A DNA stretch of 64,000 bases from Fibrobacter sp. UWB2. GTDB taxonomy: Bacteria; Fibrobacterota; Fibrobacteria; Fibrobacterales; Fibrobacteraceae. Below are positions 1 through 64,000 of this stretch, piece after piece; within the stretch, counting starts at the first letter, position 1; each line of letters starts with the position of its first letter. The DNA is taken from the NCBI RefSeq assembly GCF_002210425.1, contig NZ_MWQK01000004.1, positions 248,001-312,000 of the forward strand, given 5' to 3'. Below the pieces are notes generated by a model. That model was not told where the DNA came from. It searched no databases and saw only the letters and a program-made list of their open reading frames with translations. A program made the position numbers and the translations under genes.

Positions 1-1015
1 CGCTATCCGTAGGCAAGCGCCATCCATTGGGGCAAGCGCTTTGAGCTGCCTTCCAAGTGTAAAGACGGCCATATCTTTCACAATTGGCCCAGCCGTCATT
101 GAAGCACCAGCTTTCTTTTGTCTTGAAATCCAAATTATGGGCAAACCACACAACGCCACCTATATTTGCAACCTTATACGACTTTGCATCGCGAGGGTCA
201 TGGAACACAACATTTGCAGCCGCAAAACTATCATCCTTTACACAACGGACCGAATACCCAGCAGTCTTTCCATACCCAGGTTCCCCATACGACCACTTAT
301 TAGACGCAAGCCCCCATTCAAAAGCTTCTTTTTCATCGTATTCCGAGGAAGTCCAAAAATCGCCGTTGTGAGTAAGCCCCCAAAATACGGTATCAGTACC
401 ATCAAATCTATGGCTACCCGCAGCAAGCCCCGCAAAGCCGTATTCATCTTTAGCACCATAATAGATATTTGCAAGCAAGGCTTCTTTTTTTCTATCTACA
501 GCATCTGCCAAGTTCTGCCACTCGGCCAATTCAGGGAAATGCCAACCTTCCGGGCAAACGCCACGAACGGGGTAAGTCGGAGTACATTTTTTCCCTTTGC
601 CGCAGCCTTTTGCGTTATTCGAAATATTTCCGGCACTATCCATTGCGGCTGACCATGAGTACAGACGTCCATACTGAGCGCAATTGCGTTTATCATTATC
701 ATAGCACCAGGAGTTTCCAATTAGTCCCGGAGCAGCAATGGTATCACCATAATTTAGGTTCTGTGCCATCCAGACCAAATCACCAATTTTCACAAATTTA
801 TATGTAGCGCCGTCTCTGGAATCGACAAACGTATTTTGGGTTTGAGCAGCAGGCTTTACTTGAGAATTAGCTGGTGTTGGAACATCCTTTTCAGTTTGCT
901 TTTGTTTACCCTTGCTTAATGATTTTAAAAGTCCTTTAAAAGATGACTTGGCGCAAGTCGGTTCAACAAGAAGCATCCCTGCCACAAGAGCCAGTACGAT
1001 TTTATTCAATCCCAT
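1..1015 (-). CDS. FISUMP-domain secreted protein (3' end outside window)
   Basis: Reading the minus strand from ATG at 1015 gives an open frame of 338 codons that runs off the left edge. AAGGAG lies five bases before the ATG. An N-terminal signal-like segment (MGLNKIVLALVAGMLLVEP) is followed by a Lys/Gln-rich linker. Two copies of the Fibrobacter succinogenes major paralogous (FISUMP, TIGR02145) domain follow. The first has the hallmarks GDLVWMAQNLNYGD, NSWCYDNDKRNCAQYGRLY and VCPEGWHFP. The second has VVWFAHNLDF, SWCFNDGWANCERYGRLY and ACPNGWRLPTDS and is cut by the edge. The family is Cys-rich, exported and of unknown function, often present in many copies in Fibrobacter. Family assignment is firm; role and full length are unknown. 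Confidence 0.85.
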   Translation of the reverse strand, partial: MGLNKIVLALVAGMLLVEPTCAKSSFKGLLKSLSKGKQKQTEKDVPTPANSQVKPAAQTQNTFVDSRDGATYKFVKIGDLVWMAQNLNYGDTIAAPGLIGNSWCYDNDKRNCAQYGRLYSWSAAMDSAGNISNNAKGCGKGKKCTPTYPVRGVCPEGWHFPELAEWQNLADAVDRKKEALLANIYYGAKDEYGFAGLAAGSHRFDGTDTVFWGLTHNGDFWTSSEYDEKEAFEWGLASNKWSYGEPGYGKTAGYSVRCVKDDSFAAANVVFHDPRDAKSYKVANIGGVVWFAHNLDFKTKESWCFNDGWANCERYGRLYTWKAAQSACPNGWRLPTDS

Positions 1016-1101
1016 CTTTTTCTCCTTAAGTTTACCTCAAATATAAAAAACAATTTGTAATTAATGTCCTATTTATCCTCACGGTTTAGCCCGCCGTTCA
1101 T

Positions 1102-1130
1102 TTGTTCATTTGAGCACTTTTTATTATATT
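1102..1130 (+). promoter_or_regulatory. Promoter of the SNF2 helicase gene, leaderless type
   Basis: TTGTTC (1102-1107), a 17-base spacer and TATATT (1125-1130) lie just before the ATG at 1138. Only seven bases separate the -10 hexamer from the ATG, so transcription would begin at or beside the start codon. No Shine-Dalgarno sequence precedes this gene, which agrees with a leaderless message. Confidence 0.5.
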
Positions 1131-1137
1131 TGGGCGC

Positions 1138-4100
1138 ATGGATTTTGGAAGTTACGGAAAGACTTGGTGGGCAAACAAGTGGTTGAGTTCAATTCTCGCA
1201 ACCGCTAGCGAGCAGGCTGTTTTGCAGGGGCTCAAGTTCGCCGCACGAGGCCAGGTGACAAGCATCGACATCGTTGATAACCGTGTGATATCCGTAGTGA
1301 AAGGCCCGAATGGCGGGCTCCACAACAACTACATCGTCTTCCCGAAATTTTCTAAGGAATCTTCCGAAGTCTTCGTGAGCTTTTTGAAGCAGCAACCGGC
1401 GGAACTTTTGGCTTTAAACAACAAGGCGCTTAGCCCTTCGCTTGAACTTTTAATGAGCAAAAGCGGACTCCAGCTGTTTGACGATCCTGCCAAAGTCAAC
1501 ATGGGCTGTGATTGCCGCGACGAACGCCCGTGTAAATACCTTGTTGCCACATTCTTGAAAATCGCAGAACAGGCGGACAAGGAACCGAACGTCCTTTTCA
1601 AAATTCATGGGCTCGACCTGGAATTTATCAAGGACTACAAGCCGGATGCGATGGAAATGGAAGCGCCCAGCGAAGCAAATCTCGTGAGGTCGTTCAGCAA
1701 GGCGACAAGACTCGTAGGCACAAGCGCAGAAAACGCATCTGCTATCGGAACTGCCGCCGGGGATAGTGACGAACACGAAGCACAAAACGCCGCCGAACTT
1801 TCTCACGCAGAAGATGCGAGCGCAAGTTTATTTGGTGGGTATAAAGGTTCGGGACGCGAATCGCAAAATAGCATCCCGCCCAAGCAACTGCCCACATTCG
1901 ATTTCAAGAGTTGGAAAGACTACTCGCACATTCTTCCCGCGATGTTGCAAAACTTCCCCAAGTTCTGCCCCGCCGGAAATTTTCGCAAGAGTTTTACGGA
2001 TGAACTAGAATCGTGCCACAAGTTCTTCACCGACTTCGAGAATTTTGACGCATTCTCGGAACAATTCCGCGTGAACAACGCAAAGACGTTCCTAATGGAA
2101 AACGAGCAACTGCGACTGTTCCACAAGCCCGGATGGCATTGGAATTTCGAGCAGTCCATGGCCGACAAAGTCATCAATAGCAACCTCACCATCACAAACG
2201 TGATGGGCGCACTTTGCTGCCTGAGCGCAGGGAATTTCTCGTGGCACCATTACTCCGTGCGTTACTTGCACTTGATGTTGCAAGTGGCTTTTTACCTTGT
2301 GCGCACCGGAGCGATTTATCCGCAAGTTTTCTGGATCGGGAAAGACGTAGCGCAGATGCGCTGGCTCCCCGCCGAAATGCTCCCCGAGATTCTATACATT
2401 GTCGCAGACCTCGAAGTCACCGCCCCGCGAGAACTCGCGTGGACAAGCAAGGACGAATCCTTCTTCGAAATCGCGGAACCCGCCGAGCACATTCTTTCGC
2501 TGTTCATCTCGCAGCTTTTGAAATTTGCACGCAAATACAAGACGCCGCTCAAGACGAATCACGGCAATTTGCTCTCGTTCTTTTTCGATAGCGTTTCAGG
2601 GAAGCTCGCAAACAACGCACATGCCATTCCAGGGAAAATCCAGCAATGGCTCTCGGTGTATTCTTGTCTCGGTTGCCGCACGCAGATTCTCTTTGTCTGT
2701 AGCGAAAGGGACGAAGATGTAGCGCTAGACGTTTTTGTACTTGACGAAGATGCAACGAGTGCAAGCGAAAATACAGCGGGACTTGTGAATGCCCCGAGAC
2801 GCACGCCGCTTTCGGAATTATTTGAAAACAATGACTCGCGTTTGCTCTCGATTATGAGTGTTCTGAACGGCATTGCCGATGGCTTCAAGCCGCTCGATGC
2901 ATACTTGGAACGCCGTGCAAGCGAACCGATTTTAATGCGAGGCGCCGAACTCCTCGACTTTTTGCAGGATTGCCTCAAAAAACTCCAACTGTTCGGCATC
3001 CAAACAGAAATTCCAAAGAACCTTTTGAACATCGGTAAACCAAAGCCCAAGATGCGCTTGCAAGGCAGCATGAGCTTTGGTGCATTTACTGCCGGCGACC
3101 TACTCGACTTTGATTGGGAAATCGCCATCGGCGATGAAAACATTTCGGCAAAGGAATTTTTGGAACTCGCTGAACAAGCGGACGGACTTTTAAAATACAA
3201 GTCCAGTTACGTGCAAATTACCGAACAGGATTTGCAATCCATCCGCGATAAAATTGAAGGCAAATCTGGCGAGTCTGCGAAAAACGACAAAGGCAAAAAA
3301 ACTGCTGGGGATGATGCCGAGGGTGCCGAGACCTCCACAGACGAAATCCTCGAAGAAGATTCCGTTCCAGAAATCACGCAAGCCAAACTCGTACAAGCTT
3401 GCTTCACCGGCGAATGCGACAACATTCCGGTTGAAATGGCGAGCGATTTCAAGCAACAGTTCGACGCCTGGCGTGCCGAAACAGACATTCCATTGCCCGA
3501 GAATCTTAACGCGACACTCCGCCCCTACCAAATGCGCGGCTACTCCTGGATGTACAAGAATCTGGAAATCGGATTCGGTTGCATTCTCGCCGATGACATG
3601 GGCCTTGGCAAGACGCTACAAGTCATTACGTTCCTCCTCAAGATGAAACAAGAGGGTAAATTTGCGGAGAAAAAAGCCATCGTCGTAATGCCCGCCGGCC
3701 TCCTTTGCAACTGGCAAGTCGAAATCAAGAAGTTCGCACCGGAGCTCACGTTCTTTGCATACCACGGAGGCCGCCGCGACCTGCAAAAGTTCAGCGCCGA
3801 CGTATTGCTCACGACTTACGCTACATTCCGCAAGGACTTTACCGAACTCGACAAGCACGAATGGCAAACGATTATCATCGACGAAGCGCAAAACATCAAG
3901 AACGCCGATAGCGAACAGAGTAAATTGCTCCGTCGCATGCGCGCCCCGATGAAAATCGCGATGAGCGGCACCCCGGTCGAAAACCGCCTCATGGAATTCT
4001 GGACCATCATGGATTTTGCGAACCACGGATTTTTTCCAAGCGCAAGTGAATTCCGCGAAAAGTTCGAAACGCCGATTCAAAAAAACGGCAACCAAATTGT

Positions 4101-4977
4101 CGCCGAAACGTTCCGCAAAATCACGGCACCGTTCATGCTGCGCCGCCTCAAGACCGACAAGAGCATCATCAGCGACTTGCCCGATAAAATCATCCAGGAC
4201 GAATACGCCGAACTCACTCGCTCGCAAGCAGCCCTTTACCAAAAAACGCTCGAGCACTTTATGCAAGAACTCGAGATGGAGCAGGCTCTCAGTGAAAAGG
4301 CAAACGATGCTCACGCTCTCTTCAAGCGCAAGGGAATCATCTTGCAGATGATTCTTGCCCTCAAGCAAATCTGCAACCACCCCGCCACATTCCTGAAAGG
4401 GTTAGACGACAACGCCGCGTCCCAAAAGTCTAGCAAGCTCGAATCCGGCAAGATGCAGATGCTCTTGGACCTTCTCACCTCCATCCAAGAGCAAGGCGAA
4501 AAAACGCTCATTTTCACGCAATTTGCCGAAATGGGCCACTTGCTAAAATCCACCATCGAAAGCGAACTCGGCCTCCGCACGCATTTCTATCACGGCGGTT
4601 GCACACAAACGCAACGCTCCGAAATGATCCAGGATTTCCAGGAAAATCCGGACTGCAAAGTGCTCATTCTCTCGCTCAAGGCTGGTGGCACCGGCCTCAA
4701 CCTCGTCGCCGCCTCGCAAGTCATCCATTACGATTTGTGGTGGAACCCCGCCATCGAAGCGCAAGCCACCGACCGCGCCTTCCGTATCGGCCAAAAGCGA
4801 AACGTCCAAGTCCACCGCTTTATTACCAAAGGCACCTTCGAAGAGAAGATCAACTCTCTCCTCGAAACCAAAAAAGCCATCGCCAACTTGACCGTGAACG
4901 CAGGCGAAACATGGCTCGCCGACATGGACGACAAGCAACTCGCCGAAGTCTTCTGCCTAGACAATACGATTGTGTAA
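1138..4977 (+). CDS. SWIM zinc-finger SNF2-family helicase/ATPase
   Basis: This 1279-residue protein begins with a YGKTWWANKWL motif typical of bacterial SWIM-SNF2 proteins. It has a SWIM-type zinc ligand set near residues 123-131 (GCDCRDERPCKY, with Tyr where His is usual). After a long variable middle part and an acidic linker (about 715-745) comes a complete SNF2 helicase core: ADDMGLGKTLQ (Walker A, about 818), IIIDEAQNIKN (DEAQ box, about 914), MSGTPVENRL, and in the second RecA-like lobe GGTGLNL and QATDRAFRIGQ. The family uses ATP to translocate on duplex DNA or remodel DNA-bound proteins (RapA and Swi2/Snf2 relatives). The exact substrate of this subgroup is not known. The gene stands alone behind its own promoter. 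All catalytic motifs are intact. Confidence 0.93.
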   Translation: MDFGSYGKTWWANKWLSSILATASEQAVLQGLKFAARGQVTSIDIVDNRVISVVKGPNGGLHNNYIVFPKFSKESSEVFVSFLKQQPAELLALNNKALSPSLELLMSKSGLQLFDDPAKVNMGCDCRDERPCKYLVATFLKIAEQADKEPNVLFKIHGLDLEFIKDYKPDAMEMEAPSEANLVRSFSKATRLVGTSAENASAIGTAAGDSDEHEAQNAAELSHAEDASASLFGGYKGSGRESQNSIPPKQLPTFDFKSWKDYSHILPAMLQNFPKFCPAGNFRKSFTDELESCHKFFTDFENFDAFSEQFRVNNAKTFLMENEQLRLFHKPGWHWNFEQSMADKVINSNLTITNVMGALCCLSAGNFSWHHYSVRYLHLMLQVAFYLVRTGAIYPQVFWIGKDVAQMRWLPAEMLPEILYIVADLEVTAPRELAWTSKDESFFEIAEPAEHILSLFISQLLKFARKYKTPLKTNHGNLLSFFFDSVSGKLANNAHAIPGKIQQWLSVYSCLGCRTQILFVCSERDEDVALDVFVLDEDATSASENTAGLVNAPRRTPLSELFENNDSRLLSIMSVLNGIADGFKPLDAYLERRASEPILMRGAELLDFLQDCLKKLQLFGIQTEIPKNLLNIGKPKPKMRLQGSMSFGAFTAGDLLDFDWEIAIGDENISAKEFLELAEQADGLLKYKSSYVQITEQDLQSIRDKIEGKSGESAKNDKGKKTAGDDAEGAETSTDEILEEDSVPEITQAKLVQACFTGECDNIPVEMASDFKQQFDAWRAETDIPLPENLNATLRPYQMRGYSWMYKNLEIGFGCILADDMGLGKTLQVITFLLKMKQEGKFAEKKAIVVMPAGLLCNWQVEIKKFAPELTFFAYHGGRRDLQKFSADVLLTTYATFRKDFTELDKHEWQTIIIDEAQNIKNADSEQSKLLRRMRAPMKIAMSGTPVENRLMEFWTIMDFANHGFFPSASEFREKFETPIQKNGNQIVAETFRKITAPFMLRRLKTDKSIISDLPDKIIQDEYAELTRSQAALYQKTLEHFMQELEMEQALSEKANDAHALFKRKGIILQMILALKQICNHPATFLKGLDDNAASQKSSKLESGKMQMLLDLLTSIQEQGEKTLIFTQFAEMGHLLKSTIESELGLRTHFYHGGCTQTQRSEMIQDFQENPDCKVLILSLKAGGTGLNLVAASQVIHYDLWWNPAIEAQATDRAFRIGQKRNVQVHRFITKGTFEEKINSLLETKKAIANLTVNAGETWLADMDDKQLAEVFCLDNTIV

Positions 4978-5085
4978 TTTTTTTTGATGCTTATATAATC
5001 CGTGAAGTCGCAAATTGAGACCTCACGAATTACAACACCTTTGAATGATTATATTTAAATCCAAACAGTAAAAAGTTGAGGTAAA

Positions 5086-5634
5086 ATGCGACGCAAGGAC
5101 AGAGAAGTTTTAGGCGACGAAAACATCGCAAAGATTATTGAGCAATGTACAACTTGTCATGTAGCAATGACGGATGATGCAGATGCAAGCATGCCTTACG
5201 TGATTCCACTGTCGTTCGGATATAATCTAAACAGCGGCGTTCTAGAGCTGTATTTCCATTGCGCACATGTCGGTAAAAAACTCGACTGCATTCGCAAAAA
5301 TTCAAATGTCGCATTCAGCATGTGCGTCGAAAACCGCATCGAGATTCACGAAGACATTTATTGCAAAAGCGGGCGCTTTTACGCAAGCGTTGTCGGGCAA
5401 GGCAAGGCCGAAATCGTCGAAGATGTTGCCGAGAAATGCCGAGGACTCTCGCTCCTAATGGAACGACAAGCAACAGGTTCCACGCAACACCCAAATTCCG
5501 CGCATTCCACACAATCCACTAGCCCGCACAAGTTCGAATTCACGCCCGAGCAAGCCGCTACCGTGACCGTCTTCAAAATAACAAGCACGAACTTCACCGG
5601 CAAAGCAAAAAACGACAAAGCACAAAAGTGCTAG
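5086..5634 (+). CDS. Pyridoxamine 5'-phosphate oxidase-like (NimA-type) flavin-binding protein
   Basis: This 182-residue protein begins MRRKDREVLGDENIAKII, the usual opening of the NimA-like split-barrel family. The core includes MPYVIPLSFGY, LYFHCAHVGKKLDCIRKN and NVAFSMCVENR, which match the FMN-binding strand and phosphate-binding loop. A Thr/Ser/His-rich loop (about 127-150) precedes the last strand, TVTVFKITSTNFTGKAKN. Family members bind FMN or heme. Some reduce 5-nitroimidazoles, but most have no proven substrate. GAGG lies seven bases before the ATG and supports the start. It converges on ribF with a four-base gap. Fold assignment is confident; substrate is unknown. Confidence 0.85.
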   Translation: MRRKDREVLGDENIAKIIEQCTTCHVAMTDDADASMPYVIPLSFGYNLNSGVLELYFHCAHVGKKLDCIRKNSNVAFSMCVENRIEIHEDIYCKSGRFYASVVGQGKAEIVEDVAEKCRGLSLLMERQATGSTQHPNSAHSTQSTSPHKFEFTPEQAATVTVFKITSTNFTGKAKNDKAQKC

Positions 5635-5638
5635 TTTC

Positions 5639-6532
5639 CTACTCCGCCCAGTGATTTCCGTTGTAATTCTTGGCAGTGTCGGCATCCATACCGATTTGGC
5701 GCACCAAATCTTCGATGCTAGCGAACTTCTTTTCGGGGCGCAAGAAGGCGAGCAAGTCCAGCGCTAAGTGCTGGCCGTAAATGTCTTCGTTAAAGTCAAG
5801 CAGATACGCTTCGACCGCAAGGTTATGCGTTCCGGGCGTTGTCGGTTGCGTTCCGATGTTCACGACAGAGCGATAAATGCGACCGTCCGAGAGTCTTGCA
5901 CTTGCGACATACACACCGCCTTTCGGCAAGAACTTGTACTGTTCCATTTGCACATTTGCCGTCGGAAATCCGATCGTATGACCAAGGCGTTTGCCAACCA
6001 CAACCGTTCCTGACAAGCGATACGGGCGTCCCAAATATGTCTGCGCACGGTCCACATCGCCATTCAAAAGAGCATTGCGCACCGCAGAAGAGCTCACGCG
6101 TTCACCCTTGTGCAACACCATCGAAAGCATCTGCGTCGAAAGTTCCGGGAACGCAGCGGTAATCGTCTCGTAATTGCCCTTGCCGCCAGCGCCAAAGCAA
6201 TGGTCATGGCCAAAGAACATCGAAACGACTTCGCGCTTTTCAATCAATTCCGTGCGGACAAATTTATCAAACGGGAGTTTTGCCAACTCACTCGTGAACG
6301 GCAATACCAAAAATTCAATGCCAAGGCTCTCGACAAATTCGCGTTTTTCTTCGGTCGTCGTGAGGAGCAACGGATCGCCCGGCCCACGCAAAACATAATT
6401 AGAATGGGGTTCAAAGCTGATGACCGTCGGCTGCAAATGGTTCACTTCCGCAACCGCTTTCAGCGTGCGGAAAAGCGCCTGATGCCCCAAATGGCATCCA
6501 TCAAAATTACCCATTGTCACAGCGCGTTTCAT
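5639..6532 (-). CDS. ribF: Bifunctional riboflavin kinase / FAD synthetase
   Basis: This 297-residue enzyme makes FMN from riboflavin and ATP, then FAD. The N-terminal adenylyltransferase half has GNFDGCHLGHQALF (the GxFDGxHxGH nucleotide-binding motif) and the SSSAVRNALLNGDV segment. The C-terminal kinase half starts near LSGTVVVGKRLGHTIGFPTANV, which contains the GxxxGFPTAN signature, and continues with GVYVASARL and VNIGTQPT. Length and domain order match the family. It is the last gene of the rimP-nusA-infB-rbfA-truB-ribF run, and its ATG directly abuts the truB stop. AGGTGAT lies upstream as a ribosome site. Confidence 0.95.
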   Translation of the reverse strand: MKRAVTMGNFDGCHLGHQALFRTLKAVAEVNHLQPTVISFEPHSNYVLRGPGDPLLLTTTEEKREFVESLGIEFLVLPFTSELAKLPFDKFVRTELIEKREVVSMFFGHDHCFGAGGKGNYETITAAFPELSTQMLSMVLHKGERVSSSAVRNALLNGDVDRAQTYLGRPYRLSGTVVVGKRLGHTIGFPTANVQMEQYKFLPKGGVYVASARLSDGRIYRSVVNIGTQPTTPGTHNLAVEAYLLDFNEDIYGQHLALDLLAFLRPEKKFASIEDLVRQIGMDADTAKNYNGNHWAE

Positions 6533-7447
6533 TTAATCATCACCTAAAAAGAACTTGGGGCAAATGCGGCCCGGGTCATAAACACCAAGCCCAATCACAG
6601 CACCATCTTTATCGGCGGTAAAGACAAACTTTTCCGCCCCTGGCGTCGTGCTTAAATTTTCAACAGGAGTGCGCCACGGCACCCAATTTCCTAAACGAAT
6701 CGCTTTCACCTGGTCGTCATTCAAGCGGACAACCGGGAAATCAAGCACCTGGTCCACAGGGAGCAAATGTTCCGGCGTGAGAGCGTCCCCACGAACAGCA
6801 CGATCCACAGTCACATCGCCAATGCGATGACGGCGGATCATCGAGACGCAGCCGCACGTACCAAGCGCACGAGCCAAATCACGACCAAGCGAACGGATGT
6901 ACGTTCCCTTGCTGCAATTGCATTCCAAGTCAAACGTGGCAAAGCTCTTGCCAGTGCAGCCTTCCGTTACAAGCCCCTCGCCCACAACTTTGAGCGATTC
7001 GATATGGATGCGGCGAGGCTTAAGTTCAATTTCACGACCGCGATTCGCCAAGTCGCTTGCGCGATGGCCGTCGATTTTCACAGCACTGTAATTCGGCGGA
7101 ACCTGGTCGATGTCGCCAATGAACTGCGGGAGGACAGCTTCGAGGTCCGCACGCGTCACCGACAGACTCCTATCATCTTGCTCGACCACTTCCCCGTCCC
7201 ATTCCAGGGTATCGGTTTCGTAGCCAAGATGGAGCCTGAACGTATAGCACTTGTCCTTCGCCTCAATGTAAGGCAAAAGGCGCGTTGCACGGCCTGTAGC
7301 GGCAATAATGAGCCCGCTTGCACGCAAATCGAGCGTACCTGCATGGCCCACGCGTTTAGTACAAAAGACCCTTTTCAGAGGGAAAAGGGCCTTAAAAGAT
7401 GTTTCACCTGCAATTTTGTCCAAGAGGACGAAGCCGGAAGAGGACAA
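6533..7447 (-). CDS. truB: tRNA pseudouridine-55 synthase
   Basis: This 304-residue protein isomerises U55 in the T-loop of tRNA. The catalytic aspartate lies in HAGTLDLRASGLI (usual form GTLDPxAxG). Other TruB marks are PPNYSAVKIDGHRASDLANRG and CSKGTYIRSLGRDLA. The start is TTG at 7447: it comes right after the rbfA stop codon, and AAGGGG sits eight bases upstream. No ATG fits the family N-terminus (SSSGFVLLDKIAGETS). Position between rbfA and ribF is the conserved bacterial order. Confidence 0.95.
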   Translation of the reverse strand: MSSSGFVLLDKIAGETSFKALFPLKRVFCTKRVGHAGTLDLRASGLIIAATGRATRLLPYIEAKDKCYTFRLHLGYETDTLEWDGEVVEQDDRSLSVTRADLEAVLPQFIGDIDQVPPNYSAVKIDGHRASDLANRGREIELKPRRIHIESLKVVGEGLVTEGCTGKSFATFDLECNCSKGTYIRSLGRDLARALGTCGCVSMIRRHRIGDVTVDRAVRGDALTPEHLLPVDQVLDFPVVRLNDDQVKAIRLGNWVPWRTPVENLSTTPGAEKFVFTADKDGAVIGLGVYDPGRICPKFFLGDD

Positions 7448-7801
7448 TTAAAGTTCCCCTTTCTGCTTCAGTTCTGCAAGGATTTCTTCAATGTGCATGG
7501 CATGTTCGAGATTTTCGTCAAGAACGAACTTGAGCTCCGGAACCTTGAAAATCTTCAAAGCCTTGCCCAAGACGCCACGGATAAAGCCGGCGGAATTGTT
7601 GAGTCCGACAAGCGTATCACGCTTTTCTTTATCGGAACCCATCACCGAGACGAGGGCCTTTGCATAGCTCAGGTCTTCGGTAATGTCCACACGGGTAATG
7701 CTCGCGAGAGTGCTCACGCGCGGATCCTTCAAGCCCTTTTGAATGAGCTTGGAGATTTCTTCGCGGAACTGCTCGCCCAATCTATCGGTTCTACGAGTCA
7801 T
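7448..7801 (-). CDS. rbfA: 30S ribosome-binding factor A
   Basis: This 117-residue KH-fold protein assists late 16S rRNA maturation in the 30S subunit. It begins MTRRTDRLGEQFREEISKLI and contains DPRVSTLASITRVDITEDL and AKALVSVMG, all characteristic of RbfA. The start codon overlaps the infB stop by one base (TAATG), so the two are probably translationally coupled. It ends directly before the truB TTG start. Confidence 0.94.
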   Translation of the reverse strand: MTRRTDRLGEQFREEISKLIQKGLKDPRVSTLASITRVDITEDLSYAKALVSVMGSDKEKRDTLVGLNNSAGFIRGVLGKALKIFKVPELKFVLDENLEHAMHIEEILAELKQKGEL

Positions 7802-10800
7802 TAAGCGTCTTCCTTCTTTGCTTCAGCGGCTGCTGCAGCCTTGAGCTTTTCTTCAGCTTCTTCACGAGCAACGTCTTCCAACGTACGGGCGACCTTGACT
7901 TCCTTGAAGAAGATGAGGCTATCGCCTTCCTTGATATCGTCGTAACCCTTGAGGCCGATACCGCACTCAAAGCCACGAGCGACAGACTTGACGTCGTCCT
8001 TCATGCGCTTCAAAGACTGGACCACGGTCGTACCGAGTTCGATACCATTGCGGTAAACGCGGACATGGCTCGTGCGGTCGACTTCACCATCGGTAACCAT
8101 ACAGCCAGCGATGAGACCGACCTTCGGGACCTTGAACACCTGGCGGATTTCGGCTTCGCCAACGAGTTCTTCGCGCATGATCGGCTTGAGGAGGCCTTCC
8201 ACAGCGTTCTTGATATCTTCAATGCAGTCGTAAATCACGCGGTAGTTGCGGATTTCGATGCCTTCCTTCTGAGCCATTTCGCGGACAGCGAGAGACGGCA
8301 TCAAGTGGAAGGAAATAATGATTGCCTGTGCGGTCGTTGCAAACAGGATATCGGATTCCGTAATCGTACCCACACCCTTGCGGATGATGTTGACGCGGAC
8401 TTCCTTGTTGGTAAGCTTTTCGAGGGAAGCGGCCAAAGCTTCTGCAGAACCACCCACGTCGGCCTTGACGATAAGGTTGAGTTCGGAGAGCGTACCTTCC
8501 TTCTTTGCGTTGAAGGAGTTTTCGAGAGAGACCGTCTTACGGGCGCGGAGATCGCGTTCACGAGCGGCCATACGGCGCTTGGAAGCAATTTCACGTGCGG
8601 TCTTTTCGTCTTCCACCACGACAAGTTCGTCACCAGCCTGCGGAGTACCGTCAAAGCCGAGCACCTGACACGGAGCAGAAGGAGGAGCTTCCTTCAACTG
8701 GACACCACGTTCATTGAACATGGCACGGACACGGCCAGCGTAGATACCGCAAACAAACGGGTCACCCACATGGAGCGTACCGTTCTGCACGAGGATCGTA
8801 GCCATGGAACCCTTACCCACGTCGAGCTTGGATTCAACGACTGCGCCACGGGCGTGCGTATCCGGATTGGCCTTAAGTTCCAAAATTTCAGCTTCGAGAG
8901 CAAGCGTTTCGAGGAGGACATCCATGCCCTGACCCGTACGAGCAGAAACTTCGATACAGCTGGTCTGACCGCCCCACTGTTCGACTTCCACACCGCGTTC
9001 TGCGAGCTGGGCGCGAATCTTGTCCGGGTTTGCGGTCGGGAGGTCCATCTTTGTAATGGCGACGACCATCGGCACATTTTCGCGCTTTGCAAGTTCAATA
9101 CATTCAACCGTCTGCGGCATGACCATGGAGTCAGCAGCCACAACGAGAACGATAACGTCGGTCACCTGGGAACCGCGAGCACGCATAGCACTGAAGGCTT
9201 CGTGACCCGGAGTATCGAGGAAGGTAACCTTGCCCTGCTTGGTGGTGACTTCGTATGCACCGATGTGCTGCGTAATGCCACCCGATTCGCCGGACACCAC
9301 GTGGGTCTTACGAATCCAGTCGAGGAGAGAAGTCTTACCGTGGTCAACGTGGCCCATGACGGTAACCACCGGATGACGCGGCTGGAGATTTTCCTGAGAT
9401 TCTTCCTCGATGCCGAGAGCTTCTTCTTCGTATTCTTCCATCAGCTGAGCTTCGTAACCGAATTCATCAGCCAAAATCTGGATCGTTTCGAAATCAAGGC
9501 GAGCGTTGATGGTCACCATCATGCCCATTTCCATGCACTTTGCAATGACGCGTGCCGGCATCTGGTCCATGAGACCTGCGAGTTCGCCCACGGTAATGAA
9601 GTCAGAAGTCTTGAGAATCTTCTTTTCTTCACCCGAGTTGTTTTCGGAATGTTCCTTGTGATAAACTTTCTTGACCGGGTTCTTGGAGAGGGATGCCATC
9701 ACGCGGGAGACGTTCTGACGAACGGCTTCCTGCTGCTGTTCCCTCTGCATTTCCTGACGGTCCTTAGTATTGCTGCGGCGGTTCTTGTCGTTGCCATGGC
9801 GGCCGTTCTGGCCCTTGCCATTGCCCTTACCGTTCTGGTTGTTCTGACCGAGAGCCTGGTTATTGTTGTTGGAAGCGTTGAAAGCTTCCTGCATGGAACC
9901 GCTGGAGAATCCACCGTTACGACCGGTATAGCCGCGGCTACTGCTGCTAGCGTTACCGCCGTTCGGGCGACGATTATTGTTGTTATTGTTGCGGTTATCG
10001 TTACCGCCATTGCCGTTGTTCGAGAGACGGCCAAACGTACCCGTGTAACCCTGGCCATTGCCGCCATTGCGGTTTCCGCCATTCGGACGATGGTTGTTGC
10101 GAGCGGCCTGAGCCTGCTGGCGAGACTTTTCGATACGGGCAAGGATTGCAGCATCGGGCTTGAAGACCTGGGCCTTCATCGGCGGCTGCTTGAGTTCCGT
10201 AGAAGCAGACATCATTGTCGGCTGCGGAGCAGCGGGCTTTGCGACGGCCGGAGCGGCAGGCTTTACAGCCGGAGCAGGAGCAGCAGGCTTCGGAGCTGCT
10301 TGTACAGGAGCCGGGGCGGCAGGCTTTGCCTGAGGTGCCGGGGCCGGAGCAGGAGCGGCGGGTTTAACAGCCGGAGCGGCTGGAGCAGCAGGTGCTGCGG
10401 CCGGTGCGGGAGCAGGTGCAGCCGGCTTCGGTGCCGGAGCGGCAGGCGCGACTTGAGCCGGAGCAGGTGCGGCGGGCTTCGGGGCAACTTGTGCCGGGGC
10501 CGGGGCGGCCGGTTTTACGGCAGCCGGAGCAGCGGGCTTTGCAACCGGGGACTTCGGATCCTGTTTAGCGACAGGCTTCGGAGCATCCTTGCGGGCGCCC
10601 GGGCCTTTCTTAAGGCTCACCTTCAAGCCAAGTCTGTTCGTCGCAACCGACGTTTCCTTCTTCTTTGCAGGAGCGGAAGCGGAAGAATCAGATTCAGAAG
10701 CGGTAGGCCTCTTGAGATTCTTGTTGCGGGCATCCTGCTTCTGTTTTTCGGCAGCGGCAGCATCCTCGATTTTAGCAAAGTCTGCCATATCCAATTTGGA

Positions 10801-10914
10801 CATATGGGTACGAACTGCAACGCCTGCATCGCGAAGCAGCTTCATCACCACATCAACCTTCAATCCATGAGCATCTGCCCAATCCTTAGGTTTCATTTGA
10901 GATTCATTCGTCAT
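7801..10914 (-). CDS. infB: Translation initiation factor IF-2
   Basis: IF-2 is the GTPase that brings initiator tRNA to the 30S subunit. The chosen ATG at 10914 (MTNESQMKPKDWADAHG) has AGG six bases upstream; a TTG five codons earlier is less likely. The product is about 1037 residues, long for the family. An N-terminal IF2N segment is followed by a Pro/Ala-rich stretch (roughly 110-240), then an Asn/Gly-rich stretch (roughly 280-400), then a second IF2N domain. The G domain starts near residue 520 with GHVDHGKTS, then DTPGHEAFSAMRARG and AITKMD (Thr replaces Asn in the usual NKxD). The C-terminal IF2 domains are complete. The coding region is in the conserved nusA-infB-rbfA order. Confidence 0.97.
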   Translation of the reverse strand: MTNESQMKPKDWADAHGLKVDVVMKLLRDAGVAVRTHMSKLDMADFAKIEDAAAAEKQKQDARNKNLKRPTASESDSSASAPAKKKETSVATNRLGLKVSLKKGPGARKDAPKPVAKQDPKSPVAKPAAPAAVKPAAPAPAQVAPKPAAPAPAQVAPAAPAPKPAAPAPAPAAAPAAPAAPAVKPAAPAPAPAPQAKPAAPAPVQAAPKPAAPAPAVKPAAPAVAKPAAPQPTMMSASTELKQPPMKAQVFKPDAAILARIEKSRQQAQAARNNHRPNGGNRNGGNGQGYTGTFGRLSNNGNGGNDNRNNNNNNRRPNGGNASSSSRGYTGRNGGFSSGSMQEAFNASNNNNQALGQNNQNGKGNGKGQNGRHGNDKNRRSNTKDRQEMQREQQQEAVRQNVSRVMASLSKNPVKKVYHKEHSENNSGEEKKILKTSDFITVGELAGLMDQMPARVIAKCMEMGMMVTINARLDFETIQILADEFGYEAQLMEEYEEEALGIEEESQENLQPRHPVVTVMGHVDHGKTSLLDWIRKTHVVSGESGGITQHIGAYEVTTKQGKVTFLDTPGHEAFSAMRARGSQVTDVIVLVVAADSMVMPQTVECIELAKRENVPMVVAITKMDLPTANPDKIRAQLAERGVEVEQWGGQTSCIEVSARTGQGMDVLLETLALEAEILELKANPDTHARGAVVESKLDVGKGSMATILVQNGTLHVGDPFVCGIYAGRVRAMFNERGVQLKEAPPSAPCQVLGFDGTPQAGDELVVVEDEKTAREIASKRRMAARERDLRARKTVSLENSFNAKKEGTLSELNLIVKADVGGSAEALAASLEKLTNKEVRVNIIRKGVGTITESDILFATTAQAIIISFHLMPSLAVREMAQKEGIEIRNYRVIYDCIEDIKNAVEGLLKPIMREELVGEAEIRQVFKVPKVGLIAGCMVTDGEVDRTSHVRVYRNGIELGTTVVQSLKRMKDDVKSVARGFECGIGLKGYDDIKEGDSLIFFKEVKVARTLEDVAREEAEEKLKAAAAAEAKKEDA

Positions 10915-10977
10915 GAATAGCCTATTCAATTCCTTTTCTTATTCTTCCGTTAAACTATTTGCCCTGCGCAAAAGTTT

Positions 10978-12201
10978 TTAAGCGTTCACGTCCTTCTTGA
11001 CAGCTGCGGCCTTTGCCTTTCTGTCTTCGTCCATACGCTTCGCTCTCATTCTTCTTTCATCCTCATAGTTCGGAGCGAGGATGTTGTTCTTGGCTTCTTC
11101 GTCCATCTGAGACCATTCCTGTTCTCCATGAACATCGAGCTTGCGATCCACCAAACGACCGGCAAGTTCCACGTTCTGGCCACCCTTACCGATAGCCTGA
11201 GCGAGGTTTTCGTCATCCACGATGATCACGATACGGTCCGTATCCGGAACCGGGAACATCTTGAGGACAGATGCCGGAGCCAAGGAACGCTGAACGAACA
11301 CGTCGAAGTTTTCGTCCCAGTGAACGATATCGATACGTTCGTTGCCGAGTTCGCGGACAATCGTCTGCACGCGAGCACCCTTCATGCCGACGCAAGCGCC
11401 AACCGGGTCAATCTTTTCATCGCGAGAGTAAACAGCGATCTTTGCACGGCGATTCTTGGAGTCACGGGCAACAGCCTTGATTTCGACAGTGCCTTCGTAG
11501 ATTTCCGGAACTTCCTGACGGAGCAAAGCCTTGAGGAAGTCGGCGTTGGATCTAGACAAAATAACCTGAGCACCGCTCTTCGTAGATTCTTCCACGCGAG
11601 CAATCACAGCCTTCACAGAAGCGCCCTGAGTCAAGCGTTCGTGCGGGATCTGTTCGCGAGCCGGGAGTTCAGCTTCAATCTTGTTACCGAGATCGACGAT
11701 AACATTACGTTGTTCCAAACGAAGCACCGTACCGTTGATGATCGTACCGATGCGGCTGCGGTAGATGTCCATGATGCGCTGGCATTCGGCACTGCGGATG
11801 TGCTGGGTCAAGAGCTGCTTTGCAGTCTGGATTGCCTGACGACCAAAGGAGGAGGTCGGGAGTTCCATATAAAGGCTGTCGCCTGCCTGAGCGTCTTCGT
11901 TGAAGTCGCGAGCTTCATCGACGAGCATGTAGCCTTCGTCCATTTCAGCCACTTCGTCGGCTGTCATGTTCGGGTCGTAGTCCGGATAGTCATCAACAAC
12001 TTCGACGTTCAGGAACACATGGACTTCGTTGGTTTCCATGTCGATATCGACGTTAATCTTCTTTTCGATGTGCAGATACTTGCGGGCCGCAGAAATAAGA
12101 GCCTTCTTGAGGGCGTCCAAAATCACGGAATCATCGACACTCTTGTCTTCAACGACTTCCTTGAGTACGTCGAGCAAGTTTACTTTCGGTTCGTTCTTCA
12201 T
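10978..12201 (-). CDS. nusA: Transcription termination/antitermination factor NusA
   Basis: This 407-residue protein binds RNA polymerase and affects pausing, termination and antitermination. The order is the N-terminal polymerase-binding domain (about 1-130), S1 domain (about 140-205, TIINGTVLRLEQRNVIVDLG), KH1 (GACVGMKGARVQTIVREL) and KH2 (AQAIGKGGQNVELAGRL). It lacks the C-terminal acidic repeats of E. coli NusA, as most non-proteobacterial forms do. AGGAAGGT lies seven bases before the ATG. It follows rimP by 13 bases and precedes infB by 63. Confidence 0.96.
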   Translation of the reverse strand: MKNEPKVNLLDVLKEVVEDKSVDDSVILDALKKALISAARKYLHIEKKINVDIDMETNEVHVFLNVEVVDDYPDYDPNMTADEVAEMDEGYMLVDEARDFNEDAQAGDSLYMELPTSSFGRQAIQTAKQLLTQHIRSAECQRIMDIYRSRIGTIINGTVLRLEQRNVIVDLGNKIEAELPAREQIPHERLTQGASVKAVIARVEESTKSGAQVILSRSNADFLKALLRQEVPEIYEGTVEIKAVARDSKNRRAKIAVYSRDEKIDPVGACVGMKGARVQTIVRELGNERIDIVHWDENFDVFVQRSLAPASVLKMFPVPDTDRIVIIVDDENLAQAIGKGGQNVELAGRLVDRKLDVHGEQEWSQMDEEAKNNILAPNYEDERRMRAKRMDEDRKAKAAAVKKDVNA

Positions 12202-12214
12202 ATAGTTGACCTTC

Positions 12215-12667
12215 CTATTTAATTTCTACTTCGACCTTGGCCGAAAGCACTTCGGACCGCGGTATGACGATTTCGCCGGCATTGCCCTTAAGCTTGAGCG
12301 TCAGATTTTCTTCGTCGGCATTCAAAAGTTCACCAGTCACTGGCTTGCCCGTCGAGCGTGTCACACGGAGCAGGCGCCCCTTGTTGCGTTCAAAATCCGC
12401 CATAGACTTGAGGGGGCGGTCTATTCCCGGAGAAGAAACTTCAAGCGTATAAGCGCCCTCGATCAACTCGGGATCCAGGTCCAGCGCATCCGAAAGGAAA
12501 TGACTCACGTTCGTGCAGTCATCGATAGTAACACCTTCGGGCTTGTCGATAAAGATTCGCAATGTCTTGCGTTTGCCAGCACGGAACACATCAGCTTCTA
12601 CAAGCGTAACAGATGCGGACTTGCATGCATCGGCAATGAGAGAATTCAGTTTTTCTTGGGCGACCAA
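12215..12667 (-). CDS. rimP: Ribosome maturation factor RimP
   Basis: This 150-residue protein helps 30S subunit maturation. Family marks are TLRIFIDKPEGVTIDDC, VSHFLSDALD, YTLEVSSPGIDRPLKS and LTLKLKG near the end. The best start is TTG at 12667, with AAGAGG five bases upstream; no nearby in-frame ATG gives the family N-terminus. It is the promoter-proximal gene of the translation operon. A perfect 14-base palindrome lies in the leader (12697-12710). Confidence 0.93.
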   Translation of the reverse strand: MVAQEKLNSLIADACKSASVTLVEADVFRAGKRKTLRIFIDKPEGVTIDDCTNVSHFLSDALDLDPELIEGAYTLEVSSPGIDRPLKSMADFERNKGRLLRVTRSTGKPVTGELLNADEENLTLKLKGNAGEIVIPRSEVLSAKVEVEIK

Positions 12668-12696
12668 ATAAACCTCTTACAATAAACGGCGTTCGT

Positions 12697-12710
12697 ATTC
12701 GGGCCCGAAT
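12697..12710. promoter_or_regulatory. Perfect palindrome in the rimP operon leader
   Basis: ATTCGGGCCCGAAT is an uninterrupted 14-base palindrome 30 bases before the rimP TTG start. A second, interrupted inverted repeat (TTCAA-gccaaat-TTGAA) lies at about 12719-12735. Either could be a protein-binding site or a leader hairpin; the sequence alone does not decide. Confidence 0.35.
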
Positions 12711-12808
12711 CCGGCTCGTTCAAGCCAAATTTGAACCCACGAACGTCAGTACATACCAAATAGAGAAATTTTTTTGCCCTTAGGCAACCGCCTTAATTGA
12801 CTTTGGCG

Positions 12809-14398
12809 TCAATTAGCGCAATTTTCATCGTCCCCGTCCAACTGATACGGTTCACCAGGAACGAAGGTAAAAGACGGAGGCAAGGACATCGAGAAATCAG
12901 AGATTTCAGTTTGGCGGTTTGCCACAAAGAAATGCAAATGATGAGTGGATCCATCCGCCCAGCCCGTATCATCGGCAGCCCCTCGGCAATTCGAATACAT
13001 GGCCAAAGGCTCCCCAGCATGGCAACCATGATTATTCTGGGCAAGCGTCTGTAATTTTACGCTACCCGGAGCAGGCAAGTGCGTACCGCCCAAATCAATC
13101 ACCAGAACGCCATCGACAAACACCCACAAGTCACCACTACTAATAAACTTTAACTCTTCAGGTTCCGGCAACTGGTTTGAGGACTTGTACTGGAAAGCCG
13201 TGTACCCCACCATGGTAAAGCCATAATTGCGCAAGTGTTGCAAACCGAGAGCTCCATTCATTATAGTAGCCTGCAAAGCGGCACTATGTCCGGAACCTTC
13301 AGAATTTACAGCACGCGGACCACCCGCATTAAGCCAATCTGCACAAAGCTTAGCGGTACTCTGACCGTACAAATCCTGCTGAGTCGAAGCATACTGATAC
13401 CTGTAAGGCGGGCAGAATATAGAGAGCGACTGAGGTTCAAAAATATCACAAAAACCCTTCGGCTGGATAGTTTCAAGACAAGATTTTGCACTCACCCATT
13501 CTCGATTTACCGGGTTCACGCTATCAAGCGGGAAGAACCCGCCATTGTTGGAATTATAATCATAAACAAAGTAATTATTTTCTTCCGTAGACTTCGGAAG
13601 CTCAAAGACCATATTGACACGCTTATTCACAGAAGGAACATCGGCAAACCACTGGTCCAAGTTTTTATTGTCGCAACGTTCATTCAGCTTTTTAATGGCA
13701 ACGCCTTCATACATATCGGGAGTTCCATTGTCATTCACCTTAAACTGCAAATAAGGATCCACCATCCCCGGTGTATAAACAACCGGATTTGCCCAGTTAT
13801 TTTTTCCGCCAGGGCACTTTGTACCATTCACGTTTTCAAGAGCATTTTTGTAGCCGCGAAAATGCTTAAGCCCAGATAATGCAGTCACAGTCTCAGCACA
13901 TTCCCCATATTCTAGGACCGGGCCTGCAGAAACCTGTTGCAAATACGGTGGCAAAGCAGGATTCACCTGCATAGGCACCCCATCAACGCCAATTTGAGCC
14001 CCCACGCCCGCACTTTCGAAAGAGTACATATTGCCGCACGTGTTGTGGTAAGCCGCAGCCGCATACCATTCTTCATCAAAGCCAAAAGCTTTCATGGTAG
14101 CACCAGTCTGGGTCACATAGTTATAGATATCCTCCATATGCTCAACCGATTCTTCCGAGAAGTTTTCGAAATCTGAATGATTCTGCTGAAAATCGCGTAT
14201 AACGACATCTAAATTAAGCAAAGAAGCATCAACGACAGCCTCTTCTTTTGTGAGAGCATTGGCCCCATCCGTAGGACAAGTCGTTTTTTGCTGAGGTCCA
14301 TTAACGAAACCTTCTGGCGCAGGATCATCTTCTGCACAAGCGGCCAAAAGCACCATCATTGGCACAATTAAAGCCAAATTTCTTTTATTTCTATTCAT
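12809..14398 (-). CDS. Fibro-slime domain lipoprotein
   Basis: This 529-residue protein starts with a type II signal peptide (MNRNKRNLALIVPMMVLLAAC; lipobox LAAC, Cys21), so it should be lipid-anchored in the envelope. AAGGAGG lies before the ATG. The C-terminal 130 residues carry the fibro-slime signature (TIGR02148): an aromatic FTMVGYTAFQYK strand, then SSGDLWVFVDGVLVIDLGGT and a Cys-containing WADGSTHHLHFFVANRQTE block. The long region before it is Cys-rich and not recognised. Fibro-slime domains are related to slime-mould and surface adhesion proteins and are found on Fibrobacter surface proteins. A role in attachment is an inference. Confidence 0.85.
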   Translation of the reverse strand: MNRNKRNLALIVPMMVLLAACAEDDPAPEGFVNGPQQKTTCPTDGANALTKEEAVVDASLLNLDVVIRDFQQNHSDFENFSEESVEHMEDIYNYVTQTGATMKAFGFDEEWYAAAAYHNTCGNMYSFESAGVGAQIGVDGVPMQVNPALPPYLQQVSAGPVLEYGECAETVTALSGLKHFRGYKNALENVNGTKCPGGKNNWANPVVYTPGMVDPYLQFKVNDNGTPDMYEGVAIKKLNERCDNKNLDQWFADVPSVNKRVNMVFELPKSTEENNYFVYDYNSNNGGFFPLDSVNPVNREWVSAKSCLETIQPKGFCDIFEPQSLSIFCPPYRYQYASTQQDLYGQSTAKLCADWLNAGGPRAVNSEGSGHSAALQATIMNGALGLQHLRNYGFTMVGYTAFQYKSSNQLPEPEELKFISSGDLWVFVDGVLVIDLGGTHLPAPGSVKLQTLAQNNHGCHAGEPLAMYSNCRGAADDTGWADGSTHHLHFFVANRQTEISDFSMSLPPSFTFVPGEPYQLDGDDENCAN

Positions 14399-14460
14399 TT
14401 TTCCTCCTTATTATAGCCATAAAAGTTTGTTCTTAAAATAATAAATTTTTTTGCCAATAT

Positions 14461-14537
14461 GCTATATGGCACTCCATTGGAGTGCATATAGCTCAGCTCG
14501 GTCATGCCAACAAGTAAACTTGTTGTCGCGACGCTCG
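14461..14537. repeat. Two-hairpin intergenic element, copy A
   Basis: The element has two parts. Hairpin 1 is gctatat-g-gcactcc / ggagtgc-atatagc (14461-14492), with one bulged G and an ATT loop. Hairpin 2 is an eight-base stem caacaagt-aa-acttgttg (14508-14525). It is flanked by the conserved blocks GCTCGGTCATG (14496-14506) and CGCGACGCTCG (14527-14537). A second element at 39435-39510 keeps the same architecture and core blocks with entirely different stem sequences. Confidence 0.65.
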
Positions 14538-14551
14538 CTTTATACTATATT
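14523..14551 (+). promoter_or_regulatory. Promoter of the small membrane protein gene
   Basis: TTGTCG (14523-14528), a 17-base spacer and TATATT (14546-14551) end six bases before the ATG at 14558. The -35 hexamer lies inside repeat element copy A (stem 2 and the conserved CGCGAC block). The arrangement predicts a leaderless transcript. Confidence 0.4.
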
Positions 14552-14557
14552 TAAGAT

Positions 14558-14767
14558 ATGGCTTACGTACTTCTCATCCTTATCAGCATCGGCGGGCTTG
14601 CGCTCTGCGGTTTTTATCTCAAAAAGAACATTATCCGAATCAAGGATAAGAACAAGGATGAACCCAATAAGTACAAGAAAATCTGGAACTACGTGCCGAC
14701 CGGACTTTGGTATGGCTACCTGATTTTGTTCTTCGCCGGCCTGACCATCAACAACACAATTTTTTAG
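14558..14767 (+). CDS. Small two-segment membrane protein
   Basis: This 69-residue reading frame has two hydrophobic segments (about residues 3-21 and 48-66). They are separated by a Lys/Asp/Asn-rich loop (KKNIIRIKDKNKDEPNKYKK), consistent with a hairpin in the inner membrane. A promoter-like pair sits 6 bases before the ATG and no gene lies on the opposite strand. I do not recognise the family. Real-gene status rests on the membrane pattern and promoter. Confidence 0.55.
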   Translation: MAYVLLILISIGGLALCGFYLKKNIIRIKDKNKDEPNKYKKIWNYVPTGLWYGYLILFFAGLTINNTIF

Positions 14768-14866
14768 TTGTTGGTCAATAGTCGTTAGTCAGTAGTTGTT
14801 AGAAGACGCAGTTGTCCTAATTCTTCTCTAGTAACTAGTAACTTAGAACTAGTAACTAAAAAAAAC
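14766..14866. repeat. Degenerate ACTAA-type intergenic repeat
   Basis: The stretch is built of loosely repeated 7-9 base words such as GTTGGTCAATAGTCGTTAG, TAGTAACTAGTAACTTAG and AACTAGTAACTAA. Its reverse complement resembles the stretches at 22977-23046, 44039-44066 and 53424-53462. It fills the gap between two convergent genes. Confidence 0.5.
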
Positions 14867-15588
14867 TAATAATACACTTTCTGGGCTTCGAGCCAGCGTT
14901 CGTACAAGAACAACGCAATAAAGTTCTTTCCGTCGATAAACTGATGGGCCGCCTCTTCGTAAGGCAAGACTTCAGTGCGGATCCATTCGTTCTCGTCGGT
15001 GTAAGTTTGGTTCTTGCCATCCATCGCATTAAGCTCTTCGCGGGTCACGCTACGTTCAATTGCGTAAAGGCGGATGCGTTCGTCCAAAAGTCCGCAGCTT
15101 CCAGCAAAGCCGTCGCTTTTACCCTTGTACCAGAAATCCATCAAGTCAATAAGCTCAGAATCTTTTGCCTTGATTTGAGCTTCTTCTTCGAGTTCCGAGA
15201 GCGCCACCTTGCGGAAGTCGCCCGACCAGTCGAGAATCCCCGCCGGAATTTCGAGCGAAGCTGTTTCAGAAATGGCGAATCGCGGTTGGCGCACCAGGAG
15301 CAAGTATCGCTTGCCTTCGCAATGAAGCACGACGAGCACACCCACAGCATGGCCACGCACAAGCACAATCCCGTGCACAGGCTTTCCATCCGGCAAAAAA
15401 GCGGTCGCATTCAGCTTGATGAACAGCGGTTCATGGCGCTTGCTAAAGAAGTCGACTGAAGCAAAATGCACCTTCGTGATGTTGAACTTTTTCTCGGACG
15501 CTTCAAGCCACTGCTTGTAAATCTTACTATTGAGAATTATCGGCTTGTCTTCTTCTGCAATTTCGGCAGCAAAGGTATATTCAATCAT
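14866..15588 (-). CDS. Nudix hydrolase (possible sugar-nucleotide pyrophosphatase)
   Basis: This 240-residue protein has a Nudix box at roughly residues 116-138: GILDWSGDF, then KVALSELEEEAQIK. The metal-binding ELEEE core is kept, but the first Glu of the consensus is Gly and the Arg before the core is Ser. The upstream strand RYLLLVRQPRFA and the context resemble ADP-ribose/UDP-sugar pyrophosphatases of the NUDT5/NUDT14 type. Its ATG overlaps the stop of the lipoprotein gene before it (ATGA), so it is the last gene of a five-gene operon. The substrate cannot be read from sequence. Confidence 0.8.
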   Translation of the reverse strand: MIEYTFAAEIAEEDKPIILNSKIYKQWLEASEKKFNITKVHFASVDFFSKRHEPLFIKLNATAFLPDGKPVHGIVLVRGHAVGVLVVLHCEGKRYLLLVRQPRFAISETASLEIPAGILDWSGDFRKVALSELEEEAQIKAKDSELIDLMDFWYKGKSDGFAGSCGLLDERIRLYAIERSVTREELNAMDGKNQTYTDENEWIRTEVLPYEEAAHQFIDGKNFIALFLYERWLEAQKVYY

Positions 15589-16685
15589 TTTGACTCCGTC
15601 GAATCGACTTTAAGCGTATCGCGAGCGATCGTCGCCGATTTCCAGACTTTATACAAACTATCTACAGATATTCTATCTTCGGATTCAACCACAAGGCTAT
15701 CCGTCGAAAGGTTAATGGCGACCCAATCCTTCTTTGTCGCAGGGCCACAAGAGAGTTCGCTTTCATCGGGCACAAAAAGTTCACGCAAGAAAGCCATTTT
15801 TCCGCCATAATAAATTGACGAATGAGAAAATCCATTTACCATTGCGCACGAAGGAATTTTCTCAATATAATACGTACTCGTATGCCAAACGGTATCCAAT
15901 CGTTCCATCACCTTGCCAAGCGCGGTCGAATCGTATTCCCACTTGGAATTAAGGCAATAAGTAGAATCTTCAGATGCACAAGCATAACGCACAGGAACAA
16001 GGGCGGTATCGCTAGTCTTCCAGGACGTCGGATAAACGGTATCGGCAACAACGTCATTGCACATGTCCACGCGCATCGTGCAGTTTGCACGCAATGTTCT
16101 CCAATAGAACTTCTGCGGAGTCAGCGAATCAAGCATGCGCAAAATCGACGGGGATTCTTTTGTCCGTAGCGGAAGCGATTCCGGTTCTGCAAAAGCGGAA
16201 TCCACAAAAATGCGGAACGTATCAAGTTCCAGCTTTCCACGGCGAAGCATAATGGAATCCAGCAAAGAATCTGCATCGTTCTTTACGACAATCTTCGTAA
16301 TTTTCGAAGAGAGCTCATTCGTCATGCGCTTGAATGTCGTATCCGGGCGATACATCGGAGACGAGCAATCGTCCGTATTCACCTTGAAGTTCACCTCCGG
16401 CGCAAAGACAAGCACGGAATCCTCAAAGGAGTAATTCAGGTCAATGGAAGTCAACGAGCAATTCGAAAACGACCAGATATTGGAAAGCGTAATATAGAGC
16501 GTATCCGAAACCAAGTGAATCGCTCTGCCCGAATCAAGCTTTGCTCCAAGAAAATAGCCCTTGCCTTCGACCAATTCTCCATTGGGCATCACCGGGAGCG
16601 GGCCATCGCCATCCTGAGCGCACGAAGAAAAAAGCGCCACTAGCGCAAGCAACCAATATACAGGGAACAACAAAGCACGCTTCAT
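15585..16685 (-). CDS. Lipoprotein of unknown function in the STAS/PorV operon
   Basis: This 366-residue protein starts MKRALLFPVYWLLALVALFS followed by SC, a type II signal peptide with lipidated Cys at about 22. The mature part is Asp/Ser/Thr-rich with several Cys pairs (NCTMRVDMC, ACASEDSTYC) that suggest disulphides outside the cytoplasm. The C-terminal third includes IPSCAMVNGFSHSSIYYGGK. I recognise no domain. It follows the bitopic protein by 10 bases and overlaps the Nudix gene by four bases. Confidence 0.8.
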   Translation of the reverse strand: MKRALLFPVYWLLALVALFSSCAQDGDGPLPVMPNGELVEGKGYFLGAKLDSGRAIHLVSDTLYITLSNIWSFSNCSLTSIDLNYSFEDSVLVFAPEVNFKVNTDDCSSPMYRPDTTFKRMTNELSSKITKIVVKNDADSLLDSIMLRRGKLELDTFRIFVDSAFAEPESLPLRTKESPSILRMLDSLTPQKFYWRTLRANCTMRVDMCNDVVADTVYPTSWKTSDTALVPVRYACASEDSTYCLNSKWEYDSTALGKVMERLDTVWHTSTYYIEKIPSCAMVNGFSHSSIYYGGKMAFLRELFVPDESELSCGPATKKDWVAINLSTDSLVVESEDRISVDSLYKVWKSATIARDTLKVDSTESK

Positions 16686-16695
16686 ATAAATTTAC

Positions 16696-17610
16696 TCAAA
16701 ATGGCAGATTCTTTTTAAAAATTGCAATTTGCGCAGAGTCCACCGGATGCGTCGCCTTGTAGAAATCTTTCCAACGAACGAACAAGCCATTCTGGCGAAC
16801 GGTCAAAAAGAACGAAGAACTGTCCTGCGGAGAGAGGCGCCCCACCGCATCCTTAAAATCAAGCGTCTTGCCGACAACAGGAGCCATCTTCCACGACCCA
16901 ATGCCAAACATGCGCGAGGTAATTCCGTTTCCGTGATTGAGTTCTACGAACATGCCAAGCGAATCCTTCCCCGCTTCAAGCACAACGCCCGGAAGCACAG
17001 GGTAAATCGGAGCTTCGCCAAGTCCCTTGAATAAATCAGCCGAGAGCAACTGTTCCAAGCCTTCGAAGTCAAAGTTGTCTACAATCGCAAGGGCAGACCA
17101 TCCAAGCGGCACGTGCGGACACGGCCCCGGGAAAAGGCAGCCCGTCTTGCTCGAAATCCAGACCTTCGAAGAATCCTCACGCATCATGTGCAAAAAGACA
17201 TTCCGTGTAGAATCTTCAAGCACAACCAAAAGCGCATCCCCAAAATCTTTCTTGGATGCCACCCAGTGAATCTTGGCGCCATCGCTTGCCAAATTTTTCA
17301 CATAGCGCAAGAACGTATTCGGAAGCATCAGGGAATCTGTCACAATCCAAGAACACTGCGCATAATCATTCTTGAGCTCAAACGGCGTACCGTCATACGA
17401 CGTACAGCCCGCAATCCAGTCTTCGACAGCCGGAGGAGCAGGTTCTTCGTTCCCAGGAAGCGGAAGCATATCCACAAGCTTGTGGAACCAGCCATTCGTA
17501 TAGGCGACGACAATCAAGGTAAAGACTATGATAATCCTTATCAGCGGGAATTTTCGGCTTTCCCGCATTCTTCTTCTTTTTCCTTGATACTCAGAAAACT
17601 CTACAGCCAT
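16696..17610 (-). CDS. Bitopic membrane protein of unknown function
   Basis: This 304-residue protein has a basic N-terminus (GKRRRMRESRKFPLIR), one membrane segment (about 24-42, IIIVFTLIVVAYTNGWF) and a large, probably periplasmic domain. Cysteines occur in IAGCTSYDG, YAQCSWIV and GCLFPGPCPHVPLGW. No known domain is evident. It starts three bases after the stop of the STAS gene, so the two are likely co-translated. Confidence 0.78.
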   Translation of the reverse strand: MAVEFSEYQGKRRRMRESRKFPLIRIIIVFTLIVVAYTNGWFHKLVDMLPLPGNEEPAPPAVEDWIAGCTSYDGTPFELKNDYAQCSWIVTDSLMLPNTFLRYVKNLASDGAKIHWVASKKDFGDALLVVLEDSTRNVFLHMMREDSSKVWISSKTGCLFPGPCPHVPLGWSALAIVDNFDFEGLEQLLSADLFKGLGEAPIYPVLPGVVLEAGKDSLGMFVELNHGNGITSRMFGIGSWKMAPVVGKTLDFKDAVGRLSPQDSSSFFLTVRQNGLFVRWKDFYKATHPVDSAQIAIFKKNLPF

Positions 17611-17613
17611 CGG

Positions 17614-18255
17614 TTACAGGATTAAATAAGAGACAACAGCAATTACAATCAGCAAAAGTACAATCACAGCGACAAGGGAACCCTTCGAAGACGGAGTCTC
17701 GTCCACAAGCGGATTCTTGTCCAGGATTTTCGGCTCCACGACAGGAGCAGCCGGAGTAACAGGAGCAGTCGGAGACTCTTGCGTGGCAGGAACTTCTTGC
17801 ACGGCAGGCGTTTCCTGTGAAGCAGCTTCTGCAGGTTTCTCGACTTCAGCCGGTTTAGCCGGTTCTTCGGCAACAGACTTTTCGGCCTGTTCGAGGGCGC
17901 TCGCCTGCTGTTCAACCGGCAGGAATGATGCCATTTCGTCAGCGCTCACGAAAATGCGGATAAAGCGCTCGAGCCCGACCTTTCTCAAGCTCCTCGCCAG
18001 CGATTCGCGGTCGGCAAGAACTGCAAACGTTCCGTTGCGCTTAGAAAGTTCCTGATGGAACTGCATAAAGGCATTGTACGCATCGCTGTAAACAAAATCA
18101 ATGCCCGTCAAGTCCACGCCGATAAACTTGGCATCAGCATTAGCTGCAAGAACATCGCGGAAACTAGCCTTAAACGTTTCGGCATCAAAAGCACCAATCG
18201 GATTGAGCGGCGCCGGAAGCAAAAGGAATAAACCCACACTTTTTGAATCAGCCAT
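17614..18255 (-). CDS. Tail-anchored STAS-domain protein
   Basis: Residues 1-105 read as a STAS domain (anti-sigma-factor antagonist fold): a KSVGLFLLLPAPLNPIGAFD strand, AKFIGVDLTGIDFVYSDAYN with the typical strand-turn-helix (Ser at the usual phospho-site region), and LRKVGLERFIRIF near the end. A Pro/Ala/Glu/Thr-rich linker (about 115-185) follows. A single C-terminal membrane segment (SLVAVIVLLLIVIAVVSYLI) ends the protein. This predicts a cytosolic STAS domain tethered by a C-terminal tail. STAS domains usually bind partner kinases or phosphatases; none is encoded nearby. Second gene of the operon. Confidence 0.78.
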   Translation of the reverse strand: MADSKSVGLFLLLPAPLNPIGAFDAETFKASFRDVLAANADAKFIGVDLTGIDFVYSDAYNAFMQFHQELSKRNGTFAVLADRESLARSLRKVGLERFIRIFVSADEMASFLPVEQQASALEQAEKSVAEEPAKPAEVEKPAEAASQETPAVQEVPATQESPTAPVTPAAPVVEPKILDKNPLVDETPSSKGSLVAVIVLLLIVIAVVSYLIL

Positions 18256-18266
18256 CTTAGAATCCC

Positions 18267-19607
18267 CTATTCCAAAATTTCATCATCAGTTTCAACAATC
18301 GGAGTCGGTTGTGTAGGAGCTACAGCAGGAGCAGCAGGCACCACAGGCTTAGCATCTTCTGCCGGAGCCGCAGTAGCAGGCGCCGTTTGAGTCGTCGGCG
18401 TTACCGGTGCGGCAGGAGCCGAAGGCACTGGCGAGCTTTCCGGGACCTCATTCACCGTAGGTGCGGCCGGCACAGGCGTTTCCTGTATGCTTTCTTCTAC
18501 AAAATCTTCGACCGGCAAATCTTCCGGTTCCTCAGTCACCAACTTCTTTGTAGTTGCAGTCTTGTTCGTGTGCCCAGATTCCTTCGGCTTGTGTCCAAAG
18601 AGATACGGGCTAAAGTTCACGCTCACGCGATGCACCGGCGAGAACACCGGATGAGATTCAAAGGCGTAATCCACTTCAAGGAAGTTTGCAATCGTAAGAC
18701 CGGCACCCGCCGTCACGCTCTTGAACGTGGTAAAGCTGCTTAAACCAACGCGCAACTTGAGGCCAAAGTCAAATGCAAATTCCACACCGCCATGACCGCC
18801 AGACAGCCAGTCCAGAGGATTTTCCCAAATGCGTTTGCCGTTAGTATCGGTTTCAAAATCCAAATCTCTAGCTTCACGATGGAAAAGCCCTGCACTCTGC
18901 CAATAGAAATTGAACTTGCCGTACAGGTAGTTCACAGGCAAGCCATAGCTCAAGGCCAAATAAAATTCCGGTGAAGAATATTCAAACTCGCCCGATTCCC
19001 AGGAGGTGGCCGACGAGGTCCAGCCCTTCAAGAGACCGGATACATAAAAATCGTCCTTGATCTGGTAACGAGCGCTAGCATCGCCACGGAAACCCCAGCC
19101 ACTCTGGTCCATATCACGATACAACACATGGAACGCAAGGCCCAAGTCCAAGCGGTCTATAATGCGGCGTCCCCAAGCGACAGAGAAAACCCAGTCTGCA
19201 ATCGAAAGCGTGTTGTAATCCGTACCTTCCGGCAGCGGGTCGCCTTCACGGATGTACGGGATGTCGTCTGCACCAAACCTGGAGAACGAAACGCCTAAGC
19301 CCTGATGACCCGGGAGCGGAATCACCATCGATGCATAATCGTACTTGGTATCTTCGTAATAAGCCGTATGCGAGAACGAAGCCCACATGTATTTGGCCTG
19401 AGAAAGCTGGTATGCATTGGTGCCTAGCCCAAGATAATCACCTTCGACCGCCAAAGTTGCAGAACCCAAGGCCGCAGAACGCGCACCCGGTTCAATATCA
19501 AGAGTAGCATTCGCACCCACAACGCGGTCGGCCGCAAAAGAAGTCGACACAAGCGCACAGGCAAGGAAACAAGTCCTGAGAGATATAAATTTTTTCAAAA
19601 AAGACAT
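18267..19607 (-). CDS. PorV/PorQ-like outer-membrane beta-barrel protein
   Basis: This 446-residue protein has a cleavable signal peptide (residues 1-25, ending TSFAA). The barrel (about 26-350) opens with GANATLDIEPGARSAALGSA and GTNAYQLSQAKYMWASFSHT, the characteristic N-terminal repeat of PorV/PorQ-type proteins, followed by alternating strands ending VHRVSVNFSPYLFG. The last 95 residues are a Pro/Ala/Thr/Glu-rich tail similar in composition to the linker of the next gene. PorV serves the type IX secretion system in Bacteroidota; whether this relative does is not known. It is the first gene of the five-gene operon and lies back to back with the Xer gene, 50 bases apart. Confidence 0.75.
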   Translation of the reverse strand: MSFLKKFISLRTCFLACALVSTSFAADRVVGANATLDIEPGARSAALGSATLAVEGDYLGLGTNAYQLSQAKYMWASFSHTAYYEDTKYDYASMVIPLPGHQGLGVSFSRFGADDIPYIREGDPLPEGTDYNTLSIADWVFSVAWGRRIIDRLDLGLAFHVLYRDMDQSGWGFRGDASARYQIKDDFYVSGLLKGWTSSATSWESGEFEYSSPEFYLALSYGLPVNYLYGKFNFYWQSAGLFHREARDLDFETDTNGKRIWENPLDWLSGGHGGVEFAFDFGLKLRVGLSSFTTFKSVTAGAGLTIANFLEVDYAFESHPVFSPVHRVSVNFSPYLFGHKPKESGHTNKTATTKKLVTEEPEDLPVEDFVEESIQETPVPAAPTVNEVPESSPVPSAPAAPVTPTTQTAPATAAPAEDAKPVVPAAPAVAPTQPTPIVETDDEILE

Positions 19608-19657
19608 TTGGTGACAACTAAAATAGATATTTTTCTTTTTGAAAACACTTTAAAAAA

Positions 19658-20554
19658 ATGCTTTTAGACGAATACATCCAAAATTTCCTGATATACTTGC
19701 AAACCCAGCGCAGGTATTCCGAAAGAACGGTCATTACGTACCGAAAATCGCTCGAAAAATACCTCGCCACGCTCGACGGGAATGCACCACTCGAAGCATT
19801 TTCCGAAATGAACGTCAAGGCCTTCGTGTGGGATTTGAAAATCAAGCAAAAACTTGCGCCTACAAGCATCTGCGAGCACCTCGCCGCTCTGAAAAGTTTT
19901 GGCAAGTACCTCGTCCGTTCCAAGATTTTGCAAAAGAATCCCGCCGAAGCGGTCCCCATGCCCAAGCGCCCCAAGCGCCTCGTCGCATTCCTCGGTCAAA
20001 AGGACCTCGCCGAAGAGAAATTCCCTGAATTGCCCGAGAATCCGACGCTCCCGCAAGTCCGCGCACGTCTTTTGCTCGAACTCATTTACGGTTCGGGACT
20101 TCGAATTTCGGAATGCCAGAGTCTCTGCTGGAATCAATTACAGACAAAAGAAAGACTAGTCCGAGTGATTGGTAAGGGCAACAAGGAACGCATCGTCCCG
20201 ATTACAGACACGCTAATATCTTGGCTCGAAAAATTCAGGGCCGTTGAAATTGAAGCAGGGCACACGCCAACAATTACAAGCTACGTGTTCTTGAGCGAAA
20301 ACGGAAAGCCCTATGACATCCGCACTCTCCGGAACGACATTCACAACTTGTTGCGAGATATCGGCTGGGAAGGGAAAGCGAGCCCGCACGTGCTGCGCCA
20401 CAGCTTTGCCACGCACCTGCTAGAGAACGGTGCCGAAATCATGAGTGTCAAGGAAATGCTCGGACATTCGAACATTTCCACCACGCAAATCTACACGCAC
20501 GTGAATGCCGAACGCCTCAAGCAGGCCTTCAAGAAAACGCACCCGCGCGCTTAG
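19658..20554 (+). CDS. Tyrosine recombinase, XerC/XerD family
   Basis: This 298-residue protein has an N-terminal SAM-like DNA-binding domain (YIQNFLIYLQTQRRYSERTV) and a complete catalytic domain. The catalytic set is Arg in GSGLRISE (about 147), Lys in GKGNKER (about 171), HxxR in HVLRHSFATHLLENGA, His in GHSNIS and the nucleophile Tyr in TTQIYTHV near the end. The C-terminus HPRA matches chromosome dimer-resolution recombinases more than phage integrases, and no att site or mobile cargo is near. Likely acts at dif in the terminus region; C versus D cannot be settled here. Confidence 0.88.
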   Translation: MLLDEYIQNFLIYLQTQRRYSERTVITYRKSLEKYLATLDGNAPLEAFSEMNVKAFVWDLKIKQKLAPTSICEHLAALKSFGKYLVRSKILQKNPAEAVPMPKRPKRLVAFLGQKDLAEEKFPELPENPTLPQVRARLLLELIYGSGLRISECQSLCWNQLQTKERLVRVIGKGNKERIVPITDTLISWLEKFRAVEIEAGHTPTITSYVFLSENGKPYDIRTLRNDIHNLLRDIGWEGKASPHVLRHSFATHLLENGAEIMSVKEMLGHSNISTTQIYTHVNAERLKQAFKKTHPRA

Positions 20555-20561
20555 CACACTA

Positions 20562-21683
20562 CTAGAAGAAGCTTCCCTTCACGCCAACGGCGATGGTCCA
20601 CTGCTGACCGATATCGCTCCAGTCCGGAGCGTTCCACTTCTTCATCGGCTTTTCGCTGTATTCATTCTGAGCATTTGCGCCACCCGCCTTGTCATGAATC
20701 GGGAGCGAGAACGCAAGGAACACCGGGAAGTCCGGGTTCGAGAATTCCAAGCCGTACACAAGAGCCAACGACCAAGCCTGGTGATCCGGGTCCGGTCTCG
20801 GGTCGTAAGTACCTTCAGATTCAGAAGAAATCCAGGCTACGCCAAGCGGAATCGAGAAATTCACGCCAAAGGACTGCACAATGCCCGAACGACCACGATA
20901 GCCATAAGCGACAGAACCGCCAATAGACGGCGGAGTGAATGCGCCAAGGTCATTTTCGCCATACGGCTTAAAGCGGTAATTGAAACGGTCACCATGTTTC
21001 TTGATGTCCTTCCAATAGCTGTCGTTGAACTCATTCTCGCCCGAGAACAAGTGCATCGCAAACGGGTGCGTATAGCTCAAGCTGTAAAGCCAAATGCCCT
21101 TGTCCGTATCGCGGCTGTAATCCCATCCAAGCGTAAACGAGTAAAGGCCACTCCCCTTCTGGAAACTGCTCGGCAAGATTTCCTTACCACCATCCTTGCC
21201 ACGCTTGACATCGTACTGTCCCGTCGGAATCGTAAGCGATGCCGAAAGCGAAGCCGCACCGCCACTGCCAATCGTCTTCGAGAAATCGAACGAGATATCG
21301 CCAAGGCCGCCTGTAGTGCGGTCCGTCGGAGTCTGGTTACTGCGATACTGCACTTCGCCCTGATGACTCATGAACGGAATCGTCACGCCCACCTTAGTAT
21401 CCCATGTCGGCTTGATTGAGAAATGCGGATTCACCGTAAAAGCAGAAAAATTCTGCCCCACATTATACTTTGTAAAAACTTCCGCTTCGAGATAACCGCC
21501 CGAAACGCCCTGGCCAATCCACTTGATGCCATCGCCAGAACCGCCACCGGAACCGCCTGCACCGCAACCACCAATGGATTCCCACGGAGTCGCAGGTGTC
21601 ACAGGGGAATTAAAGCCTGCGTAAAAAGCAACCGCAGCGAGTGCGACAAGAGAACACCCCTTAATCAAAAAATTCTTCTTCAT
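20562..21683 (-). CDS. Outer-membrane beta-barrel protein
   Basis: From ATG 21683 (MKKNFLIKGCSLVALAAVAF) the protein has a signal peptide, a short Gly/Ser-rich stretch and then amphipathic strands ending in VGVKGSFF with C-terminal Phe, as in outer-membrane barrels. GAGG lies seven bases before this ATG, so an upstream in-frame GTG is not used. Motifs such as FSIKPTWDTKVGVTIPF and ASLTIPTGQYD recall the MetA-pathway phenol-degradation transporter-like barrels. It starts eight bases after the lipoprotein gene, so the two form one unit. Substrate unknown. Confidence 0.7.
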   Translation of the reverse strand: MKKNFLIKGCSLVALAAVAFYAGFNSPVTPATPWESIGGCGAGGSGGGSGDGIKWIGQGVSGGYLEAEVFTKYNVGQNFSAFTVNPHFSIKPTWDTKVGVTIPFMSHQGEVQYRSNQTPTDRTTGGLGDISFDFSKTIGSGGAASLSASLTIPTGQYDVKRGKDGGKEILPSSFQKGSGLYSFTLGWDYSRDTDKGIWLYSLSYTHPFAMHLFSGENEFNDSYWKDIKKHGDRFNYRFKPYGENDLGAFTPPSIGGSVAYGYRGRSGIVQSFGVNFSIPLGVAWISSESEGTYDPRPDPDHQAWSLALVYGLEFSNPDFPVFLAFSLPIHDKAGGANAQNEYSEKPMKKWNAPDWSDIGQQWTIAVGVKGSFF

Positions 21684-21691
21684 ACAGCACC

Positions 21692-22888
21692 TCACGGAAG
21701 CTTAAGCAAATAAGCGTACTTATACCCCGTCGACAGGAACTTGCCATCGGGAGAACGTCCACCAATCATCGGGACCGGTGCAAGTTCAACATTGTCGTCA
21801 ACCCATTCTACCAACTGATTGCCCGTAGCGCCCGCCTTCAAGCGAACTTCACGCATGACCGTACGTCCGGCAGAACCGTCCTGAGCGGCAGAATTATCTA
21901 AATGAATCTTATTGTAGTATGTGGCCTGTGTAAATTCCGTCCAAACCACAAAAAGGCGGCCATCCGATTCAAACCAGTGCGGCTGAGCCGGATCCGACTT
22001 CATGTCCTTCGTACGGGGAATTTTGACAGCTTCCGCATCCTTAGAAAGTTCCTGGATATAGGCTTCCCAAGTATCTTCCGATTTTGTCATCACGTTATAC
22101 ACGACAAAATTTCCATCCGGCGAAATCATCGGGCTTTCTATCTTCCAGTTACTGCGATCTGCAGGCTTTTTAAGCTTAATCGCCTTCGACTTTCCGCCAT
22201 TGGCATAGTCGATAAATACGATATTTTGCGGGTCACCATCCGAACCATCGGCATAAGTCAAGCGCACATTCTTCGTACCAAAAAAGCCTTCAACGGTCGA
22301 TTCATCGGCGTCTTCTTCAACCTTTGCCGCAGGGTCTACCCAAACATGCGGAGTCGCCTGTTCAATAATGCCCTTGTCATAGAACCAGAACTTTTTCTTA
22401 TCCGACGTACGGGCCGCAAAAATGCCGTAATCCAGAACGTCACCACAGGTTCCGTTTCCTTCGATACCAACGCCACGCAACGCAACGACGAAATTCGGAT
22501 GGGTACTCCATTCCGGGTCCTGGAACTGGCATTCGCCCTTGTCCTTATCGATCATCAAGTACCACTTCACATTATTTGCGGTATCCGAAATCGTCAAACG
22601 GTCGTGCTGTTTCACATCAGTCACAGAAAATCCGTCATCATGGCTATTGACTTTAATCTTGCTAAAGTTGAGCCACAGCATCGAGGCCGGGAATTTAACC
22701 GTATCCTGAGAAATCGACGGGTTGCAAATTTGCTCACTTCCGTTAATGGAGTAAATCGTTCCCATTTCGGAACTGGTTTGTTTTTTGGAATCATCATCCA
22801 GAGATTCAGCCTCGAACGGCTCGGGGCTATAGCACGCCAAAAGTGCAAAGGTCGAAAGACCAAGGAGTAAAGACTTCTTATTCATCAT
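21692..22888 (-). CDS. Lipoprotein with TolB-like propeller segments
   Basis: The start is one of two adjacent ATGs (22888 or 22885); an upstream TTG frame is ignored. MNKKSLLLGLSTFALLAC is a type II signal peptide with lipidated Cys. The mature protein contains WD40/TolB-like phrases: SPMISPDGNFVVYNVMT, PHWFESDGRLFVVWTEF and GGRSPDGKFLSTGYKYAY. Similar phrases occur in the TIGR02171 protein at 59797. It probably forms part of a beta-propeller in the periplasm. Function unknown. Confidence 0.72.
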   Translation of the reverse strand: MMNKKSLLLGLSTFALLACYSPEPFEAESLDDDSKKQTSSEMGTIYSINGSEQICNPSISQDTVKFPASMLWLNFSKIKVNSHDDGFSVTDVKQHDRLTISDTANNVKWYLMIDKDKGECQFQDPEWSTHPNFVVALRGVGIEGNGTCGDVLDYGIFAARTSDKKKFWFYDKGIIEQATPHVWVDPAAKVEEDADESTVEGFFGTKNVRLTYADGSDGDPQNIVFIDYANGGKSKAIKLKKPADRSNWKIESPMISPDGNFVVYNVMTKSEDTWEAYIQELSKDAEAVKIPRTKDMKSDPAQPHWFESDGRLFVVWTEFTQATYYNKIHLDNSAAQDGSAGRTVMREVRLKAGATGNQLVEWVDDNVELAPVPMIGGRSPDGKFLSTGYKYAYLLKLP

Positions 22889-22904
22889 CTTGTAATATAA
22901 CAAG

Positions 22905-23046
22905 AATTAGAACTTAGAAGTTAGAACAGGGAGCTGAGAGATGGGTTTTGACTCATTAGTTCGGAGTTAGGAAGTCGGAATTAGGAATTACAAGTTACTA
23001 GTTATTAGCTAATAACTAATGACCATTTACCAATGACCAACGACTA
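22905..23046. repeat. Degenerate ACTAA-type intergenic repeat
   Basis: The gap before the lipoprotein is filled with loosely repeated words: TTAGAACTTAGAAGTTAGAAC, then TTACTAGTTATTAGC, TAATAACTAATGACC, ACCAATGACCAACG and ACTAACAACTAACC. No gene is visible. The right half resembles the reverse complement of 14766-14800 and the direct sequence at 44039-44066. Confidence 0.5.
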
Positions 23047-23050
23047 ACAA

Positions 23051-23587
23051 CTAACCACCCTTTCGCGCTTTCTTGAATTTTTCGCGGATCAACTGCAAAT
23101 CGTGCTGGTAGGGGTTCCGCACGAAATCGTCAAAAGCCCAAGCCGTCGGGTGGAAAACGCCCTTCGCATACGTCAATAGCATGTCGAGCCACACACCCTT
23201 GCCCGCATAGAGCTTGAACGGACCACGTTTGTAGCTCGGGAGAACCACCTTGTCCATGTCCATATAACCAATGTCGATATTCACATGGCGCAGTTCAGGA
23301 GCCTCAGCCGATGCGGTTGTGAGTTCCAGCGCATTGCTGCGTTCCTTTTCTTCGGCAATCGTCTCCGGCGGGATTTCCTTTTCAAAGGAGACTACTCCAC
23401 GATACAGGTCATCACCCATCTCGGGCTTGTAGTAATCCGTCTTGTCAAACGCAAAGAGACGCCCTTTATGGCGTATCGGACCCCATGTCTTTTCCAATAG
23501 TTCAATAACGTTCGGGTCCCATTCAGAGCCCTTTTGCAACACAAATGCTATCAGTTGCGCATTTTCAGAAAATTGAGAAGCTTTCAT
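23051..23587 (-). CDS. DUF4416 family protein
   Basis: This 178-residue protein matches DUF4416 along its length: LFAFDKTDYYKPEMGDDLYR, then SNALEL, RHVNIDIGYMDMDKVVLPSY and KLYAGKGVWLDMLLTYAKG, followed by the aromatic WAFDDFVRNPYQ. The family is cytosolic, widespread and of unknown function. The gene starts four bases after the protease gene stop, so the two are co-transcribed. Confidence 0.82.
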   Translation of the reverse strand: MKASQFSENAQLIAFVLQKGSEWDPNVIELLEKTWGPIRHKGRLFAFDKTDYYKPEMGDDLYRGVVSFEKEIPPETIAEEKERSNALELTTASAEAPELRHVNIDIGYMDMDKVVLPSYKRGPFKLYAGKGVWLDMLLTYAKGVFHPTAWAFDDFVRNPYQHDLQLIREKFKKARKGG

Positions 23588-23591
23588 TTTT

Positions 23592-24917
23592 TTAATGCGG
23601 GATAATCATCAACGTCGATCGGATTAGTTCCATCTGCTGTGCTGTAAAAGTAGCATTTTCATAGCCGTCGACCGTCACCGGGAACATGATGTTATCCAAA
23701 TCCGGGCAGGTATAAATACTGGCCTTCACTCTAGATGCCACGCCCTCTCTCGCACAAGCTCCACGAGAGTCAATAGCATCTTCCGCCGCCTGCTTGTAAA
23801 GACCGCTATTTAAGATGTATTCACAGAACGGCGTATCCGTCAGCCCATCTTCGATATTCGACAAATCCCCAGAAATATCCGAAGGGACAAAGCCACTCAA
23901 ATTGCTGAGATTCAAATCGCGCCTAGTCGTCGAAGTATGCCGAAGTCCAAAGGCATGGCCAGTCTCATGTATAGCGGTCAAGGCGATACTGTTCGAAGAG
24001 AGAAGTTCATACTCACTTGGCGATTTACGGACATGCGTACCTATAACGACCGAGTTTTCCCGACCCGAGCCAAGTACGCCCGCAAACAAATGAGAAAATC
24101 CCATGATGTCATTGGCGCCAATGCTATGGACAAGCATAATATTCAATGAACTCTGAAGCTCTTTTTCGGGCCAGTCAGCGAGGTCGCTCACAAACACATC
24201 TTCCGAACTCATACCGGCAACCCAAGGCTGATTCGCCGGATATAAAGAGCCTAAAGTCGGATGGTTATGGGCATAGCGCACATACAACGTATCGATGGTC
24301 ACACCATAATATTTCTCACGGAAAAGCTTTAGCATGTAATTTGCCAATTCATTGGTATTCATGCCGTCAAGCGTATTTTCCATAGCGCCCACAACAATCA
24401 AGTTTATCGAGAAATGGTCACTATTAGTCCCAATTCCAGTTAAACTTATGTTATTTACAGTACCCTTATAATATTCCCCATTGACGCCAAGCGATGTAAA
24501 CCAAACCGACATTTTATTCTCTCCACAAATAAAGGAGTAGACATAGCGGTTTCCGACAACTGTTGGCAACAAGGAGCGCACTTTGGTAAAGCCCAGGCGA
24601 CCTTCCACGCCCTTGATATTATACGTACGGAAAAGTTGTAATTCAGGAATCGGTTGCGAAGGATCTATATCAAAAGAAAGCGTGTATGATGCCCCCGGAT
24701 GCAAATAAAGAGCAATTCCACGGGCCAAATTTGCCGCCGCAGAATCGTTTTTTGCCATATCGTTGGGGTAAAGCCTGTAGTCAATCGAACGACTCGTATC
24801 GGGCGGAAGAATTCTTTCATCGTCAGCACTGACCGTTTCTGAGCACGACGTAAAAAAACACCCGCACAAGACGCACAAAAGCCCCAGGAACCACACTTTT
24901 TTACAAAAATTTTTCAT
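23592..24917 (-). CDS. Metzincin-like zinc metalloprotease lipoprotein
   Basis: From ATG 24917 (MKNFCKKVWFLGLLCVLCGC) the protein has a type II signal peptide with clustered cysteines; lipidation is likely at one of them. At about residue 320 is the zinc-binding motif HETGHAFGLRHTS, the HExxHxxGxxH form of metzincins. A downstream DNIMFP segment fits the Met-turn. Cys residues in CEYILN, RGACAREG and YTCPD may form disulphides. It probably acts on extracytoplasmic proteins. Substrate unknown. The ATG is preferred over an upstream TTG. Confidence 0.8.
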   Translation of the reverse strand: MKNFCKKVWFLGLLCVLCGCFFTSCSETVSADDERILPPDTSRSIDYRLYPNDMAKNDSAAANLARGIALYLHPGASYTLSFDIDPSQPIPELQLFRTYNIKGVEGRLGFTKVRSLLPTVVGNRYVYSFICGENKMSVWFTSLGVNGEYYKGTVNNISLTGIGTNSDHFSINLIVVGAMENTLDGMNTNELANYMLKLFREKYYGVTIDTLYVRYAHNHPTLGSLYPANQPWVAGMSSEDVFVSDLADWPEKELQSSLNIMLVHSIGANDIMGFSHLFAGVLGSGRENSVVIGTHVRKSPSEYELLSSNSIALTAIHETGHAFGLRHTSTTRRDLNLSNLSGFVPSDISGDLSNIEDGLTDTPFCEYILNSGLYKQAAEDAIDSRGACAREGVASRVKASIYTCPDLDNIMFPVTVDGYENATFTAQQMELIRSTLMIIPH

Positions 24918-24993
24918 AAAACCCAAGTCCAAACACTCCTAAATCGCGTGTATAAAAATAGACACCCACTTAAAATACAAAAGAATTACGAAA

Positions 24994-27522
24994 ATGAAAA
25001 AAAATATCAAAGAAAAAATATTTATCGCATTTAAGGACCTTTTAGCCCCACTTGATGGCAAGCCAGCCCTTGTAAGCGCATTGGCCGTAGCATCAACAAT
25101 TATAGCCCTAGATGAGCCCCAAATGGCCATTTTTATGCTAGGAACGCTATTTTTACTCACGCATTTCTTCAGGCGGCACATCCAATGGGTGATTTTAGTG
25201 TCTTTAGCGGCAGGAATTATCGCCCATGAGGGGTTTCCGGGGATTTTGGAACCATCGAACGAGCAATTTGTGAGCGAAATAGTCGGCAAAAGCGATGCCG
25301 TGAGCATCGAACGCCCGGTATTAACCGAGCGTGAGTGCGAGAGCGAGGCGAAGAAGGAGTCCCCGACATGCATAAGAGCCGAGCGGTCTTATGAGGGCAA
25401 TTCTAGCTGCGGGAAAGTCGAATCAAGGCTCCCACGTCCCAAAGGGACGGCGTTTATCATCAACGTTACAAGTTATGCCGAGGATGCTGCTATAGGAAAA
25501 GCAGAGGAAACAGCTCGCGAGAGTGCGCACGAGAATGCGCGCGGGGCGTATAAAGTGCGCCTGACCGAAAAACGCAACTTGCCGGACCTCCCTTTGCCCG
25601 GGGATTCCATCTGTTTTGAGGCTTCATGGTACCCCGTGACGCCACCGAGCGTTCCCGGCGCTTTTGACACGCAAAACTGGCTAAAATCGCAAAATTTGGC
25701 CGCTTATGGCAAATTCAAGCATTGGGAAGCATACCCCGGTGATTGGACTTTCGAACGGAGCTTTTTTAAGTTCCGGCAATTTATGCAGGCGAGATTCGCA
25801 AAGTACCTCGACCCCGCCGAAACGGGACTCTTGATGGGGCTTTTGGCAGGGGACCGCTCGGGGATTCCGGAAGTGCTGCGTAGCGATTTTCAGCGGTCGG
25901 GGCTTGTGCACGTGCTTGCAATCAGCGGATTTCACGTGGTTTTGCTCGCAGGAATGCTCATGATTTTCTTGAAAGCGACCGGACTTCCGCATAAAGCGGT
26001 AACCATCATTGCCGTCACACTCCTTGCAATTTACGTTCCCGTCACGGGAGGCTCGCCAGCAGTTCGCCGTGCGGTCATGATGTTCGCCATCCCGCAAATT
26101 GGCACTTTATTCGGGAAACCCGCGAATACACTTAACAGCTTAGGCGTCGCTTTACTCCTTATCATCTTGCCAGAGCCTGGCGTCATCTGGAATCCGGGAT
26201 TCCAACTTTCTTTTGCCGCGACCGCAGGGATTATCATCGGCACGCCACACAACCCGACAAAGTTTTTGCCCGACAGTTTCAAGCAAAATAAGCTTTGGCA
26301 AAAGATTCAAGCATTCGCCATCGATCCGACTTACGTTACACTCTGCGCCACACTCGCCACAGCGCCGTTCCTGATTCATCATTTCAAGACGCTTTCGCCG
26401 TTCGCATGGTTCGGAAACATCATCATCGTGCCTGCCATTTCGCTCGGCATGCAGGCGGGGCTTTTCGCACAGCTCTCGCCCATTGACTTTATCTGCGGAA
26501 CGTTCTGTGCTGCCGCGAGATTCTTTTTGCGATTAGCATCGCTATTGACGCGAATTCTTTCGGATTCTGCGGCCGCCTCGATGACCGTCGGGCCATTCTC
26601 GCCAGCGGTACTGCTTGCGCTCGGAATCTTGATTTTACTTTTGCCGATTTGCTACAAGAATTACATCGCCCGCAAGTATGCATTTTTATGCGTTTTAGTC
26701 GCCGCCGCATTATTTGCATTTGAAAGCTACTGCGAAGTTCTGCACCCATCGTGGACGCTCACGACCATCGATGTCGGGCAAGGCGACAGCCACCTCATCA
26801 AGGCGCCATCCGGCAGATATTTTCTCGTGGACGCAGGCGACAACAGCCGTCAAGATTCCGGCAAAGACATCATCGTACCATTTTTGCACCACATTGGTGT
26901 GAGCAAACTCGATGCGCTCATCATCACGCACCCCGACAAGGACCATTTCGGCGGAGCGCTTTCGCTATTGAAAATGTTCCCCGTCAAGGAACTTTGGACA
27001 AGCGATTGTTCTATGAAAGAAAGCAAACCCGACTGGCAACAAGTCCTCAGCGAAGCCCGCAAAAGGAGCATTCCCATCCGCAACATCCATCGCGGCATTC
27101 TATGGAAAGAGAACTACTTCGAAATGCGAACAATCCACCCACGAAACGATGTCTGCGTTGAAGCCAACGAAGGGAGCATCACACTTAGGCTCAAGGGGCT
27201 CGGACATTCAGTTGTGCTTACCGGAGACCTCACCGTCAAAGGCGAAAAAGAAATCATGAAGACAGACGCCTATCTGAAAAGCGATGTGTTGAAGCTCGGG
27301 CATCACGGTTCCAAGACATCCAGTAGCGTACCGTTCTTGAACGCAGTCTCCCCCACGTACGCCATTATCCCGAGCGGTCGCAAGAACAAGTTCCGCCACC
27401 CGCACAAGCAGGTGACCGACCGCCTCGACTCGCTTAACATTCCCTACATCAACACCGCAAAAAAAGGGACGATAACGTTCACGTTCGTCCCTGATTCCAT
27501 CAGCTATACAACAATGTGGTAA
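24994..27522 (+). CDS. comEC: ComEC/Rec2-family DNA uptake channel protein
   Basis: This 842-residue protein has an OB-like N-terminal periplasmic domain, a competence membrane domain (HVLAISGFHVVLLAGML and several hydrophobic segments) and a C-terminal metallo-beta-lactamase domain (from about residue 589). The last has TTIDVGQGDSHLI, LIITHPDKDHFGG and LKLGHHGSKTSSS, with metal ligands intact. ComEC carries single-stranded DNA across the inner membrane in natural transformation. Residues about 110-155 form an odd Glu/Ser/Arg-rich insertion whose DNA holds two perfect hairpins. No other competence gene is in the window. Competence is inferred, not shown. Confidence 0.9.
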   Translation: MKKNIKEKIFIAFKDLLAPLDGKPALVSALAVASTIIALDEPQMAIFMLGTLFLLTHFFRRHIQWVILVSLAAGIIAHEGFPGILEPSNEQFVSEIVGKSDAVSIERPVLTERECESEAKKESPTCIRAERSYEGNSSCGKVESRLPRPKGTAFIINVTSYAEDAAIGKAEETARESAHENARGAYKVRLTEKRNLPDLPLPGDSICFEASWYPVTPPSVPGAFDTQNWLKSQNLAAYGKFKHWEAYPGDWTFERSFFKFRQFMQARFAKYLDPAETGLLMGLLAGDRSGIPEVLRSDFQRSGLVHVLAISGFHVVLLAGMLMIFLKATGLPHKAVTIIAVTLLAIYVPVTGGSPAVRRAVMMFAIPQIGTLFGKPANTLNSLGVALLLIILPEPGVIWNPGFQLSFAATAGIIIGTPHNPTKFLPDSFKQNKLWQKIQAFAIDPTYVTLCATLATAPFLIHHFKTLSPFAWFGNIIIVPAISLGMQAGLFAQLSPIDFICGTFCAAARFFLRLASLLTRILSDSAAASMTVGPFSPAVLLALGILILLLPICYKNYIARKYAFLCVLVAAALFAFESYCEVLHPSWTLTTIDVGQGDSHLIKAPSGRYFLVDAGDNSRQDSGKDIIVPFLHHIGVSKLDALIITHPDKDHFGGALSLLKMFPVKELWTSDCSMKESKPDWQQVLSEARKRSIPIRNIHRGILWKENYFEMRTIHPRNDVCVEANEGSITLRLKGLGHSVVLTGDLTVKGEKEIMKTDAYLKSDVLKLGHHGSKTSSSVPFLNAVSPTYAIIPSGRKNKFRHPHKQVTDRLDSLNIPYINTAKKGTITFTFVPDSISYTTMW
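25315..25460. repeat. Hairpin-bearing insertion inside comEC
   Basis: Within the comEC frame lie the hairpins cataaga-gccgagcgg-tcttatg (about 25370-25392) and cgtccc-aaa-gggacg (about 25435-25449). Both are close to GAGCGAGGCGAAG-type words. The encoded residues have no counterpart in the usual ComEC OB domain. This looks like an in-frame intergenic-repeat insertion. Confidence 0.4.
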
Positions 27523-27530
27523 ACAGTTTG

Positions 27531-27553
27531 TCATGCCCGCCTCCGAGCGGGCA
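27531..27553 (-). repeat. GATGCCCG-type hairpin repeat, inverted copy
   Basis: tgcccgc-ctccga-gcgggca (27534-27553) is a perfect seven-base stem preceded by TCA. Read on the minus strand it ends GCGGGCATGACA, the same 3' block as copies at 45980, 52414 and 56049. It lies between the convergent comEC and hisN ends and may stop transcription. Confidence 0.6.
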
Positions 27554-27571
27554 CCTTCCTCTCGTGATTGC

Positions 27572-28408
27572 CTACTTCTTCAAGCAATCAAGTGCAGTAT
27601 CGTGCAAGAGCCCGTTCGTCGCAATGCTCGTGAAGCCTTCGTAAATCGGAGCCGTCGGCTTGCCGTTTACGTCGAAGAGCTCGGTCTTACCGTCAATGGT
27701 ACTGAACTTGCCACCCGCTTCCTTCATCAAAAGCGGGAACGGAGCAATATCCCACAGCGAAACAACCGGATCCACCATGATTTCGGCACGGCCAGCAGCC
27801 ACGAGGTAATAACCGTAGCAGTCACCCCAGCCACGATGCAAGCGGGCGCTGCGACGGAGCTTCGTAAAGCCTTCACCAAAGCCCTTGTCTTCCATCGTAT
27901 TGACCGTTCCCGAAAGCACAAGCGCATCGCTCAACTGCGACACCTTCGAAGCACGAACTTCACGGCCGTCCAAGAATGCGCCACCGCCATTCACCGCCCA
28001 CACAGCGCTCTTCATTGCAGGTAAACGAATCACGCTTGCAATCGGAACGTTCTTGTGGTAAAGGCCAATCAGCGTTCCGAACAAAGGCACACCATGGATA
28101 AACGACTTAGTGCCGTCAATCGGGTCAATCACCCACTGGTATTCCGCATCCGGACTTTCAATGCCGAATTCTTCGCCAATGACGCCAAAGCCGGGAGTTT
28201 CCTTCGCCCAGAATTTACGGGCGAGTTCTTCCGTTCCCTTGTCGGCAATCGTCACGGGAGTCTTATCGGCCTTCCATTCGACGCCAACATCGTTCTGATA
28301 AAACTTGAGGATGTTCTCTTCGGCAAGTTCAGCCGTCTTAAGCGCAATCTTCAAGAGTTCCAGATTCTCGGGAGCGACACCTGCCTTTGCAATTTCGCGA
28401 TTTTCCAT
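27572..28408 (-). CDS. hisN: Histidinol-phosphatase of the inositol monophosphatase family
   Basis: This 278-residue protein has the metal-binding motifs of the IMPase fold: GEEFG, WVIDPIDGTKSFIHG and LWDIAP. The segment WGDCYGYYLVAAGRAEIMVDP is typical of HisN-type histidinol-phosphate phosphatases. It follows hisC by nine bases, with TAGGAGC acting both as stop and ribosome site, so a histidine role is well supported by context. It would remove phosphate from L-histidinol phosphate. A general inositol phosphatase is the alternative. Confidence 0.85.
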   Translation of the reverse strand: MENREIAKAGVAPENLELLKIALKTAELAEENILKFYQNDVGVEWKADKTPVTIADKGTEELARKFWAKETPGFGVIGEEFGIESPDAEYQWVIDPIDGTKSFIHGVPLFGTLIGLYHKNVPIASVIRLPAMKSAVWAVNGGGAFLDGREVRASKVSQLSDALVLSGTVNTMEDKGFGEGFTKLRRSARLHRGWGDCYGYYLVAAGRAEIMVDPVVSLWDIAPFPLLMKEAGGKFSTIDGKTELFDVNGKPTAPIYEGFTSIATNGLLHDTALDCLKK

Positions 28409-28417
28409 AACAAGCTC

Positions 28418-29503
28418 CTAGCCGACCCACTTCTTGACAAGCGAAACGAGGAGTTCGTTTTCTTCGGGCTTACCAACCGTGATGCGGATGTGTTCCGGCA
28501 TACCAAAGCTCGTAAGACCACGAACAATCATGCCGTTCTGTTCCAAGAACGAAACGAGTTCCTTGGCGCGTTCACCAATATGCACGCAGATAAAGTTTGC
28601 CTGCGTCGGAAGCACCTTGAAGCCAAGCGCACTAAGTTCGCGGTTCAAGTATTCAAAGCCAACAGCGTTGTTCTTGCGAGTCGTTTCAACGTGAGCCGTA
28701 TCAGAAAGAGCTGCCACGGCAGCCACCTGAGCAGCCTGGTTCACGTCAAACGGCGGCTTGATTTTCCACATGGCGCGGACAACTTCAACACTTGCCATCG
28801 CATAACCCACGCGGAGCCCAGCTAAGCCGTAAATCTTACTGAAAGTACGGTTGAGGAACAAGTTCGGGTATTCCGAAAGCAGCGGAGCCATCTTCGGATA
28901 ATCGGCAGCCGTTGCAAATTCAGCATAAGCTTCATCCAAGAACACGAGAACATTCGATGGCACTTTTGCAAGGAAACTGCGAATTTCGGCTTCGGTGTAA
29001 TAGTGACCGGTCGGGTTGTTCGGGTTGCAAATGAAAGCCACGCGAGTCTTTTCGTTAACAGCAGCAGCGAGCTTATCCAGCGAAGCCTTTTCATCGCCTT
29101 CGCCAACGCCAATAAAATCGGCACCGTTCGAAAGCGTCGTAAACTTGTACACGGAGAATGTCGGCGTAATGCCCACGCAATTGTCGCCCTGGCGGATAAA
29201 GGCCTTGCCCACCATGTCGATGATTTCATCGGAACCGTTACCAATCACAATCTGGTTGGTCGAAACGCCATACATCTTTGCAATCGCATCAATGAGCTTC
29301 GGAGCATCGCCGCGCGGGTACAAGTGCAACGAATTTGCAATTTCGTGGAACGCTTCCACCGCCTTCGGGGAAGCACCCAACGGGTTTTCGTTAGACGCAA
29401 GCTTTACAACATTCTTAAGACCATAACGTTCACGAATTTCGTCGATGGACTTGCCTGGGACGTAATCGGAAAGTTTAGAAAGTTCTGGACGCGGTTCTAC
29501 CAC
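28418..29503 (-). CDS. hisC: Histidinol-phosphate aminotransferase
   Basis: This PLP-dependent class-II-like aminotransferase converts imidazole acetol phosphate to L-histidinol phosphate. It contains LASNENPLGASPKAV, GNGSDEIIDM, NPNNPTGHYY and RTFSKIYGLAGLRVGYA, where the Lys forms the PLP Schiff base. The likely start is GTG at 29503 (VVEPRPELS): a consensus GGAGG lies five bases before it. An ATG four codons upstream would place that site inside the gene. It is co-transcribed with hisN. Confidence 0.93.
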   Translation of the reverse strand: MVEPRPELSKLSDYVPGKSIDEIRERYGLKNVVKLASNENPLGASPKAVEAFHEIANSLHLYPRGDAPKLIDAIAKMYGVSTNQIVIGNGSDEIIDMVGKAFIRQGDNCVGITPTFSVYKFTTLSNGADFIGVGEGDEKASLDKLAAAVNEKTRVAFICNPNNPTGHYYTEAEIRSFLAKVPSNVLVFLDEAYAEFATAADYPKMAPLLSEYPNLFLNRTFSKIYGLAGLRVGYAMASVEVVRAMWKIKPPFDVNQAAQVAAVAALSDTAHVETTRKNNAVGFEYLNRELSALGFKVLPTQANFICVHIGERAKELVSFLEQNGMIVRGLTSFGMPEHIRITVGKPEENELLVSLVKKWVG

Positions 29504-29562
29504 AAATACCTCCATTTTACGCGTGTAAATTTAGCTTTTACCGGGCGATTTATCTAACTTTG

Positions 29563-30267
29563 ATGGACATGAAACGCATTCTTTGCCTACTAATCACCAT
29601 TTTAGCAACAAGTTCTTTTGCATTGGACCATTTCTGGGACATGCGCTACAACTTCGGCCCCGAAAGTCGCCCGTCACCCAAGATGGGAATCGGTCTTGGC
29701 ATCCGCTCGCCGTTCAATTCCGATGTCCTTTTCCCCATCAACTTCACGACACGCCTCAACAAAAACTTTGACGTTGGTGCAAAGCTCGACATCAACACTT
29801 ACAATAAATTAGAAGAAACAAGGACAGCGCTTGATCTTGGCGTTCGTTACCGCTACAAACCCAGTTCCTATATCGCTTTTGACGGCTATCTCGACTTGAG
29901 CGAAACAAGCCAAAGCGCCTTGGCTTTCACCATCGGCACACAGCAGTTTATCGCCAAGTGCTTTGCCAACTACTATGAACTTCGCGCCGGCTTCCTTGAT
30001 GGAGCAACCGGCAAAGACGGCTACGCAAAGTTCTCGGCATCCATGATTCCGACAATCGTTTTCGGACAAGTTCTCCGCATGTTCCTTGAAGTCACTTCAT
30101 CTGCAAGTATCGGTAATCTCAAAGACGATTTCATGGTCGACATTATTCCTAAAATGGAACTTACATTCGGCGGGACGCACGTTCGTGTAGACTTCGACGT
30201 CGGCGTTATGCAAGAAAAGAACAATGATCGAAAGACCATTGCTCTTTACGTTATGACAGCATTGTAG
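29563..30267 (+). CDS. Secreted, probably outer-membrane, protein
   Basis: From ATG 29563 (MDMKRILCLLITILATSSFA) the protein has a signal peptide and about 215 mature residues of alternating strands (GIGLGIRSPFNS, DVGAKLDINTYN, TALDLGVRYRYKP, VRVDFDVGVMQ). This suggests a small beta-barrel. TATCTA ends six bases before the ATG, so the message may be leaderless. I recognise no family. It is divergent from hisC and convergent with clpB. Confidence 0.65.
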   Translation: MDMKRILCLLITILATSSFALDHFWDMRYNFGPESRPSPKMGIGLGIRSPFNSDVLFPINFTTRLNKNFDVGAKLDINTYNKLEETRTALDLGVRYRYKPSSYIAFDGYLDLSETSQSALAFTIGTQQFIAKCFANYYELRAGFLDGATGKDGYAKFSASMIPTIVFGQVLRMFLEVTSSASIGNLKDDFMVDIIPKMELTFGGTHVRVDFDVGVMQEKNNDRKTIALYVMTAL

Positions 30268-30272
30268 TCTAA

Positions 30273-32840
30273 TTACTTCACTACAAACATTCCGTCCTTG
30301 TAGTCCACGACAGCGGGCTTTGCTGCACTCACAGTGCCCGAAAGTATTGCGTGGCTCAACGGACGTTCAATGTTGCGTTCGATGTAACGCTGGATCGGGC
30401 GAGCACCGAATTCTGGCTGGTAAGCACCTTCCGCAATCGCATCAAGTGCCGCATCCGAAAGCGTAAGCACCAAGTCCTGACGGGCAGCGCGGTTCGCCAA
30501 ATCCGCAAATTTGAGTTTCACGATTTCGCGAATCTGCTTCTTCGAGAGGCTCTGGAACACAAGCACTTCGTCCAAGCGGTTCAAGAATTCCGGGCGGAAG
30601 AACGCATGCAAGTCGGCTTCGACATCCGCAAGCGCAACCTGCGGCGGTTCACCGTTCTTGGCGTTAGCCGCACTCAAGCGGAACTTCTCGGCACCCAAGT
30701 TCGAGGTCATCAAAATCAAGGTGTTCTTGAAGTTCACCGTACGGCCCTTGCCGTCCGTCAAACGACCGTCATCGAGCACCTGCAACAGTGTATTGAACAC
30801 GTCCGGATGCGCCTTCTCGATTTCATCGAGCAAAATCACGCAGTACGGATGCGTACGTACAGCTTCGGTCAGCTGGCCGCCTTCTTCGTAGCCCACGTAT
30901 CCCGGAGGAGCACCGATCAAACGGCTAACGCTATGCTTTTCCATGTATTCGCTCATGTCGATACGGACAAGTGCGTTTTCGCTATCGAAAAGTTCCACAG
31001 CCAAAGCCTTTGCAAGTTCCGTCTTACCCACGCCCGTCGGGCCCAAGAAGAGGAAGCTTCCAATCGGCGCATTTTCACGAGAGAGGCCGCTACGGTTACG
31101 CAAAATCGCTTCGGACACGGCTTCAACAGCTTCGTCCTGGCCAATCACACGGGCATGCAGACGTTCGTCCAAGTGCAACAACTTTGCCTTTTCGCCTTCG
31201 CAGAGCTTTGTCACCGGAATGCCCGTCCAACGGCTCACCACAAGCGCAATCGTCTCTTCGGTGACTTCTTCGCTCAAGCCGCCTTCTTCGGCACTCTTGC
31301 GGAGCGCTTCGGTCTTCTGGGCCAATTCCTTTTCGATGTTCACAATCTTGTTGTACTTGAGTTCGGCAGCGCGGTTCAAGTCGTAACGAGCTTCAGCCTG
31401 TTCCATCTCGTCCTTTGCCGCCTTCAAGGATTTCTTCAAGTCCTGAACTTCGGCAAATGCGGCACGGCGATCTTGCCAGCGTTCCTGCATCTGCTTGACG
31501 GCAGCATCGGTCACAGCAAGGTCTTCACGGAGTTCTTTCAAGCGCTTGACGCTCGCTTCATCCGTTTCCTTCGAAAGCGCCTGCTCTTCGATTTTCATCT
31601 GGAGTTCCTTACGCTGTAAGGTATCGAGCGCTTCTGGGACCGTGTCCATCTGCGTTTTCACAAGGCTTGCCGCCTCGTCAATCAAGTCAATCGCCTTATC
31701 CGGGAGGAACCTATCACTGATGTAACGGTTCGAAAGTTTCACAGCAGCGACGAGCGCGTTATCGTGCAGACGCACGCCATGGTGCGCATCAAAGCCATCC
31801 TTAATGCCACGCAAGATGGAAATTGCTTCGTCTTCACTCGGTTCCGAAACCTGCACCGGCTGGAAACGACGTTCCAAAGCGGAATCCTTTTCAATGTATT
31901 TGCGGTATTCCTGAGTCGTCGTCGCACCAATGCAATGGAGTTCGCCACGAGCAAGCTTCGGCTTTAGCATATTGCCCAAGTCCATCGAGCCTTCGGTCTT
32001 ACCGGCCCCCACAATGTTGTGGAGTTCGTCAATGAACATAAGCGTGTTGCCATCTTCTTCAATCGCATCAATCACAGATTTGAGACGTTCTTCAAAATCG
32101 CCACGGTACTTAGCGCCTGCCATCAAGGCAGACAAATCAAGCGCAAAGACCTTCTTGCCCTTCAACGCATCAGGCACGTCACCGCGGTAAATACGTTCGG
32201 CAAGGCCTTCGACAATAGCCGTCTTACCCACACCCGGTTCACCGACCAAGCAAGGGTTGTTCTTTGTCTTACGGCTCAAAATCAAAATCACACGGCGGAT
32301 TTCTTCTTCACGGCCAATCACCGGAGAGAGCTTTCCGTCTGCCGCCATTTCCACGAGTTCACGACCGTAGAGTTTCAGCGGAGACTGTTCCTCGGCATTC
32401 GCGGCACCCGCAAACGGGTCCGAAAGCCAAGTTTCCACCACTTCGGTCGAACCGAGCGCATCTTCAAAAACCTTGGCAAGTCCACGGTCACCCGAGAACT
32501 TCATCAAGGCCACGAGCAAATCGCCCGGCGTCACCATACGGCTGACTTGACGAGCAGCCTGCACAGCGGCACGCAAGATGCGGTTCAAGTCGCTATCCGG
32601 TTCCACATCCGGGTTCACGCCTTCCATGCGCGGGATTTTCTGGACAAACGGCTCCAAACGGCCTCGTAGTTCATTCGTCTTGACGCCCTTGGACTTATAA
32701 AGTTTCTTCAGGGTTGCATCAGGGCCTTCAACAAGACCAACGGCCAAATGAGCCGCACCCAAATAAGAGTGCGAACAGCGGTCGCGCAAGCTTTGCGCCT
32801 TGGCCAAGACCTTTTCTGCATCGTTAGTAAAATCTGACAT
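30273..32840 (-). CDS. clpB: ATP-dependent disaggregase ClpB
   Basis: This 855-residue chaperone rescues aggregated proteins with DnaK. The N-terminal Clp repeat domain (1-150) is followed by AAA+ 1 (GEPGVGKTA, about 200; [15 protein letters not shown]). A coiled-coil middle domain (about 405-525) precedes AAA+ 2 (GPTGVGKTE, about 600; [15 protein letters not shown]) and the C-terminal small domain ([10 protein letters not shown]). The middle domain distinguishes ClpB from ClpA/ClpC. The N-terminal repeats look more divergent than usual. It stands alone, with a 500-base upstream region. Confidence 0.96.
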
Positions 32841-33162
32841 AATAGACCTTCTTTCTTTTTTTACGCCTTACCCTATGCAAACGGCGTGCCAAAACGCCCC
32901 TAGCTCCCCAAAATCGCGATTTTCAGCGAAAAAACGGCAATTCAAGCCGTTCCAAGTCCCCACCCTATTCAAAAAATAACACGCCAACGTTTCAAAAGCA
33001 ACGATTCAGAGGATTTTTTTGAAACAGATTTTATAGGCGTTGTAAGTGTTGTTGCCTGTTGTAAGTGTTGTAAACCTTTACATCGGAAAAGTTCTAAAAA
33101 GCACCACCAATACTCCAATTTAAACTATTTTATGGATACAAAACCAAACATCCCATACACCA

Positions 33163-33203
33163 AAACAACGGCACCTCTCACGAGATGCCGTTGTTTCTTT
33201 TTT
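33163..33203 (+). terminator. Rho-independent terminator without an upstream gene
   Basis: A perfect 11-base stem aaacaacggca / tgccgttgttt (33163-33173 and 33186-33196) is followed by CTTTTTT. It points along the plus strand, where no gene lies upstream within the clpB leader region. Confidence 0.75.
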
Positions 33204-33270
33204 ACATGCTTTTCTTGTTTTATTCGAAATGGTTTTGTACTTTACTTGTATTGACAACCCATAATACTCC

Positions 33271-33300
33271 AAAGCCCTCTTGCGAGGGCTTTTCCATTTT
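33271..33300 (+). terminator. Second terminator-like hairpin
   Basis: The nine-base stem aaagccctc-ttgc-gagggcttt (33271-33292) is followed by TCCATTTT. It could end plus-strand transcription, or serve as the far-end hairpin after tldD on the minus strand, where no T tract follows. Confidence 0.55.
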
Positions 33301-33337
33301 CATGGGAGTTTTCCATTTTCATTGGAAAAGAGCGCGA

Positions 33338-34738
33338 CTACCGTCCACCAACGAGAATTTGATCGACTTTAATAGACGGCTGCCCAACGGTTACTGGCAC
33401 GTGTCCCGAAGAGGCTCCGCAAACGCCTGCGGCCTGTTCAAAGTCTGTACCGACCATGCTAATGCGCGGCATGATTTCGTGGCCTTTACCGATAAGCGTT
33501 GCTCCACGGACCGGCTCACAAATCTTGCCATTACGAATGACGTAACCTTCATCGACGGCAAAGTTGAATTCACCCGTAGCCGGGTTCACAGAACCGCCAG
33601 CCATGCGGGCAGCATAAAGTCCGTTATCCACGCTTGCAATCATGGAATCAAGAGTATCCTTGCCCGGAGCGATAAACGTATTGCGCATACGGCTTACAGG
33701 TGCATACTTGTAGCTTTCACGGCGGGCACTTCCGGTGCGAGCAACACCCACTTCCATGGCGCCCACACGGTCGCTCATGTACGTTTTCAAAATACCGTTT
33801 TCGATAAGCGTCGTGCGCTGCGTCGGCGTTCCTTCGTCATCGTACTTGAGGCTACCCCACACGCCATCCATCGTGCCATCGTCAATGGCCGTAAGGCAGG
33901 GCTGGCCAATCGCTTCACCAAGCATTCCGCAGAACGGACTTGCATTGCGACGGATAGATTCCGTCTCCAGCGGATGACCGCAAGCTTCGTGGAAAATCAC
34001 GCCGCCAAAGCCATTGCCCATCACGACCGGCATCTGGCCGCCTGTGATGTAACCGGCATCGAGCATGCGCAGCACGCGCTCGCCACATTCCGTTGCCAAA
34101 GCTTCTGGAGAATAATTTGCTAAAAGTTCATAACCGCCAAGTGCGCCCGGAGCTTCGTGCGTCGTCAAGCGTTCCGTGCCATCAGTTGCTGTCACGTTCA
34201 CGTTTACACGCAAACGGCCACGCGTCATTTCCAGATGCAGTCCTTCGCTATTTAAAAGAGAAATCGAAGTGCAGCTGTCGGTTACGCTGGCGCCCACCTG
34301 AGCAATCTTCGGCGAGAGCGCACGGGCCGCCTTATCTGCACGGAACAAGAAGTCCTGCTTTATGGCCTGACCGAGCACGCGCGGATCCTTGTAAGCGGCC
34401 GTGTTAAAATCACAAATGCGCTTTTCAGGAGCAAATTCAAACGGCCTTGCAGCCGAGCCTTCCGCCCCCGCTGCGGCGGCAATGCGCCCAAACGCAAGCG
34501 TCTTCACAAGCTTCACGAGAGCTTCTTCTCTGTCGTCGCTCGTGAACCCGTACAGGACTTCCGTCCCGTACAAAAGGCGAACGCCGATACCGTACTCGGT
34601 ACCCGCGGTCGCCGTTTCAATCTGGCGGTCCTTCAAGCCGAGGCTTGAACTGCGAGTCTCTTCTTCAAAAATTTCAACAAAGTCAGCCCCGGCACTTTTG
34701 CCGGCTTCAAAAATCTTGACGGCAACTTCCGGATTCAT
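33338..34738 (-). CDS. tldD: TldD-type zinc metalloprotease
   Basis: This 466-residue protein matches TldD, the catalytic partner of TldE/PmbA. The metal motif HEACGHPLE (about 249-257, HExxxH form) is present, as are TDGTERLTTHEAPGALGGYE, SLKYDDEGTPTQ and a GSARRESYKYAPVSRMRNT segment. TldD/E processes unfolded peptides such as microcin B17 and degrades CcdA; the physiological role here is not known. No tldE is in the window. It starts one base after the hisF stop, so the two are co-translated. Confidence 0.92.
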   Translation of the reverse strand: MNPEVAVKIFEAGKSAGADFVEIFEEETRSSSLGLKDRQIETATAGTEYGIGVRLLYGTEVLYGFTSDDREEALVKLVKTLAFGRIAAAAGAEGSAARPFEFAPEKRICDFNTAAYKDPRVLGQAIKQDFLFRADKAARALSPKIAQVGASVTDSCTSISLLNSEGLHLEMTRGRLRVNVNVTATDGTERLTTHEAPGALGGYELLANYSPEALATECGERVLRMLDAGYITGGQMPVVMGNGFGGVIFHEACGHPLETESIRRNASPFCGMLGEAIGQPCLTAIDDGTMDGVWGSLKYDDEGTPTQRTTLIENGILKTYMSDRVGAMEVGVARTGSARRESYKYAPVSRMRNTFIAPGKDTLDSMIASVDNGLYAARMAGGSVNPATGEFNFAVDEGYVIRNGKICEPVRGATLIGKGHEIMPRISMVGTDFEQAAGVCGASSGHVPVTVGQPSIKVDQILVGGR

Positions 34739-34739
34739 C

Positions 34740-35531
34740 CTACACCTCGCCGTTCATCTTCTTGCGCACCGGGATGCCGGCAGCAAGCATTTCGCCCTTG
34801 ATTCCAGGGACCGTATAATCGCCAAAATGCACCATCGACGCGACCAGTGCCGCATCGGCACTCGTCTTGCGGAACAAGTCTACGATGTGCGCCGGAGTTC
34901 CAGCACCGCCACTTGCAATCACAGGCACTTGCACAGCCTTTGCAATCATGTCGGTAATCGTGAGTTCGTAACCGTTCTTAACGCCATCAGTGTCAATGGA
35001 GTTCAAGCAGATTTCGCCAACGCCGAGTTCCTCGGCGCGCTTTGCCCACTGCAAAGCGTCGATGCCCATCGCCTGGCGACCACCGCGGATAAACACTTCG
35101 TAACCGCTCGGAATTTTGTCCGAAACGCCCACGAACTTAGCATCCATACCAAGCACGATGCACTGGCGTCCAAACGCCTTCGCGCCTTCGGCAATGATTT
35201 CCGGATGCAACACAGCAAGGCTGTTCACGCTCACCTTTTCGGCCCCTGCGAGGAGCGCTTCGTGCATGTCGTCCAAGTTGCGGATACCGCCACCCACTGC
35301 AAACGGGATAAACACGCGCTTTGCAATCTGACGGATCATTTCCATGTCACACGGACGGTTCTCGGCACTTGCCGTGATATCGTAAAAAACAAGTTCATCG
35401 ACACCTTCATCACTGTAACGTGCGCCCATTTCTACGGGATCGCCAATGTCGATATTACCTTTAAACTTCACACCCTTCGTGACCTTGCGGTTACGGACAT
35501 CCAAGCAGACAATTAAACGTTTCGTGAGCAT
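34740..35531 (-). CDS. hisF: Imidazole glycerol phosphate synthase cyclase subunit
   Basis: HisF, with the glutaminase HisH, forms imidazole glycerol phosphate and AICAR from PRFAR and ammonia. It is a (beta/alpha)8 barrel with catalytic Asp in IVCLDV near the N-terminus and the second Asp in LNSIDTDG. FAVGGGIRNLDD and VIASGGAGTPAHI are the phosphate-binding loops. The start at ATG 35531 (MLTKRLIVCLDV) follows GGAAT; an upstream frame is ignored. hisH is not visible in the window, so the pathway genes are scattered. Confidence 0.95.
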   Translation of the reverse strand: MLTKRLIVCLDVRNRKVTKGVKFKGNIDIGDPVEMGARYSDEGVDELVFYDITASAENRPCDMEMIRQIAKRVFIPFAVGGGIRNLDDMHEALLAGAEKVSVNSLAVLHPEIIAEGAKAFGRQCIVLGMDAKFVGVSDKIPSGYEVFIRGGRQAMGIDALQWAKRAEELGVGEICLNSIDTDGVKNGYELTITDMIAKAVQVPVIASGGAGTPAHIVDLFRKTSADAALVASMVHFGDYTVPGIKGEMLAAGIPVRKKMNGEV

Positions 35532-35568
35532 ATTCCAAATGTAGAAAACTGGCAAAAGCCGTCAACAA

Positions 35569-35604
35569 AAAAGAGCTTGGCACACTTCCGCCCAAGCTCT
35601 TTTT
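35569..35604 (-). terminator. Terminator after trxA
   Basis: The stem aaagagcttgg / ccaagctcttt with an 11-base loop is flanked by A and T runs on both sides. It can therefore end minus-strand transcripts from trxA and insulate hisF. Confidence 0.75.
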
Positions 35605-35624
35605 AAACGCGTTTTTCCTAGCGA

Positions 35625-35948
35625 TTAGAGATTCTTTTCGATGGCGTTCTTGAGCGTGTTCTTCGGCACGGCACCGACAACGTTACCCACTTCGACACCA
35701 TTTTTGAACAACTTCATGTTCGGGATATTCGTGATGCCAAAACGAGCGCAAATGTCCGAAACACCTTCGTCATCGACGTTGATCTTTGCAACGATTGCGC
35801 GACCGTCGAATTCGTTGGAAAGTTCTTCGACCACCGGGCCCATCATCATGCACGGACGGCACCAGGTTGCCCAAAAATCAACGAGCACAAGCTGACCCGA
35901 AGAAATAACCTTGTCAAAAGATTCTGCAGTAAGATTCAAAGCTGCCAT
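35625..35948 (-). CDS. trxA: Thioredoxin (WCRPC active site)
   Basis: This 107-residue protein begins MAALNLTAESFDKVI at ATG 35948, with AGGAG eight bases upstream. It has the thioredoxin fold order LVDFWATWCRPCMMMGPVVEE, VAKINVDDE, and the cis-Pro loop NIPNMKLFKNG. The active site is WCRPC instead of the usual WCGPC; both cysteines are present. It would reduce cytosolic disulphides. No thioredoxin reductase is nearby. Confidence 0.93.
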   Translation of the reverse strand: MAALNLTAESFDKVISSGQLVLVDFWATWCRPCMMMGPVVEELSNEFDGRAIVAKINVDDEGVSDICARFGITNIPNMKLFKNGVEVGNVVGAVPKNTLKNAIEKNL

Positions 35949-36001
35949 GATAATTCTCCTATTTACCGACAAAAAATATAGTAATTATTGGTGGTTGCCA
36001 C

Positions 36002-36763
36002 TTACACCATTTTCCTCATCTTAGCACAATAGATGGGGCCACAGCCATGAGCCTTGTCCGGCAAAATGTGAACGCCAAGTTCCGTGCGGTCCGCACCCTC
36101 CGGCAAGTCCTCAATTCGAACAAATTCCATCATCTTGCGTTTCTTCAAGATTTTAGCGACCACGGCGTCGTTTTCAAGAGGCGAAAGCGCACAAGTCCCG
36201 TAAATCAGTTCGCCACCCGGTCTAAGCGCATCCACCGCCGAAGCAAGGAGCGAGCCCTGTTCCACCGACAAGCGCTTCACGCGCTTCACCGACCAAACTT
36301 CTAGATGCGAAGGCGAATTCAGCACATGCCGATCCGAAGAGCACGGCGCATCAAGCAAGATGCGGTCGTAGCATTCCTTCTTGTGCATGCCGAACTTCAC
36401 GCCATCGTAGCCCGTGACGTTGATAATCGAGCGCCAGGACTCCGGCAAGGAATTTTCGAGCACATGCTGCAAGCGGAGACGCCTGTCCGGCGAACGGTCA
36501 TTGCACTGGAGCGAGCCTTCGCCCTTGAGCATCGATGCAATCACAAGGGACTTGCCTCCCGGAGCTGCGCACATGTCAAGCACATCCATTCCCGGTTCTA
36601 CCGCAAGAGCCTTAGCCGCAAACACCGAAGCTTCGTCCAAAAAGTACGGTTCCAAGGCATCGTCAAACTGTAGCTTCGTTGCACAGCCTTCGCCTTTCAG
36701 CGATTCCAGCAACGTGGGCCAACGCTCACCATAAACCTCTTCAAAGTAGTCGAAAAATTCCAT
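36002..36763 (-). CDS. RsmB/NOP2/Sun-family RNA (cytosine-C5) methyltransferase
   Basis: This 253-residue protein has the SAM-binding motif LDMCAAPGGKS, LLDAPCSS with catalytic Cys, and the second motif YGTCALSPLEND with the other Cys. It lacks an extra RNA-binding domain (PUA or NusB) and is short for bacterial RsmB/RsmF, looking more like the compact NSUN4/YebU core. The target is probably an rRNA or tRNA cytosine, but the sequence does not say which. It lies downstream of the tRNA-Gln terminator. Confidence 0.87.
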   Translation of the reverse strand: MEFFDYFEEVYGERWPTLLESLKGEGCATKLQFDDALEPYFLDEASVFAAKALAVEPGMDVLDMCAAPGGKSLVIASMLKGEGSLQCNDRSPDRRLRLQHVLENSLPESWRSIINVTGYDGVKFGMHKKECYDRILLDAPCSSDRHVLNSPSHLEVWSVKRVKRLSVEQGSLLASAVDALRPGGELIYGTCALSPLENDAVVAKILKKRKMMEFVRIEDLPEGADRTELGVHILPDKAHGCGPIYCAKMRKMV

Positions 36764-36784
36764 AATAGTTTAATGACCTTAAAA

Positions 36785-36826
36785 ATAAAAAACTCTCTGC
36801 TCAGGAGTAAGAGCAAAGAGTTTTTA
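36785..36826 (-). terminator. Terminator of tRNA-Gln
   Basis: Stem aactctttgctc / gagcagagagtt (one mismatch) is followed on the minus strand by TTTTTTATTTTT. It begins one base after the tRNA 3' end. Confidence 0.8.
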
Positions 36827-36827
36827 G

Positions 36828-36898
36828 TTGAGCTACCAGGATTCGAACCTAGACAAACAGAGTCAGAATCTGTTGTGCTACCGTTACACCATAGCTCA
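36828..36898 (-). tRNA. tRNA-Gln (anticodon CTG)
   Basis: The minus strand folds as a cloverleaf: acceptor TGAGCTA/TAGCTCA, D arm with GTGTAACGGTAGCAC, anticodon stem ACAGA/TCTGT with loop TTCTGAC (anticodon CTG), and a T arm with GGTTCGAATCC. Discriminator A is at 36828. CCA is not encoded. Length is 71 bases. A promoter lies just upstream and a terminator just downstream, so it is a single-gene unit. Confidence 0.93.
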
Positions 36899-36911
36899 TC
36901 AGTGCGCACCA

Positions 36912-36940
36912 ATTTTAGAAAATAATTTTCAACTTTGCAA
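36912..36940 (-). promoter_or_regulatory. Promoter of tRNA-Gln
   Basis: On the minus strand TTGCAA (36935-36940), a 17-base spacer and TAAAAT (36912-36917) lie 13 bases before the tRNA 5' end. Confidence 0.6.
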
Positions 36941-36955
36941 GGGGTAATTGAAAAA

Positions 36956-38359
36956 TTATTTCGAAGTTTCTAAAGTAGGCGGCTCAAAAGTCATCCACTG
37001 CTGGTCAAGCGTGTCGTTTTTGGGCAACTGCACATGCGTAATTCTAACGTAGTCATCAAATGCGACATCCGCTTCCTGAAGAGTCTTCACCACCTTCGGG
37101 TCGCCAGAGTAAAGAACGATGTCATGGCCACCTGCCGGGAGATCTGCGATACGCAACATATTGCAAGTCACTTCTCTCACAAAATGGCTCGTGCCCTTCA
37201 GGCCTACAACCACGCTATTCACCATGGACATGCAATTCGAAGTCTTTGTCGAATCCGTGTCATCAATAGCCAAGAGCACGCCACTCACCAGCACAGACGG
37301 CTTCACAAGCGAAGTATCACCGATATTGAGCGTATCCTTCAAGCCCTTGATTTCTGAAGCATGCACATAGCGGCTGACACCAGCCAAGGCCACAGCGCCA
37401 TCTTCGCCAAGCAAGCGGTATTCCACACGAAGACTATCATACGGGACCTTTTCCGGAGCCGGCAACACCCAGCGTCCAGAATCATCCGTTACAGTCTGCA
37501 TGACAAAACCGATGGAATCTCCCTCGACAAAGTCGAAGCCATACAAGTCCGTAATCATTTGGACCTGGACATTGGCACAAGCGCTGTCATGGCAATTCAC
37601 AACGCCGGACAAATACGGCTTAGCCCTCTTCTTTTCTTCAAGCTTGATTAACGAATCGACTTCCATCGTCGGGCTCCAGATAAACGGTCCCTTAGAAATC
37701 GTATCGCCAGACTTTACTTCACCATCCATGCTCCATGTACGATAAATTAACGTATCGGCAACACCGGAATCAGCAAGTCGAGCCACAATCTGCGGATCGC
37801 CCGGGCAGAACCCAAGCCACCATTCACCTGCAGGGATAAGCATCGAGAACGAATCCCCAGCAAACACGCTCTGCGAGAACGGCGTACCCGGCATGTAGAC
37901 CTTAAAGTGAGAGCCAACCGCCATCGAAGGTTCGACCATATCTTCGTAATAAAGCACACTGCTGAACACAGCGGCCTTCTCTAGCTTGATGCTATCCAGA
38001 ACGCCTGCATTCTTTGTCGCACGCGGCTGGTACGAGATTTCCTTGTACTCGGCATCGACAACAGCAAGCTGGAATGTATCTGCAAACACGGAATCAAACG
38101 AGAACACACCCTGCGAGTCCGTCACAGTTTCGATATATTCAGATTCCGTAAGAGTATCGCCCACACCCGGTTCACGAGCAACGCGAACCAAGGCTGCAAC
38201 AGCGGCCGAACCATCAGTGCGAGTCACAACACCGCCAAGCGCGATCGTGTTACCCGTATCCGTAACAGTCCCGGCAACACCGCCGTTTTCGCTTGTGCAA
38301 GCGAACATGCAAGCGCAAACTGCCATAAGCAGTCCTAAATACGATTTAGCAAACTTCAT
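36956..38359 (-). CDS. Lipoprotein with carboxypeptidase-regulatory-like domains
   Basis: From ATG 38359 (MKFAKSYLGLLMAVCACMFAC) the protein has a type II signal peptide. AGGAGG lies six bases before this ATG, which favours it over the ATG two codons earlier. Near the N-terminus a carboxypeptidase regulatory-like (CarboxypepD_reg) beta-sandwich reads ALGGVVTRTDGSAAVAALVR ... TVTDSQGVFSFDSV. Another occurs at about residue 265 (LSGVVNCHDSACANVQVQMI ... DDSGRWVLPAP) and perhaps a third toward the end. It overlaps the stop of the TIGR02147 regulator by 14 bases, so the two are coupled. A surface sugar- or protein-binding role is a guess. Confidence 0.75.
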   Translation of the reverse strand: MKFAKSYLGLLMAVCACMFACTSENGGVAGTVTDTGNTIALGGVVTRTDGSAAVAALVRVAREPGVGDTLTESEYIETVTDSQGVFSFDSVFADTFQLAVVDAEYKEISYQPRATKNAGVLDSIKLEKAAVFSSVLYYEDMVEPSMAVGSHFKVYMPGTPFSQSVFAGDSFSMLIPAGEWWLGFCPGDPQIVARLADSGVADTLIYRTWSMDGEVKSGDTISKGPFIWSPTMEVDSLIKLEEKKRAKPYLSGVVNCHDSACANVQVQMITDLYGFDFVEGDSIGFVMQTVTDDSGRWVLPAPEKVPYDSLRVEYRLLGEDGAVALAGVSRYVHASEIKGLKDTLNIGDTSLVKPSVLVSGVLLAIDDTDSTKTSNCMSMVNSVVVGLKGTSHFVREVTCNMLRIADLPAGGHDIVLYSGDPKVVKTLQEADVAFDDYVRITHVQLPKNDTLDQQWMTFEPPTLETSK

Positions 38360-39215
38360 GTTCATCCTCCTCGACTTCCGTCTCTGGTGGAAGATTCATC
38401 TTTTCCTTACTCAGCGGGAAGAATTGGATGTTCAATTCGCAAACCATGGATTCGCCTTCGTCCGAACGAACAATATCCACGATTTCCTTGCGGAACAAGT
38501 CAATTTTGCTAATGATACGTTCCAAGCCCTGCGCCGACACACTCATCGTCATACAAGATACATTTCTGCGTTCCGTACTGTAGTGATCTAGCGCATCTTT
38601 ACCCAAATCAATCATCTGCTTTTGGAACTGATGAACGAAAAGCGGGGCGATTTCACTGCCATTCGTAATTGCCTTGTTTACGGAATGGTAGAATCCATCT
38701 TCGCCGAGCTCTATAAGTCCCAAACTGAGAAGGAGCTGGATAGTCTGCTTTGCCTGCGGGAGTGAAATTTTCGGATTCAAGAAGAGCGCGAGTTCCTGAA
38801 TGTTCTTGTCGTTAATCTTCAAGACGGCAAGAGCTTCGCGCGCCACGACGTAATACCACTTGCTGTAGTATTCCTGCTGGTTCTTGGTCAAGTTCTTGAT
38901 AGTACGCGGCAAGAGCGCGGACATCTGGTCGAAGATCTGCTGCTTCGAAGACGCCGTCGTTGCATGCGTGAAGTCCACCATCAAGGTGAAGTAGCGGCCT
39001 TCCCTTTCGTTGAGCCCGAGAGCTTCTATAAACTTCGGGATCATCTGTTGGGTGAGCGACTTGCGGCCGCGAATTAAATCCAAGTAAAGACCGGACGAGG
39101 AATACCCAGCCTTCTTTGCAAAAGACCGGTACGAGAAATACCTCTGCACGGACTTACGGTACTCGTAGTAGTCCTGGAGGTACTTTCGATAATTGTAGTA
39201 GGCATAAACGTTCAT
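38346..39215 (-). CDS. TIGR02147 (DUF4423) family regulator-like protein
   Basis: This 289-residue protein starts at MNVYAYYNYRKYLQDYYEYR and matches the Fibrobacter succinogenes paralogous family TIGR02147. It has the N-terminal YxxYRxYLxDYYEYRK helix pair and FSYRSFAKKAGYSSSGLY with an HTH-like turn. GRKSLTQQMIPKFIEALGLN and the C-terminal DUF4423 block ending in DIVRSDEGESMVCELNIQFFPLS follow. The N-terminal part resembles a DNA-binding helix-turn-helix, so a transcriptional role is likely but unproven. Upstream are four GAACAC boxes. The gene overlaps the lipoprotein by 14 bases. Confidence 0.85.
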   Translation of the reverse strand: MNVYAYYNYRKYLQDYYEYRKSVQRYFSYRSFAKKAGYSSSGLYLDLIRGRKSLTQQMIPKFIEALGLNEREGRYFTLMVDFTHATTASSKQQIFDQMSALLPRTIKNLTKNQQEYYSKWYYVVAREALAVLKINDKNIQELALFLNPKISLPQAKQTIQLLLSLGLIELGEDGFYHSVNKAITNGSEIAPLFVHQFQKQMIDLGKDALDHYSTERRNVSCMTMSVSAQGLERIISKIDLFRKEIVDIVRSDEGESMVCELNIQFFPLSKEKMNLPPETEVEEDEHEVC

Positions 39216-39249
39216 CAAAAGGAAATCTAATTTTTTTTGAGATTTTTGG

Positions 39250-39385
39250 GAACACCTATTTTTGAAAACAACCCGTAAAAAAGCCCTATTCCATTCTAAA
39301 ATCGACAAAAAAGAACACCTTGGGAACACTTTTTGTTTTTTAGGTGATACGCTTTCAAAAAAAATTGCTTAATTTAAAGGAACAC
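39250..39385. promoter_or_regulatory. Four GAACAC boxes upstream of the TIGR02147 gene
   Basis: GAACAC occurs at 39250, 39313, 39324 and 39380, mostly as (G)GGAACACCT or AAGAACACCT. The second and third are 11 bases apart and the first is 63 bases from the second, so three lie on the same DNA face. They span the upstream region of the regulator gene. Confidence 0.45.
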
Positions 39386-39400
39386 CCAATCCCATCCCTC

Positions 39401-39536
39401 GGACTTCCGGTTGTACTCCACCGGAAGTCCTTTTGCGTTATAGGCCTACGGCCGTATAACGCCAAATGCTGGCCTCGGTCATGTCCATGCAAGCATGGCC
39501 GCGACTCTCGGCCTACGCATTTGTGTTTTTTGCCCA
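39401..39536. repeat. Hairpin array with two-hairpin element copy B
   Basis: First comes ggacttccgg-(10)-ccggaagtcc (39401-39430). The element proper begins with hairpin 1, gcgttata-ggcc-tac-ggcc-g-tataacgc (39435-39462, one bulged G). Hairpin 2 is ccatgc-aa-gcatgg (39485-39498), flanked by CCTCGGTCATG (39473-39483) and CGCGACTCTCG (39500-39510). The flanking blocks match copy A at 14496 and 14527; the stems do not. Confidence 0.65.
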
Positions 39537-39626
39537 CACCATCCTCTTTCGCATCTCTCGCCTTAGGCGTTTTTGTGTTATAAATCAGCGGCTCTCGGCT
39601 TACACATTTGTGTTTTGGGGCGGCTC

Positions 39627-39712
39627 GTCATGCTGAGCGCAGCGAAGCATCCAGTTATTTTTCAAGAACTAGACTTTACCGGATCCTTCCGCTTTCAGCG
39701 TCAGGATGACAA
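39627..39712. repeat. REP/MITE-like inverted pair
   Basis: GTCATGCTGAGCGCAGCG and AAGCATCC on the left pair loosely with GGATCCTTCCGC and GCGTCAGGATGAC on the right. Further GAGGATGAC/CAGGATGAC words follow to 39740. This layout is common to dispersed REP-like sequences. A half-copy lies at about 53395-53425. Confidence 0.45.
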
Positions 39713-39781
39713 AGTCGAGGATGACGAGCATCAGGATGACAGCCAAACGCATACCGCCAACTAATTACTATCTTATCAGCT

Positions 39782-40558
39782 ATGAAAATAAAAGAACTCG
39801 CCCTGGGAACACTGAGCCGAATTTTACGTTACGCGGGAATTCTTCTCCTTATATATATTAGCATGGTATTTTACCTTGCCTTAACCGAACGCCGTAACGC
39901 ATTTCCCCGCGCCATCACGCACAACGAAGCGCGCGAAGCCATTGCAGATAAGGCAAGAGCCATCAACTGCACTCTCGATGACGGCACAAAGCTCGAAGGT
40001 TTCGTTGTCGGAAACGAACAGAATAACGTTATCCTCTACTACCCCGATGCCGATGAAGACGCAGCCCAGTTCCTCGCCGAACTCGACAGCCTCCCAGGCT
40101 ACGCAGCAGCCACATTCAACTACCGCGGTAGCGGCGAAAACAAGGGAACACCGTCTCAAGAGACGTTCGAATCCGACGCCCAAATGATTTACGAATGCGC
40201 TTCACAGATAAACGGCAACGCCCCCAAAGTCGTTGCAGGTCGCGGGACAGGCGCCATTTTAGCGACAAAAATGGTCAAAAAGGAGAATATTATACTTTTG
40301 ATTGATCCTGTCTGGAGTATCGCCGACGCCATTTCTGACAAATACCGTCTCCTTTACCCAAAATTCCTTGTTCGTGCAGACGTAAAGATCGAAAAAAAGG
40401 ACATTTTCACCTCTAATAACATAGTAATCCTATCAGATAGGGCCCGATTCAGTGACAGAACTCACACTTTTGAGCAAGCTTTCGAAGGCGTTAATTTATC
40501 GAAGCGAGGCTCAAAATCCCTATCTGAAGCCATTTTTGACGTGATTACCCTCAAATAA
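39782..40558 (+). CDS. Membrane-anchored alpha/beta-hydrolase-like protein lacking the nucleophile Ser
   Basis: This 258-residue protein has an N-terminal membrane segment (about 15-33, YAGILLLIYISMVFYLAL). It then has an alpha/beta-hydrolase-like core: VILYYPDADEDAAQFLAEL, AATFNYRGSGENKGTPSQ (the conserved NYRGxGxSxG loop) and VVAGRGTGAILATKM. The last is the nucleophile elbow, where GxSxG reads GRGTG: the catalytic Ser is Gly. It may be a non-catalytic relative or act by other residues. TATCTT ends seven bases before the ATG. Confidence 0.65.
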   Translation: MKIKELALGTLSRILRYAGILLLIYISMVFYLALTERRNAFPRAITHNEAREAIADKARAINCTLDDGTKLEGFVVGNEQNNVILYYPDADEDAAQFLAELDSLPGYAAATFNYRGSGENKGTPSQETFESDAQMIYECASQINGNAPKVVAGRGTGAILATKMVKKENIILLIDPVWSIADAISDKYRLLYPKFLVRADVKIEKKDIFTSNNIVILSDRARFSDRTHTFEQAFEGVNLSKRGSKSLSEAIFDVITLK

Positions 40559-40681
40559 AGAAAATTTTTTTTCATTTGTTGCAACATTTTACATTTTTAT
40601 TATTATTTTTTATACAACAAATGTTATTGGTTACGAAAAAGCTATTTTTATCCTTTGTACATGCTTTTTCAGTGAAAATCT

Positions 40682-40710
40682 TTGACATTTGGACTTTAAA
40701 TTTTTATTTT
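40682..40710 (+). promoter_or_regulatory. Strong promoter of the duplicated AbrB-like gene
   Basis: Consensus TTGACA (40682-40687), a 17-base spacer and TATTTT (40705-40710) are set in a very AT-rich region. The predicted leader of about 30 bases is rich in A and C (caaacaaaacaaacaaaa), poor in structure, and ends with GAGGTG before the ATG at 40747. Confidence 0.7.
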
Positions 40711-40746
40711 ATCGTCAATCAAACAAAACAAACAAAAGAGGTGTAA

Positions 40747-41484
40747 ATGGAAAACGTAATCGTTAAAATGGATGTTCGTGGCTTCATCAGATTCCCAGAA
40801 GAAGCTGTCAAGGCCCTCAAGCTCGACAAGCTTGCCACTCAGACCAAGACTGAAGATGGCCGTACCGTCGACGTAGGTCCTTATGTAGACGTCGAAGTCG
40901 ACCCGGTTGGCAAGCGCGTGGCTATCACGCCGATTAAGACCCCGAAGTCCACTTCCTTCCGTTTTATCAACGGAATTATCGGCTCTAAGTCCAAGTTCCT
41001 CTATTTCAAGGGCGCATTCAACGCTATCGGTCTCCCGGTTGCAACTGGCGCATACACGCTCGTCAAGGAAGGCAACAAGTACGTCTTCACCGCAAAGGGC
41101 GCAAAGAAGAAGGGCGAATGGACAACTCTCGCATGCCGTAATGCCGTTGGCAACAAGACCATGCTTTCCATTGACACCCGTGGTACCATCATTTTTGACC
41201 ACAACACCAAGAATGCTCTGAATACCAAGGAAAACAAGACAATGGTTGCAGAATACGATGCAGCCAAGAAGACCTTCAAGCTGACCTTCAGCAAGAACAA
41301 GGGCTTCATCAACGTCCGTACCATTGCAAGCCATGCTAATGCATCCTTCATGGGCACGCTTTCTTCTCACGGCATCGCTCTTCCGCTCAAGAGTTTCCGT
41401 ACAGAAAGCCAGGTCGACAAGAACGTCCTCACGTTCAGCGTCGCAGCCCTCGTTGCACAGCAGAAGGCCGCTAAGAAGAAGTAA
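40747..41484 (+). CDS. Internally duplicated AbrB/SpoVT-like protein, likely abundant
   Basis: This 245-residue protein consists of two similar halves. Half 1 opens VIVKMDVRGFIRFPEEAVKA and has VDVEVDPVGKRVAIT. Half 2 opens TMLSIDTRGTIIFDHNTKNA and has MVAEYDAAKKTFKLTF. Each opening resembles the swapped-hairpin AbrB/SpoVT unit (hydrophobic-x-D-x-RG-x-I-x-F/P). After each comes a second matching block: FRFINGIIGSKSKFLYF and AFNAIGLPVATG, versus FINVRTIASHANASF and SSHGIALPLKSF. Codons are strongly biased (AAG, GTC, CTC) and the promoter is near consensus, so expression should be high. The C-terminus is Lys/Ala-rich. The resemblance to AbrB is weak and structural; DNA binding is inference. Confidence 0.8.
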   Translation: MENVIVKMDVRGFIRFPEEAVKALKLDKLATQTKTEDGRTVDVGPYVDVEVDPVGKRVAITPIKTPKSTSFRFINGIIGSKSKFLYFKGAFNAIGLPVATGAYTLVKEGNKYVFTAKGAKKKGEWTTLACRNAVGNKTMLSIDTRGTIIFDHNTKNALNTKENKTMVAEYDAAKKTFKLTFSKNKGFINVRTIASHANASFMGTLSSHGIALPLKSFRTESQVDKNVLTFSVAALVAQQKAAKKK

Positions 41485-41512
41485 TCTTCAGGAGTTCTAG
41501 AGGGAAGATAAA

Positions 41513-41944
41513 ATGATTGAAGTGTTCAAAGTATTTTATCCGACTCATTACAACTTCGCAGCGCTAAGTATATTATTAGTTCTCCTTGTGATATACTTGC
41601 TGACGAAGAAGAACTTCAAGTGGACCCTCATCTTTCTGGCCTTGCTTATAGCATTCAATGTCGCGATTTACAAGCGAACTGTAGGCAAGACCTGGACAAT
41701 CACCCTTGAGCCGGAAACATCATCCGATCCTTATTATACCCCGCAAGCTCAGAAACTGACCTTCTCGGTACATAAGAACTGGACGATCACCGATGAAAAG
41801 GGTGAAGTTCACCACTGGTGCTGGGTAGAACAATACTGGCAGGAATTTGCAAGTATCGACCTTGTCGCAAAGCTTTGGGGTGAAAACTCCAGCAAAAAGA
41901 TGGTTCAATCCACCGAAGGCCGAGCAAGCGATTCCGCAGAATAG
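41513..41944 (+). CDS. Two-segment membrane protein with extracytoplasmic tail
   Basis: This 143-residue protein has two hydrophobic segments (about 15-30 and 37-52) separated by KKNFKW, and a C-terminal domain with KLTFSVHKNWTITDEKG and HHWCWVEQYWQEFASIDLV. It follows the AbrB-like gene by 28 bases on the same strand and ends with a shared terminator, so the two are probably one transcript. No family recognised. Confidence 0.68.
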   Translation: MIEVFKVFYPTHYNFAALSILLVLLVIYLLTKKNFKWTLIFLALLIAFNVAIYKRTVGKTWTITLEPETSSDPYYTPQAQKLTFSVHKNWTITDEKGEVHHWCWVEQYWQEFASIDLVAKLWGENSSKKMVQSTEGRASDSAE

Positions 41945-41959
41945 CTTCTACAAAACCAC

Positions 41960-42679
41960 TTAAAGCGAAACCAATTTCAACCCACCATTTTCCATGCAGA
42001 GAATGGTGGGATTTTTTATAAACTCCCCGGGGGACGCCACAATACCATTCGGTACATTCCAAATACCCGAAAGATGGTGGTGACCATGAACGCAGTAGTC
42101 GCAGTGTTGCTTTTTGAGCATGCGATTGCCCCATTCGAGATATTCTTCGACTTTTATAGTGCGGCTTTCGCCGTATTTACGGCTGTTGCGCCCAACAAAG
42201 CGTGCAAGCCCCATTCCCCAATCCGGATGGATTTGCTTGAACAGAAAACGGTTCAAGGGCAGGTCCAAAATTTTGCGCATAAAGCGGTAACCGTAATCGG
42301 ACTTGGGAACACCATCACCGTGGGTCAAGAACACGCGCTTTCCTTGAATTTCAAGAACCAGGGATTTGTGTACAGCTACGCCAAGATGCTTTGGGAAAAA
42401 ATCTCCGTAGGCAAAATCATGGTTCCCTTGTAAGACATGGACTTCCACTCCGGATTCCACCAGTTCCGCAAAAGCCCGATACAAGTTGAAATGTGCCGAC
42501 GCTATATAATAGTTGTATTCATACCAGAATTCAAAAAGGTCTCCAACCACGACAACGTGGCTTGCTCTCCCCTTCCACGAAGAAAGAAGTTGAATCAACT
42601 TTTGCTCCCTATCGGGGACCGCACCCGGCGGGTCGATTCCTAGATGGGCGTCACTAATAAAATAAGCGGGCAATTCCAT
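41960..42679 (-). CDS. lpxH: UDP-2,3-diacylglucosamine diphosphatase (lipid A synthesis)
   Basis: This 239-residue calcineurin-like phosphoesterase cleaves UDP-2,3-diacylglucosamine to lipid X in lipid A synthesis. Metal motifs are YFISDAHLGID, VVVGDLFEFWYE, VLQGNHDF and, near the C-terminus, VHGHHH. The FEFWYEYN and RTIKVEEYLEWGNRM patterns match LpxH-type enzymes. Start ATG 42679 (MELPAYFISD); a GTG two codons earlier is less likely. Presence indicates an LPS-bearing outer membrane. Confidence 0.87.
   Translation of the reverse strand: MELPAYFISDAHLGIDPPGAVPDREQKLIQLLSSWKGRASHVVVVGDLFEFWYEYNYYIASAHFNLYRAFAELVESGVEVHVLQGNHDFAYGDFFPKHLGVAVHKSLVLEIQGKRVFLTHGDGVPKSDYGYRFMRKILDLPLNRFLFKQIHPDWGMGLARFVGRNSRKYGESRTIKVEEYLEWGNRMLKKQHCDYCVHGHHHLSGIWNVPNGIVASPGEFIKNPTILCMENGGLKLVSL
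41981..42018 (+). terminator. Terminator embedded in the lpxH 3' end
   Basis: Stem cccaccatt (41981-41989) and aatggtggg (42002-42010) is followed by ATTTTTT. It serves the plus-strand pair 40747-41944 but lies inside the coding end of the opposite-strand lpxH gene. Confidence 0.75.
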
Positions 42680-42731
42680 AAGCACAATCTAAATAAAATC
42701 GAAGCCGTTCGTTTTTTTATATCTTTGAGAC

Positions 42732-43298
42732 ATGCGCTCCATCGTCAAATTTTCATGTTTAGCCGTCTCTTTGGCAGCAATCCTCTCCGGATGCTCCATG
42801 AAACTCACGCAAGGCGACCTGGAAGGAATCCCCCTGACCGATGAATCGTTCAGCTTTTTTGGAAACATTCCCTTTATTTACGGGAGCGACTCGCTAGAAC
42901 TTTCGCAAGACTTGCTACGAGCCTACACTAAGGCTGCAAGCGAAACAGAATTTCCGCGCAACACATGCCGCGGGGACGCAACCATCAAGGCGACAGTTCA
43001 ACAGAACGAACCAAATTCCGCCTGGAATATTGGAGTCCTCATTCCGCTGTGGCCTATCCTCCCCGTCAATGAATCCTGGACATATGAGCTTTCGGCACGC
43101 ATCTTTTGCAATGGGGCACTCGTACGCCATGTGGAATTCATTGAGCAGCAAGACATTAACGCTATTTTATATGGGCGTCTCCGCACCGATCTCGTGAACA
43201 GGGCGTCCCGTGAAATGCACCGCAAGCTCGTACAGCGCTTGGCATTTGAGCTCAATTCCAACAGACTCACCGATTTAAATAGCGTGAGCGACTATTAA
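42732..43298 (+). CDS. Lipoprotein of unknown function
   Basis: This 188-residue protein starts MRSIVKFSCLAVSLAAILSG followed by Cys, a clear type II signal peptide. The mature region includes IPFIYGSDSLELSQDLLRAY and WNIGVLIPLWPILPVNE. No known domain is evident. It precedes rsmI by 50 bases on the same strand. Confidence 0.72.
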   Translation: MRSIVKFSCLAVSLAAILSGCSMKLTQGDLEGIPLTDESFSFFGNIPFIYGSDSLELSQDLLRAYTKAASETEFPRNTCRGDATIKATVQQNEPNSAWNIGVLIPLWPILPVNESWTYELSARIFCNGALVRHVEFIEQQDINAILYGRLRTDLVNRASREMHRKLVQRLAFELNSNRLTDLNSVSDY

Positions 43299-43348
43299 AT
43301 TCGGAATGAGGAGTCTCTACACTCTCGTCTAAAATCTATTTTTACATC

Positions 43349-44035
43349 ATGTCATACACTTTATACATCGTAGCGACTCCCATCGGGAACATGGAAGACA
43401 TCACCTACCGCGCTGTGCGCATCCTTAAGGAAGTTCCCCTCGTCCTTGCCGAAGACACCCGCCATTCGAGAATTCTCTTTGACAATTACGGCATCACGAC
43501 GCCCATGGAAGCCTACCATGACTTCAACAAAGAGAAGGTCACGCCCAAGTACGTCGACTTTTTGAAGAATACCGGCGACATCGCACTCGTAAGCGATGCA
43601 GGAACGCCCGGCGTTGCAGACCCGGCATTCAACCTCGTGCGAGAATGCGTCCGCGAAGGTATTGACGTGCGCGCCATCCCGGGACCGTGCGCGATGATTA
43701 CCGCACTCGTCTCTTGCGGCATGCCGACCGACCACTTTACGTTCCAGTATTTCTCTCCCAAGAAAAGCGCCCAGCGCATCCACTTGCTCGAGAAGTTGAA
43801 GGACGAAGAAGCGACACAGATTTTCTACGCCAGCCCGCACAACATCGACAAGTTCGTCGAAGAAATCAAGCTTGTCTTTGGCGATATCAAAATTGCACTG
43901 ATGCGTGAACTGACCAAGAAGTTCGAGGAACACCTCATCGGAACGCCGACAGAAATTTCCGCACACTTCAAGTCGCACCCGCCCAAAGGCGAATTCGTGC
44001 TCGTGTTCAATCCCCAAGACAAAAGCGGTCTTTAA
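43349..44035 (+). CDS. rsmI: 16S rRNA (cytidine1402-2'-O)-methyltransferase
   Basis: This 228-residue protein 2'-O-methylates C1402 in the ribosomal P site using SAM. It begins LYIVATPIGNMEDITYRAVR and has LAEDTRHSRILFDNYGI, LVSDAGTPGVADPA and GPCAMITALVSCGMPTDHF, all RsmI signatures of the tetrapyrrole methylase fold. TATTTT ends six bases before the ATG, so its transcript may be leaderless. It is followed by lnt, 20 bases downstream. Confidence 0.94.
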   Translation: MSYTLYIVATPIGNMEDITYRAVRILKEVPLVLAEDTRHSRILFDNYGITTPMEAYHDFNKEKVTPKYVDFLKNTGDIALVSDAGTPGVADPAFNLVRECVREGIDVRAIPGPCAMITALVSCGMPTDHFTFQYFSPKKSAQRIHLLEKLKDEEATQIFYASPHNIDKFVEEIKLVFGDIKIALMRELTKKFEEHLIGTPTEISAHFKSHPPKGEFVLVFNPQDKSGL

Positions 44036-44038
44036 GTT

Positions 44039-44066
44039 CTACCGACTAACGACTAATGACTATCGA
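44039..44066 (+). repeat. ACTAA-type repeat carrying the lnt start codon
   Basis: ctaccgactaacgactaatg continues into actatcgacc, the same degenerate repeat as at 23015-23046. The ATG of lnt (44056) is part of the ACTAATGAC word. Confidence 0.5.
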
Positions 44067-46002
44067 CCAGTTCCTAAACAAGCTTAAAGCACTTCCGCGA
44101 GCTTACAAGATTTACATCGCGGTACTCGTTGCCGTTGAATTTGTATTGTTCCTGTTGCGTCCGGATACGCCCGGGCTTTACACGCAGATTCCGCAGCTGT
44201 TGCCTATCGTTGCGGCACTCCCATTCTTGTTCATAAAGAACGCTCGCCGTCCATTTGCGCGGTTCATGAACACGTACGGCATTATCGTCTTTACGTTCCT
44301 TGCGTTGGATTACCTCACGCGCAGCCATGCCGGGCTTTTCCAGATTGTAACGACGTTCATCCCGATGATGCTTTACTGGTTTGCATTGTTCATCCGCTGG
44401 AACGTCAAGCTCTTTAAGCAAAAAGACGCGCGCATTGCAATCGCCTTGGCCACAATTTCCTGGGGATTTCTCGCATTTGCATTCCCGCCTTTGCCTCTTG
44501 GCCCTGCCACTCTCGTTTTGCTTGTGCCGTGGTTCATCATGCTCAACAAGTACAATCGCGAGACTGCCGTCTTTGCGACATTTTGGGCAAGCATGGTCTA
44601 CAACACCGTCAATTACTATTGGATCCGCAATGTGATGAATGTCGAGACAGCGCCTTCAGGACTTATCTTCCTCGGGCTTATACTCCTCATCGCTTACTTG
44701 AGCTTGTTCAACGTCCTTGCCGCATTTGCTTACTCCACCGCCAAGAACTTAAAGATCAAAGGCAAGGCGTACTTGCTTATCCTCTTCCCCGTTTTCTTTG
44801 CATCCATCGAAATGTTCCGCACGCACGGTGATTTCGCATTTCCGTGGAACCATCTCGGTTACACGTTCGGCAATTACCTCGAACTGATCCAAGCACTTTC
44901 CATCATTGGCGTGTTCGGTTACACAATCCTGATTGTCACCTCGAACCAGGTTGTCGCTTACGCCTTTTTGCAGAAAGGCCGCAAGAAGCTCGCGCTCTTT
45001 GCCGTTCCGTTCGTGATTTTCATGGCTCTTTTGATTCACGGCTCTTGCGTGCTTTCATCACCGGAAGCAGCCCCGTACCACAACGCAAGCGCTCCTGAAA
45101 ATCCATCCATCGCGATGGTGCAGCCAAGCATTGCCCAAGGCGCCAAGTGGAGCAAGGCCCGTTTCGATTCCATTGTCACAAAGACTTTCAACATGGCGCT
45201 CGATAGCGTTCAGCCAGGCACAAACTTGATTCTCCTCGCCGAGACCGCCATCCCGGACCACATCCGCAGACAGCCTTTAGTCCTGAGGCGTTTGCACCAG
45301 ATGGCCGACATGAGAAACTCAAGCATTCTCACGGGAGCGCTCGACTACAAGCGCGTTTCGGACGACATGAACAACCCGCGCCGCTTTGAAATCTACAACG
45401 CCTCGTTCCTCTTTACCCCGGGCGATCCAAACTTTCCGCAGCGCTATATCAAAAAGCACCTCGTGCCTTTCAGCGAGCGCATTCCCTTCGATGACGTTTT
45501 CCCCATTCTCAATTACGTGGACCTTGGCGAAGGCGACTTTGTCCCCGGAAAGGAAACGCCCGTTTATGGACCTTACAACTGGACGCCATACATCTGCTAC
45601 GACGCCATCTTCGGAGACCTCATTAGAGACGCCATCCGCGCAGGTTCCCGCCTGATGGTAAACATCACGAATGATGGCTGGTTCGGCCGCAGCACCGCCC
45701 CATTCCAGCACCTGAACATCGTGCGCCACTTGGCCGTCACCTACGGCTATCCGGTGGCACGCCTCGCCAACAGTGGCGTTTCGGCATTCATCGACCAGTA
45801 CGGTCACTATGACCAGAACACCGGCATCTTCGAGATGCGCGTCATCCAAAGAAAAATGCCCCTCAAGACGAGGAGCACCTTCTATACATCTGTAGGCGAA
45901 TTTGTCGAAACTGCATTGCTTTGGTTCTTTGCCATTTACCTAATTGCAATATTTGCTATTTCGAGATTGCATAAAGGAGATGCCCGATTAAATCGGGCAT
46001 GA
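44056..46002 (+). CDS. lnt: Apolipoprotein N-acyltransferase
   Basis: This 648-residue inner-membrane enzyme adds the third acyl chain to lipoproteins. The N-terminal half has about ten hydrophobic segments. The C-terminal half is a nitrilase domain with catalytic Glu in LLAETAIPDH (about 396), Lys in YIKKHLVPFSE (about 467) and Cys in YICYDAIFGD (about 514). It is longer than E. coli Lnt (512 residues), with extra N-terminal segments. Its last residues (KGDARLNRA) are encoded by a hairpin repeat, and its start codon lies in another repeat. No SD precedes the ATG. The many predicted lipoproteins nearby are its expected substrates. Confidence 0.93.
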   Translation: MTIDQFLNKLKALPRAYKIYIAVLVAVEFVLFLLRPDTPGLYTQIPQLLPIVAALPFLFIKNARRPFARFMNTYGIIVFTFLALDYLTRSHAGLFQIVTTFIPMMLYWFALFIRWNVKLFKQKDARIAIALATISWGFLAFAFPPLPLGPATLVLLVPWFIMLNKYNRETAVFATFWASMVYNTVNYYWIRNVMNVETAPSGLIFLGLILLIAYLSLFNVLAAFAYSTAKNLKIKGKAYLLILFPVFFASIEMFRTHGDFAFPWNHLGYTFGNYLELIQALSIIGVFGYTILIVTSNQVVAYAFLQKGRKKLALFAVPFVIFMALLIHGSCVLSSPEAAPYHNASAPENPSIAMVQPSIAQGAKWSKARFDSIVTKTFNMALDSVQPGTNLILLAETAIPDHIRRQPLVLRRLHQMADMRNSSILTGALDYKRVSDDMNNPRRFEIYNASFLFTPGDPNFPQRYIKKHLVPFSERIPFDDVFPILNYVDLGEGDFVPGKETPVYGPYNWTPYICYDAIFGDLIRDAIRAGSRLMVNITNDGWFGRSTAPFQHLNIVRHLAVTYGYPVARLANSGVSAFIDQYGHYDQNTGIFEMRVIQRKMPLKTRSTFYTSVGEFVETALLWFFAIYLIAIFAISRLHKGDARLNRA

Positions 46003-46005
46003 CAT
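45974..46005. repeat. GATGCCCG-type hairpin repeat at the lnt stop
   Basis: AAAGGAGATGCCCGATTA and its partner TCGGGCATGACA form an eight-base stem (atgcccga / tcgggcat). The lnt TGA stop is the TGA of CATGACA (46000-46002). Related copies are at 27534, 52414 and 56049. Confidence 0.65.
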
Positions 46006-46015
46006 TTTTCGCAAC

Positions 46016-46654
46016 TCAAAGTAACAGCATCGGCGGCCAATGGCCGGCTTTGGGGCGTTCCTTGAATTCCGCATTGGGCAAGAATTCCTTAAGCTTCAAC
46101 GTCCATTCCGGCTGGACAGTCGCATCCAGTCGCCCATAAAGCACCTGGATGTTCTCGCTGTTCGGGATTACAGATTCCACCTTGTGCGATGCCAGGTACA
46201 TCAAGCCCTTGGCAAGCGAATCAGCATCATACTTCTTGGCTTCATCAAACCAGTCGTCCTGCCAGTCGCCAAAATCTTCCTCAAAAAGCTCCATGAAAGC
46301 CTTGAGTGCTGGCTCCGTGGTCGTTTCGAGCTGGTGCGCCATAAAGTGCAAATTCGGCACAGTCCAGTTACCGATTTCATCGCAAAAATCTGCATATGGA
46401 GAAAGCAAAATCCACTTTTGCCCCTTTTGCGGACCCGCCGTAGAACACATCAACGACAAGGCTCCAAGCCCCCAGGCGACTACCGTAGAAGCTTTCTTGA
46501 ACTCCGGAATATCCTCCGGTTTCTCTAAAAACTCAGCCAGTTGGCTGTACTGCACATAATTATGGTTTGCCGAAGGAGCTACGTCCATCAGATCATCTTC
46601 CCAAATCCCGAGATTTGAGGCCCAATCAGGCAGCCAGATCCATTTTTCGCTCAT
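46016..46654 (-). CDS. BioH/BioG-like alpha/beta-hydrolase without nucleophile Ser
   Basis: This 212-residue protein starts at ATG 46654 (MSEKWIWLPDWASNLGIWED) with GAGG seven bases upstream. It has the hydrolase-like elements WLPDWASNLGIWED, VVAWGLGALSLM, YGRLDATVQ and GHWPPM. In the nucleophile elbow, where related enzymes have GWSxG or AWSxG, this protein has AWGLGA: Ser is replaced by Gly. The Asp and His of the triad seem kept. It resembles biotin-pathway BioH/BioG proteins in size, but carboxylesterase activity would be doubtful. Confidence 0.7.
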   Translation of the reverse strand: MSEKWIWLPDWASNLGIWEDDLMDVAPSANHNYVQYSQLAEFLEKPEDIPEFKKASTVVAWGLGALSLMCSTAGPQKGQKWILLSPYADFCDEIGNWTVPNLHFMAHQLETTTEPALKAFMELFEEDFGDWQDDWFDEAKKYDADSLAKGLMYLASHKVESVIPNSENIQVLYGRLDATVQPEWTLKLKEFLPNAEFKERPKAGHWPPMLLL

Positions 46655-46831
46655 ATACAACCTCACTCATGTGAAGAGCCTACTAAAACACACTCCAAAC
46701 TACATAATTGCTGATAAATTTTCCATTATCCGCAAAACTTTTTAACAAACGTAGTCTTATAGATATATATATCCAAATTTTGCTTTGATAGCAACTCTTA
46801 AAAAAAGTATTTTACAATTCGTAATATTTGT

Positions 46832-46860
46832 TTACTTCCGAACACAAAACATTGTATATT
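46832..46860 (+). promoter_or_regulatory. Promoter upstream of the 46906 gene pair
   Basis: TTACTT (46832-46837), a 17-base spacer and TATATT (46855-46860) lie about 45 bases before the ATG at 46906. A short leader with AAAGAGAT follows. The 46667-46831 region upstream shows nothing but AT-rich sequence. Confidence 0.5.
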
Positions 46861-46905
46861 ATCTGTATAAAAAAAATATGAAACCTATAAAGAGATAATT
46901 GTAAT

Positions 46906-47958
46906 ATGAGACACCTGATTCCTTCTCTCTGCTTAGCTCTTCTTCTGGCCGAAACAGCCTGTTCCGCACCACATGCCGTAAAACAGAATGATTCCGACAA
47001 TCGTCAAAAGAACGCCGCTACCCGACAAAGAGCAGAAAGCGCCTATAACGAACTGGACGGATTCGCCTCTACCACAAATTCTGCAGTAAAATCGACCGCA
47101 GCTGCGCCTACGGCATTTAACGCAAGCGCTCCGGCAGCAGTAGCTCAAAAGACATCTGCCGCAACTGAAACTTACGCCAATGCAAGCGCCATCCAGGACA
47201 TCGGGACCCCGATTATCATGGTCTCTCCCAACTTGACTCTCAAGGACGGAGTTCCAGACCTCTCTAGCGAAAGCCCGTACTCTCGCACAACAGCAGAAGC
47301 CATTAACGGCTACCTGACCAAGAAGAACTACGAGGTCAAGTCTGTCGATGGTCAGGCCGAGCTGAGCAGCATCCTCCAGATGCAAAGCGATATCGCCAAT
47401 ACGGAAGACGACTTGTCTTACCTTGCAAGCGTGGCTTTGGATGCCGACATCTATATTAAGTATACCCCAGAAGTGACGAATGACGAAGTCTCCGTCGAAG
47501 TTTCTGCCTACGAAACCTCGACCGCACGCCTCCTCGGTTCGCAGTCTGCAGTCGTCCGCAACAACGGCCATACTTCCAAAATCAACATCAATTCAAACAT
47601 CGGCGCAGCCGTCCGCAAGGCTATGCCCGGACTTGAACAGAAGATTCTCGGATACTGGAAGATGGACCTCGCCAAGGGTACACAGTACAAGGTCGTCGTT
47701 AACATCAAGGGTGAATACTCCGACAGCCAGACCGAAGACCTCCACGACGCCATCATGAAGGGCCTCAAGAGCAACTTCAGTTCCGTGAAGGTAAACGTGA
47801 TGACCGCCAAGACACTTGACTTCGTCATCTACGCCAATCCCTTGCAGTACAAGGATTCCCAAGAAGTCTACTCGAAGATCAGACAGGTATTCAAGCCTAT
47901 CGCAGAGACCAAGAAGAATAACATCACTCGTAAGCTGATTTTGATGGAGCTGAACTAG
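46906..47958 (+). CDS. Exported protein, possibly DUF6175-like
   Basis: This 350-residue protein has a signal peptide (MRHLIPSLCLALLLAETAC; the Cys follows a poor lipobox). An Ala/Thr/Ser-rich linker (about 55-100) comes next. A folded domain begins with IGTPIIMVSPNLTLKDG, then ALDADIYIKYTPEVTNDEVS and YKVVVNIKGEYSD. PIIMVSP and the general layout recall DUF6175, but I hold this only tentatively. Two bases separate it from the next gene, so they work in one operon. Confidence 0.65.
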   Translation: MRHLIPSLCLALLLAETACSAPHAVKQNDSDNRQKNAATRQRAESAYNELDGFASTTNSAVKSTAAAPTAFNASAPAAVAQKTSAATETYANASAIQDIGTPIIMVSPNLTLKDGVPDLSSESPYSRTTAEAINGYLTKKNYEVKSVDGQAELSSILQMQSDIANTEDDLSYLASVALDADIYIKYTPEVTNDEVSVEVSAYETSTARLLGSQSAVVRNNGHTSKININSNIGAAVRKAMPGLEQKILGYWKMDLAKGTQYKVVVNIKGEYSDSQTEDLHDAIMKGLKSNFSSVKVNVMTAKTLDFVIYANPLQYKDSQEVYSKIRQVFKPIAETKKNNITRKLILMELN

Positions 47959-47960
47959 TA

Positions 47961-49175
47961 ATGAATATCAAAGCCCTTATCCTTTGTGCGTGTCTTGCTG
48001 TAATCCCGGCGATGGCAGGGAAAATCGTCACCTACACCGCCACCTCCACAGTATCGCAAGAAGATGCGAACAACACCGCCATGGCAGGCGTCGCAAAGCA
48101 GATCAAGTCCCAAGTTAGCGCCACCCAGACTCTGACCAAGTACGAAGACATCAACGATGGCAAAAGCGTCCTCGGTGAAACTTACAGGTCCAAGAGCAAT
48201 GTCAAGAGCAACGTCGTCTTGAAAGGCGTCAAGGTGACTCCTGTAAAAGTGGATAAAGGCTTCAAGGCAACCGCAACTCTCGACATGGACGAGTTCACCG
48301 CAAGCCTCCAGTTCCGTCTGAAGACTTTAAAACAGGACATCGCTAAACTCGAGAAGTCCGCTAGAAAGGCTATCGACACTCGCGTTTATATCAATGCCGC
48401 AAACGACTTGGAAAAAGCCGAAGACAAGGTCAACGAATACAATTTCTATCTGCTCCAGCTTGCCGATATTTATCCGCTGGACGACAGCCATCGTTTGCAA
48501 CATGGTCTCCCCGAAATCGAGAACATGCTCATCGAAAGACTTTCGAACATCACGATTACAACGACGACCGAACCGAACTTTGAACTGACCAAGGCCGAAA
48601 TGCCGTCCTGGAATGTAATCGTCAAGGATTCGATTGGTCCTGTGCCAAGCTTCCCGCTTGTCGCTCGTCAAAGCAAGACTCTCTCAGAACGCCGTACGCA
48701 GAAAAATGGTATTGCCACGTTCAAGCTGCGCAACGTCAACTTCGACAAGGGCCCGTACGTGATTACCGTGGAGCCGAACTTCCCGCTTGAAGTTCTGAAA
48801 AAGGCTGGTTTGAGAAACGCCCTTGAAGTTCCGTACCGCGTGAAGCTTTCCCGTTGCGAAGTCAAGCTCAACTGCGACATGATCGCAAACGCTTGCAACG
48901 CTCTTGAAAACGCTCTTTCGAAGAAGTCCATCTTCGTCAGCCCAGACGAAGAATCGACGGCACCGGAACTTAGCGTAGAAATCGAAAACACCTTCAGAGG
49001 CAAACTCGGGTTTATCTCGTCCTTTGACTTTACCATTTCTATCAAGGGCGACAAGGTCAACTTTTTCACAACGGCAAAAGGTGTCGGCAAGAATGAAGTT
49101 GATGCAACCATCAGCGCTATCAAGAAGACGGACTTTAGCCCGCTCCAGAAGCAGCTGTTGCCGCTCTGCAAATAA
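47961..49175 (+). CDS. Exported protein with LPP20-like N-terminal domain
   Basis: This 404-residue protein has a cleavable signal peptide (residues 1-19, PAMA). The mature N-terminus, TYTATSTVSQEDANNTAMAG followed by VAKQIKSQVSATQTL, has the look of the LPP20/FlgT-type repeat (A-rich helix with KQI and VS). A coiled-coil-like stretch (LKTLKQDIAKLEKSARKAID) and beta-rich regions follow, ending LLPLCK. Partner of the 46906 product by operon arrangement. The terminator at 49244 ends the unit. Confidence 0.65.
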   Translation: MNIKALILCACLAVIPAMAGKIVTYTATSTVSQEDANNTAMAGVAKQIKSQVSATQTLTKYEDINDGKSVLGETYRSKSNVKSNVVLKGVKVTPVKVDKGFKATATLDMDEFTASLQFRLKTLKQDIAKLEKSARKAIDTRVYINAANDLEKAEDKVNEYNFYLLQLADIYPLDDSHRLQHGLPEIENMLIERLSNITITTTTEPNFELTKAEMPSWNVIVKDSIGPVPSFPLVARQSKTLSERRTQKNGIATFKLRNVNFDKGPYVITVEPNFPLEVLKKAGLRNALEVPYRVKLSRCEVKLNCDMIANACNALENALSKKSIFVSPDEESTAPELSVEIENTFRGKLGFISSFDFTISIKGDKVNFFTTAKGVGKNEVDATISAIKKTDFSPLQKQLLPLCK

Positions 49176-49243
49176 TTGATGGAATTCACGTGGTCACAAA
49201 ACCAATAGATGCAATTTTAGACAATTTATAAATGTATCTTTGC

Positions 49244-49269
49244 AAAGCCGCTGGTTAGCGGCTTTTTTC
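49244..49269 (+). terminator. Terminator abutting the next start codon
   Basis: Stem aaagccgct-ggtt-agcggcttt (49244-49265) is followed by TTTC. The ATG of the TPM gene is at 49271, directly after the T run. Confidence 0.75.
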
Positions 49270-49270
49270 T

Positions 49271-50080
49271 ATGCAAAAAAGAATTTTATCGATACTGTTC
49301 ATTCTGTTGCTCGCAATCCCGGTTGCGGCGGGTTTCAAGGTGAACAAGGCGGGACTCCCCAAGCGCCCGCAGAACAGTTACGTGTACGACGAAGACCGCT
49401 TGCTTTCAAAGCAAGAAGTGCAGTTCGTCAATGCGCTTTCTGAAGAGCTTTACAGAAAAGCAGGCTTTGGACTTGCGGTAGCGCTCATCCATGACATCGG
49501 CTTTGCGGACTTTAGAGATTACGCACTGAACATTGCCGAAAGCTGGGGCGTTGGCGACAAATCAAACGAAGGCGTCCTGATTTTTGCGGCGATGAAGCAG
49601 CACAAGCGTAGTGTCGAAGTCGGCTATGGCGCCGAGGGCTACTTGCCCGACGTGCTCGTGGAACGGCTCCAGCAAAAGACGATTGTCCCTGCATTCAGAG
49701 TTGAAAAGTATGGCCAGGGCGTGATGATGCTCGCCTGGGAAATTGCGCAAGTTGTCGCCAAGGAAAAAGGCATCACGCTTGAGGTCAATACCGACCAGCT
49801 CCCGCAAGAAGAAGAAAACAGCCCATTCGGACTCGCACTCATTATTTTCGTGATTCTGTTCCTACTTGTTTCGAAGAACGGCGGCGGGCGCGGAAACGGA
49901 TGTCTCTGGTTCCTGCTCGGGAACGCCCTTAGCAATAGCAGCCGCGGGCATCACGGGCCACGAGGGGGATTCGGTGGAGGCTTTGGCGGTTTTGGCGGCG
50001 GAGGCGGCTTTGGTGGCGGTTTCGGCGGTGGATTTGGTGGAGGCCACTTTGGCGGTGGCGGCTCCGGCGGAGGATGGTAA
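49271..50080 (+). CDS. TPM-domain membrane protein with Gly-rich tail
   Basis: This 269-residue protein has a signal peptide (MQKRILSILFILLLAIPVAAG). A TPM domain (about 35-165) contains YVYDEDRLLSKQEVQFVN, VALIHDIGFADFRDYALN and VEVGYGAEGYLPDVLVERL. A membrane segment (about 186-203, FGLALIIFVILFLLVS) and a Gly/Phe-rich tail end in GGGGSGGGW. This matches the YgcG/TPM family, whose plant members act in photosystem repair and whose bacterial role is unclear. It is followed by the 50084 gene after three bases. Confidence 0.85.
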   Translation: MQKRILSILFILLLAIPVAAGFKVNKAGLPKRPQNSYVYDEDRLLSKQEVQFVNALSEELYRKAGFGLAVALIHDIGFADFRDYALNIAESWGVGDKSNEGVLIFAAMKQHKRSVEVGYGAEGYLPDVLVERLQQKTIVPAFRVEKYGQGVMMLAWEIAQVVAKEKGITLEVNTDQLPQEEENSPFGLALIIFVILFLLVSKNGGGRGNGCLWFLLGNALSNSSRGHHGPRGGFGGGFGGFGGGGGFGGGFGGGFGGGHFGGGGSGGGW

Positions 50081-50083
50081 ACT

Positions 50084-50770
50084 ATGAAGAAGATTTTAAG
50101 CGTTGCAGAATTTCAGAATTCGGAATGGCCGAAACTTTTTGAAGAAGCGCTCGGCGACAATCTCGTTTCGGCGTTCGTTCACGGAGATTGCCTTATGGAA
50201 GGGTTTTCCGCATTGGAATCTCCATGGACCGTCAGCTTCATCTTGAAGTCCAATTCCGCACAGGACCTGCTCCCGCTACAAAAGCTCACATCAAAAGCTA
50301 AGCATGAGAACATCGTGTTCAATCACGTGTTCAGCCGTTATGAAATCAAGACTTCGCAAGACGTGTTCCCGCTGGAATTTTTGCATATCAAGAGCCGAAA
50401 TGTAACGATTTGTGGCGAGGCGCCGATTGCAGACTTTTACCCGAACCTCGCAGAACTGCGAATCGAATGCGAACGCGAACTGCGCGGACTTCTCGTGCAT
50501 TTACGCCGAGCATTCCTTTACCTCAAGGAAGACCGCAATCCGCACGGGATTTACGTGCGTTCTGCAACGACACTCCTCCCCTTGCTTTACGGTGTCTATT
50601 ACCTTTCAACAGGCAATTATCCCGAAAATCACGAACAAGTTTACGAAATGTTCCCGGGCGTGCGCATCCCCGAAATGTCAAAAGACAACGACGTGATTAT
50701 ATCAAACATCAACAAGTACATCGAAGCCGTGACTGCAATCGTCAATCAAGTCGATGCGATGAAAGTTTAA
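50084..50770 (+). CDS. Possible minimal nucleotidyltransferase-fold protein
   Basis: This 228-residue cytosolic protein begins MKKILSVAEFQNSEWPKLFE and has LVSAFVHGDCLMEGFSALES, then WTVSFIL. This resembles the strand-GS-helix entry of nucleotidyltransferase folds (HGDC in place of GS). The C-terminal half is helical (ELRGLLVHLRRAFLYLKED and NKYIEAVTAIVNQVDAM), as in NT-HEPN pairs. Catalytic Asp pairs are not obvious. Start three bases after the TPM gene. Fold call is tentative. Confidence 0.55.
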   Translation: MKKILSVAEFQNSEWPKLFEEALGDNLVSAFVHGDCLMEGFSALESPWTVSFILKSNSAQDLLPLQKLTSKAKHENIVFNHVFSRYEIKTSQDVFPLEFLHIKSRNVTICGEAPIADFYPNLAELRIECERELRGLLVHLRRAFLYLKEDRNPHGIYVRSATTLLPLLYGVYYLSTGNYPENHEQVYEMFPGVRIPEMSKDNDVIISNINKYIEAVTAIVNQVDAMKV

Positions 50771-50785
50771 TAATTGTAAGGCGGA

Positions 50786-52312
50786 TCAATCGAACTTTCT
50801 CTTCCAAACAGGTTCGTCTGTAATAGACTGTCGAGCTTTCAAAGAATCATCAACATAAAGAGTTCGCAGTCTCTCTAGTACAGGAATTGTCGGCACAGAC
50901 TTTCGTCTCTTTTCCTTCATTTTGTCATCATCGCGACGAACAGGGTTATCAAGGACGGATGTCTTAAATCCGTCTTTAAAAGTTTCTTCCTCAATCAGTT
51001 CACCGTTTTCATTCCATTTTTTCCATACACCTATGGGCTTGTCTAACTCATAGTATTCTTCAGCCTTTAAACGTCCATTTTCGAACCACGTTTTTCTAAC
51101 GCCGTTGAGTTTTCCTTCGTTATAATGTTCCTCCTCGGCGATTTTCCCATTTTCATGCCATTTTTTCCGAACGCCTTCTAAATTGCCGTCTTTATAATAA
51201 AACATGGCTTTCAATTTTCCATTTTTATACCATCTCTTCCATACGCCATGGGCTTTATCTGATACATAATTATCTTCCCATTGCATTTTCCCATTTTCAT
51301 ACCACCATTTCCAAGTTCCATAACGTTTACCATCTTTATAAATGACCTTCGATTTCAGACGACCATTTATATACCATTCTGTCCAAGTTCCTTCGAACTT
51401 ACCATTTTTATAGAATCGTTCATCTTTCAATTGTCCGTATTCGGACCACGCTTTCCAAGGGCCATCATATTCTCCTAACTTATACGAAATTATCTCTTTC
51501 AACTTGCCGTCATGAAACCATTTTTTACTAACACCATCTTTTTTACCCGATACATAAAAAGATTCTTCCGCCAATTGTCCGTTCCAATACCAAGATTTCC
51601 AAGGTCCTTCTCGTTTATCAGACTTGTACATTCCATCGAGTTCCAAAAAACCATTTTCATACCATGCTTTCCACGCCCCTTCTTTTCGGCCTAATCTATA
51701 ACCATGCTCACAAAGCTTTTGCCCATTATAATGCCAAATTTTCAAGATGCCATCTATTTTCCCTGATTTATAAAACATTTCAGAATGCAATCGACCATTA
51801 TCAAACCAACGTTTACTAGTTCCTTCTCGCACTCCGTTCTTATAATGTTCTTCTGATTCTATTTTTCCATTCGCATACCATTCTCTACTTACACTATCTC
51901 GAATAAAGTCATCATAGCAACCCGAAAGTCGATGACAATTCTGAATCCAGTAATTATACATTTTACCTTTATAAAATTCTTCTCTCGACAATTGTCCATT
52001 GCTATGCCACCATCTCCAAACGCTATCCCGCATACCTTCATGATAAAAGCCTTCAAAAGCAAGTTGTCCATTTTCGTGCCACGATTTCCACACACCATTC
52101 GGTTTGTCATTTTTATAAAAGCCCGTCTCTTTTACTTTTCCACCCCAATAATAAGAGATGTATTTGCCCTCTTTGACATTTTTACAATATGTTGTAATGG
52201 ATTTAACCGTATTTTGATTGTAATATTCCTTGCGCTCTTCTTCGCCACAAGCGGCGAGAAGTAAAACGGAGGCCAAAAGCAGCGTGAATAAGACAACCTT
52301 TTTCAATTTCAT
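50786..52312 (-). CDS. MORN-type repeat lipoprotein (16 repeats)
   Basis: This 508-residue protein has a type II signal peptide (MKLKKVVLFTLLLASVLLLA, then AC). It has 16 tandem repeats of about 24 residues with a pattern like KxWyxNGxLxxExxYkxGkxxG, from about residue 55 to 445. The third repeat is longer and contains extra Cys residues. The array resembles the YwqK/MORN variant family. MORN arrays form elongated beta hairpins and bind membrane or protein. The last 60 residues (NPVRRDDDKMKEKRRKSVPT) are basic. Function unknown. Confidence 0.85.
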   Translation of the reverse strand: MKLKKVVLFTLLLASVLLLAACGEEERKEYYNQNTVKSITTYCKNVKEGKYISYYWGGKVKETGFYKNDKPNGVWKSWHENGQLAFEGFYHEGMRDSVWRWWHSNGQLSREEFYKGKMYNYWIQNCHRLSGCYDDFIRDSVSREWYANGKIESEEHYKNGVREGTSKRWFDNGRLHSEMFYKSGKIDGILKIWHYNGQKLCEHGYRLGRKEGAWKAWYENGFLELDGMYKSDKREGPWKSWYWNGQLAEESFYVSGKKDGVSKKWFHDGKLKEIISYKLGEYDGPWKAWSEYGQLKDERFYKNGKFEGTWTEWYINGRLKSKVIYKDGKRYGTWKWWYENGKMQWEDNYVSDKAHGVWKRWYKNGKLKAMFYYKDGNLEGVRKKWHENGKIAEEEHYNEGKLNGVRKTWFENGRLKAEEYYELDKPIGVWKKWNENGELIEEETFKDGFKTSVLDNPVRRDDDKMKEKRRKSVPTIPVLERLRTLYVDDSLKARQSITDEPVWKRKFD

Positions 52313-52404
52313 AATCAGACTTATTTATTGCAAATTAAGAACAATCTAGTAATATACAACATACGAAAAAAAATGATTATAGACAACTGGTTAAATTATC
52401 GTAA

Positions 52405-52438
52405 ATAAAGGAGATGCCCGGTCGAGGCCGGGCATGAC
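52405..52438. repeat. GATGCCCG-type hairpin repeat
   Basis: AATAAAGGAGATGCCCGG and CCGGGCATGACAAC form an eight-base stem (atgcccgg / ccgggcat, 52414-52435). The copy lies between the MORN gene and the AraC regulator. Confidence 0.65.
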
Positions 52439-52456
52439 AACATTGGTTTAACGAAC

Positions 52457-53356
52457 TTATTCTGCGGTTTTGCGGTAGGCTTTGGGCGAGACTCCGACGA
52501 GGCGCTTGAAGAACTTTCCAAAGAACGAAACATCCGGGAAGTTCAGAATCTTAGAGACTTTCTGGATGTCTCTGGAAGACGAGCGCAACAGAACTTTTGC
52601 ATCAAGCGCAATATGTTCGTCAATCCAACGCTTGGCATTCTTGCCAGTCTGCTCTTCGGCAACGGCAGAGAGGTACTTCGGCGTAATGCCGAGTTCATCG
52701 GCATAGAATTTCACGGAATGCTGTTCGCGATGTTTTTCGACGACGAGGTCAATAAACTGCGCAAATAGCACCTGGCCACGACTCTTGACGACATCCGTCG
52801 TGAGCGATTCATCGACAAAGCCGATGCATTCGTACAAAAGTCCAATCAGATGATTCTTGAGGACCTGCAAGCGGCAAGCATTCGTCTCTGTCGTTTCAAA
52901 CTTTTTCTTCAAGAATTCAAAGCTTGCATTCAGTTGTTCAAACTTGCCCTTGTCGAGTTGCTGAAGCGGATTTTCACGGAACCTTAAAATCAATCGCGTA
53001 TTGTCATCAAAGCGAATGATGAGTTCATCAATCATGTTCTTGGAGCAAGCAATGCACACCGGTTCAAAATCGGCAGAAGCCTTCTTGGCTCGCAACACCT
53101 GTTCTGGGAACACAACGAACAAGGCCCCCGCTTCGAGGTGGTAAGTCTTAAGGTCAAGTTCAACATCTACAGAACCGCGTTTCACCAAGAGGAGCACCGC
53201 CGCCTGGACTTTTACATAATTTTCAAGCCCGAATTCCTTGAGGCTGGTGATCATTGCAATCTTATCGGGCAACACGTTTGCTTGACGCAAAAAATTCAGC
53301 ATCGAAAAATCCGCAGTGCGGATATTCGCATTCTTATGAAAAGGAAGGTCATTCAT
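52457..53356 (-). CDS. AraC-family transcriptional regulator
   Basis: This 299-residue protein has an N-terminal cupin-like sensor (VDVELDLKTYHLEAGALFVV and FPEQVLRAKK). The C-terminal double helix-turn-helix reads FYADELGITPKYLSAVAEEQ and, near the end, LNFPDVSFFGKFFKRLVGVSPKAYRK, the AraC signature. The ligand and target are unknown. It sits alone between two hairpin repeats; nearby genes on the same strand do not hint at a regulon. Confidence 0.88.
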   Translation of the reverse strand: MNDLPFHKNANIRTADFSMLNFLRQANVLPDKIAMITSLKEFGLENYVKVQAAVLLLVKRGSVDVELDLKTYHLEAGALFVVFPEQVLRAKKASADFEPVCIACSKNMIDELIIRFDDNTRLILRFRENPLQQLDKGKFEQLNASFEFLKKKFETTETNACRLQVLKNHLIGLLYECIGFVDESLTTDVVKSRGQVLFAQFIDLVVEKHREQHSVKFYADELGITPKYLSAVAEEQTGKNAKRWIDEHIALDAKVLLRSSSRDIQKVSKILNFPDVSFFGKFFKRLVGVSPKAYRKTAE

Positions 53357-53394
53357 TATATAAACATCATAGCAAAAAGTAGAATGAATGTCAA

Positions 53395-53462
53395 TGGATC
53401 CCCTCCCTAACGGTCGAGGATGACATTTCTAATAACTAGTAACTAAGGACTAATAACTCCAT
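53395..53462. repeat. Half REP and ACTAA-type repeat
   Basis: The 105-base gap holds a half copy of the REP-like sequence (GGATCCCCTCC ... GTCGAGGATGAC, 53397-53421). A short degenerate AATAACTAGTAACTAAGG run (53430-53455) is the same kind as at 14766. Confidence 0.4.
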
Positions 53463-54943
53463 TAAAACAGTTTATAGCTGAAGTACAGGGTGTACGCGAA
53501 GACGCCGCGGCTCATGGGTTCAAAGAATTCCGAGGAATAAGCGGCGATTTTGGCATAAGTATCGAAACGGCCACCCATGGCAATTCTATCCGTCAAGTTG
53601 TATTCCGCAGAGGTGTAGTTCATCAGCAACATGTCCCAGCCATCGGCTCCATAGTGTGGTAGCGAGCCCGGAATCGTGTGCAGAGCATCGACAATCGTCT
53701 TGTTCTTGAAGCGGAACTTTTTCCCGATTGAAACTTCAATCCCCAACACATACTTTGCACCCATATTGTACTGGTAATTGTCCATATCCGATTCATATTC
53801 CGGGTGCACTTCACGAATCAGGTCATCGTAGCCCATATCCGTCGTGCCTAGCAGTATGAAGTAAATCTGGTGGTACATGCGGAAACGCATCGAGGGCAAA
53901 AGCCAAAGCGAAAAGTCAATACCCGTACCGACAGAGATTGTGCCAACCGTTGCGAAGTCACCATAGAACGTGCAATAATCGAGATACGTCGCAAAGTCCA
54001 CCCAATGCCCACGGCCATGAACACCGGCGTTTGTAAGCTTGCCCGTCACGTCAAGCTGGAAAAGCGTCCCATCGGGGCCGACTTCACCGCGAGTGAACAA
54101 ATTAAAGTAGTCAAACGGACGCTTGACCTTGCGGAACGGCTTGCCGTATTCAATTTCGGCACCGTACATAATATGCTTATCGTCCCAGCGCTGGTCCAAG
54201 TCATCCTCATTGCGGCCACCATAGCGATAGATGTTCCCGAAGTGCGAACCCGTTCCCAAGAAAATAGAAAGGTCCAACGGTGAGTTACCCGTGATGATAT
54301 CGCGGTTGCCGAATATTTTTCTTTGTAAGTAAGCGGAATGAGCCATTCCAAATGCGCCGACCTGGTTGTACCATGCGGATTCATCAACGCCATAAAGTTT
54401 TCGCGAGAGTCTGTAGAGGACTTCGCCATAGACAGCGCCGCCAACCGATGTGGCAATCAAGTCGTTGATGGAAGGGTATTCCGTCTCGGCAAACATTTCC
54501 CACGTGTAGCTCCCCAATGCGGCAAACAAGAGGCTTCCGTAAAAACCATAGCCCGCGCCACGTGCAAAATTGTAGTAAGTCGCCCCCTGATACGGGTGTC
54601 CATAAAAGTTAATCGCCCAATGGTTATGGTCCCATTGCCAACCTTCCTTCATATTGCGTTTCCAGTATTTCGGCCCCGTGCGCGCATACCCTTTGTCCAA
54701 AACATAACGGTCCCACGCCCAAACAAATCCGTTAAAGCCAAGGACCTCCCCCAAGACGATAAGCGGGTAAACTTCTTTGGGCTTTTCTAGCGCATCGATG
54801 TCAACCGTGTCTTCGAACGTCGTATTCGTTACTGTGTAACCGACATTGATAGAATCTTCAGGAATCGTTTGGTCAGAAAATAAGGGCGCGCTCAAAGCGG
54901 CTACAGACAAAAACAATAGCGATGACAACAACTTGCGAAGCAT
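53462..54943 (-). CDS. DUF3943 outer-membrane-like protein
   Basis: This 493-residue protein has a signal peptide (1-18). The DUF3943 block is clear: WQWDHNHWAINFYGHPYQGA, then YYNFARGAGYGFYGSLLFAA, WEMFAETEYPSINDLIATSV and GEVLYRLSRKLYG. The second half alternates aromatic strands and ends VFAYTLYFSYKLF with a terminal Phe, suggesting a barrel. The family is common in diderms of the Bacteroidota/Fibrobacterota type and has no proven role. Confidence 0.83.
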   Translation of the reverse strand: MLRKLLSSLLFLSVAALSAPLFSDQTIPEDSINVGYTVTNTTFEDTVDIDALEKPKEVYPLIVLGEVLGFNGFVWAWDRYVLDKGYARTGPKYWKRNMKEGWQWDHNHWAINFYGHPYQGATYYNFARGAGYGFYGSLLFAALGSYTWEMFAETEYPSINDLIATSVGGAVYGEVLYRLSRKLYGVDESAWYNQVGAFGMAHSAYLQRKIFGNRDIITGNSPLDLSIFLGTGSHFGNIYRYGGRNEDDLDQRWDDKHIMYGAEIEYGKPFRKVKRPFDYFNLFTRGEVGPDGTLFQLDVTGKLTNAGVHGRGHWVDFATYLDYCTFYGDFATVGTISVGTGIDFSLWLLPSMRFRMYHQIYFILLGTTDMGYDDLIREVHPEYESDMDNYQYNMGAKYVLGIEVSIGKKFRFKNKTIVDALHTIPGSLPHYGADGWDMLLMNYTSAEYNLTDRIAMGGRFDTYAKIAAYSSEFFEPMSRGVFAYTLYFSYKLF

Positions 54944-55052
54944 TTTACTCTCTCTTTTTCATCAAAGCTAAAACTTTATCGAAAAATTTAAAGAGGAGTC
55001 TCGACGACTCCCCTAAAGTAGAGAATGAACGACAAATATTTAAGATAAATGG

Positions 55053-55988
55053 TTACTTTGCCTTGAGCAAGTTGTCGAAATAGACGATGGTCTTTTCGAG
55101 GCCCTGGCGGAGCGGAATGGTCGGTTCCCACTTGAGAGCGCTCTTGGCAAGCGTGATGTCCGGACGGCGCATCTTCGGATCGTCCCCCGGAAGCGGCTTG
55201 TAGACAATCTTGCTCTTGGAACCCGTGAGTTCAAGCACTTCCTTCGCAAGTTCGAGCATCGTGAATTCGCCAGGATTGCCGATGTTCACCGGTCCGATAA
55301 TCTTGTCCTGGTTCATCATGCGGACAAAGCCTTCGATGAGGTCGTCCACGTAGCAGAAGCTGCGGGTCTGGCTGCCGTCACCGTAGATGGTGAGGTCTTC
55401 GCCATTGAGCGCCTGGACGATAAAGTTCGAAACGACGCGACCGTCGTTCGGGAGCATGCGCGGACCGTACGTATTGAAAATGCGGACGATGCGGATATCG
55501 ACCTTGTTCTGACGGTGGTAATCCATGAAAAGCGTTTCGGCGACGCGTTTGCCTTCGTCATAGCAGCTGCGGATGCCGATGGGGTTCACGTTTCCCCAGT
55601 AGTCTTCGGTCTGCGGATGCACAGCCGGGTCGCCATAGACTTCGCTTGTAGAAGCCTGCAAGATGCGGGCCTTGACGCGCTTTGCAAGGCCGAGCATGTT
55701 GATTGCGCCCATGACGCTTGTCTTGATGGTCTTTACCGGGTTGAACTGGTAATGGATTGGGCTTGCCGGGCAGGCCAAGTTGAAAATGCGGTCCACTTCC
55801 AAAAGAATCGGTTCAGTCACATCGTGACGGATGAGTTCAAAATTGCGGTTGTCGCGCAGGTGGGCAACGTTAGCCATACGGCCTGTGAAGTAATTGTCCA
55901 AGCAAATGACTTCGTGACCGTCATTCAAAAGTCTTTCGCAAAGGTGACTTCCTAAGAATCCAGCACCACCAGTAACTAAACAACGCAT
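55053..55988 (-). CDS. UDP-glucuronate decarboxylase-like SDR epimerase
   Basis: This 311-residue SDR enzyme begins [20 protein letters not shown] at ATG 55988, with GGGAG six bases upstream. It has the NAD-binding GGxGxxG, the catalytic pair in [16 protein letters not shown], and the UXS hallmark [11 protein letters not shown] before it. The family makes UDP-xylose from UDP-glucuronate for surface polysaccharides. Length fits the bacterial UXS (about 310). The two sugar transferases nearby support a polysaccharide role, though other SDR sugar epimerases cannot be excluded. Confidence 0.85.
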
Positions 55989-56041
55989 AAAAAACTCCCA
56001 TAAAGCGTCAAGATGTAAGAAATATAGTAAAGGAGAATAAT

Positions 56042-56122
56042 AAAGGAGATGCCCGCTCGGTGGCGGGCATGACAATTCAGCATCGGGCATGACAGCTAGA
56101 TGGCGGGGCAACGCCCGCCATA
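56042..56122. repeat. Cluster of GATGCCCG-type hairpins
   Basis: TAAAGGAGATGCCCGC and GCGGGCATGACA form a perfect eight-base stem (atgcccgc / gcgggcat, 56049-56070). A shortened CATCGGGCATGACA (about 56081) and a tggcggg / cccgcca hairpin (56101-56120) follow. The cluster fills the gap between UXS and nadC. Confidence 0.65.
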
Positions 56123-56133
56123 ACAAATTCGAA

Positions 56134-56997
56134 TTAAATTCTCATCGAGATGTCGAGAGCCTTGACGCTATGCGTGAGGGCGCCGACAGAGATAAAGTCG
56201 AGACCGAGCGTTGCAATCTGCTTCGCACGTTCGAGCGTCATGTTGCCAGAACCTTCCACGAGCACCTTGTCACCGCTTTCCTTGATAATCTTCAAGGCTT
56301 CGGCCATCATTTCGTTGCTCATATTGTCGAGCATGATGACGTCAACACCCTTGTTGAGAAGAGCGCGGAGCTGGTCGAAGTTTTCGACTTCCATTTCGAC
56401 CATCAAGCCCTGCTTGTTGTTCTTCTTGACAACTTCAAGAGCTTCGAGCACGCCACCGGCAGCTGCAATGTGGTTGTCCTTCACAAGCACCATGTCAAAG
56501 AGGCCCATGCGGTGGTTGGAACCGCCACCGACGCGAACGGCGTACTTCTGCAACGTGCGGAAACCCGGAATCGTCTTGCGGGTGTCGAGAACCTTGGTCT
56601 TACCGCCCTTCAAAGCTTCCTGGAACGTGTGAGCCACAGTTGCCACACCGGAGAGTTGCTGGATGAAGTTCAAAAGCGTGCGTTCGCCCGTCAAAAGTTC
56701 GTGCGTTGTGCCATCGAGTTCGGCAATCAAGTCACCCTTCTTCACGACGTCACCATCTTTCTTGTGGAGCGTCACCTTGGCATTTGCCTTGAGTTCCTGA
56801 AACACGAGTTCGATAATCGGAAGGCCGGCGAGCACGCCATCTTCTTTGGCGATGAGGCGGGCATGCTGTTTCTGGTCCGCAGGAATGGTCCATTCGCTGG
56901 TCACGTCACCCGTGCGAACGTCTTCCGCCAAAGCGAGGCGGATCATGGTCAAAGCATCTTCGGTTGGGAATACTGGAGTAGAATTATCGCCGTACAT
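56134..56997 (-). CDS. nadC: Nicotinate-nucleotide pyrophosphorylase
   Basis: NadC converts quinolinate and PRPP to nicotinate mononucleotide in NAD synthesis. The 287-residue protein starts at ATG 56997, whose A overlaps the TAA of the preceding glycosylphosphotransferase. It has [58 protein letters not shown] and [19 protein letters not shown], the classical NadC blocks. Length is normal. Confidence 0.95.
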
Positions 56998-58448
56998 TAC
57001 TGTGCGCCTTTTCCGGTTAAAACAACATAAACTGTTCGAGCCAAAATCTGGAAGTCCAGAAGCAAGCTCATGTTCTCGTAATAGTACATGTCGTACTGGA
57101 GCTTGATCTGCACGTCTTCGATGCTCGTATCGTAGTGGTGGCAAACCTGAGCCCAGCCTGTGAGGCCCGGTTTCATCTTGAGGCGGCTGATGTAGAACGG
57201 GATCTGTTCACGGAGCTTGCCGATAAACACGGCACGTTCCGGACGCGGGCCCACCATGCTCATATCGCCTTTCAAAACACAAAGAATCTGCGGAAGTTCA
57301 TCAATGCGGGTCTTGCGCAAGAAGCGGCCAATTCGTGTAATGCGCGGGTCCTTCTTGGTAGCCCACTGGGCACCGAACTTTTCAGCATCGGTACGCATCG
57401 TGCGGAACTTGTAGACCGTAAACGGCTTGCCGTAAAGGCCAATGCGTTCCTGCGAATAGAAAACCGGACCATGGTCATCGAGCTTGATTGCAATAGCGGC
57501 AAACAGGCAGACCGGGAGAGACAAAAGTCCGAGGAACAAGCCAAAAGCAATATCGATAATGCGCTTGACGCGAACCTGCCAAGGCGGCATCGTAAACGCA
57601 AAAAGTTCCTGCAATTCAAAACCGTAAACGAGGTTTGCCTTGAAGCGGCCATTCACGACGCTATAAAGTTCAGGAACAATGTAAATATGGAGCGGGAGTT
57701 CGCAAATCCAGACGAGCACGCGCATAATCTCTTGCGGAGAAGTACTTTCGTGCGCAATGATAATGCCGCTGACCTTGTACTTCTTGACAAGTGCAGGCAA
57801 ATCGGAATACTTGCCGAGAACCGGAACCTTCGCAAACTTTTTCGGCAAGACCTGGTAGCGTTCATCGACAAAGCCAACAACACGCTGACCACGAGCCGGA
57901 GTCTTCGCCAAGTCACGGGCAATCTTTTTACCCGCTTCAGTAGCGCCAAGCACGAGAATGTTGTTCGCCCCATAGCCCTTACGGAGCAATGCCCGCAAAA
58001 AGACATAGATGAGCATACGGAACAGGCCGACAAGCAAAATTGCAAGGCCGCCGTAAATAAAAATCCACGGGAACCGGGAACCATAGAGGTAGCCTTCATT
58101 GAGCGGTTGGTTCGTAAAGACCTTCCCCATGAACTCGGCACCGAAGAGACAAACTATAATCAAGACCACACCGATTACAACAGCGCGAAGTACACGCAGC
58201 ACCTGGTGTGTTCTTGATAACAAAAGCCAGGAACGATACAATCCGGCAAAGGCAAACAAGGTCAGCCACCCGATATTCAAGACGAGTCCAAACTGCCAAT
58301 AGCTTGCGAACGTCTTGCTCGGGTCGAACTTGTCTACGATAAGGCCACTATGGAACTGAACCCAAAACGCCAAGGCGAAGCAAATCGACAAAGCTGCAAA
58401 ATCCGAGAGGATTAAGAGAATTCGTTCCATAGTAGTTGCGCGAATCAT
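56997..58448 (-). CDS. Undecaprenyl-phosphate sugar-1-phosphate transferase (WcaJ/WbaP type)
   Basis: This 483-residue inner-membrane protein has four to five N-terminal membrane segments, a nucleotide-binding-like middle domain (ANNILVLGATEAGKKIARDL) and the C-terminal catalytic sugar transferase domain (PF02397). The latter has KRIIDIAFGLFLGLLSLPVC, QERIGLYGKPFTVYKFRTMR and DELPQILCVLKGDMSMVGPR. It starts exopolysaccharide or O-antigen synthesis by loading a sugar phosphate on undecaprenyl phosphate. It follows hom by 13 bases and overlaps nadC by one base. The specific sugar is unknown. Confidence 0.9.
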   Translation of the reverse strand: MIRATTMERILLILSDFAALSICFALAFWVQFHSGLIVDKFDPSKTFASYWQFGLVLNIGWLTLFAFAGLYRSWLLLSRTHQVLRVLRAVVIGVVLIIVCLFGAEFMGKVFTNQPLNEGYLYGSRFPWIFIYGGLAILLVGLFRMLIYVFLRALLRKGYGANNILVLGATEAGKKIARDLAKTPARGQRVVGFVDERYQVLPKKFAKVPVLGKYSDLPALVKKYKVSGIIIAHESTSPQEIMRVLVWICELPLHIYIVPELYSVVNGRFKANLVYGFELQELFAFTMPPWQVRVKRIIDIAFGLFLGLLSLPVCLFAAIAIKLDDHGPVFYSQERIGLYGKPFTVYKFRTMRTDAEKFGAQWATKKDPRITRIGRFLRKTRIDELPQILCVLKGDMSMVGPRPERAVFIGKLREQIPFYISRLKMKPGLTGWAQVCHHYDTSIEDVQIKLQYDMYYYENMSLLLDFQILARTVYVVLTGKGAQ

Positions 58449-58461
58449 ATACGACCTTTAA

Positions 58462-59751
58462 TTAAGCGAGGAAGCGGATAACCTGGCTCTTCTCAACGAT
58501 TTCAGAGAGAGAGTTCACTGCATCGACAGCCTTGGAAAGCTTGCTGTCGAGAGTCTTTTCCGTAATCACGACGATGGACACCTTGCCCGGGTCGTTCACG
58601 TTCTTCTGGATAATCGTTTCGATAGAGATGTTGTTGTCTGCAAGGATCTTCGTAATCTTGGCGAGCACACCGCAAGCGTCACGGGACGTGAAGCGGAGGT
58701 AGTAGCGGGCGCTAGTTTCGGAGATAGGAACGAGCGTTGCAGAGTTTTCGACGTTGAACCAGCCCATCGGGAGTGCCTTGCGGCTGCCCTGGTCGGTAGA
58801 ACGAGCGAGAGACACGAGGTCGGCAACAACTGCAGATGCGGTCGGGAGGCGGCCTGCACCGGCACCGGTCTGAACCGTTTCGCCGAGGTTGTCGCACTTG
58901 AGGTAAACAGCATTGATGACGCCGTTCACGTTAGAAAGCAAGTTCGTGTTCGGGACGAAGCACGGATGGACACGGGCGTCCACGCGGTCACCTTCACGGT
59001 GGTAGATGCCGAGGAGCTTCACGCAGCAGCCAAGTTCCTTGGCAAATGCGATATCCTGGGCGGTAATCTTGGAAATACCGGTAACGTGAATCTTTTCGAA
59101 GTCCACGCGCTTGCCGCTGCAAAGGCTTGCGAGGAGGGCCGTCTTGTGGGCGGAGTCGATACCTTCGATATCGAAAGTCGGGTCTGCTTCGGCAAAGCCG
59201 AGCTTTTGGGCGTCCTTCAAGACGACGTCGAAGTCGAGACCTTCTTCGGCCATGCGGCTCAAGATGTAGTTGCAAGTACCGTTAATGATGCAGCTCAGGT
59301 GTTCCACCGTAGAACCGAGCAGGCCTTCCTGCAGGCTACGGATAATAGGAATGCCACCGCCGACAGCGGCTTCGAACAGGACATGCAAGCCCTTCTTTGC
59401 AGCAAGCGGGAAAATTTCGTGACCGTACTTGGCGAGGAGAGCCTTGTTAGCCGTCACCACGTGCTTGCCGCTTTCGAGAGCAGCGAGGATCCACTTGCGC
59501 GGCATGTTGTAGCCACCGGCGAGTTCCACGAGCACGTCGATATCGTCGCCAGCAATCATTTCGTCGGCATTGGTCGAGACCTTGTAGCCCTTAGCCTTGT
59601 ACGGGGCCACTTCTTCTTCGGACTTGGCGCAAATGCAGGAGAGTTCCAACTCAACGCCAAGCTTTTCCTTATATTCGGCAATCTTCTGTTCAAGAATCTG
59701 AATGACACCACCACCAACGGTACCCGTGCCAATTAAACCAATACGCAACAT
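58462..59751 (-). CDS. hom: Homoserine dehydrogenase
   Basis: This 429-residue enzyme reduces aspartate semialdehyde to homoserine in Thr/Met synthesis. The N-terminal Rossmann motif GLIGTGTVGGGVI is followed by VTANKALLAKYG and LFEAAVGGGIPIIRSLQEGL. The catalytic region has GFAEADPTFDIEGIDSAHK, and the C-terminal ACT domain (about 350-425) may bind Thr as feedback regulator. GGAGA lies nine bases before the ATG. It is first of the hom-glycosylphosphotransferase-nadC run. Confidence 0.95.
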   Translation of the reverse strand: MLRIGLIGTGTVGGGVIQILEQKIAEYKEKLGVELELSCICAKSEEEVAPYKAKGYKVSTNADEMIAGDDIDVLVELAGGYNMPRKWILAALESGKHVVTANKALLAKYGHEIFPLAAKKGLHVLFEAAVGGGIPIIRSLQEGLLGSTVEHLSCIINGTCNYILSRMAEEGLDFDVVLKDAQKLGFAEADPTFDIEGIDSAHKTALLASLCSGKRVDFEKIHVTGISKITAQDIAFAKELGCCVKLLGIYHREGDRVDARVHPCFVPNTNLLSNVNGVINAVYLKCDNLGETVQTGAGAGRLPTASAVVADLVSLARSTDQGSRKALPMGWFNVENSATLVPISETSARYYLRFTSRDACGVLAKITKILADNNISIETIIQKNVNDPGKVSIVVITEKTLDSKLSKAVDAVNSLSEIVEKSQVIRFLA

Positions 59752-59796
59752 ATAGCGTCTCCATTTTAAATTTTACGCGCTATAATGTAGAAAAAA

Positions 59797-62442
59797 TCAG
59801 TCCAATGTTTTCAACAGGGAATCCAGACGGTGGGTTATTTGCTCGGCACCCGCACGACAGAGGTGGTCATCATCGTAATTCATGCCTTTCAGATAATCGT
59901 GTTTCCCCATCTTGTGCTGGTCAAAGAACGTGAAATTGCTGTACTTTTTAGTCAAAGATTCAATCTGTTCGATGATTTCAGGAGCATCGCTATTGCGCAA
60001 CCCGTACTTTCCGTAAGCATTCACGTTCTTGTAATTCGGATTTTGCGGCATTTCTACCCCAATCACCTTAATTCCTTTTTGACCTGCGAGCTCTATAATT
60101 TCGGTCAAGTAGAGCAAAGTTTCTTCAAGACGGACTCGCCCCGTATCTAGCCATGCCGTATCGCGTTCCGCATAAACAGACGACCTCCAGTTGCCACAGC
60201 TGTTCAAAGGCATTGCCCCACGCCCAGTCAAGTTAGCCGCATAAGAAGACACCTTGGGCACTTCATGCGTCATTTCCTTAAGACCTTCTGGAATGCCGGA
60301 CTTCCAGAAATCGTGATTGGCATCGTAAACATACCCCTTGATATTTTGGCTCCTAAGATTAAAGAAACTATTCTGTTTTGTCAGCCATAGCCTATCAAGT
60401 GCAATTTCTATGATAATGTACTTCAGCTTTTTATAATGTGGCAACACGTAGTTCAACGCCATATAATAGGAAGAATGCATACACCCGTGCGCACTCGCTA
60501 GATTGACTACCGAAAACTGATCACTGAACAAGGCCGGAATTATACCGTGCTGAGGCCTTGAAGACCCCAAAATAACGACATCCGCAGAATCCCAATAAGT
60601 CCAGACAAGTTCCATCTTATAACTCCAGTGCGCTTCCTGGAATTCATTGTCTTTCACATAAAAACCCGCACTATCTTCATCCAACAAAACGTTCTTCATT
60701 ACACTTTCTGAAGAACTGGAGCTAGCCGCTTCACGAACCCAAAGACTCGGATGCCACAATTCATCGCCTTCGACAAGATATGTAATAGAGCTATCGGGCA
60801 AATGGACGAGGACAATTTTTGAATGAGCGCCATCCGAATTTGTAAAGGTCGCCACAATATTCTGGTTCACGCGCCCAGTCACCCATTCAGGATGGTCAAA
60901 AGCATAACCATAAGGAGCCTTTACATATTGAATAAGTTTTCCGGTACTATCCGCCACAAATAGAATTTCATGAACCTTGTACTTATCGCCCACAAATTTT
61001 TCACCCGTGGCGCTATGGAAATCGAGAAATGACGTACGCTTGCTAAAATCTCTCGAAAGCGACACATTGCAAGATTGTTCCCCATTATACCAGACAGTCT
61101 CTTTTCCGTTGACATTAGCCCGAAGAATTTTCGACCCCGTAACGGCAAGCCTTCCGTCTTCGCTGACACCACCATGGTACGAACCATCAAACAACTTAAC
61201 AGGTTTTCCGAACTTTCCGTTTGCAAAAGGAACTTGCCACGTGCTCATGCTCTTGAAGGATTTTTCGCTCGAATTGTTACCGGCTCCCGTCACATAGGTA
61301 ATAACGGTATCGCCACTTTCTAAAACATTCCAGCGAGGAATCGCGGCACTTTCTACATCCAATTTCACAATACCAGAGTTGCCATCATCCAAATTACGGA
61401 CATAAACCTGAGACTTGCGATCTAGCCCCTCAATACCCGTACAATAGGCAACCTTGCTCCCATCCGGTGAAATATCCGGGTGATAAGCCGGCACCGAATC
61501 CACTAGTTCAACAACTTTACTTTCGTTGTCATAATCAATGTAATTGAGGTTCCCTGTAGCTTCGTTCTTAAAGACAAGCTTAACTTTGGATGTCTTTGTG
61601 TAATCCCACAGTTTCAATACCGATGAAACCACTTTGACAGGAGAATTTACGATTTTTCCGCCTTGATCCAAAAAAGCCGCATCAGGGATTACGCCAATCG
61701 CCAAACGAAATCCAATATAGTCATCATAGGTAGATGGACTTACAGGATACGTTCCCCCTCTTGAATAAAGGCTTGACGAAGCTCCACCCTTGATAATTCG
61801 CTCATCGACATCATTTGTACTGGAAGCGCCCGCATAATTTATCATGACCTCATTTTTGAAAATACCCTTGTAGTCGTTGACATACTCCTTCTCTCTTTCG
61901 AAGCAATCCAGGCATTTATCTTTTTGTGAGGCCACCTTAACCCATTCCGCTTCGGTCGGAAGCCTAAACCCCTTCCTATTGAGATGGAAAGATAGCCCTG
62001 CAAGATTCACGCAACGGCCGTCTTTGTCAAATTCCGCACTAGAATATTCATAGACAGTGTCCAAATTTTCTGTTTTACTTTTTTCATTCGCAAAGAGAAC
62101 GGCATCAAAAAAAGTCACATTGACAACAGGCAAGCTATCCGGGCCACAATCGATGCGATTTTCAACAACCGATTCATCAATGACCGACTTAAATTCACCA
62201 CAAGTTACCTTATGGACGTCCACCCAATAATCATAGTCGAGCAAGACTTCCATTTCCGGAGATTCGTCTATTTTGGCACCGTTCTTATTTGTGCCCAGTA
62301 TAACAGTATCCTTGGACCCCTCGACAAGCAACATTTGCCTCTGCATTCCCGAATACGGCAAAACCTCGGTTGGTCCCCCATCCGATTGGCATCCCGCAAA
62401 AAATACCGCAAAGACAATTGCCCCTAAAAGCTTAAATATCAT
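59797..62442 (-). CDS. TIGR02171 family lipoprotein with FGE-like, propeller and SGNH-like domains
   Basis: This 881-residue protein starts MIFKLLGAIVFAVFFAGC (lipobox FAGC, Cys18) with AAGGAT before the ATG. It is a member of the Fibrobacter paralogous family TIGR02171. Part 1 (about 30-250) is a formylglycine-generating-enzyme/SUMF1-like domain: VTCGEFKSVI, LPVVNVTFFDAVLFANE, GFRLPTEAEWVKVAS and GFRLAIG. Part 2 (about 290-590) has TolB/WD40-like repeats (PDISPDGSKVAYCTG and others). Part 3 (about 620-881) looks like an SGNH hydrolase: VVILGSSRPQHG (block I Ser) and YDDDHLCRAGAEQI (block V DxxH). The three-part order and the SGNH reading are inference from motifs. Function unknown. Confidence 0.8.
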   Translation of the reverse strand: MIFKLLGAIVFAVFFAGCQSDGGPTEVLPYSGMQRQMLLVEGSKDTVILGTNKNGAKIDESPEMEVLLDYDYWVDVHKVTCGEFKSVIDESVVENRIDCGPDSLPVVNVTFFDAVLFANEKSKTENLDTVYEYSSAEFDKDGRCVNLAGLSFHLNRKGFRLPTEAEWVKVASQKDKCLDCFEREKEYVNDYKGIFKNEVMINYAGASSTNDVDERIIKGGASSSLYSRGGTYPVSPSTYDDYIGFRLAIGVIPDAAFLDQGGKIVNSPVKVVSSVLKLWDYTKTSKVKLVFKNEATGNLNYIDYDNESKVVELVDSVPAYHPDISPDGSKVAYCTGIEGLDRKSQVYVRNLDDGNSGIVKLDVESAAIPRWNVLESGDTVITYVTGAGNNSSEKSFKSMSTWQVPFANGKFGKPVKLFDGSYHGGVSEDGRLAVTGSKILRANVNGKETVWYNGEQSCNVSLSRDFSKRTSFLDFHSATGEKFVGDKYKVHEILFVADSTGKLIQYVKAPYGYAFDHPEWVTGRVNQNIVATFTNSDGAHSKIVLVHLPDSSITYLVEGDELWHPSLWVREAASSSSSESVMKNVLLDEDSAGFYVKDNEFQEAHWSYKMELVWTYWDSADVVILGSSRPQHGIIPALFSDQFSVVNLASAHGCMHSSYYMALNYVLPHYKKLKYIIIEIALDRLWLTKQNSFFNLRSQNIKGYVYDANHDFWKSGIPEGLKEMTHEVPKVSSYAANLTGRGAMPLNSCGNWRSSVYAERDTAWLDTGRVRLEETLLYLTEIIELAGQKGIKVIGVEMPQNPNYKNVNAYGKYGLRNSDAPEIIEQIESLTKKYSNFTFFDQHKMGKHDYLKGMNYDDDHLCRAGAEQITHRLDSLLKTLD

Positions 62443-62558
62443 TTTCTATCCTTCTGCAAAAAATCTAATAAAAAAAGTCCGTATTGCAAACATTGATTTA
62501 CAACGCCTAAAAAATGGCCTTGATTAAAAGCAATTCTCTTTTTTATATATTTAGGCGC

Positions 62559-63731
62559 ATGGAACAGGAAGCAGTAAATCCGACTATCGGTTCAATCCTT
62601 AACGAGCAAAAGTTAAAGAATATCGTTTACCCCGCAAGGCTCTTCAAGGCGAGGTTGAACGAGGAATTTTTGCGCGCGAACCGCACCCGCAAGCCTTTCC
62701 TTTTCATCAAGATTTATTCGCACCAGTACGACGTGCTCGGCTGGGGCCGTCCGTCCAAAATTGTCGAAAACACGTGGAAAATCAGCGTTCTTACGATGTT
62801 TTCGCACCTGCGCTTTATCGACGTTCTCGGTTATCTGAGCGACAATAGCGGTATCGGCATCATCCTCTTGAATTCCGACATGAGCACGCTCGAAGGCATC
62901 CGCAAGGAGATCCTCCACAAGCTCAATGACGCAGGGCTCATCCAGGCACTCCGCCACAAGCCCAAGGCCCCTATTTTCCAGGCATACCTTTACACCGGAT
63001 ACCAGGAAAAGGACAACCTCGAAATGGACGACAAGTTGAAGGAATTCAACAGCACTAACGGAAGCTTCTTCACGCTGAACCGTTTGAACCTTTCTGACAT
63101 CTGGGTCCACCCGCACAAGATCCGCTTTAGGCACATCATCAAGAGGATTGTAGACATCACCTGCACGTCTGTTGCATTGATTGTACTCTCTCCGCTCCTG
63201 CTGTTCTGTGCGCTCGCCGTCAAAATCAGCGACCCGAAGGGCCCGGTCATCTTCAAGCAGACTCGCGTTGGCAAGAACGGCGCGTTGTTCACCATGTACA
63301 AGTTCCGCAGCATGTACGTTGACGCCGAAGAACGCAAAAAAGAACTCATGGCCCAGAACGAGACTGGCGGCAAGACCTTCAAGATGAAGAACGACCCGCG
63401 TATTTACCCGTTCGGACACGTTCTCCGCAAGTTCAGCCTCGATGAACTGCCGCAGCTCATCAACATTCTCAAAGGCGACATGTCCATTGTCGGACCTCGC
63501 CCGCCGATTCCGTCTGAAGTGGCTGAATACGAGCCGTGGCACCGCATGCGCCTTTCCGTGACGCCGGGCCTTACCTGCATTTGGCAGGTCAGTGGCCGCA
63601 GCAACATCCCGTTCGAAGGTCAGATGCGCCTTGACAACGACTATATCCGTCGCGATGGTAAGCTCGGGGACGACTTCAAGCTCATCTTGAAGACGTTCAA
63701 GGTCGTGTTCAAGGGCGACGGCGCTTACTAG
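62559..63731 (+). CDS. Polyprenyl-phosphate sugar-1-phosphate transferase
   Basis: From ATG 62559 (MEQEAVNPTIGSILNEQKLK) the protein has about 195 N-terminal cytosolic residues that are not recognised. They are followed by a membrane segment (about 218-238, ITCTSVALIVLSPLLLFCAL) and a PF02397 catalytic domain: FKQTRVGKNGALFTMYKFRS, DELPQLINILKGDMSIVGPR and TPGLTCIWQVSGRS. It differs from the other enzyme in this window in lacking the multi-span N-terminus. TATATT ends seven bases before the ATG, the same layout as at 1138. Role: first step of an oligosaccharide repeat unit. Confidence 0.88.
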   Translation: MEQEAVNPTIGSILNEQKLKNIVYPARLFKARLNEEFLRANRTRKPFLFIKIYSHQYDVLGWGRPSKIVENTWKISVLTMFSHLRFIDVLGYLSDNSGIGIILLNSDMSTLEGIRKEILHKLNDAGLIQALRHKPKAPIFQAYLYTGYQEKDNLEMDDKLKEFNSTNGSFFTLNRLNLSDIWVHPHKIRFRHIIKRIVDITCTSVALIVLSPLLLFCALAVKISDPKGPVIFKQTRVGKNGALFTMYKFRSMYVDAEERKKELMAQNETGGKTFKMKNDPRIYPFGHVLRKFSLDELPQLINILKGDMSIVGPRPPIPSEVAEYEPWHRMRLSVTPGLTCIWQVSGRSNIPFEGQMRLDNDYIRRDGKLGDDFKLILKTFKVVFKGDGAY

Positions 63732-63919
63732 CGCCTGTGGCGCAGTTAGCAGAGCTTAGTCCGCTCCGCTCTTAGAACTTAGTTATTTTCTTTTAGAGAA
63801 AAGAGAGATGTTCTAAGTTCTAAAATTCTTGAAACTCCTTATTACTTTTAGTATCTTTAACTCTCGGTGTATGGTCGAACCGGTGTAGGGATATATCCGG
63901 TGTAATTTAGGAGTGTAAA
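63732..63919. other. Intergenic region with inverted repeats and promoter
   Basis: It contains the inverted pair TTAGAACTTAG / CTAAGTTCTAA (about 63772-63822), then the promoter listed below. A leader holding CCGGTGTA twice and a GGATATATCC palindrome (about 63889-63898) follows. No gene is seen. Confidence 0.5.
63829..63857 (+). promoter_or_regulatory. Promoter of the right-edge secreted protein gene
   Basis: TTGAAA (63829-63834), a 17-base spacer and TATCTT (63852-63857) predict a start near 63864 and a leader of about 55 bases. The leader ends with TAGGAG seven bases before the ATG. Confidence 0.5.
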
Positions 63920-64000
63920 ATGAGAAAATACTTGTCTTTAACGGCATTGCTCGCTTCTAGCGCACTTGCCGCAAGCGTAACGGTTAACCCCGCCTCCACC
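63920..64000 (+). CDS. Secreted protein, 5' end only
   Basis: ATG 63920 begins MRKYLSLTALLASSALAASV followed by TVNPAST, a typical type I signal peptide with cleavage after ALA. Only 27 residues fall in the window. GGAG precedes the ATG. The product is exported but its function cannot be told. Confidence 0.6.
   Translation, partial: MRKYLSLTALLASSALAASVTVNPAST

Follow-up and report, generated by a model that had tools for sequence, protein, structure and literature searches.

A conserved STAS, degenerate LytM and PorV-like barrel gene set in Fibrobacter as a candidate envelope-spanning control module

A five-gene operon in the 64,000-nucleotide stretch of Fibrobacter sp. UWB2 DNA analysed here (the window) may encode an envelope-spanning control module that links a cytoplasmic STAS switch with cell-wall remodelling. 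We hold this reading tentatively, at somewhat less than an even chance, since both function and contacts are inferred. Sequence and structural models show a STAS domain that retains a serine of the phospho-acceptor type and is followed by a C-terminal membrane anchor, and a single-pass inner-membrane protein with a predicted periplasmic LytM fold devoid of zinc ligands. They further show a PorV-like barrel whose long, flexible tail terminates in a short conserved motif and, as a fourth part, a lipoprotein. The gene set covers all layers of the envelope and looks like an undescribed link from an inside signal to the cell wall.

All five open reading frames lie on the minus strand and, read leftward from position 19607, are separated by 11, 3, 10 and -4 bases, as an earlier note on this DNA had described. 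They encode a PorV-like outer-membrane barrel (446 aa; 18267..19607), a tail-anchored STAS protein (213 aa; 17614..18255), an inner-membrane single-pass protein with a periplasmic degenerate LytM (M23) domain (304 aa; 16696..17610), a lipoprotein (15585..16685) and a Nudix hydrolase (14866..15588). The proposal that this order would persist in relatives was borne out. Among Fibrobacter loci holding all five genes, it is kept in 34/34 and 46/46 cases (overlapping sets, both confined to complete loci of the genus), and five other Fibrobacteraceae genera retain it as well. Such conservation is far beyond chance. Consensus promoter and terminator scans returned counts near those of shuffled sequence.

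Across the class, the barrel, the STAS protein, the zinc-less LytM protein and the lipoprotein occur together in nine loci (families f2, f3, and f5), and the barrel, the LytM protein and the lipoprotein are co-located in four families (f1, f2, f3, and f5). The middle slot is more variable. In genus g3, it holds a PEGA-only protein in two loci, and nothing lies between barrel and LytM genes in two others; hence, the STAS protein is dispensable to the module. In genus g17, the STAS gene adjoins the LytM gene with no barrel beside the pair. STAS proteins of families f3 (genus g5) and f5 additionally bear periplasmic PEGA domains, and in more distant families STAS-TM-PEGA genes are located apart from the barrel. 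The class-wide module is a barrel, STAS-TM-PEGA where present, a TM-dead-LytM protein and a lipoprotein, and the tail-anchored STAS protein of Fibrobacter is the form that has lost its periplasmic PEGA part. This PEGA part in relatives, the degenerate LytM domain and the conservation at the tip of the barrel tail had all escaped the earlier note.

The STAS assignment of the N-terminal region of the second gene stood up to profile analysis, with residues 20-107 (17935..18198, minus strand) matching PF01740 at 32.1 bits against a cut-off of 22.6. Its tail anchor is likewise supported: hydropathy reveals a single strong hydrophobic segment at the extreme C-terminus (17617..17679, minus strand; 3.35 over 19 residues), with no residue after it here and 0-3 in members of the genus. 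A protein of 213 aa with one hydrophobic segment and no multi-pass domain does not qualify as a SulP/SLC26 transporter, and the NCBIfam ant_ant_sig cut-off was missed (28.3 bits vs 53.45). The motif YSDAYN (residues 56-61; 18073..18090, minus strand) places its serine, Ser57, on that of MDSAG in TM1442, a weak PDB match in which this residue occupies the phospho-serine position of SpoIIAA-type STAS domains. Loss of the phospho-serine was considered and rejected, as the PDB alignment puts the conserved serine on a serine. This residue is invariant within the genus. Of the module STAS proteins compared across the phylum, nearly all have YSD, with YSD[A/T/S] replacing the D-S-x-G context of switch-type domains. 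Genome-wide, five STAS stretches were found, including the one in the operon. A profile search of the operon for a cognate kinase gene found none; the genome has two HATPase_c_2 matches, and the stronger, at 66.6 bits, lies at C4:9550 next to a different STAS gene.

The third gene product, previously described only as bitopic, is indeed a single-pass protein, with a short basic cytoplasmic tail preceding its N-terminal transmembrane helix (residues 22-40; 17491..17547, minus strand), and it also carries a degenerate LytM domain (residues 162-290; 16741..17127, minus strand). An AF2 model places the transmembrane helix first, then a beta-rich domain, then LytM. Structure searches matched the latter to EnvC, DipM, the EnvC LytM domain and SpoIIQ (Z 14.8, 14.6, 14.4, and 14.1, respectively), and matches to EnvC, DipM, SpoIIQ and StM23 lay at Z 14-15 with ~117-127 residues aligned. 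Although this protein remains below the Pfam M23 cut-off (20.9 vs 28.7), its ortholog L036 exceeds it at 41.3, and 39/42 members of the group match the family. The zinc motifs HxxxD and HxH are missing from every module member aligned in the genus and the class, whereas three M23 domains of the active type from this genome have them intact. The domain is therefore a dead peptidase and belongs to a kind known for regulating the hydrolases of the cell wall. No LysM domain was found in the protein. The cytoplasmic tail was also considered as a docking site for STAS, an idea that was dropped because its motif is kept in genomes without STAS and is missing in g17.

The barrel protein comprises a signal peptide (about residues 1-25), a barrel reaching to about residue 336 and a long, disordered-type C-terminal tail rich in Pro, Ala, Thr and Glu (about residues 337-446; 18270..18599, minus strand), which is predicted to be periplasmic by analogy with FadL/PorV topology. 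Tail length varies from 50 to 122 aa across the genus, yet the tip stays conserved. It reads VETDDEILE here (18270..18296, minus strand), and 46/48 tails end in DE[IV]LE or GGxxWEE, against 0.02 expected from shuffled tails. The GGxxWEE variant is found in other Fibrobacteraceae, and much of the class has an acidic end of the KEIL[DE] type; f2 barrels have no tail. For scanning the genome collection, a genus alignment of the barrel served, the class-wide one being too diverse. The earlier note had joined the barrel and the STAS protein through a shared Pro/Ala/Thr/Glu tail. This link was rejected because that composition of the STAS linker is confined to the F. succinogenes clade, and because the linker should be cytoplasmic and the barrel tail periplasmic. 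The linker instead has a conserved TKSFN motif in 36/48 Fibrobacter loci.

The family resemblance of the barrel to PorV and PorQ is real (NF033709, E 1.5e-20), although its 74.1 bits stay under the cut-off of 90. Scores against the type IX secretion system (T9SS) equivalogs are far lower than required: 18.6 against 250 for PorV (NF033710), 23.7 against 220 for PorQ (NF033711) and 57.4 against 325 for PorV2 (NF052325; E 1.1e-15). T9SS membership was consequently rejected at curated cut-offs. The genome encodes SprA (1478 bits) and better PorV and PorQ candidates elsewhere, and scoring of the operon genes recognised no T9SS component. The earlier hint of type IX secretion is thus weak.

The lipoprotein has a lipobox, LFSSC, with the acceptor at Cys22, and eight further cysteines are invariant in the genus. 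Its model shows two all-beta domains that were assigned to no known family (best Foldseek match, E 0.09); a NigD-like fold was unconvincing (Z 5.9 over 95 residues). The Nudix identity of the last product is confirmed (PF00293, 35.6 bits, cut-off 21.1), and a variant box, PAGILDW[ST]GD..KVALSELEEEAQ, is conserved in most of 45 loci. Its gene overlaps that of the lipoprotein by 4 bases and is kept across the family; elsewhere in the class, no copy was seen next to the module. It is probably a passenger and the loosest, family-level member. Predicted component sites range from the cytoplasm to the outer membrane, so the previous suggestion of a single assembly that spans the envelope and takes a signalling input is a fair one.

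In the proposed mechanism, the LytM protein, or its local assembly, would receive a cytoplasmic input from the membrane-tethered STAS domain, which would be phosphorylated on serine or dock a soluble partner. The dead LytM domain might then regulate a hydrolase (an amidase or an M23 peptidase) in the manner of EnvC, NlpD and DipM, or bind the wall. The barrel tail could span the periplasm and dock its tip on an inner-membrane or wall partner, and the lipoprotein may sit on the outer-membrane side, so that wall remodelling would be tied to the outer membrane. The PEGA domains of f3 (genus g5) and f5 STAS proteins would provide a direct trans-membrane arm, lost in Fibrobacter. Candidate partners exist in the genome, which has one Amidase_3 at C1:764754, several M23 enzymes, five SpoIIE-type phosphatases and one clear RsbW-type kinase, the last paired with its own STAS partner elsewhere. 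A phylum-specific partner switch, in which STAS phosphorylation would control the dead LytM domain and turn wall hydrolysis on and off in step with the tip-docking barrel, is unlikely.

In weighing the control module, we counted in its favour the kept gene order, the LytM fold without zinc ligands, YSD, the tip and the genomic partner candidates. Counted against it were the tailless f2 barrels, STAS loss in g3, the RsbW-type kinase with its own STAS, the distant-family STAS-TM-PEGA genes apart from the barrel, and the LytM-tail motif that does not track STAS. Several of these observations also bear on a static tether, in which barrel tail, lipoprotein and membrane-anchored LytM would tie the outer membrane to the wall and the inner membrane, with the STAS domain acting as a phosphorylation-free scaffold for assembly or placement. 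A dead LytM fold, a long barrel tail with a conserved tip, the alteration of D-S-x-G to Y-S-D-x and the g3 genomes that lost STAS with barrel, LytM and lipoprotein intact would all suit such a tether. However, a pure scaffold has no obvious need for a genus-invariant serine, and f2 retains the module with the barrel tail absent; we regard it as somewhat unlikely. Mere transcriptional convenience, with envelope genes sharing a promoter and forming no single machine, agrees with the clearly looser Nudix gene and the varying middle slot. It is nonetheless improbable given the linkage of barrel, LytM protein and lipoprotein in f1, f2, f3 and f5, and the pairing of STAS with dead LytM even where no barrel is adjacent.

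A T9SS accessory role, in which the barrel would work beside SprA as a shuttle or anchor of the PorV2 kind and the other proteins would place it, draws on the E-values of the PorV/PorQ family and PorV2 matches, on the SprA gene and on the T9SS use proposed for F. succinogenes (PMC6851124). The curated scores (57 bits for PorV2 and 18.6 for PorV), the better candidates elsewhere and the operon's lack of a recognised T9SS gene render it distinctly improbable. T9SS is not known to include LytM or STAS components. Transport of lipids or other hydrophobic compounds has also to be considered, as PorV-like barrels share the FadL-type fold. By analogy, MlaB is a STAS protein in an envelope transporter, Mla (PMC7367683). 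Yet genes for an ABC ATPase, a permease or an MCE-type protein are missing from the operon, and the LytM domain indicates the wall instead, which makes this role highly improbable.

Fibrobacter ranks among the main degraders of cellulose in the rumen, and its envelope is rearranged during growth on cellulose (PMC6851124). Coordination of inner membrane, wall and outer membrane in Fibrobacterota is little described, and the control module is a concrete, testable candidate for it. Literature searches combining STAS with PEGA, Fibrobacter or LytM returned nothing relevant, and none of the papers searched was found to describe wall control by a STAS domain via LytM. The control module would take STAS signalling beyond transcription and transport into wall control, and carry dead-LytM regulation into a phylum distant from model organisms.

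Among known systems, EnvC, NlpD and DipM share with the module a LytM fold, lost zinc ligands and envelope anchoring, EnvC being associated with the inner membrane and NlpD an outer-membrane lipoprotein (PMC5533458). The module protein differs in its one N-terminal transmembrane helix, the lack of a detected LysM domain, the absence of adjacent FtsEX and its linkage to STAS, barrel and lipoprotein; hydrolase activation is only putative here. SpoIIQ of Bacillus sporulation likewise crosses the membrane once and carries a dead LytM domain, but the module has neither a SpoIIIAH partner nor a sporulation context and belongs to a diderm envelope with a barrel and a lipoprotein. With the anti-sigma factor antagonists SpoIIAA and RsbV, the module has in common a STAS domain and a serine at the phosphorylated position; unlike theirs, its STAS is membrane-anchored, reads YSDx rather than DSxG and comes from an operon without a kinase or sigma factor. 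MlaB of the MlaFEDB lipid transporter resembles the module in that its STAS domain serves the upkeep of the envelope and carries a Ser/Thr at the regulatory position (PMC7367683), but it is minimal, soluble and bound to an ABC ATPase, of which the operon has none. Finally, PorV, PorQ and PorV2 of the type IX secretion system are relatives of the barrel by profile, from which it is set apart by scores under all curated cut-offs and by a long tail with a conserved tip.

The five genes lie in a row on the minus strand and encode a PorV-like barrel (18267-19607), a STAS protein (17614-18255), a LytM protein (gene three, 16696-17610), a lipoprotein (15585-16685), and a Nudix protein (14866-15588). 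The ORF coordinates bear out the gaps of 11, 3, 10, and -4 bases, from barrel to Nudix, read in the earlier note. The host genome is of Fibrobacter type (3.5 Mb). Across the genus, the barrel is present in 36 of 37 genomes, the window's own counted; the sole genome without it is an 82% complete assembly. Gene order, proposed as a check of the operon, is kept: all five genes are present in the same order in 34/34 complete genus loci, and a second, overlapping set retains this order in 46/46. Median gaps of 72, 4, 13, and 1 bases define STAS-to-Nudix as the tight part, and the barrel stands up to 633 bases from the rest in some genus loci.

Other genera of the family carry the barrel, STAS, LytM, and lipoprotein genes in order (L184, L188-L192, L194-L198, L202). 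Nudix adjoins in some of these loci and lies about 1 kb away in L195, L197, L198, and L202. The same four-gene order extends outside the family to nine loci of the class (L036-L044), beside which Nudix was not recognised. The Nudix protein carries a variant form of its signature box, PAGILDW[ST]GD..KVALSELEEEAQ, that is conserved and differs from the GxxxxxE consensus at the first Glu position. Divergently from the module, 50 bases upstream of the barrel, lies an XerC/XerD-like tyrosine recombinase (19658-20554, plus strand; 275 bits to XerC, below the cut-off of 335). Such a neighbour of the barrel is also seen in the genus, in family f2, and in the other family genera, where an Xer-type recombinase is divergent upstream of the module in most loci. 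Downstream of Nudix, a Fibro-slime domain protein (12809-14398, minus strand; TIGR02148, 59 bits, cut-off 45) is less constant: by tblastn, just two further loci of the genus (L056 and L058) have it in this position.

Gene three had been labelled a bitopic protein. Its membrane anchoring stands, but that label overlooked a LytM domain, recognisable by structure match. The window protein scores 20.9 bits against Pfam M23, below the cut-off, and its ortholog in family f5 scores 41.3 bits, above it; when searched singly, 39 of the 42 members in the genus hit M23. The AlphaFold2 model (mean pLDDT 78.8) starts with an N-terminal helix, continues with a beta-rich domain, and has its LytM domain at residues 162-290. 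VIA-align matches this model to the Vibrio EnvC complex (Z 14.8), DipM (14.6), E. coli EnvC (14.4), and SpoIIQ (14.1), and the top-ranked M23 protein in Foldseek has E 4e-8. The HxxxD and HxH zinc motifs, which the genome's own active-type M23 domains possess, are absent from every aligned genus and class member. Genus and class profiles align with an hhalign probability of 98.7 (E 2.8e-16). On its predicted fold and lost zinc motifs, gene three encodes an inner-membrane-anchored, dead LytM protein.

The predicted STAS domain is confirmed by profile, as the protein passes PF01740. Across the phylum, nearly all module STAS proteins have a YSD[A/T/S] motif, whose Ser aligns with that of MDSAG in the anti-sigma factor antagonist TM1442 (PDB alignment, weak match). 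SSAG takes the place of this motif in two further STAS proteins of this genome. In f3 (genus g5) and f5, the module STAS protein continues for more than 300 residues past the membrane segment, with two and three PEGA domains in the two examples scanned; in f1 and f2, 0-12 residues follow. The long PEGA-bearing extension suggests that the ancestral protein was probably membrane-spanning. In four genomes of genus g3, the middle slot holds a PEGA protein with a signal peptide in L045 and L047 and is empty in L046 and L048. Genus g17 has no barrel alongside; there, the gene for a soluble protein with two STAS domains directly precedes a TM-dead-LytM gene. Thus, STAS and dead LytM persist as a pair in g17, and barrel, LytM protein, and lipoprotein persist as a set in g3.

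The g17 rows (L185:4462-7580, L186:6705-9776) also include, by eye, a large DUF342/FapA-like gene upstream and, in L186, a FliF-like gene at one end. In g5, the barrel and STAS genes flank an oppositely oriented gene for a small protein, zinc-ribbon by eye (L037:8808-9284, L038:8542-9231); this protein shows a weak STAS-like match in L038, as do its positional counterparts in L039, L043, and L044. Loci from other families (L098-L101) have STAS-TM or STAS-TM-PEGA genes away from the barrel, and the L098 neighbour appears glutamate racemase-like by eye.

Genus barrels extend 50-122 residues beyond the barrel in a tail rich in P/A/T/E. The 48 ends read DE[IV]LE (20), G..WEE (26), or WEED (the remaining two), the conserved motifs occurring in 46/48 against 0.02 expected from shuffled tails; several barrels carry both in tandem. 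Barrels of other family genera end in WEE or close variants, much of the class has a KEIL[DE]-like acidic tip, and f2 barrels have no tail. A tail that is flexible yet constant at its tip points to a docking peptide, and FadL/PorV topology would place the tail in the periplasm. The claim that barrel and STAS protein share this tail does not survive comparison. The STAS linker shows a TKSFN-type motif in 36/48 loci, with just 28-46% P/A/T/E (32-63% in the window's own clade), which argues that the likeness is recent; the inner membrane should separate the two segments.

The barrel had also been read as PorV-like, with a hint of type IX secretion. The family match holds (PorV/PorQ, E 1.5e-20), yet it lies below every curated cut-off. 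SprA is present in the same genome, as are better PorV and PorQ candidates (L164, L166), which argues that the T9SS parts lie elsewhere and that the module barrel is a separate paralog. Membership of the module in this system was rejected at the curated cut-offs. The SprA/Sov translocon gene lies on contig C6 (L172:3347-10684; TIGR04189, 1478 bits), and the genome as a whole has nine PorV-family stretches. The top PorV candidate (L164:501-2666, 721 aa) has a PorV-like barrel, with a long insertion interrupting its profile match past the initial ~50 profile positions. Three proteins of 726-740 aa give partial PorV-family matches (L167:305-2485, L168:63-2255, L169:106-2328); L167, the one scanned, also has TPR-type matches, and L167 and L169 end in DLE.

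The lipoprotein combines a lipobox Cys22 with eight further invariant Cys. Its fairly confident model (pLDDT 82.8) is all-beta and in the structure search resembles NigD-like proteins just weakly (Z 5.9 across 95 residues). There is moderate support (probability 72, E 3e-5) for kinship between the lipoproteins of the class and those of the genus.

EnvC and NlpD use their dead LytM domains to activate amidases (PMC5533458). The genome encodes one Amidase_3, several M23 enzymes, five SpoIIE-type phosphatases, and one clear RsbW-type kinase, located with another STAS gene. Together, these lead us to propose a trans-envelope module in which cytoplasmic STAS input would be coupled to wall remodelling, and barrel and lipoprotein would connect the outer membrane to it. 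Its main rival is a static tether. Of the envelope-spanning assembly with a signalling input that had been suggested, the parts and their conservation stand, whereas contacts, signalling direction, and hydrolase target are what we infer. Each domain is already known, and their combination did not turn up in the literature searched, only part of the whole. We class the module as a STAS-input variant of degenerate-LytM regulation rather than as a T9SS member.
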